From a virus, in IMG/VR virus record IMGVR_UViG_3300033388_000530, positions 1 through 23,239 of that record: a stretch of 23,239 nt of DNA; one strand, written 5' to 3'. The position numbers and the translations under genes were made by a program. This document shows positions 1 to 23,239 of the stretch, piece by piece (the first letter of the stretch is position 1; the number at the start of each line of letters is the position of its first letter). The notes beneath the pieces were generated by a model. It saw only the letters and a program-made list of their open reading frames with translations. It had not been told where the DNA came from and did not search any database.

Positions 1-31
1 GTAAATAGTCGTTTTAATGCCATTTATACAT

Positions 32-114
32 TGTTAGCTTCAATGACCTGTATACAGGTTGTTATTATGTTTTTTTGGTTGTAATGACTTGTATGTAGGT
101 TATTGCAGCTAACG
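32..114 (+). ncRNA. Long imperfect RNA hairpin (possible structured leader or small RNA)
   Basis: Bases 33-64 pair with 82-113 in an almost continuous stem of about 32 pairs. One pair is a true mismatch (U40 with C106). The remaining non-Watson-Crick pairs (45/101, 50/96, 51/95, 57/89, 60/86, 61/85) are all G-U wobbles when read as + strand RNA, and would be A-C mismatches in a - strand transcript. The U-rich loop is about 65-81. The outer pair 32/114 is also G-U. At DNA level the arms are two diverged direct copies of one block (about 43-64 and 84-104); the first contains a perfect 14-bp palindrome at 46-59. The element ends 36 bases before the first gene. It could be a leader, a processing site, a small RNA or a pair of operators. 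The pairing is seen directly; the function is unknown. Confidence 0.6.
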
Positions 115-149
115 CTACAACTAAACACAGTTATTAACGAATAAAAGAG

Positions 150-380
150 ATGAAGATGAAGATTAAAGAAGAGGATAAAGACCTTAATTATTGGAAAGAA
201 AACTGTAAAGATGATTATTTACACACTCCAATTAGTGTACTAAGGTATATTACAGAACTTGAAAAAGCCGTTAATAATGGTGGTTTAGATGATGTTAGTA
301 ACTGCGAGCATCATTACATGAGAGCTATTAATGCTACAAATAAAGATAATTACTGTATAAAATGCGGTAAAAAGTATTAG
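150..380 (+). CDS. Small zinc-ribbon-like protein, 76 aa
   Basis: I do not recognise a family. The charged, helical N-terminal half is followed by a possible metal site: C52-x-H54-H55 and C69-x2-C72-G. This spacing resembles a small zinc ribbon or zinc finger. No signal peptide or membrane segment is visible. ATG 150 is preceded by an A-rich stretch; a second ATG two codons later (156) is an alternative start. It lies between two predicted RNA structures and is the first gene of the window. Small zinc-binding phage proteins commonly bind nucleic acid or modify host machinery, but nothing here shows which. Existence of the gene is fairly likely; the function is unknown. Confidence 0.6.
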   Translation: MKMKIKEEDKDLNYWKENCKDDYLHTPISVLRYITELEKAVNNGGLDDVSNCEHHYMRAINATNKDNYCIKCGKKY

Positions 381-398
381 TAGTTGTTACTAATACCT

Positions 399-448
399 CT
401 ATAATTAAGCCTTGAGGCGGCTTCGACCATAGGGAGTTGCAATTATAG
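399..448 (+). ncRNA. Predicted compact three-way-junction RNA
   Basis: In the 107-base gap between the first two genes, three helices abut with almost no unpaired joining bases. The outer helix is 399-406 with 441-448 (8 perfect pairs). Helix two is 407-411 with 419-423 (5 pairs, 7-base loop). Helix three is 424-427 with 436-439 (4 pairs including one G-U, 8-base loop). C440 is the only junction base left over. Bases 397-402 could alternatively pair with 429-434, so the fold might be bistable. No poly-T follows, so it is not a simple terminator. It matches no tRNA, hammerhead or other ribozyme core that I know. The pairing is by eye and unsupported by alignment. Confidence 0.4.
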
Positions 449-487
449 TTTGTTAAATTTTGTGAAACCATTAAAAAGATATAACTT

Positions 488-685
488 GTGTTTGGAAAAA
501 TAATTAATAAGGAGAAATTCGAAGAGGAGCATCGTCAGAGGATTATCCATAGTAAAGGAAGAATTAGATTAGCATACTTAGATCGTTATGAGCAATATGC
601 TTACGAAAACAGTTTAAAGGTGTGTAGAGAATGTTATAAGCTTTATGAGAAAAATTGTACCAAGTGTAGCGAAGGAGTTAAATAA
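488..685 (+). CDS. Small CxxC/CxxC protein, 65 aa, GTG start
   Basis: No family is recognised. The N-terminal 40 residues are charged and probably helical. The C-terminus holds C46-x2-C49 and C57-x2-C60, the spacing of a small zinc knuckle or ribbon. The reading frame opens after a stop at 482-484 and has no ATG before the cysteine motif, so GTG at 488 is the only plausible start. The 3' end overlaps the following nuclease gene by 41 bases in another frame, an unusually large overlap for this window. With the 76-aa upstream protein it forms a pair of small putative metal-binding proteins ahead of a nuclease. Moderately sure it is expressed; the function is unknown. Confidence 0.5.
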   Translation: MFGKIINKEKFEEEHRQRIIHSKGRIRLAYLDRYEQYAYENSLKVCRECYKLYEKNCTKCSEGVK

Positions 686-1256
686 GAATTTCCCAGAGAT
701 TAATTTGGAAGACTTGAGGTCTGATGAGGAGTTGTTTTATTTGTGTTGGCTATCGGAGTTGTGTAATGCGGGTTATGTGGATAATGCTTGGTATGAGTCT
801 AAGACTTTCGAGTTGAATGAGCCTTATGAAAAGTTGTATGAGGTAGAGTTAAAAACGGGAACAAGAAAGAAGAAAGAAAAATTAATAAACGGAACTAAAT
901 ACACTCCTGATTTCAAGGTTGAATGGACTTTGAAGGCAGTGGGTGTATTTTATTTGGATTACGTCACTCCTGTTAAGGTGATGAAGAGAAGTAAGGCTTT
1001 GTATCATTTGGGTGAGAACTTGGTTAGTCATGTAGAGATTAAGCCAGACCATAATCAGAACAATATGACTAGTTATGCTAGGGTAAAGATTAATTGGTTA
1101 TTTCAGACTCAGAAGGTTTATGTTAATATGGTTAAAGTGCCTACTTTGTTTAAGGACACGTTTTTCCCGTTGGAGTTCACTTTAACGGAGAAGCGTAGGG
1201 ACGTTAGAGAGTTTAAGTTTGCAACAAAAAACATTACAGAATATTTGGGGGTTTAA
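645..1256 (+). CDS. PD-(D/E)xK-type nuclease, 203 aa
   Basis: The core signature of the PD-(D/E)xK nuclease fold is visible: Y87-T-P-D89-F, a beta-strand-rich stretch, then H129-V-E131-I-K133, followed by a conserved-looking basic helix (A145-R-V-K-I-N). The N-terminus, with acidic and aromatic residues around 25-45, resembles the lead-in seen in small phage endonucleases of this type, such as the DUF1064-like group. The likely role is DNA cleavage in recombination, branch resolution or genome processing before packaging; position just upstream of the packaging genes is consistent. ATG 645 is the first ATG in frame, though it overlaps the upstream gene by 41 bases, so a shorter product is possible. 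A terminator follows at 1301-1332. The nuclease class is an inference from motif residues; the substrate is unknown. Confidence 0.6.
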   Translation: MRKIVPSVAKELNKNFPEINLEDLRSDEELFYLCWLSELCNAGYVDNAWYESKTFELNEPYEKLYEVELKTGTRKKKEKLINGTKYTPDFKVEWTLKAVGVFYLDYVTPVKVMKRSKALYHLGENLVSHVEIKPDHNQNNMTSYARVKINWLFQTQKVYVNMVKVPTLFKDTFFPLEFTLTEKRRDVREFKFATKNITEYLGV

Positions 1257-1300
1257 TTTGGTTATTTGGTTATATTAGTCATTTCATGACTCGTATATTT

Positions 1301-1332
1301 AAAGGGAGCTTTTATTAGGCTCTCTTTTTTTT
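1301..1332 (+). terminator. Rho-independent terminator after the nuclease gene
   Basis: The stem pairs 1301-1309 with 1319-1327, with one G-U pair (1305/1323); the loop is A/T-rich and eight T residues (1325-1332) follow. It separates the nuclease unit from the downstream genes. Just upstream, AGTCAT (1277-1282) and ATGACT (1286-1291) form a second small hairpin with a three-base loop. Confidence 0.8.
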
Positions 1333-1349
1333 GTTTTAAACTTTGATCA

Positions 1350-1423
1350 ACCTCACATCTAGTTCGTCTTCTCTAACGCTTGACCTCACATCTAGTTCGT
1401 CTTCTCTAACGCTTGACCTCACA
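1350..1423. repeat. 33-bp tandem repeat, 2.25 copies, intergenic
   Basis: Copy one is 1350-1382 and copy two is 1383-1415, identical over all 33 bases. A third copy stops after 8 bases (1416-1423). The unit is about 45 percent G+C, clearly richer than the surrounding intergenic DNA. There are no spacers, so it is not a CRISPR array. Read on the - strand, each unit is an open 11-codon block (VRSSVREDELD), and the last is followed by VRLIKV and a stop near 1336. This could be a duplicated remnant of a gene's 3' end, a protein-binding site, or a replication or packaging site. The repeat is certain; its role is unknown. Confidence 0.9.
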
Positions 1424-1460
1424 CATTTACGATAAAAAATAATTGTTATATATTTACGGT

Positions 1461-1766
1461 ATGGACAGAGATGTGTTAGATAACGTATATCAGGTAACGG
1501 TTTTAAATAAGACTTTGGGAGATACTCCTGGTTTTGTTTGGACTGTTGGAAAGATATACTACATCAAGAAGATTCCTTTCAAATGCTCAAGGATAATTCA
1601 TGATGACACAGCTTTTCATTTTAATGGACAAAGCAGATGGATAGTATGTATGCAGCCAGTATCAGGAGAGAAGCCAAACTTCAAACCTTATGGTGAAGAG
1701 TTCAAGCATGTATATTATGAGAATGCGAGTCTAGAGGTTAAATTAGGAATACCAAAAAACTTATAA
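1461..1766 (+). CDS. Hypothetical protein, 101 aa
   Basis: No family is recognised. The protein has mixed charge and many aromatic residues, with no membrane segment and no cysteine pair motif. It looks like a small beta-rich cytoplasmic fold (alternating hydrophobic residues around YQVTVLNK and FVWTVGKIYYIKK). I prefer ATG 1461: the frame could be extended upstream only to a TTG at 1443, and that stretch carries a -7-like box (1449-1456). If that box is real, transcription would start at or very near the ATG, giving an almost leaderless message. The gene is 10 bases upstream of the 120-aa gene and probably shares its transcript, which ends at 2187-2218. Confidence 0.6.
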   Translation: MDRDVLDNVYQVTVLNKTLGDTPGFVWTVGKIYYIKKIPFKCSRIIHDDTAFHFNGQSRWIVCMQPVSGEKPNFKPYGEEFKHVYYENASLEVKLGIPKNL

Positions 1767-1776
1767 ATATTAAAAA

Positions 1777-2139
1777 ATGGCAGCAGTAGATTTATTATTA
1801 GTAGACGGAAGCACAGTGACTGTGGATAACAGCCAAGTGACTTACGTACAGGGAGAGGATAACGCAGTAGAAGTTATTATCCCAACAATGGGTGAGAACC
1901 CAATCGTGTTAACAGTTGACGACGCGCTTGCGGACGTGGTAACAGCGTTAGGAAGAATCGTAGATATTGATGTATCTTATGGATCTAAATATGTTAATGC
2001 GGATAAGATTATGACAATCTTCGAAGTAACAGGAGGAACTTCTAAAGTAACTTACAATTCAGACTTCGGTGCATACAATGATGTTTTTGCTTCTACGGAA
2101 TCAAGATCAAGTATCAAAACGAAGATTGACGCACTATAA
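1777..2139 (+). CDS. Small abundant virion-type protein candidate, 120 aa
   Basis: No named family is recognised. The sequence is acidic, Val/Asp/Thr-rich and beta-strand-like, with no cysteine, no membrane segment and no repeats. Codon use differs from its AT-ending neighbours: ATC, TTC, TAC and GAC are common, as in the major capsid gene and unlike TerL. It has its own strong terminator 48 bases downstream. Both features suggest high expression, which in a structural module points to an abundant virion component such as a capsid auxiliary or decoration protein. That role is inference only. ATG 1777 follows an A-rich leader with no Shine-Dalgarno sequence. Confidence 0.65.
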   Translation: MAAVDLLLVDGSTVTVDNSQVTYVQGEDNAVEVIIPTMGENPIVLTVDDALADVVTALGRIVDIDVSYGSKYVNADKIMTIFEVTGGTSKVTYNSDFGAYNDVFASTESRSSIKTKIDAL

Positions 2140-2186
2140 AAAGCTCATTTGTTTTTCATTCTTTCATAATTGGTTTAATTTTCAGG

Positions 2187-2218
2187 AAACCCTCTCAACA
2201 TCGTTGTGGGGGTTTTTT
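2187..2218 (+). terminator. Strong Rho-independent terminator before the packaging genes
   Basis: Bases 2187-2199 (AAACCC...CAAC) pair with 2203-2215 with a single T/T mismatch and one G-T pair, around a three-base loop, followed by six T residues (2213-2218). It isolates the transcript of the 101- and 120-aa genes from the packaging operon. Confidence 0.85.
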
Positions 2219-2220
2219 CT

Positions 2221-2228
2221 TATATTGG
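2221..2228 (+). promoter_or_regulatory. Putative -7 box (TATATTGG) before the packaging operon
   Basis: An imperfect match to the Bacteroidota -7 consensus TAnnTTTG. It sits directly after a terminator and 23 bases before the next ATG, where a new promoter is expected. No clear -33 element is seen. Confidence 0.3.
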
Positions 2229-2251
2229 AGTAGAATTAAATTCAAATTAAA

Positions 2252-2611
2252 ATGAAATTAGAAGATATTAAGGACATTAAGGTACGTAAGTATGTTAAGG
2301 GTCTTCAGTCTAAATTAGAGGAGTTCGACGCTCGATCAGTAAAGGTAGATTCTTACCTAGCGTTAAAAAACTTCATCTCTCAGGGTAATAAATTGTTAGC
2401 GGGATACAAAGTGTCAGACTCAGCAGATGAGCTTTCAGACAAAGAGGATAAGGCATTGGAGAGGGGGTTGAAGTTCTCAGAAAAGTTAGAGTCACAGCAG
2501 GCTTTGTTGGATAAGATGTTTAATGAGATTGGTGAGCTTCTAACGGATAAAGGAGAAAGAAAAGCAGGTTCAGCATACGAGAAAGCTTTTAAAAATATAA
2601 AAGGTGGGTAA
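2252..2611 (+). CDS. Helical 119-aa protein next to TerL; small-terminase candidate
   Basis: The product is almost entirely charged amphipathic helix (Lys, Glu, Asp and Leu rich), with no cysteines and no membrane segment, and looks coiled-coil forming in residues 55-100. I cannot recognise a DNA-binding motif. It ends inside the start of the large terminase gene (8-base overlap, GTGGGTAA), so the two are probably translated together. Small size, helical content and position immediately before TerL are what a small terminase subunit or packaging cofactor would show. That is inference from context; another helical head-assembly factor would look the same. The ATG follows an 18-base A-rich leader also found before the 364-aa gene. 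Confidence 0.7.
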   Translation: MKLEDIKDIKVRKYVKGLQSKLEEFDARSVKVDSYLALKNFISQGNKLLAGYKVSDSADELSDKEDKALERGLKFSEKLESQQALLDKMFNEIGELLTDKGERKAGSAYEKAFKNIKGG

Positions 2612-4688
2612 ACTTTCGCAAAGGGCAATGAAGCCAGCTCAATTCGAGCGTACAAGGGATATTAAATTAAACGGAGTGACTGAATATGCTATCACACTTC
2701 CGAAACCTCCTGCATATCATAAGATAGCTAATTGGGATAGAGATATAAAAGACCAAAGATGGGAAGTTCCTAGTTGGATATTGTCTCAGAGAGATTTTGA
2801 GTCTTTAGATGATGATGACCAAGTAGATTACTTAACTCAGATATTAAATTGTAGGATTAATGGTTATTGGTTTTATAATCATGGAAATATTGAGTATTTA
2901 ACTGGTGATCACTTCTTTTATTTAGCGTTTTGGAGGATTGATGGTATTGTCCCTTATTGGAAAGATTCAGACTCTACATTCTTTTATATCGAGCAGCATT
3001 GTCAGTTATTGGAGGTTTGTTTAGGTTGGATGCAGATTACTAATCGTAGAGATGGTAAAACAGGTAAGGCTACTTCTATTATTTACAATAGGATTACGTT
3101 AAACAGTGATGCTTTTGGAGGAATCCAGAGTAAGACTAATCCTGATGCGAAGATGATATTTAAAAAGTTGGTAAGGTCTTGGCAGAAGTTGCCTGATTAT
3201 TTAAGACCTACGGATTCAGGAGATAGTAACCCGAACCAAGAGTTGAAATTTGAAGAACCTTCAAAGCGTAGTTCTAAAGGTGGAAAAAAAGTCTATAAGG
3301 AGGTATTAAACTCTGTTATCAATTACAAACCTTCTGTTGCTGAGGCATATGATGGTTCTAAGTTAAAGTATTACTATGATGATGAGTATGGTAAGACAAC
3401 AGAGGTAGATGTAAATGAAAGATGGCAGATTGTAAAAGAGTGTTTAGTTCAAGGGCGAAATGTTGTTGGTAAATCTCTTCATACGACTACTGCTGAGGAG
3501 ATGGAGGATAAAGGAGGAGCTGCTGCTAAGGATATGTGGGACGATTCAGATATTATCGAAGCTAGGAAGCAGGATAGGGATTTTACAGTTTCTGGCTTGT
3601 TAAGATGGTTTAAACCCGCCACTTTAGGGCTTGAAGGTTTTATTGACAGTTATGGGTATAGTATTGTAGAAGACCCGAAGAAGCCTGTGTTAGGTATTGA
3701 TGGTAAGAAGATAGAGATTGGAAGTTCTACATATATCGAAAGAAGAAGAAAAGGTTTACAGGGTTCTAAGTTGGCAGGAGAGAAGCGAAAGTATCCACTA
3801 ACTATAGATGAAGCGTTTATTGAGGAGGGTAAGTTAAGTCCTTTTGATATTATAAAGTTGAATGAGCAGTTGTCTCATAATGGCACACTTCAGGAACAGC
3901 CAATAACAGGAAACTTTGTATGGGTAGATAAAGAGGAGATGATAGTAGGTTGGCAGCCAAGTGAAACAGGACGTTGGAAAGTTAAATGGTTGCCTCCTGT
4001 AGAGAAGAGAAATATAAAGATACAAACCCCAAGGGGAAAAAAGCCAGGTAACTTTTTAGACATAGTGTCAGGTTGTGATCCATTTGACCATAAGGTGACT
4101 ACGGATAATAAGAAGTCTAATGGAGCTAGTTATGTTTATAGAAAGTTAGATCCGTTTGATCAAGAGTTGAGTGAGACTTTTGTTTGTGAGTATGTAAATA
4201 GACCAGCGACTCCTGATATGTTTTATGAGGATATGGTTAAGCAGTGCATTTTTTATGGTTGTGAGTTATTGTGTGAGAATAACAAGATTGGTTTAATTAA
4301 TTGGTTTGATAATAATGGATATTCTGGATACTTAATGGATAGACCTGACTTCACTCATACAGAGTATAGTAAGAAGCGTCAGACAGAAAAGGGTATACCT
4401 ATGAGTGGTGAAGCTATTAGGTCAAGAGCTATTGAAATAACTGAAGGATATGTTTATGCTAACACTGGTTATGATTATGAGAATGATAAATTTGGAAAGG
4501 TTTATTTTAATGAGTTGATCAAATGTTGGATTAAGTTCAATCCTCAGAAGTGGACGGATTATGATGAATTTGTTGGGGCTGTTTTGTGTTTGTTCGCTAA
4601 GGAGAGATATACAAGAAAAAAGACTCAATCTAAAGGAAGGGAAGTTGGAAGGTTTGTAAAATCATATAAAAGAGGTAGACGATTGTAG
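2604..4688 (+). CDS. terL: Terminase large subunit (TerL), 694 aa
   Basis: This motor pumps phage DNA through the portal and cuts it. The N-terminal ATPase has a variant Walker A at residues 148-155 (RRDGKTGK), a Walker B with catalytic glutamate at 254-261 (hydrophobic, then D259-D260-E261), and a coupling Thr triplet at about 295-298 (HTTT). The C-terminal RNase H-like nuclease shows the expected acidic residues: D492 in GCDPFD, E558 in LLCENN and D654 in YDEF. The Walker A is not the classic GxxxxGKS but resembles the arginine-rich variants of crAss-like and related terminases. Length is normal. The GTG at 2604 overlaps the upstream gene; ATG 2628 is an alternative start. The stop is TAG. 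Confidence 0.93.
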   Translation: MGKLSQRAMKPAQFERTRDIKLNGVTEYAITLPKPPAYHKIANWDRDIKDQRWEVPSWILSQRDFESLDDDDQVDYLTQILNCRINGYWFYNHGNIEYLTGDHFFYLAFWRIDGIVPYWKDSDSTFFYIEQHCQLLEVCLGWMQITNRRDGKTGKATSIIYNRITLNSDAFGGIQSKTNPDAKMIFKKLVRSWQKLPDYLRPTDSGDSNPNQELKFEEPSKRSSKGGKKVYKEVLNSVINYKPSVAEAYDGSKLKYYYDDEYGKTTEVDVNERWQIVKECLVQGRNVVGKSLHTTTAEEMEDKGGAAAKDMWDDSDIIEARKQDRDFTVSGLLRWFKPATLGLEGFIDSYGYSIVEDPKKPVLGIDGKKIEIGSSTYIERRRKGLQGSKLAGEKRKYPLTIDEAFIEEGKLSPFDIIKLNEQLSHNGTLQEQPITGNFVWVDKEEMIVGWQPSETGRWKVKWLPPVEKRNIKIQTPRGKKPGNFLDIVSGCDPFDHKVTTDNKKSNGASYVYRKLDPFDQELSETFVCEYVNRPATPDMFYEDMVKQCIFYGCELLCENNKIGLINWFDNNGYSGYLMDRPDFTHTEYSKKRQTEKGIPMSGEAIRSRAIEITEGYVYANTGYDYENDKFGKVYFNELIKCWIKFNPQKWTDYDEFVGAVLCLFAKERYTRKKTQSKGREVGRFVKSYKRGRRL

Positions 4689-4714
4689 ATAGTTAAAATA
4701 ATTACTTACATTTG
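4683..4714 (+). promoter_or_regulatory. Putative Bacteroidota-type promoter before the portal gene
   Basis: TACATTTG at 4707-4714 matches the TAnnTTTG -7 consensus exactly, with TTG at 4683-4685 as a possible -33 element after a 21-base spacer. Predicted transcription start is near 4721, giving a leader of about 20 bases to ATG 4742. This is the best promoter match in the window. Confidence 0.45.
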
Positions 4715-4741
4715 TTAGTATAAATAATTTTTCGTAAGAGA

Positions 4742-7126
4742 ATGGCAACAGATACAAATAAGATCCCTAATTTTCCTGACTCATCACTTTCTGCTGAAGA
4801 AAAAGGAAAGAAGAGCTATGGTTTAAAAGAGGCGAAAGCTATCTATGGAAAGTATAGAAGTTCTGAATACTCTGTGTATAATAGAATTTCTAGATATGTA
4901 GAAAACCGTAAAGCTGCTGAGGGACTTTCTAGTATTGACAAGTTTAAAGATTTGATGGATTTGAATGGGGATACGTCTTATTTAAATCTTGATTGGCAGT
5001 CTGTATCTGTCATTCCTAAATTTGTAAACCTTGTTGTTGGTGAAATGATCAACCAAGAGTTTAAGGTTAAGGCTATTGCTATGGATGAGGGGTCTATGGC
5101 TAAGTTTGAGGAAGAGAAGAATAAGATTTATGCTAATATGTTAATGGCTGAGTTCTCTAGTAAGTTGGAACAAGAGACAGGGTTTCCGTTAGTAGATAAA
5201 TCTATGCCTATTCCTAAAGACATTGAAGAGGCTGATGTATTGATTGAGACAACGTTGAAACAGGCTATAGAGATAGCTATGGAGACTTGTATAGATTTTG
5301 TATTGAATGCTAATAACTTCGAAAAAGAAATCAAGGAAAGGGTTATTAAGGATTTAATTGTGTTAAAGATTGGAGCTACTAGGACTTATTTTGATGATAA
5401 TAATGATATCAAGGCTAGGTATGTAGATCCTGCTAACTTAATATTACCGTATTCAAAAGATCCATATTTCAGAGACACTGCTTACACAGGGGAGATAGTA
5501 AAAATGAGTTTTCATGATTTTGTTGCTTTAGTAGGTGATGAGATGACTGATGAGCAGTATTATGATATTGCTAAAAAAGTTGGGAAGCAGAATATATCAA
5601 ACCAAGGATTGAAGCAAGAAAACGGAAGGTATTACAATTCTCCTTATTATGGTAGGTATAGGACAGATGATTTCTATATAGAGGTGGTAGATTTTGAATT
5701 TAGATCTACTAATCATGAAATGACTTATGAGAAGAAGTATATTAATAAAAACAACTATTTCTTAAATAAGAAGCGTACAGGTTATCAACCTAAGAAGTAT
5801 TCAAAAAAGAAAAGAGAAGTAGTATCAAAGAAGGTTGAGGTTTTCTATGAAGGTATGTGGGTTATTGGTTCAGAATACATCTACAAGTATGGTCTTCAAG
5901 AAAACATGAATAGACCTAAAGTGAATGGTGCTTATTGTTCAGAAGTGAAGAGTAGGTATAATGTTATTGCTCCTGGTATTTATGACATGGAGAATAAGTC
6001 TATGGTTGAGCAGATGTTACCATTTGATGACCAGATGACTTTATCTTATTTAAAACTTCAGCAAATGATGATGAAAGCTAGACCTTCAGGTTTGGCTGTT
6101 GATGCGTCTTCATTAGAGCAAGTTTTAAAAGGAAGAGGGGAGAATTTCCTAGACCCAACTGAGATTGTTGAAATATTTGATCAGACGGGTAATTTATATT
6201 ACAGAAGTGAAGATGCTGAGTTCGGTGGTGTAGTGAATCAGAAGCCAGTGCAAGAGATGGCTAACGGACTAAGTGGAAGCGCATTGTATTTTGTTGAGGT
6301 TTGGAATCATAACTTAAATATGATCAGAACCATAACGGGGTTGAATGAAGCTAGGGATGGCTCAACTCCTTCTTCTAAAGCACTAGTAGGTGTTCAGAAA
6401 ATGGCTGTTAACATGAGTAGGAACTCTACAAGGTCATTAAATGAGGCTTACTTATATCTATATAAAAACTTAGCTGATAATATATCTATGATGGTTCAGA
6501 ACAAGGCTATTGCCGATGGACTAAGAGGTTATGAATTAGCATTAGGTAAGGAAGTTGTAGATGTAGTTAATATTGTTAAGGATTTAACTCTAGCAGAGTT
6601 AGGAATTGAAATTGAGATTCTTCCTAATGCGGATGAGTTAGAGGAATTGAATATGTTAATTGAAAAAGCTCTTACTGCTCAATCAATAGAGTTAGAGGAT
6701 GCGATGGAGATTAAAGATGTTGCTAGAGTAAATATAAAGAAGGCGACACACTTATTAAAAAAGAGACGTAAGGAAAAACAAGAAGCAGATATGGCTAAAG
6801 CGGCTTCAGCTTCTCAACAAAACGCTCAAGCTCAAATCCAGTCGCAGCAAGCAGCATCTCAAGCAGAGGCTCAGTTAGAAGCTCAGAAGCATCAGTATAA
6901 AATGGAAGCGACTCAGCAAGAGTACCAATTAAAAATGCAGTTAGAGCAGGTTAAGGCTCAATTTAATGGTATGGCAAATGCAGAGGTGGCGATGATTAAT
7001 AACAAGGAAAAACTTAAGCAGATAGACGCTGCTAAAGAGAGTAATCTAGACGATACTTCAATTGGTAATTCAGTTAGAGAGCCTCAAGTATTTAGAGGTG
7101 TGGGAGATAGCGAAAACCTAGATTAA
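4742..7126 (+). CDS. Portal protein, 794 aa
   Basis: This is the dodecameric gate at one head vertex through which DNA enters and leaves. I call it from position directly after TerL, from a length typical of crAss-like portals (about 750-800 aa), and from overall composition: charged helical N-terminus, a long mixed core with YVDPANLILPYSKDP around residue 225, and an extended helical segment (DDQMTLSYLKLQQMMMKARPS, about 430-450). Residues about 680-755 are a Gln/Ala/Glu-rich helix, as expected for the barrel or crown extension of podovirus portals. No classic short motif identifies portals, so family assignment rests on size and context. It has its own putative promoter and is followed 41 bases later by the scaffold candidate. 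Confidence 0.85.
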   Translation: MATDTNKIPNFPDSSLSAEEKGKKSYGLKEAKAIYGKYRSSEYSVYNRISRYVENRKAAEGLSSIDKFKDLMDLNGDTSYLNLDWQSVSVIPKFVNLVVGEMINQEFKVKAIAMDEGSMAKFEEEKNKIYANMLMAEFSSKLEQETGFPLVDKSMPIPKDIEEADVLIETTLKQAIEIAMETCIDFVLNANNFEKEIKERVIKDLIVLKIGATRTYFDDNNDIKARYVDPANLILPYSKDPYFRDTAYTGEIVKMSFHDFVALVGDEMTDEQYYDIAKKVGKQNISNQGLKQENGRYYNSPYYGRYRTDDFYIEVVDFEFRSTNHEMTYEKKYINKNNYFLNKKRTGYQPKKYSKKKREVVSKKVEVFYEGMWVIGSEYIYKYGLQENMNRPKVNGAYCSEVKSRYNVIAPGIYDMENKSMVEQMLPFDDQMTLSYLKLQQMMMKARPSGLAVDASSLEQVLKGRGENFLDPTEIVEIFDQTGNLYYRSEDAEFGGVVNQKPVQEMANGLSGSALYFVEVWNHNLNMIRTITGLNEARDGSTPSSKALVGVQKMAVNMSRNSTRSLNEAYLYLYKNLADNISMMVQNKAIADGLRGYELALGKEVVDVVNIVKDLTLAELGIEIEILPNADELEELNMLIEKALTAQSIELEDAMEIKDVARVNIKKATHLLKKRRKEKQEADMAKAASASQQNAQAQIQSQQAASQAEAQLEAQKHQYKMEATQQEYQLKMQLEQVKAQFNGMANAEVAMINNKEKLKQIDAAKESNLDDTSIGNSVREPQVFRGVGDSENLD

Positions 7127-7137
7127 AATATTTATTA

Positions 7138-7145
7138 TATATTAG
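7138..7145 (+). promoter_or_regulatory. Putative -7 box (TATATTAG) before the scaffold gene
   Basis: One mismatch to TAnnTTTG, in the 41-base gap after the portal gene and 22 bases before the ATG. Similar boxes sit at comparable distances before several other genes. AT-rich sequence makes chance matches likely. Confidence 0.3.
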
Positions 7146-7167
7146 TCTCGAATAAATTAAAACTCAT

Positions 7168-8274
7168 ATGAAAATAGAAGACTTCATTAAAGCCCAAGGT
7201 GGCGAAGTAGTAGCAAGTGGTGAAACTAACCGAGAAGAGTTAGCTAGTCAAGAAGTAGAACAAGCACCAGAGGTTCAAGAAGAACCAGAGGTAATAGATA
7301 AAGGGGATGATCAGCCAGTGGTTGAAACTCCAGAAGTTGAGGAGAAACCAGAAGGTGACACAATTAGCTTCGAAGACCAATTTAAGCAGGACTACGGTTC
7401 TAAAGAAGATTTGGACAATGAGTTGCGTTCTTTGAGAGAAAAAGCAAATGCTGAAAGATTAGAAGATAAATTCGAATCAGAGAGTATAGACAGATTGCAT
7501 AAAGTTCTGGATTCAGGATTTTCTTGGGATAAAATTAAGGAGATTGCTGAAATCAAGACGCTAGATGTTGAGAATATGGATGGTCGTCAGGCATTATCTA
7601 AGATGTTAGAGATGAAGGATGGATTATCCAAGCGTGAAGTAAACGCAAAACTTTATGAGTTTGATCAGTTGCAGAAAGCAGACACTGATTTAATGGATGA
7701 AGGAGAAAAGATTCAACATGAAGCAGCTTTAGCGCAGTACGAAAGATTGCAAAATGAAAGTAAAGATTTTTTAACTTCTGTTAAGTCAGATGAAAAGTAT
7801 TCCTTACCAGAGTTAAAGTCAGCTCCTGATCAAGCAGAACTAATAGAGAAGCAAAATAAAGAATTTGAAGATTTGAAGAATATGTATGAGTCTTCTGTGG
7901 ATAGTTCGTTAAAAGATTTCAATTCAATAAACATTACACTCGGAGAGGACAATGATTTTACTTTTGAATTAAACGACGAACAAAAACAGCAGGTTCAACA
8001 GCAAATGTATGGTATCAATGATTACTATAATAATTTCGCCAGTGCTGACGGAATAGATTATACAAAGATGCAGGAAACAATTGCTAAAGGATTATTCTTT
8101 GATCAGATGATGAAGTCCGCTGTTGAGAGTAATATTAACAAAGGAAAAGTAGAAGCTGTTAAGGACATCAACAATGTAGTTGATAAGTCTAAGAAAAACC
8201 AAGCTCCTGCATCCGACCAAAGCCCAACTCGACAGATTATAGACGGATTTTTAAAAGGGCAAGGATTAAAATAA
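7168..8274 (+). CDS. Scaffold-like head assembly protein candidate, 368 aa
   Basis: It lies between portal and major capsid protein, where tailed phages usually encode the internal scaffold. The N-terminal 75 residues are strongly acidic low complexity (Glu, Val, Pro, Gln). Residues about 75-240 are charged, Leu/Glu/Lys-rich and likely coiled coil. A Gln-rich patch lies near 270-275 (EQKQQVQQQ), and the C-terminus is basic (about 335-368). No protease catalytic motif is visible, so any maturation protease is elsewhere or absent. Composition fits a scaffold that is lost during maturation. The gene carries the first GGTnnCACAnTT site (7354-7365). ATG 7168 follows an A-rich leader. The role is inferred from position and composition. 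Confidence 0.65.
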   Translation: MKIEDFIKAQGGEVVASGETNREELASQEVEQAPEVQEEPEVIDKGDDQPVVETPEVEEKPEGDTISFEDQFKQDYGSKEDLDNELRSLREKANAERLEDKFESESIDRLHKVLDSGFSWDKIKEIAEIKTLDVENMDGRQALSKMLEMKDGLSKREVNAKLYEFDQLQKADTDLMDEGEKIQHEAALAQYERLQNESKDFLTSVKSDEKYSLPELKSAPDQAELIEKQNKEFEDLKNMYESSVDSSLKDFNSINITLGEDNDFTFELNDEQKQQVQQQMYGINDYYNNFASADGIDYTKMQETIAKGLFFDQMMKSAVESNINKGKVEAVKDINNVVDKSKKNQAPASDQSPTRQIIDGFLKGQGLK

Positions 8275-8293
8275 ATTTAAAAAACTTTAAGAT

Positions 8294-9712
8294 ATGGCAT
8301 TAGATTATCAAGGAGGGAGTTTCGTAAGAAGAGGAGATTATAACTACGTAACTACAATGGACTTACACAAACCAGAGTACGACTCAGAGTTGACTGCTGC
8401 GTTTGGAAATCAGATGTTAACAGGAATGTTACAGATGATCGGGGCTGAAAAATCAGTTTCTGCTTTAGAGTATAACCACTTTGAAGAGGAAAGAATTTAC
8501 CCAAAAATTAAAGCTACTTCTGCTGGTGCAGCTGCTGGTTCTCAAGCATCTTTTACTATTGATGCTGCTGGTACTTTATCTATCCCAGAAAATGCTTCAC
8601 CTTATGGAGGTACTGTTTCTTCGAACATTACTGTTCCTAGAATTGGAGAATTAATTTTAATTAAGCCTAGTTCAGGTACGGTTTCTGCTGATAACTACAT
8701 CAGGGCTATCGTAGATGGTGTTACTCCAGGTTCTCCTTCATCTTTCACGGCTACTCCATTAGATTCTGCTGCTTCTGTTCCAGCTATTGTTTCTGCTTCA
8801 GAGATTGTTATTTATGGTAACGCTCATGGAGAAGGTTCAGGTCAGCCTGCTGCTAGACAGACAAGGGTTAAAAAAGAGACTAACAACTTACAGACTTTCA
8901 AAGGAACTTACGAAGTAACTTCTACTGAAAGAGATATGCTTTCTTGGATTGATTTCAAAGGTAAGGATGGTAAGATGGGTAAAATGTACTACTTAAAAGG
9001 CGAAGCTGATGAGTACAAGAACTTCATGTCTCAAAAAGAGCTTAACCTTTTATTAGGAGAAAAGTTGAATAACGATGCTGTTTCTGATGCTTATGCAAAT
9101 GCAGGGACTCCAATCGCTTTAACTGAAGGTTTAATTCCTTCTATCTTATCAAAGGGTAACATCTCAGCTTACACTGTTGGTACAGGATGGGATAAGCAAG
9201 ATGCTGAAGAGTTAGTTAAGACTTTAGATAAGCAGAAAGGTTCTAAGAATAACTTATTAGCTGCTGGTATTGGTCTTTCTTTACAGATTGATTCTACTTT
9301 AGCTGATTACAAGTCTGCTGGTTCTATTACTTATGGTAACTACACTTTCGACCAAGATGCTGCTGTAAACTTCCAGTTTGACAAGTTCAAAGTTGGAGAA
9401 TACACTTTCTCTAAGAAGACTTTTGAAACTTTCAATGATCTTCAGTCTTTAGGTGCAGACGGATACGGTTTCACTAATGAAGCAATGGTTATCCCAATGG
9501 ATCAGACAAGAGATGCAGGAAGTGGTGAGAAGACTAACTTCTTAAGATTACGTTACTTAGCAAATCCTGAAACTGGGGAAAGAAACCAGAGATCAGAAAT
9601 CATTGATAACTTCGCTATCACAGGTGAGGATACTTACAAAGTATTCTACAAAGACAACTGTGGTTTAGAGACGTTTGCAATGAATAAGTTTGCTTACATC
9701 AAACAAGGATAA
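8294..9712 (+). CDS. Major capsid protein, 472 aa
   Basis: This is the shell subunit, probably HK97-fold. The call rests on its place after portal and scaffold, its length (crAss-like capsid proteins are about 470-510 aa), its codon bias and its private terminator. By hand count TAC outnumbers TAT roughly 17 to 6, whereas TerL mostly uses TAT; TTC and AAC are also favoured, the usual sign of very high expression. Residues about 75-195 form a Ser/Ala/Thr/Gly-rich beta region, probably an insertion or surface domain. The N-terminus (MALDYQGGSFVRRGDYN) shows no obvious cleaved prodomain. A TAAATTTA box at 8272-8279 could serve as an extra promoter. The 7-bp stem terminator begins 23 bases after the stop. 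Confidence 0.88.
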   Translation: MALDYQGGSFVRRGDYNYVTTMDLHKPEYDSELTAAFGNQMLTGMLQMIGAEKSVSALEYNHFEEERIYPKIKATSAGAAAGSQASFTIDAAGTLSIPENASPYGGTVSSNITVPRIGELILIKPSSGTVSADNYIRAIVDGVTPGSPSSFTATPLDSAASVPAIVSASEIVIYGNAHGEGSGQPAARQTRVKKETNNLQTFKGTYEVTSTERDMLSWIDFKGKDGKMGKMYYLKGEADEYKNFMSQKELNLLLGEKLNNDAVSDAYANAGTPIALTEGLIPSILSKGNISAYTVGTGWDKQDAEELVKTLDKQKGSKNNLLAAGIGLSLQIDSTLADYKSAGSITYGNYTFDQDAAVNFQFDKFKVGEYTFSKKTFETFNDLQSLGADGYGFTNEAMVIPMDQTRDAGSGEKTNFLRLRYLANPETGERNQRSEIIDNFAITGEDTYKVFYKDNCGLETFAMNKFAYIKQG

Positions 9713-9735
9713 TCCATAAGGATTGTTAAAATATG

Positions 9736-9759
9736 GGGAGGGGAAACCCTCCCTTTTTT
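9736..9759 (+). terminator. Terminator after the major capsid gene (GAAA tetraloop)
   Basis: A perfect 7-bp G/C-rich stem, 9736-9742 with 9747-9753, closes a GAAA loop and runs into six T residues (9754-9759). It is among the strongest terminators in the window and would cap the abundant capsid message. Confidence 0.9.
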
Positions 9760-9775
9760 AAATTCAAATTAAAAT
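9758..9775 (+). promoter_or_regulatory. Conserved 18-base A-rich leader (second copy of 2236-2253)
   Basis: The 18 bases are identical to 2236-2253, the leader of the 119-aa gene. Each lies just downstream of a terminator. The copy here ends 5 bases before ATG 9781; the other runs into its ATG. It is probably a translation-initiation leader of the A-rich Bacteroidota type, or part of a shared promoter downstream region. Confidence 0.4.
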
Positions 9776-9780
9776 ATAAA

Positions 9781-10875
9781 ATGTCAGAAAAAAGAGTAAA
9801 AGCTCCAAAGAGAGTTGCGGACAAAGGAATGAAGTCAGTAGTTTATACATTGGCTAAATCAAAAAACGGTAAATATCCACCTTCTTATAAGATTCCTTCT
9901 CAGGATGAAGTTTATCTAGAATGGGAAGATAAAGACGGTGTAGAGCAAAAAGGTCTTAGATCTATTAGATATTGCTTAGGGGAGAAATCAATCTTCGTAG
10001 ATGAGCAATCAGATAACGCTAAAAAGGGCGTGTTAATGTTTAACGATGGTGTCTTAGTGGCAGCAGCAGTTGAAACTTCAAAACAGAAATTTCTAGAGTA
10101 TACCAATGCTAATATTGCAAATCATGAGCAAGGTTCAGCCACTCCTGGTAAATCAGCAATTTTTAGATCTAACTCTAATAATTATAAATTAAATATAAAA
10201 TTACAGAAGCAGGAGCAAATCCTTAAACTATCTCAGATGGTTAACGATATGTCAGAAGACCAAATTGAAGGTTTAGCTGTTTCGATGGGTGTATTCTTTG
10301 ATTCAACAGATGAGGAGTCTACATTAAGAAGCGTACAGGAGGCTAAGTCTAGGTTCTTTGATATGATTAACTATGACCCAAGTAGATTCGAGGCTGAGTT
10401 AAAAGACGAAACTAGAAAGTACAAAGAGGTTATTGGTTTAGCTTTGATTAAGAATATCTTATCGTATGAGAAAGCGGAAAGAAGCTTCTATAATAACATC
10501 GGTGGTAAAACTAGAATATTAGATGTCCCTAGTTATGCAGATCCAGAAGAGTACTTTGTTAAGTTAGCTTTGACTAAATCAGAAATCAAAGAGGTTTATG
10601 AAGAGGTTGTAAAAGCTTTAAACGATAACAAGAAGCCAGCAAAGGAAAAGTTCGAAGGAACAAAAGAGTATAAATTACTTAAGAAAGCAATCAAGCTTAA
10701 AGTTTGTAAGAATGCTTTCGGTAGTATTTCAGCTAACAATATTGGAATGCTAGGAGATAGAGGTACTGGTATTAAAGGTGCTACTAAGCATTTAGAATAC
10801 AATCCAGAAGTTTATACTGAAGTAGAAAAAATGGTTCTAGCAGCGGAAGCAGCTTTAGAAGAAGAGAGCAAGTAG
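9781..10875 (+). CDS. Unknown structural-module protein, 364 aa
   Basis: No family is recognised. The N-terminus (about 1-20) is basic, residues 20-110 look beta-rich, and residues 140-364 are mainly charged helix ending in Lys-rich and then acidic segments. There is no membrane segment or signal peptide. The frame is open upstream to an ATG at 9733, but that would place the capsid terminator hairpin inside the coding region, so ATG 9781 after the conserved A-rich leader is the better start. Terminators on both sides make it a single-gene unit. Its position between capsid and surface proteins suggests a minor head or connector component; that is inference. The stop codon is TAG. Confidence 0.75.
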   Translation: MSEKRVKAPKRVADKGMKSVVYTLAKSKNGKYPPSYKIPSQDEVYLEWEDKDGVEQKGLRSIRYCLGEKSIFVDEQSDNAKKGVLMFNDGVLVAAAVETSKQKFLEYTNANIANHEQGSATPGKSAIFRSNSNNYKLNIKLQKQEQILKLSQMVNDMSEDQIEGLAVSMGVFFDSTDEESTLRSVQEAKSRFFDMINYDPSRFEAELKDETRKYKEVIGLALIKNILSYEKAERSFYNNIGGKTRILDVPSYADPEEYFVKLALTKSEIKEVYEEVVKALNDNKKPAKEKFEGTKEYKLLKKAIKLKVCKNAFGSISANNIGMLGDRGTGIKGATKHLEYNPEVYTEVEKMVLAAEAALEEESK

Positions 10876-10898
10876 GTTACTTAGGCTAGCTTAGGTTA

Positions 10899-10930
10899 AA
10901 GGAGAGGTTTAAAAGCCTCTCTTTTTTTTT
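10899..10930 (+). terminator. Rho-independent terminator after the 364-aa gene
   Basis: GAGAGG (10902-10907) pairs with CCTCTC (10916-10921), extended by A-T and G-T pairs on both sides, followed by nine T residues (10922-10930). Confidence 0.85.
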
Positions 10931-10933
10931 GTG

Positions 10934-10941
10934 TATATTTA
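10934..10941 (+). promoter_or_regulatory. Putative -7 box (TATATTTA) for the surface and neck operon
   Basis: One mismatch to TAnnTTTG, immediately after a terminator and 28 bases before ATG 10970. A new promoter is needed here unless the terminator is leaky. Confidence 0.35.
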
Positions 10942-10969
10942 TCGGTGAATAACGTTATTATACTAAAAA

Positions 10970-12754
10970 ATGTCTTTAACCACAACAAACTTTAACATAG
11001 CATTTTCATTGGCTTCAGACCCGATGGAATTTAAGTTTACTGATACTACAGACTATGCGTCTCAATCGGTAGCTTTAGCAGATATTAATGGTAAGATTAA
11101 GGTTACAGCTCCAAGCGGAGTAGTTTATGATGGAACATTAGATATAGATGGTTCGGTTTCTCGAATCAATACTACAACTATTTTGGTTCCATTATTATCA
11201 TCTGGAACTCCCGAAATAGGGTTGTATACATTTGATTATGAAGCTACTGACGGTGTGGACACTGTAACAGCTAGAAAAACTTTTAGCTATTCTTATTCTA
11301 AACCATCAGCGACTAGTCAAGCTACAGTAGATTGCTTATCTCCTGAGTTAACAGGGTCGGATACAACTAATTACTTAGTTAACGCTATTACTCCTGTCGA
11401 TAGGCTGAGTATTGTAGGTGTTGATACTGGTAATAATACTATTAGTGTAGCAGGGGAAAAGGTTGCGTTTGTTGTTCAGGGTGACACATTTAGTGTAATC
11501 AACTCATCAGGTAACGATGGAGACTATACAGTAACAGGAGTAGAATATGATCAAGTAACAGATACTACAGTAATTACAGTATCAAGTATTACAGATGCTA
11601 CAGTAGATGGAATAGTAGTAACTAGAAAGACTACATTATTCTTTCCTTCGGTTCTTCAGCTACCTCCGTTAGTGGGTTATGAAGCAAATCTAAGTACTAA
11701 CTCTTTCTACTCTCAGACTCATGAGTTTTTATTTAATACTAAAGCGTATTACCAATACACTAACGGTATTAGTATTGTAGATTCATTCTCAAGCTCAGAT
11801 GAGATAGATGTAGATTGTGATGTTAGGCTTTGTGATATATTTTGTTGTATTAATGCTACTTTCAATGAGTACCTTAAATACAAAGATGCAAACAATACTC
11901 GTTTAGCTTCTATAGAGTTAGAAAGATATATTCTTGCAACATCTCATTTAGCAGCATTAAGAACTGCATTTGAATGTGGAGACTCAACAGCGGTAGATAA
12001 CTTGGTTACTCAAATTAAGAAGGTAGCTCAGTGTAATAGTGATTGTTCTTGTTCAGATGGATCTCCTGCTCCTATTACAGGTTTAGGTGGTGGATCTACA
12101 ACAGTTGTTCAATCTTCAGGTAACGGAATAAATGTATCTAGTAATTCGTCAGGTAATACGACAACTTACACTTTAAGTTTAAGTCAGTCTATTTTAGATG
12201 ATATCGCATCAGCAACAGCAACAAGCTCAGTAATATCAAGTGATAATAGTTTAGTTGTAAACTCAAGCACATCAGGGGGTAATACAGAGTACGATGTTAC
12301 TTTACCTCCTAGTACACCTATAGTAGAACCTAAAGAGTTAATGGCTTTTAATGTTGATATAACAGATATTAGCACAGGATCTCCTGTTTTCACTGTAAGC
12401 GATGTTGTTATTCAGAACGAAAGTAACTTCCAATCGGCTGTTACAATGTCAGATCCAGATGTAGGTGCTCCGAGTTATTATTACCAGAGGTTAGAAGTTA
12501 ATAATTTTCAAGTATCTCCAGATAGTACTTATAAGGTTTTTATAGAGTCTACTTATTCAGAAGACGCTTCTTTTTCTAATATAAACAGTAATAATCCTGA
12601 CGGTTTGTTTTCTAGGTATTTAACACCTTCTGTAGTTCAGAAAGATTCTGGATCGTTTTATATAGTATTATTAGCGATAGACTTTTACCCTATTCAAAGA
12701 TATATGTTATCTAGATATAGCAACATTAAATTAAATATTAAAATAGTAGAATAA
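10970..12754 (+). CDS. Beta-rich surface or fibre-type virion protein with Cys cluster, 594 aa
   Basis: The N-terminal half is Ser/Thr/Val/Asp-rich and beta-like. It includes a phage structural module at about 145-220 containing VQGDTFSVINSSGNDGDYTV. Then comes an unusual cysteine cluster around a helical segment: C283, C288, C292, C293, C336, C355, C359 and C361. A Gly/Ser/Thr/Asn-rich linker (about 365-450) leads to a compact C-terminal beta domain (about 450-594). This layout of stalk, flexible linker and terminal knob suits a head fibre, capsid decoration or appendage protein. Its position between capsid and neck genes fits. There is no signal peptide. It overlaps the next gene by one base (TAATG). 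The role is inferred; no receptor-binding motif is recognised. Confidence 0.65.
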   Translation: MSLTTTNFNIAFSLASDPMEFKFTDTTDYASQSVALADINGKIKVTAPSGVVYDGTLDIDGSVSRINTTTILVPLLSSGTPEIGLYTFDYEATDGVDTVTARKTFSYSYSKPSATSQATVDCLSPELTGSDTTNYLVNAITPVDRLSIVGVDTGNNTISVAGEKVAFVVQGDTFSVINSSGNDGDYTVTGVEYDQVTDTTVITVSSITDATVDGIVVTRKTTLFFPSVLQLPPLVGYEANLSTNSFYSQTHEFLFNTKAYYQYTNGISIVDSFSSSDEIDVDCDVRLCDIFCCINATFNEYLKYKDANNTRLASIELERYILATSHLAALRTAFECGDSTAVDNLVTQIKKVAQCNSDCSCSDGSPAPITGLGGGSTTVVQSSGNGINVSSNSSGNTTTYTLSLSQSILDDIASATATSSVISSDNSLVVNSSTSGGNTEYDVTLPPSTPIVEPKELMAFNVDITDISTGSPVFTVSDVVIQNESNFQSAVTMSDPDVGAPSYYYQRLEVNNFQVSPDSTYKVFIESTYSEDASFSNINSNNPDGLFSRYLTPSVVQKDSGSFYIVLLAIDFYPIQRYMLSRYSNIKLNIKIVE

Positions 12755-14616
12755 TGTCAGTAAAAACAGAGTTAGCAAAATATGGTTCAGGTGTAGGTTA
12801 TATTTATCTTACTGACGTAAACGATGTTATAACAGCGCAAAGAGTAAATAATAAAGAAGGTAGAGAAGACTTGGAGAGATTAATGTTGATCTCTTCTTCT
12901 TTAAGTTCGAATATATCGGCAACTTCTAATATTTCAGTTACATCGGCAGGTGGTGACATCACTAACTTATCTTATGATGGGGTTTCAGTGTTTGATGTTG
13001 CTTCTCCAGTTACAGGGGCAACAGTAGAGGATTTAGCTACGAATTTAGCAACTGCTATAAATTCTCATGTTAGTATCCCAGAATATACAGCAGTTTCATC
13101 AGGAAGTGTTGTTACTGTTTATTTATCAGCGGACGAAGGTAGTTCTTTAAATGGAACAGTGAGTGCGTTTTCTACAACGGGATCAGCTACACTAACAGCG
13201 ACAAATCTAGATGGGGGTTCTTATCCTTCTCAAGATATAGATTCTCAGGTTGGTTATAAGATGTATTTAAACGCATCTGAATCAGCAGTCGTAGATTCAC
13301 TAGTAGGAGCGACAGATGTTACTTCAGGAGTTCTTAGAAAATCATCAGCTTCACCTTATTCGGTTAGAGATGTTGAAGTTTCTTCTGGAAGCGTATCAAT
13401 AGATAGAGATGGTGCTGTAACGGTTGTTAATGTTCAAACGGAAGGTTCTGTAGCAGCGGATGATTTGACTTCGATAGATGCAGGTATTTTTTCTGATGGT
13501 GACACAATTACCCTAAGAGCAAAAGAAGCATCTAAGGTAACAACAATAAAAGAAGGAGGTAATATAGAATTATCTAATAATGCAGACTTCATAACAGGAA
13601 CAAAAGATTTTGCTATTATACTTCAGTATAGTACAGCAGATAATAAATGGTATGAGATTAATAGAAGTCCAGGTAATGATTTAGATGTATCTAGTTTGAG
13701 ATCATCGGGTATTGCTGTTCCAGCTCAAGGGGTAACTACAGAAGTAATAAATCTATCAGGTTCTACTACAACTTTAACACCAGGTGTAGAGAAGGGGTAT
13801 TATAATCTAACAGGAACAGGTTCTTTAACAGGTTCGGTTTCTTATAACTTTGCGCCAGGCTTAGTAGATGGTGACACATTTACTGTAGACTATAATGGAT
13901 TAATAACAATAGGAGCTTTTGGTATATTCATAGGGGGTGTGTTATTAACTCAAAGACAATCATCAGAAGGTAATGTTGTTGTAAAAGGAGTATGGGATTC
14001 AAGTAACGCTATTTGGGTTGTGTCTGTTCTTAGAGATACTCAAAGCGCAGATTTAGCAGATGATAATCAGTTAGGTGCTAAAGAAGATAATTTAGGTTTG
14101 CCTGCTTTAAATGGTCAGGTTTTATCTTCAACAACAGCAGGTGTTAGAACATGGATTTCTAATTCAACAGATATAGCTTTAGATGGTAATGCTACAACAA
14201 GCAGCAGTACAGCCTCAGTAGAGACAACGTTAAGGACTGTTACAATTCCAGCAGCAACTTTAAGTACTAATGGTAGTGCTATTATATTAAAGTTCTCAGG
14301 TCAGTTCGGGGCGAATGTAGATTCTAAAACTTTTAAAGGAAAATTTAATGGAACAGATGTTATTCAGAATTTGATTAACACAACACCAAACGGAGCAGAC
14401 TTTGTAGGAGAGATAATGGTATCAAGATCTGCTAGTGTAGTTGTTAAGGTTAGTTCAAGTTTAATTATAAATGGAAATACAATAGAGTCTAACTTTATTC
14501 AGGTAGGTTCTGTAAACTTAGATACAACATCTTACGACATAACTTTAACAGGTATTGGGGCTTTGGCTTCAGATGTGAATATTTATAGCTCTATAGCTAC
14601 TAAAATTATAGTTTAA
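12754..14616 (+). CDS. Beta-rich fibre-like virion protein, 620 aa
   Basis: The protein is almost entirely Ser/Thr/Gly/Val/Asp-rich beta sequence, typical of phage fibre or spike proteins. Two similar modules are visible. One is at about 220-310, with SDGDTITLRAKEA, then GGNIEL, then NKWYEINR. The other is at about 345-430, with VDGDTFTVDYNG, then NAIWVVSVLRD. The last 150 residues form a separate beta domain (about 470-620). It contains no cysteine, unlike the preceding gene. It is joined to both neighbours by one-base TAATG overlaps, so it is probably translated with the 594-aa and ring-type proteins. It may assemble with the 594-aa protein as a head or neck fibre; host binding is possible but not shown. 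Two GGTnnCACAnTT sites lie in the two modules. Confidence 0.65.
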   Translation: MSVKTELAKYGSGVGYIYLTDVNDVITAQRVNNKEGREDLERLMLISSSLSSNISATSNISVTSAGGDITNLSYDGVSVFDVASPVTGATVEDLATNLATAINSHVSIPEYTAVSSGSVVTVYLSADEGSSLNGTVSAFSTTGSATLTATNLDGGSYPSQDIDSQVGYKMYLNASESAVVDSLVGATDVTSGVLRKSSASPYSVRDVEVSSGSVSIDRDGAVTVVNVQTEGSVAADDLTSIDAGIFSDGDTITLRAKEASKVTTIKEGGNIELSNNADFITGTKDFAIILQYSTADNKWYEINRSPGNDLDVSSLRSSGIAVPAQGVTTEVINLSGSTTTLTPGVEKGYYNLTGTGSLTGSVSYNFAPGLVDGDTFTVDYNGLITIGAFGIFIGGVLLTQRQSSEGNVVVKGVWDSSNAIWVVSVLRDTQSADLADDNQLGAKEDNLGLPALNGQVLSSTTAGVRTWISNSTDIALDGNATTSSSTASVETTLRTVTIPAATLSTNGSAIILKFSGQFGANVDSKTFKGKFNGTDVIQNLINTTPNGADFVGEIMVSRSASVVVKVSSSLIINGNTIESNFIQVGSVNLDTTSYDITLTGIGALASDVNIYSSIATKIIV

Positions 14617-15314
14617 TGGATATTAATAAGGTTTATACATTTCTTCAATTCCTGGCTGACAAGGATCAGTCGGGAAATATTACGCCTAAAGAGTTTAATC
14701 TTTCTATGCCGAGAGCTTATACTGAGTGTATAATGAAGCGTTCTAATAACACAAATGATAAATCACAAAATAAACAAGGTTGGCAGAAGAATCAAAAGAT
14801 TACAGACGATTTAAGGTTTTTATTAGTTAGGAATAATGTTTCTACTATTGGCGCAGATGGTAAACTTTTTTTACCTAAGAATTATTTACACTTATCGAGC
14901 TTGGTGTATAATTACAAGTTTGAAGAGGATGGAAACACGGTTGTTATTCCTAATGATATTGATATCGTGGATGATAACGAGATAGCAGAGTTTAGAGGGT
15001 CTAGTATTTACAGTAAAAGAATTAAAGCTAAAAAATATGTTATTGCTGCTTTTTATAGCGATCATATTCAGATTTATCCTGAAAATATTGGGGTGGTTGA
15101 TTTTACGTATTTAAGGAAACCAATAGAGCCATTTTGGGCTTTTACTCTAGAAAATGGAAGACCAGTATATGATCCTGTTAACTCGATTGATTTAGAAGCT
15201 CCTGAAGAGCTTGCTAATGAAATTGTAATGATGTGTGCTTCTTACTTGGGAATCAACCTTAGAGAGCCTCAATTGATACAATACGCAGAAACAATGAAAC
15301 AACAAGGAGTGTAA
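14616..15314 (+). CDS. Neck or ring-type structural protein, 232 aa
   Basis: It resembles the first of the small connector proteins that crAss-like and other Bacteroidota phages place between head genes and the muzzle. The opening, with KVYTFLQFLADKDQSGNITP followed by EFNL, is characteristic of that group as I recall it. The protein has a helical N-terminus, a beta-rich middle (about 90-175) and a helical C-terminus (about 190-232). Residues 15-26 (DKDQSGNITPKE) match a canonical EF-hand calcium loop at positions 1, 3, 5, 6, 8 and 12. It starts inside the stop codon of the 620-aa gene (TAATG) and is 12 bases from the next gene. The likely role is a ring that seats the tail on the portal; the family call is from memory. 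Confidence 0.7.
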   Translation: MDINKVYTFLQFLADKDQSGNITPKEFNLSMPRAYTECIMKRSNNTNDKSQNKQGWQKNQKITDDLRFLLVRNNVSTIGADGKLFLPKNYLHLSSLVYNYKFEEDGNTVVIPNDIDIVDDNEIAEFRGSSIYSKRIKAKKYVIAAFYSDHIQIYPENIGVVDFTYLRKPIEPFWAFTLENGRPVYDPVNSIDLEAPEELANEIVMMCASYLGINLREPQLIQYAETMKQQGV

Positions 15315-15326
15315 CACGCTTAGTAT

Positions 15327-15956
15327 ATGAAAAGAGATACTAGATACATAATAGCTGAACAAGCTCAAAGAATTATACAAGGGGGAACTCCTACACCTGA
15401 CACAGAGGTTAGAAAGGATGAACTTGTAATATATGTAGATCAGGCTTTTGGCCGTATGGTAAAGGAAAGTTTTTACCAAAACAAGCAAGAGGGTGTTAGT
15501 TGGTTAGATGGGGGATTTGTTTACTCTTTCTTTGCAGAGGTTAAGAAAGATAAAATGAGAGGAATGCCTTATGCTAAAATTCCATCTACTTATGTTAATC
15601 TACCTTTAGGTATGGGTATTCACGATGTTACCCCTTCAGGATCACCAATGGATTCTTTTGTTCCTACTAACCCAAACTTTTTAAGTTTATCAAGAGGTTT
15701 AGCAGTGGGTAATTTAGGAGGTAGAAGAGGTTATTTTGTAGAGAACACTAAGATGTTTTTTATTAACCTTAAGGTTGAGGATTGTATTGATAATGTTTTG
15801 ATTAAATTAGGGGGAGGTATTCAGTCGGATGAATTAGATCCAGATGTTGATATTCCTTTGGATATGCAACAAGCTTTAGTTGGTTTTACAGTTGAACTGT
15901 ATATGCAACAAAGACAAATGCCTAAAGATGATTTAAACGATAATAATAAAAATTAA
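15327..15956 (+). CDS. Neck or ring-type structural protein, 209 aa
   Basis: This is the second of three consecutive mid-sized virion proteins before the giant muzzle gene. It has a helical N-terminus (about 1-45) and a beta-rich middle with small-residue turns: MPYAKIPSTYVNLPLGMGIH at about 75-95 and SRGLAVGNLGGRRGYFVEN near 125-143. The C-terminus (about 180-209) is acidic, Gln- and Asn-rich. Order, size and pattern fit the ring or neck proteins of crAss-like podoviruses, which stack between portal and muzzle; it has no cysteine cluster or membrane segment. It is joined to the next gene by a TAATG overlap, implying translation in fixed proportion. The specific ring position cannot be told from sequence alone. 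Confidence 0.65.
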   Translation: MKRDTRYIIAEQAQRIIQGGTPTPDTEVRKDELVIYVDQAFGRMVKESFYQNKQEGVSWLDGGFVYSFFAEVKKDKMRGMPYAKIPSTYVNLPLGMGIHDVTPSGSPMDSFVPTNPNFLSLSRGLAVGNLGGRRGYFVENTKMFFINLKVEDCIDNVLIKLGGGIQSDELDPDVDIPLDMQQALVGFTVELYMQQRQMPKDDLNDNNKN

Positions 15957-16717
15957 TGGAATTAGAGAAAGTTGTAAGAGAATTACTGATTGAAACAGGT
16001 CGAACTGAGCATAGGTTTTTTCAAGCCTTACAGCTTGGTATTTCTTGTTTGAGAGAATTAGAATTTGATGTAACAGGTTCTCCCGTTATAAAGGAATTAC
16101 CTGTTACAGAATTAGATACGGTTAATCTACCAGATGATTACTTGAACTATATTAGAGTAGGGTTTACTAATAAGCATGGTTATTTTCAGGAATTAGGTAG
16201 GAATAAAAATATTTCTTTAAATAGAACTTTAGACGATTGTGGGACAAGAATCAAGAAAAAAATTGATAATTCTGATCCTGATTATGCTTATAACGCTGCT
16301 TTTAGCGGGACTGAATACGGTTCAGCACACTACAGGAACAATGAAAATATTGGAAGGTATTACGGTTTAGGAGGTGGTACTAATGCTAATGGATCTTTTA
16401 AAATAGATAAGAACTACCAACAAATACAATTAGATTGCTATATTGGAGGTGACACAATTACATTAGAATATCTCGCAGATCCTAACAAGACAAATGGAGA
16501 GTTTGACGTTCATCCTTTCGCTGTTGAGACAGTTAAAGCTTGGATAGATTGGAAGTTGAATGAAAATAATCCTAATGTAAGTATAGCAGTTTCTCAGAGT
16601 AAGAAAATGTTATATGGTAGTAACAAGAAATTATTAAGGTCTAGAATGGCTTCTATGAGTGTACAAGATATGCTTCAAGCTTTTAGAAAAGGAAATAAGG
16701 CATCACCTAAATTTTAA
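15956..16717 (+). CDS. Tail-tube or ring-type protein (P22 gp4/T7 gp11-like position), 253 aa
   Basis: The helical N-terminus (about 1-37) is followed by VIKELPVTELDTVNLPDDYLNYIRVGF (given in parts: VIKELPV at 44-50, LPDDYLNYIRVGF at 58-70). That pattern of a strand, then LPDDY, is common in tail-tubular or adaptor proteins of podoviruses. A Gly/Asn-rich loop region (about 105-145) and a strand with GGDTITLEYLADP (about 164-176) precede a helical, basic C-terminus. It sits directly before the giant muzzle gene (2-base gap), as the adaptor next to the nozzle does in this phage group. It probably bridges portal or rings and muzzle. One GGTnnCACAnTT site is at 16448-16459. Confidence 0.7.
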   Translation: MELEKVVRELLIETGRTEHRFFQALQLGISCLRELEFDVTGSPVIKELPVTELDTVNLPDDYLNYIRVGFTNKHGYFQELGRNKNISLNRTLDDCGTRIKKKIDNSDPDYAYNAAFSGTEYGSAHYRNNENIGRYYGLGGGTNANGSFKIDKNYQQIQLDCYIGGDTITLEYLADPNKTNGEFDVHPFAVETVKAWIDWKLNENNPNVSIAVSQSKKMLYGSNKKLLRSRMASMSVQDMLQAFRKGNKASPKF

Positions 16718-16719
16718 GA

Positions 16720-19700
16720 ATGGGATACGAGAAGAGACAATTTTTATACGGTATGGATTTCGATACCGAAGAGAGATTGGTAGAACCAGGTTTCTCTAGA
16801 AAGAATGTTAACGTGAGAATAGGAGCGTCTACAGATGCTGGTGTGCTTTCTGCTGAAAATGTTCAGGGTAACACATTTATTCCAAATGTAGATCTTCCAT
16901 CAGGAGATAATAAAGTGATAGGCTCTTACTGGGATAAGCTAAGAGATTTAAGCTACTACTTCGTTTATAATGATGAGGGTAATCATGGTGTGTTTGAGTA
17001 TAACCATGTAGAGGGGAAGATAAAGACTGTTATGATAGCTGAAGTTTTAAATCTTCAAGCTGATCAATTAATAATACAAAAAGCAAAAAGTGGCATAGCT
17101 TATTCTTCTCCAATTCAGGAGGAGATTATAGATGCTATTAAATACCCACCATTATGCGCTCCTACAGCTTCGTATGAGACAGTAGGTTCAGGTGTTAACT
17201 ATTTGAATGATGTCATCTGGCAGTTTAAGGCTGCTTATGTATATGATGATAAAGAGGTGAGTGCTTTCTCTCCGATTTCAATTCAGGTATTACCAAGTTC
17301 TAATTGTTTAGATAATGATACTCAAGGTGACACAATTCGTATAGTAATCCCTAAAGGAGGAGAGCTAGTAGAAAGAGTTATAATAGCAGGAAGAGAAGGT
17401 AACTTAAGTGACTTCTTAGAAATAATAGATCAAGATGTATCAGATTACACTGTAGACTCTAATGGAGATTACGTGTATGACTTTAAGAATGATGGAATAT
17501 ACAATGCGGTATCTCTTCCTCAGTCTAATAAATTATTTGATAATGTCCCTCAAACAGCTAAAGCTCAGGAGTACATAGAGAGCAATAGAATAGCTTACGG
17601 TAATATCACAGAGGGATATGATAATGTAGATGTAGATTTTGATTTAGATGTAACTTATGAGGATGAGGTAGAAACTACTACAAACACTATTAAGGGTCGT
17701 TTAAGGATATCTCAAACAGGAGCAGATTCAGATTTTGCTTTATTTCAGCCTATTCATAGTTATAACGGTGAGTATGTTTATGGTGGCTTCAATAGGGATA
17801 GAGGTTCATTTGGAGATCCAGATGCTTTTGAAGAGGATTTAGCTTCTGATTTTAGGCAAGACATACCATTAGGAGGGTTTGTATTATACCTAGCTGGTAC
17901 AGACTATTACACTGTATCTAAACAGCTAAGAGGTAATCCTGATGGTTCAGCTATTCAGGATTCTAATAATGTTTATAGTTCAGGCTCTAAGAGTAATAGA
18001 AATATAATAAGGGATGAGTTACAAGGTTCTTCATCAGCTCCTGCTCCTTATAACCAATCAAGGGTTTGGTCAACATGGCAATTTGATAACGTACCTGATG
18101 GTACTTATATACTTAGAGTAGCTTCTAATATGACTACTTCTCAGGATTTACTAGATCCAGATAGGGGTTATCAAAAGACTTCTCCTTTATTAAACAGGGT
18201 AGGGTTTAATATGACTAGTAGTTCTTCTCAAACAATAGAGAAGGAGTTAGTGGTTACTGTTCAGAATAATCAGATATTAGAAAATATAGAGGTTGTTATA
18301 GCTGATTTATCAAGTCCAGGGGTGTTTAGTAATGCTTTTGGAATGGCTGGGTATTTAATAGATGCGGGTGATAATTATGAGCCAGATAGTGTTTCTGACG
18401 CTTTAGGCGAGCAGAGGGTTGAATTATCTGCTGTTAATGTAGGCTTAGGCACAGGATCGGATTACGTTGTAACAGATCATAACGGTTTCTTTTTCCAAAG
18501 AAAGAAAAGTGCTATATCTTTGTACGATATAGTAACTGGTGATTACAATACAACTACCTCTCAAAGAAAAGGTTATAACTTGTTTGATACATCAACCAAT
18601 CCTAGTTTTGCTTCGTTAGTCAGTCAAAGTGCAGATGCAACTAAATACTTTGTTGTGTCATTGAATAATGATGATGTTAGTAATTATGCTAGGACTGTTG
18701 TTTTAGCAAGTGTTAGGGATACTTTAGGAAGCCCAGCTTCAGGTGTTTCTATAGTTCCTACTAATAGTGGTGGTTTATCTACGGATAGTTTAGGTCAAAG
18801 AAATTTTATAATATACGCTCCTGCTAATTTCGGTTCAGGCACATCTAGAAGAGAGGCTGATTTTTATGCTTATGGTTCTGCTAGTTGTAATGCTTCATTT
18901 AACTTTGACTCTTTATCATTTGCGGATTATATAGGTGTTAATAATCAGAATATAAACACATTAACATCGCTTCCTATATGGATTATAACTGTAAGTGATA
19001 TATCTTCCACACCAAGATTAAAGAATGGTGGTAAGTATAGCTTCGGTTTAGTTTATTACGATAGAGCTAATAGAAGTGGAGCTACTAATGTTGGTGATAA
19101 TTCAGAATTATCATTACCTTTTTATACAGAGGTTAACCCTTCTATAACTACAGCTCCTATTGTTGGTTGGCAGATTAATAGTTTAGCTCCTAATTGGGCT
19201 ACTCATTACCAATGGGTTAGAACTCCTAATACAGCAATCAATAACTATCTTCAGTGGTATACTGATGAGGTTGGATACATTGATTCTTCTGGGGGTAATT
19301 CAAACTTTAATGACGGAACTATAATAGAGTTAGATATAACTAATTTAACAGAGGAATATAAAACTGCTAATCCAGATTCAGTGTTGGTTTATGACTTTAC
19401 TGAAGGAGATAGGGTAAGATTAATAAAAGATAGTAATGGTGCTTATTTAAGTACTTATATAGATTTAAAAGTCCTTTCTTTTGAGACGGGGATATTGCAA
19501 GTAGAGAATAGGTCTGATGTTCCAGATTTAGAGGATGGTGTATTTTTTGAGATATACACTCCTAAGTTGGATGTTGAAGCAGATATATACTATGAGATAG
19601 GGGAATGTTTGGAGGTGTTGAAAGATGTAGATGCTCAGGGTAACACAATTAGCTACCATCAAGGTCGTACACAAGACCAAGATCCATTTAATCCATCAGG

Positions 19701-21171
19701 AACTCCTGCTGTAGGTATTTTCATTGGAGGGGATACTTACTACAGAACAAGAGGTGCGATAGCTACAGGAGGTGTGTTTAACACTTCTATAGATAGTCAG
19801 TTGTTCTCAGACTTCTGGCAATCAAGAGTTTCAGACATAGGAAGACCAAATATTATAGACAATGATGCGAAGACTGTTAATAGAATTTCTACTATTTATT
19901 ATTCTGATCGCTTTATACCAGAAACTAATATTAATGGGTTGAACAGTTACTTTGATACTTCTTTCGAGACGTATGACAGAAAGTACGGTTCTATTCAGAA
20001 ATTATATTCTCAGGATAAGCGTTTAGATTGTTACCAAGAGACAAAGGTTGGTAAAATTTTAGTAGAAGAGAATGTAATCTTTGATCAATTCGATCAGGGA
20101 ACTATTGCATCCTCAGAAAAGGTATTATCGAAGATTATCTACTACAAAGGAGAGTATGGGACTTTGAACCCAGAAAGCTTTACAGAAAACGAAGGTAGAA
20201 GATATTTCTTTGATATTAGAAATGGAAAGGTTTTAAGATTATCTAATGATGGTTTGACTCCTATTTCAGATAAAAAGATGCACTCTTATTTCGAGAGTAA
20301 AAGTAATTTCTATTCATCTTTTGGGTTGATTCCTGAAGTGTGGGGATGTTATGATGAGAACTTTGATGAATACATCATAGCTTTTGGCTCTTTAAGCCGT
20401 CCTGAAGGGTTTACTCCTGATGACTTAGCTTTGGTATCATCTCAAGCTCAAACTATCACAGAAGAGAGGAATGGGCTTACTTACACATTTGATATAATAT
20501 ATGATGGTAATGACCAAGGAGTGCCAACAGAGTTTGATGTAGTTCTAGATAGAGCTAACGGTACATATGTTATCAATAGTTCAGCAGGTGATATTACTTT
20601 AGATAGACAAAAGATTCTAGCTATTCCACCTGAGACTTTAGCTTATTCAGAGAGAACAGGTTTCTGGACTTCGTTCTACACTTATTCTCCTGAGTGCATG
20701 GTGAGAGTAGGTATTGATTTCTTAAGCTTTAGAAATGGTCAGGCTTACTTGCATAATACAAGTAACGCTAAGAGAAATAGTTTCTATGGAGAGGATAATT
20801 CTAGTGAGGTTTGGGTTATATTCAACCAAGCTCCAAGTAATGTAAAAGTATACCAAGCTTTAAGTGAGGAATCGGATACAGTGTGGGAGGCTTATGAGAT
20901 TTTAACTCAGAACGGTCAGGAGAGTAGTTTGATATTGGATGATTTCTCAGTGTCTTATGGTCAAGGTCACACACTTTATAGTAAGGAAAACATCCATTAC
21001 GCAGCATTATGGAAAGACATAAACACTCCTAATGTGGCTATACCATTATTAGAGGGAGATTCTATGAGAGATGTGAGTGTATTAGTCAAGTTGATTAATG
21101 GTTCAACAGATGAAGAAAGGTTATTTGCAACAAGCATGAACTATTCTTTATCGGAAAGAAGCAATAGATAA
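16720..21171 (+). CDS. Giant muzzle or tail nozzle protein, 1483 aa
   Basis: This is the largest gene of the window and corresponds in place and size to the crAss-like muzzle protein, formerly tail stabilisation protein, which forms the end of the short tail. The N-terminal 70 residues are diagnostic in style: GFSRKNVNVRIGASTDAGVL (24-43), then ENVQGN and LPSGDNKVIGSYWD. These resemble P22 gp10- and T7 gp12-like nozzle proteins, where an ENV-GN loop precedes a beta-propeller-like body. The rest is long beta-rich repeats of Asp, Ser, Tyr and Asn with few cysteines; a YDRANRSGATN segment near 790 recalls the same family. There is no signal peptide or visible enzyme motif. Four GGTnnCACAnTT sites occur. 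It shares a likely transcript with the rings (2-base gap upstream). Confidence 0.85.
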   Translation: MGYEKRQFLYGMDFDTEERLVEPGFSRKNVNVRIGASTDAGVLSAENVQGNTFIPNVDLPSGDNKVIGSYWDKLRDLSYYFVYNDEGNHGVFEYNHVEGKIKTVMIAEVLNLQADQLIIQKAKSGIAYSSPIQEEIIDAIKYPPLCAPTASYETVGSGVNYLNDVIWQFKAAYVYDDKEVSAFSPISIQVLPSSNCLDNDTQGDTIRIVIPKGGELVERVIIAGREGNLSDFLEIIDQDVSDYTVDSNGDYVYDFKNDGIYNAVSLPQSNKLFDNVPQTAKAQEYIESNRIAYGNITEGYDNVDVDFDLDVTYEDEVETTTNTIKGRLRISQTGADSDFALFQPIHSYNGEYVYGGFNRDRGSFGDPDAFEEDLASDFRQDIPLGGFVLYLAGTDYYTVSKQLRGNPDGSAIQDSNNVYSSGSKSNRNIIRDELQGSSSAPAPYNQSRVWSTWQFDNVPDGTYILRVASNMTTSQDLLDPDRGYQKTSPLLNRVGFNMTSSSSQTIEKELVVTVQNNQILENIEVVIADLSSPGVFSNAFGMAGYLIDAGDNYEPDSVSDALGEQRVELSAVNVGLGTGSDYVVTDHNGFFFQRKKSAISLYDIVTGDYNTTTSQRKGYNLFDTSTNPSFASLVSQSADATKYFVVSLNNDDVSNYARTVVLASVRDTLGSPASGVSIVPTNSGGLSTDSLGQRNFIIYAPANFGSGTSRREADFYAYGSASCNASFNFDSLSFADYIGVNNQNINTLTSLPIWIITVSDISSTPRLKNGGKYSFGLVYYDRANRSGATNVGDNSELSLPFYTEVNPSITTAPIVGWQINSLAPNWATHYQWVRTPNTAINNYLQWYTDEVGYIDSSGGNSNFNDGTIIELDITNLTEEYKTANPDSVLVYDFTEGDRVRLIKDSNGAYLSTYIDLKVLSFETGILQVENRSDVPDLEDGVFFEIYTPKLDVEADIYYEIGECLEVLKDVDAQGNTISYHQGRTQDQDPFNPSGTPAVGIFIGGDTYYRTRGAIATGGVFNTSIDSQLFSDFWQSRVSDIGRPNIIDNDAKTVNRISTIYYSDRFIPETNINGLNSYFDTSFETYDRKYGSIQKLYSQDKRLDCYQETKVGKILVEENVIFDQFDQGTIASSEKVLSKIIYYKGEYGTLNPESFTENEGRRYFFDIRNGKVLRLSNDGLTPISDKKMHSYFESKSNFYSSFGLIPEVWGCYDENFDEYIIAFGSLSRPEGFTPDDLALVSSQAQTITEERNGLTYTFDIIYDGNDQGVPTEFDVVLDRANGTYVINSSAGDITLDRQKILAIPPETLAYSERTGFWTSFYTYSPECMVRVGIDFLSFRNGQAYLHNTSNAKRNSFYGEDNSSEVWVIFNQAPSNVKVYQALSEESDTVWEAYEILTQNGQESSLILDDFSVSYGQGHTLYSKENIHYAALWKDINTPNVAIPLLEGDSMRDVSVLVKLINGSTDEERLFATSMNYSLSERSNR

Positions 21172-21182
21172 GATAAATTTAT

Positions 21183-21190
21183 TAAATTAG
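21183..21190 (+). promoter_or_regulatory. Putative -7 box (TAAATTAG) before the cargo genes
   Basis: One mismatch to TAnnTTTG in the 33-base gap after the muzzle gene, 14 bases before ATG 21205. No terminator is seen in this gap, so the box may only boost read-through transcription. Weak evidence. Confidence 0.25.
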
Positions 21191-21204
21191 TAAAAAAGAC
21201 GATT

Positions 21205-22026
21205 ATGGAATTAGGAGTATTAGCAGCTATACCAGCAGTGGCTCAAGCAGGTACAGGAATCTACCAAGCTGTAAAAGGGAATAGATTAGCAAACTCTATG
21301 GAGAGACCTAATTTTGAAATCCCTCAAGAGATATTAGATAATCTTACAGATTCTCAAATGCAAGCATTAAGAGGTATGCCTGCTGAACAGAAGCAACAAT
21401 ATATAGATAATGTAATGCGTTCACAACAGGCTGCGTTAGGAGCTATGGGTGATAGAAAAGCAGGTCTAGCAGGTTTAGGTGGTGTTCAGCAGAATGCTAT
21501 TGATGCTTATAGGAATATGTTATCAATGGATGCTCAACAGCGTCAAGTTAATGAACAAGCACTTCAAGGTGTTCGTTCTAATGTAGCTGACTATAAGGAT
21601 AAGCAATTTCAAGTGAATCAGTTAGATCCTTATAATCAGACTATGCAAGCAGCGGAAGCTATGAAAGGAGCTGGTATTCAGAATATGATGGGTGGAGTTA
21701 CTTCAGGTGCTCAGATGGGCTTGGATTATGGAATGTTCCAGCAGTATATGAATATGCTAAAAGGAAGTCCAGCTAGTGATCCTGCTAAACCAGTTGATAT
21801 AACAGCGGAAACTACAACAGTATTAGATAGTCAGCCCGCTTACTCAACACCTACTGAGGGATTGACAAGATCTGTAGAGCCGAATGTTTATTTAAATCAA
21901 GGAATATCTCCTAATACAAGTGCTCAAATGATTAATGAGTTACAGCAAGGGCAATATCCTTTTGCTAATAGAGGTGTTTACGGTGCTATGAGACCTATTA
22001 ATCGTTTTTCTAACACAGGACAATAA
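21205..22026 (+). CDS. Cargo or ejection-type virion protein, 273 aa
   Basis: The N-terminus is a short hydrophobic, Ala/Gly-rich helix (residues 3-24, LGVLAAIPAVAQAGTGIYQA), followed by RPNFEIP and then Gln/Met/Ala-rich helices to about residue 185. A Gly/Met-rich stretch (153-183) resembles membrane-active ejection proteins. The C-terminus is a Pro/Thr/Ser/Asn-rich tail. In crAss-like and other podoviruses, proteins of this style downstream of the muzzle are packed inside the virion and ejected into the host; opening residues of this kind are common in Bacteroidota phages. The function is inferred from position and composition. The next gene starts 3 bases after the stop. Confidence 0.65.
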   Translation: MELGVLAAIPAVAQAGTGIYQAVKGNRLANSMERPNFEIPQEILDNLTDSQMQALRGMPAEQKQQYIDNVMRSQQAALGAMGDRKAGLAGLGGVQQNAIDAYRNMLSMDAQQRQVNEQALQGVRSNVADYKDKQFQVNQLDPYNQTMQAAEAMKGAGIQNMMGGVTSGAQMGLDYGMFQQYMNMLKGSPASDPAKPVDITAETTTVLDSQPAYSTPTEGLTRSVEPNVYLNQGISPNTSAQMINELQQGQYPFANRGVYGAMRPINRFSNTGQ

Positions 22027-22029
22027 GAT

Positions 22030-22245
22030 ATGACTTCAGGAAATTTAGGAATATACAACTCTTATAAAAGAGAAGAAGCAATGGAGGAAGTTAGATCTAC
22101 TCCATTTTCTGTTAATCAAGAGCCGATGGTAGAGCAGCCTCAAGGTCGCACATTTACCCCAGAGGATCATCAAAGATACGCAGAGTTAAGAAGGTTAATC
22201 GCAGAGAATAAACAAAAAACAAAAGAGAATGGCAACACCAAGTAA
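22030..22245 (+). CDS. Small hydrophilic protein, 71 aa
   Basis: No family is recognised. The protein is charged, with a predicted helix in the C-terminal half (HQRYAELRRLIAENKQK) and no cysteines. It lies 3 bases after the cargo-type gene and overlaps the next gene by 17 bases in another frame, so it belongs to the same co-translated set. A GGTnnCACAnTT site at 22144-22155 uses CGC for Arg, a rare codon in this AT-rich genome. Its role may be a small virion or cargo chaperone component; that is a guess. Confidence 0.55.
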   Translation: MTSGNLGIYNSYKREEAMEEVRSTPFSVNQEPMVEQPQGRTFTPEDHQRYAELRRLIAENKQKTKENGNTK

Positions 22246-22576
22246 TCCAACTGGTATATCTACAGGACAAGGGAGAGGAGAGGCACAAGTATTTGGTAGT
22301 ACTTATAATCCTTTTTTTAAGGATAAGTTAACGGATGCAAAAGCAAAGAACAAAGAAGTAACTGACGCTATGGCTAAGTTGTCAGACCCTGGTAGTTTAT
22401 GGTCTAGAGATGTTCAGGCTTTCAAGCCTAAGTTAGACGGTCTTAGACAGTTCTATATAGATAATGCTCAGAAGATTATTAAAGGTGATTTTGATACTAC
22501 TTTAAAATTAAAGGAATTGCAAAATGACGCTTCTCAATATATAGCTTCATCGAAGTCTACTGAGAAGAAGCTTTAA
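22229..22576 (+). CDS. N-terminal part of a cargo-type virion protein, interrupted by a frameshift (115 aa)
   Basis: The protein starts with a disordered Thr/Gly/Ser/Gln-rich leader (about 1-30) and continues as charged helix (30-115), in the style of the large internal proteins encoded after the muzzle in crAss-like phages. The frame stops at TAA 22574-22576 after STEKKL. Coding sequence of the same character continues at once in the -1 frame to the window end. Adding one base near 22568-22576 would join the two frames smoothly, for example giving EKKALKAVRNNPDKF. No classical X-XXY-YYZ slippery site lies in phase before the stop. A real deletion, a sequencing indel in the T or A run, or unusual recoding are all possible. 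Confidence 0.55.
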   Translation: MATPSNPTGISTGQGRGEAQVFGSTYNPFFKDKLTDAKAKNKEVTDAMAKLSDPGSLWSRDVQAFKPKLDGLRQFYIDNAQKIIKGDFDTTLKLKELQNDASQYIASSKSTEKKL

Positions 22577-23239
22577 AGGCTGTAAGGAATAATCCAGATA
22601 AATTCTACAAGAAAGATGTAGATAGAATAATGTCTTTTGGTTCTCAGGGTAATGCTGGGAATTTTGATTTTTCAGACTCTTCTTTAAGACCTTTGTATGA
22701 TTCAAAGAATGTTGTTCCTGATTTACAAAAGCAAATAAAAGACTTAGGTTATGATCTTGACCAATTAGAGGTTAAGACAATACCAGGTACAGATGTTGAA
22801 GTTCTAGTTGATTCAGAAGGTCAGAAAGTGGATATAGAAGCTTTGATGTCTGCTAGAAAAGCTTCAGATAGTGCTTTCTATTCTGAAGAGCAGGTAAATG
22901 AGATATGGACTCCTGAGTTCTCTAATAACGTTGAAAGTGTTTTAAAGGATACTATTAATAAGAATAGAAAGTCAAGTCAGGTGATGGATTGGAAGGCTAA
23001 AGCGGATTATAGATCTAATATTAATAAAACTAAAAATCCATTAAATATTTCAGATGATTTAACTGTAAAAGAGAATATACCTACAGCTTGGCAAAAGGGA
23101 GGTGTTGGAGTTACTTCAGGAGCTGTAACTAAAAAATATCCTCTTAATTTTGAGCCTGGAAAGGTTAAGATATCATTTAGTGGAAGTCCAGATGCTGTAT
23201 ATACTTCAGGAGAGTACAACTTTAAGTATGCTCCTAAGT
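22564..23239 (+). CDS. Continuation of the frameshifted cargo-type gene, partial at window end (225 codons)
   Basis: From just after a TGA at 22561-22563 this frame stays open to the last full codon at 23236-23238. Its product is charged and Ser/Lys/Asp-rich, e.g. KAVRNNPDKFYKKDVDRIM near the start and a basic stretch around 22960-23040. It has no good start codon at its beginning and continues the sense of the preceding 115-aa reading frame, so I treat it as the C-terminal continuation of that protein. The 3' end lies beyond the window. No enzyme motif is recognised; a virion internal or cargo role is inferred from position only. Confidence 0.6.

Follow-up and report, generated by a model that had tools for sequence, protein, structure and literature searches.

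What is the long hairpin that lies close to the start of a 23,239-base virus record, upstream of its first gene, and why are its imperfect pairs so one-sided? The whole record, which we call the window, was analysed. A sequence-only reading of it had described a stem joining 33-64 to 82-113 with a single mismatch, in which the six other irregular pairs were G-U wobbles on the + strand. Counting the pairs bore this out: there are 25 Watson-Crick pairs, 6 G-U pairs (as + strand), no A-C pair and one mismatch (T40/C106). A 36-pair version, 33-68/78-113, contains 26 Watson-Crick pairs, 8 G-U, 0 A-C and 2 other mismatches, and our stem finder extends the hairpin to 37 pairs at 32-68/78-114 (26 Watson-Crick, 9 G-U, 2 mismatches) around a loop of 9 nt. 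Folding against shuffled controls had been proposed as a check. As RNA, the + strand of 25-125 folds at -38.9 kcal/mol (z -6.69, with 0/200 shuffles as good) and the - strand at -20.1 kcal/mol (z -2.49, 1/200 as good). The hairpin is the lowest-energy 100-nt segment of the window when both strands are scanned, and the sole stem in it to which the stem finder gives a score of 17 or more.

No T-run of the kind expected of an intrinsic terminator follows position 114 on the + strand or position 32 on the - strand. Rfam gave 0 families in the window at gathering score; its sub-threshold hits were weak, and five of the six resemble eukaryotic microRNA precursors in shape. The exact motif TAnnTTTG, which we take to be the Bacteroidota -7 motif, is absent from window 1-400 on either strand. 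A search for homologues of the hairpin found none. In the relatives L033-L037 the syntenic position, before the gene at 645, lacks one, and a comparable stem was found neither in the first 36 loci examined nor in 696,497 bases of L044-L123, where the longer stems are repeat arrays. One such array, L101 4700-5270, consists of dense AACTAATTTCT-like repeats that generate very long imperfect stems, on a contig that also has an attC-type site. Nine contigs selected for the motif spacing attC, short gap, TAACG contained no comparable hairpin cassette, and the same was true of five IMG/VR pattern hits (one from a pattern of an 18-base arm, four from a palindrome pattern). As a separate observation, L033-L036 carry strong G-rich folds on the - strand, alike between these relatives, some 1100-1500 bases before their counterpart of the gene at 645.

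The sequence to the left of the hairpin offers a context for it. By blastn, window 1-37 matches an intergenic stretch of the relative L034, and the two share, on the other strand, the motif TAACAA-stem-GGCATTAAAACGACC-stem-GTTA; since the matching stretch is intergenic, we no longer read 8-36 as the end of a gene lying to its left. The family pattern TAACAANN{4,16}GGCATTAAAACGA retrieved 81 IMG/VR stretches, and a slightly longer pattern retrieved 30 GTDB stretches, for the most part from Flavobacteriia. The IMG/VR matches L061 and L123 were judged to be chance and left out; they and the GenBank copy of phage P12002L were excluded from the stem set, whose 29 distinct stems entered a shuffle test. 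Across many sequence versions of the family the two arms, upstream and downstream, are complementary to each other. The 29 distinct 8+8 stems have a mean of 6.48 Watson-Crick pairs out of 8, compared with 5.29 +/- 0.16 after shuffling of partners (maximum of 1000 shuffles, 5.83). On inspection, the copy in the window, attC1, retains most of the stem pairs that are visible. The inverted outer boxes of R type (AAC...GTT) are represented by GTTA at 33-36, and the other box would lie beyond the contig start; the DNA fold of window 1-45, - strand, has a z of -0.7. The crossover box GTTAGCT fits the consensus G|TTRRRY loosely rather than strictly, so we name attC1 an attC-type site and not a proven attC; GTTAGC is frequent in the family.

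A further link runs through the Polaribacter phage P12002L. Window 2-37 has weak blastn similarity to it (E = 2). L053, a member of the family, hits the same spot at E 3e-15; two DNA methyltransferase genes flank this spot. The attC sites of P12002L are published, and two of them were tested with the integrase IntI1: in the accessible text of PMC9892861 that phage's attC2 recombined, while the junction test set its attC1 apart as the exception. The match of L053 to a phage with published attC sites indicates that the family is of attC type. Judged from its sequence, 1-38 is a truncated attC-type site whose outer box and full stem would lie beyond the start of the contig.

The hairpin begins where attC1 ends. 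It spans exactly GTTA..TAACG, from the GTTAGCT that closes attC1 to AGCTAAC plus G, and 33-113 has the form of a gene cassette: it separates two attC sites, the right-hand one diverged, and its own ends are complementary. Because its limits coincide exactly with the end of one attC-type site and the beginning of the following one, it would be the body of a cassette rather than a leader or free small RNA, two of the roles that had been suggested for it. We consider it probable that 33-113 makes up the whole body of an ORF-less integron-type cassette lying between attC1 (1-38) and a putative attC2 (110-298). The features are collected in Table 1.

Table 1. Features at the left end of the window (positions count from its first base).
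Feature	Position	Strand	Basis
Truncated attC-type site attC1, end part, cut by contig start; + strand reads (..)GTAAATAG-TCGTTTTAATG-CCATTTATAC-ATTGTTAGC	1-38		family pattern, weak blastn match
Hairpin, 81 nt, GTTAGCT...AGCTAAC; probable whole body of ORF-less cassette	33-113	+	
Left cassette end, R-type box GTTAGCT of attC1	33-39	+	
Perfect 14-bp palindrome ACCTGTATACAGGT in left arm	46-59		
ATG at usual leader distance, then 4 codons and stop (MFFWL*)	67-84	+	translation, leader distances
Diverged palindrome copy in right arm	87-100		
Right cassette end AGCTAAC, inverted copy of 33-39, start of putative attC2	107-113	+	
Putative attC2, diverged, long loop: TAACG 110-114, arms 123-139/269-285, TGTTAG 293-298	110-298	+	
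76-aa ORF; ~40 N-terminal aa common to many phage proteins, C-terminus variable	150-380	+	
Candidate next cassette body with C-terminal ORF codons, ends GTTAGTAAC / GTTACTAAT	294-394	+	
Weak candidate attC3: CTATAATT/AATTATAG stem, then TTTGTTA; start box TAATA, not TAACG	391-455	+	

In the orientation of the window, family sites read TAACG...TTGTTA, and an ORF usually begins 20-40 nt past the GTTA. A generic attC detector found 122 sites, against 5 in reversed sequence; on one viral contig (L069, 1-12942) 13 attC-type sites stand in a row in a single orientation. The intervals between sites begin with GTT and finish with AAC by construction. Over 44 such intervals the complementarity of the two cassette ends scored a mean of 8.66, compared with 4.97 +/- 0.28 for mismatched ends, with scores of 8 or more in 25/44 and a maximum of 25 over 28 pairs. 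Past the first 7 bases, duplex energy showed no clear difference (-9.5, against -8.9 +/- 0.5 for mismatched ends). Extended end complementarity thus belongs to some cassettes, not to all. At 81 nt, 33-113 is shorter than every one of the 44 intervals compared (shortest 148) and is the sole case of its kind here. In the leaders of phage cassettes in L044, L062, L064 and L072 we also noted a recurring TTTTTGAGCG..GGC motif.

To the right of the hairpin, the 17-nt stem of the putative attC2 contains 14 Watson-Crick pairs, 1 G-U and 2 mismatches. ORF 150-380 starts within its loop and has 48 codons ahead of the TGTTAG box; the generic detector missed this site, whose length lies outside the range searched. 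The same layout recurs around ORF relatives in L001, L008 and L009 with quite different stem sequences, and a stem as good was found in random windows of the same contig in 3/100 cases for the window, 3/100 for L001, 1/100 for L008 and 1/100 for L009. L007 is weaker: 53/100 controls were as good in a gapless stem search and 11/200 as a gapped duplex. Among the 16 ORF relatives tested together with the window, 12 other loci lack a long-loop attC. One ORF copy, that of L009, is preceded by a shorter GTTAG...CTAAC hairpin; no hairpin homologous to 33-113 was found upstream of the other relatives. ORF 150-380 has no match in Pfam or PHROG. Its first ~40 residues (window 150-273, NYWKENC...ELEK) recur in many phage proteins whose C-termini differ. 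The DNA fold of the candidate attC3 region is no better than that of shuffles on either strand.

We then asked of the attC stems what the one-sided wobbles of the hairpin might mean. The G-U to A-C ratio of 8:0 over its 36 pairs has a P of 0.004 if G-U is expected at a share of 0.5 and of 0.017 at 0.6; since the + strand of the window is G/T-rich throughout, with an expected G-U share of G-U plus A-C of about 0.59, this ratio, spotted post hoc on inspection, is by itself only moderately surprising. The same polarity appears elsewhere. Non-Watson-Crick pairs in the ends of 24 cassettes, scored in a strand-neutral way, comprised 12 G-U, 0 A-C and 19 others on the + strand. In attC stems, counted over distinct contexts with kinship ignored, G-U to A-C was 67:9 in viruses and 16:0 in bacterial genomes, against a G-U share of about 0.51-0.62 predicted from base composition. 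The cassette ends of the genomes had zero wobbles to count, so polarity in genomes refers to attC stems alone.

Gene direction separates two explanations of this bias. Relative to the TAACG...TTGTTA strand, the neighbouring gene in viruses was sense at 77 and antisense at 5 of 95 sites, while in genomes (mostly Flavobacteriia) it was antisense at 24 of 29, with 2 sense, 2 unclear and 1 at an edge; one site counted with the viruses, L167, is from a bacterial genome, which corrects the antisense split to 4 viral and 25 genomic. The reversal has a Fisher P of 5e-17, kinship among sites being ignored. Since the wobbles stay on the attC strand while genes in the genomes run opposite, polarity tracks the attC strand and not the transcript, which favours folding of single-stranded DNA over folding of RNA. 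Integrases prefer one strand of attC, as stated in PMC9892861 (section 3.4, part of the text consulted). The polarity of attC stems thus points to single-stranded DNA folding, and we infer the same for the hairpin at 33-113, whose one-sided wobbles more likely reflect such folding for cassette exchange than a regulatory RNA. The sequence-only reading had suggested selection for an RNA fold. Selection for a single-strand fold of the + strand, as opposed to a plain operator, stands; its assignment to RNA is probably wrong, given that polarity follows the attC strand.

Other accounts of the hairpin can be set against this evidence. A structured + strand RNA (a 5′ leader hairpin, an RNase III site or a small RNA) controlling the gene at 150 would explain the strong + strand fold, the G-U character of every wobble and the presence of a same-strand ORF downstream, and regulatory sequence is known in ORF-less cassettes elsewhere (PMC6557892 and PMC11014356, in the sections consulted). 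The same direction of polarity in the attC stems of genomes with genes on the opposite strand, the coincidence of the hairpin ends with cassette boundaries, the lack of a homologous hairpin before ORF relatives (bar the shorter one in L009) and the weak, sub-cut-off Rfam hits weigh against it, and we regard it as unlikely. A functionless relic, a cassette that lost its gene and kept its complementary ends, strikes us as unlikely too, if slightly less so. Complementary cassette ends are general, an ATG sits at the usual leader distance, and the hairpin has no ORF and is a unique case, all as a relic would have it; 8 G-U and 2 other irregular pairs among 36 with zero A-C suggest, modestly (P 0.004-0.017), that selection continues.

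The palindromes had raised the competing view of a protein-binding role. The 14-bp palindrome at 46-59 is indeed perfect and 87-100 is its diverged copy, with 3 mismatches, which could make the pair, lying 41 bp apart, a DNA operator for a regulator of phage or host origin. Matches in the window at 3 mismatches or fewer number 3 (1.1 expected), a recurrence not above chance; a degenerate pattern is absent from 36/37 loci, the lone matching locus being itself a copy of the window, and the five IMG/VR pattern hits lack a hairpin of this kind. An operator would need neither the outer 7-bp arms nor the wobble polarity, and the binding role, left unsupported, is very improbable. Least credible is a hydrophobic micropeptide as the gene of the cassette: in the frame of MFFWL* an open frame of 13 codons, MTCIQVVIMFFWL*, runs from 45 (45-84) and includes an ATG, but the frame is tiny and its start codon is buried in the stem. 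Neither frame is likely to be a gene.

With respect to attC, phage cassettes are oriented the other way round from those of the hosts. Among viral attC sites longer than 95 nt, 11/29 have a loop ATG whose frame crosses the crossover, compared with 0/8 in genomes, a difference that is not significant (P 0.08). The sites with such an ATG are in L002, L044, L046, L049, L054, L069 (3 sites), L098, L103 and L118. Their frames read through the crossover into the cassette over 64-127 codons, so that the attC would carry the N-terminus. We tentatively propose, as a picture with rather less than an even chance of being right, that Bacteroidota phages have 'attC-first' cassettes, with the host order reversed, in which the loop often encodes the start and the first 18-48 codons and recombination would swap the protein body behind a fixed N-terminus; 33-113 would then be a spacer cassette without a gene, preserved as a fold of single-stranded DNA.

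The record encodes terminase, portal and other head-and-packaging proteins (PHROG matches), and Pfam identifies a crAss-type muzzle protein; together these make the phage Crassvirales-like. One contig, L024, is identical to the window and starts at window 2087; that contig aside, the closest relatives share 69-79% of the terminase protein. Homology with relatives picks up again at window 458 or 486, where the cassette array would therefore end. Farther in, at about 1350-1425, tandem copies of CCTCACATCTAGTTCGTCTTCTCTAACGCTTGA lie behind an ORF that ends at 1256. The record, itself a fragment, has no match to TIGR02249 (integron integrase), and searches of 18 genomes and 13 virus records gave none over cut-off; sub-threshold matches occurred in 14/14 control genomes too and are little informative. 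On L170 1471-2274 (the phage contig of L049), a 267-aa tyrosine recombinase, below the integron-integrase cut-off, stands right behind two attC-type sites. The locus may be a CALIN, which requires two or more attC sites and no integrase: the record, a fragment, lacks a TIGR02249 match, and the sites come from our own detectors, not IntegronFinder. We read the locus as a putative small array of cassettes carried by a Crassvirales-like phage whose hosts would be of Bacteroidota type.

Neither phage attC sites nor ORF-less cassettes are new to the literature. Qi et al. 2023 (PMC9892861) described phage attC sites and CALINs, and attC1 shares its family with the P12002L site between DNA methyltransferase genes; further resemblances are an array in which no integrase was matched and a cargo rich in methyltransferases. 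Unlike theirs, in whose accessible text 'crass' has 0 occurrences, ours would lie in a Crassvirales-like phage, and that text offered no description of an ORF-less hairpin cassette or of start codons inside attC loops as seen here. The ORF-less integron cassettes of PMC6557892 and PMC11014356 are likewise gene-free between attC sites; in the sections consulted they are described as promoters, whereas 33-113 is almost all one inverted repeat. At the edge of the TJE1 CALIN, a hairpin with inverted GTTRRRY (PMC9892861, section 3.4) likewise places inverted GTT-type boxes beside a phage attC, but it is short and described there as a predicted terminator, while the hairpin here has 37 pairs and no U-run behind it. 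In the open PMC literature, as far as its texts were accessible, we saw none of the following described: an ORF-less cassette built as a single long inverted repeat, phage cassettes that run in reverse with respect to attC, and attC loops with start codons inside.

A mechanism can be sketched for the cassette reading of 33-113. From the position of genes in the genomes and the TAACAAT...CGTTA form, which we presume to resemble classical attC sites, the TAACG...TTGTTA strand would be the attC bottom strand, on which integron integrases act as a folded single strand. During a single-stranded DNA stage, in phage replication or entry, the hairpin arms would pair; in the excised circle they would flank attC and lengthen its stem. 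Selection for the single-strand fold would keep G-T wobbles and purge A-C mismatches, and, as the record has no integron-integrase match, recombination would be supplied in trans.

Read in this way, an apparent regulatory RNA becomes evidence of integron-type gene exchange in a Crassvirales-like phage. Wobble polarity that is independent of gene direction would provide a simple signature separating single-stranded DNA folds from RNA folds. It is also a testable claim that the cassettes of phages run in reverse with respect to attC and that some attC loops carry translation starts; with both, cassette shuffling could exchange the bodies of proteins and bring phages methyltransferases and further counter-defence genes.
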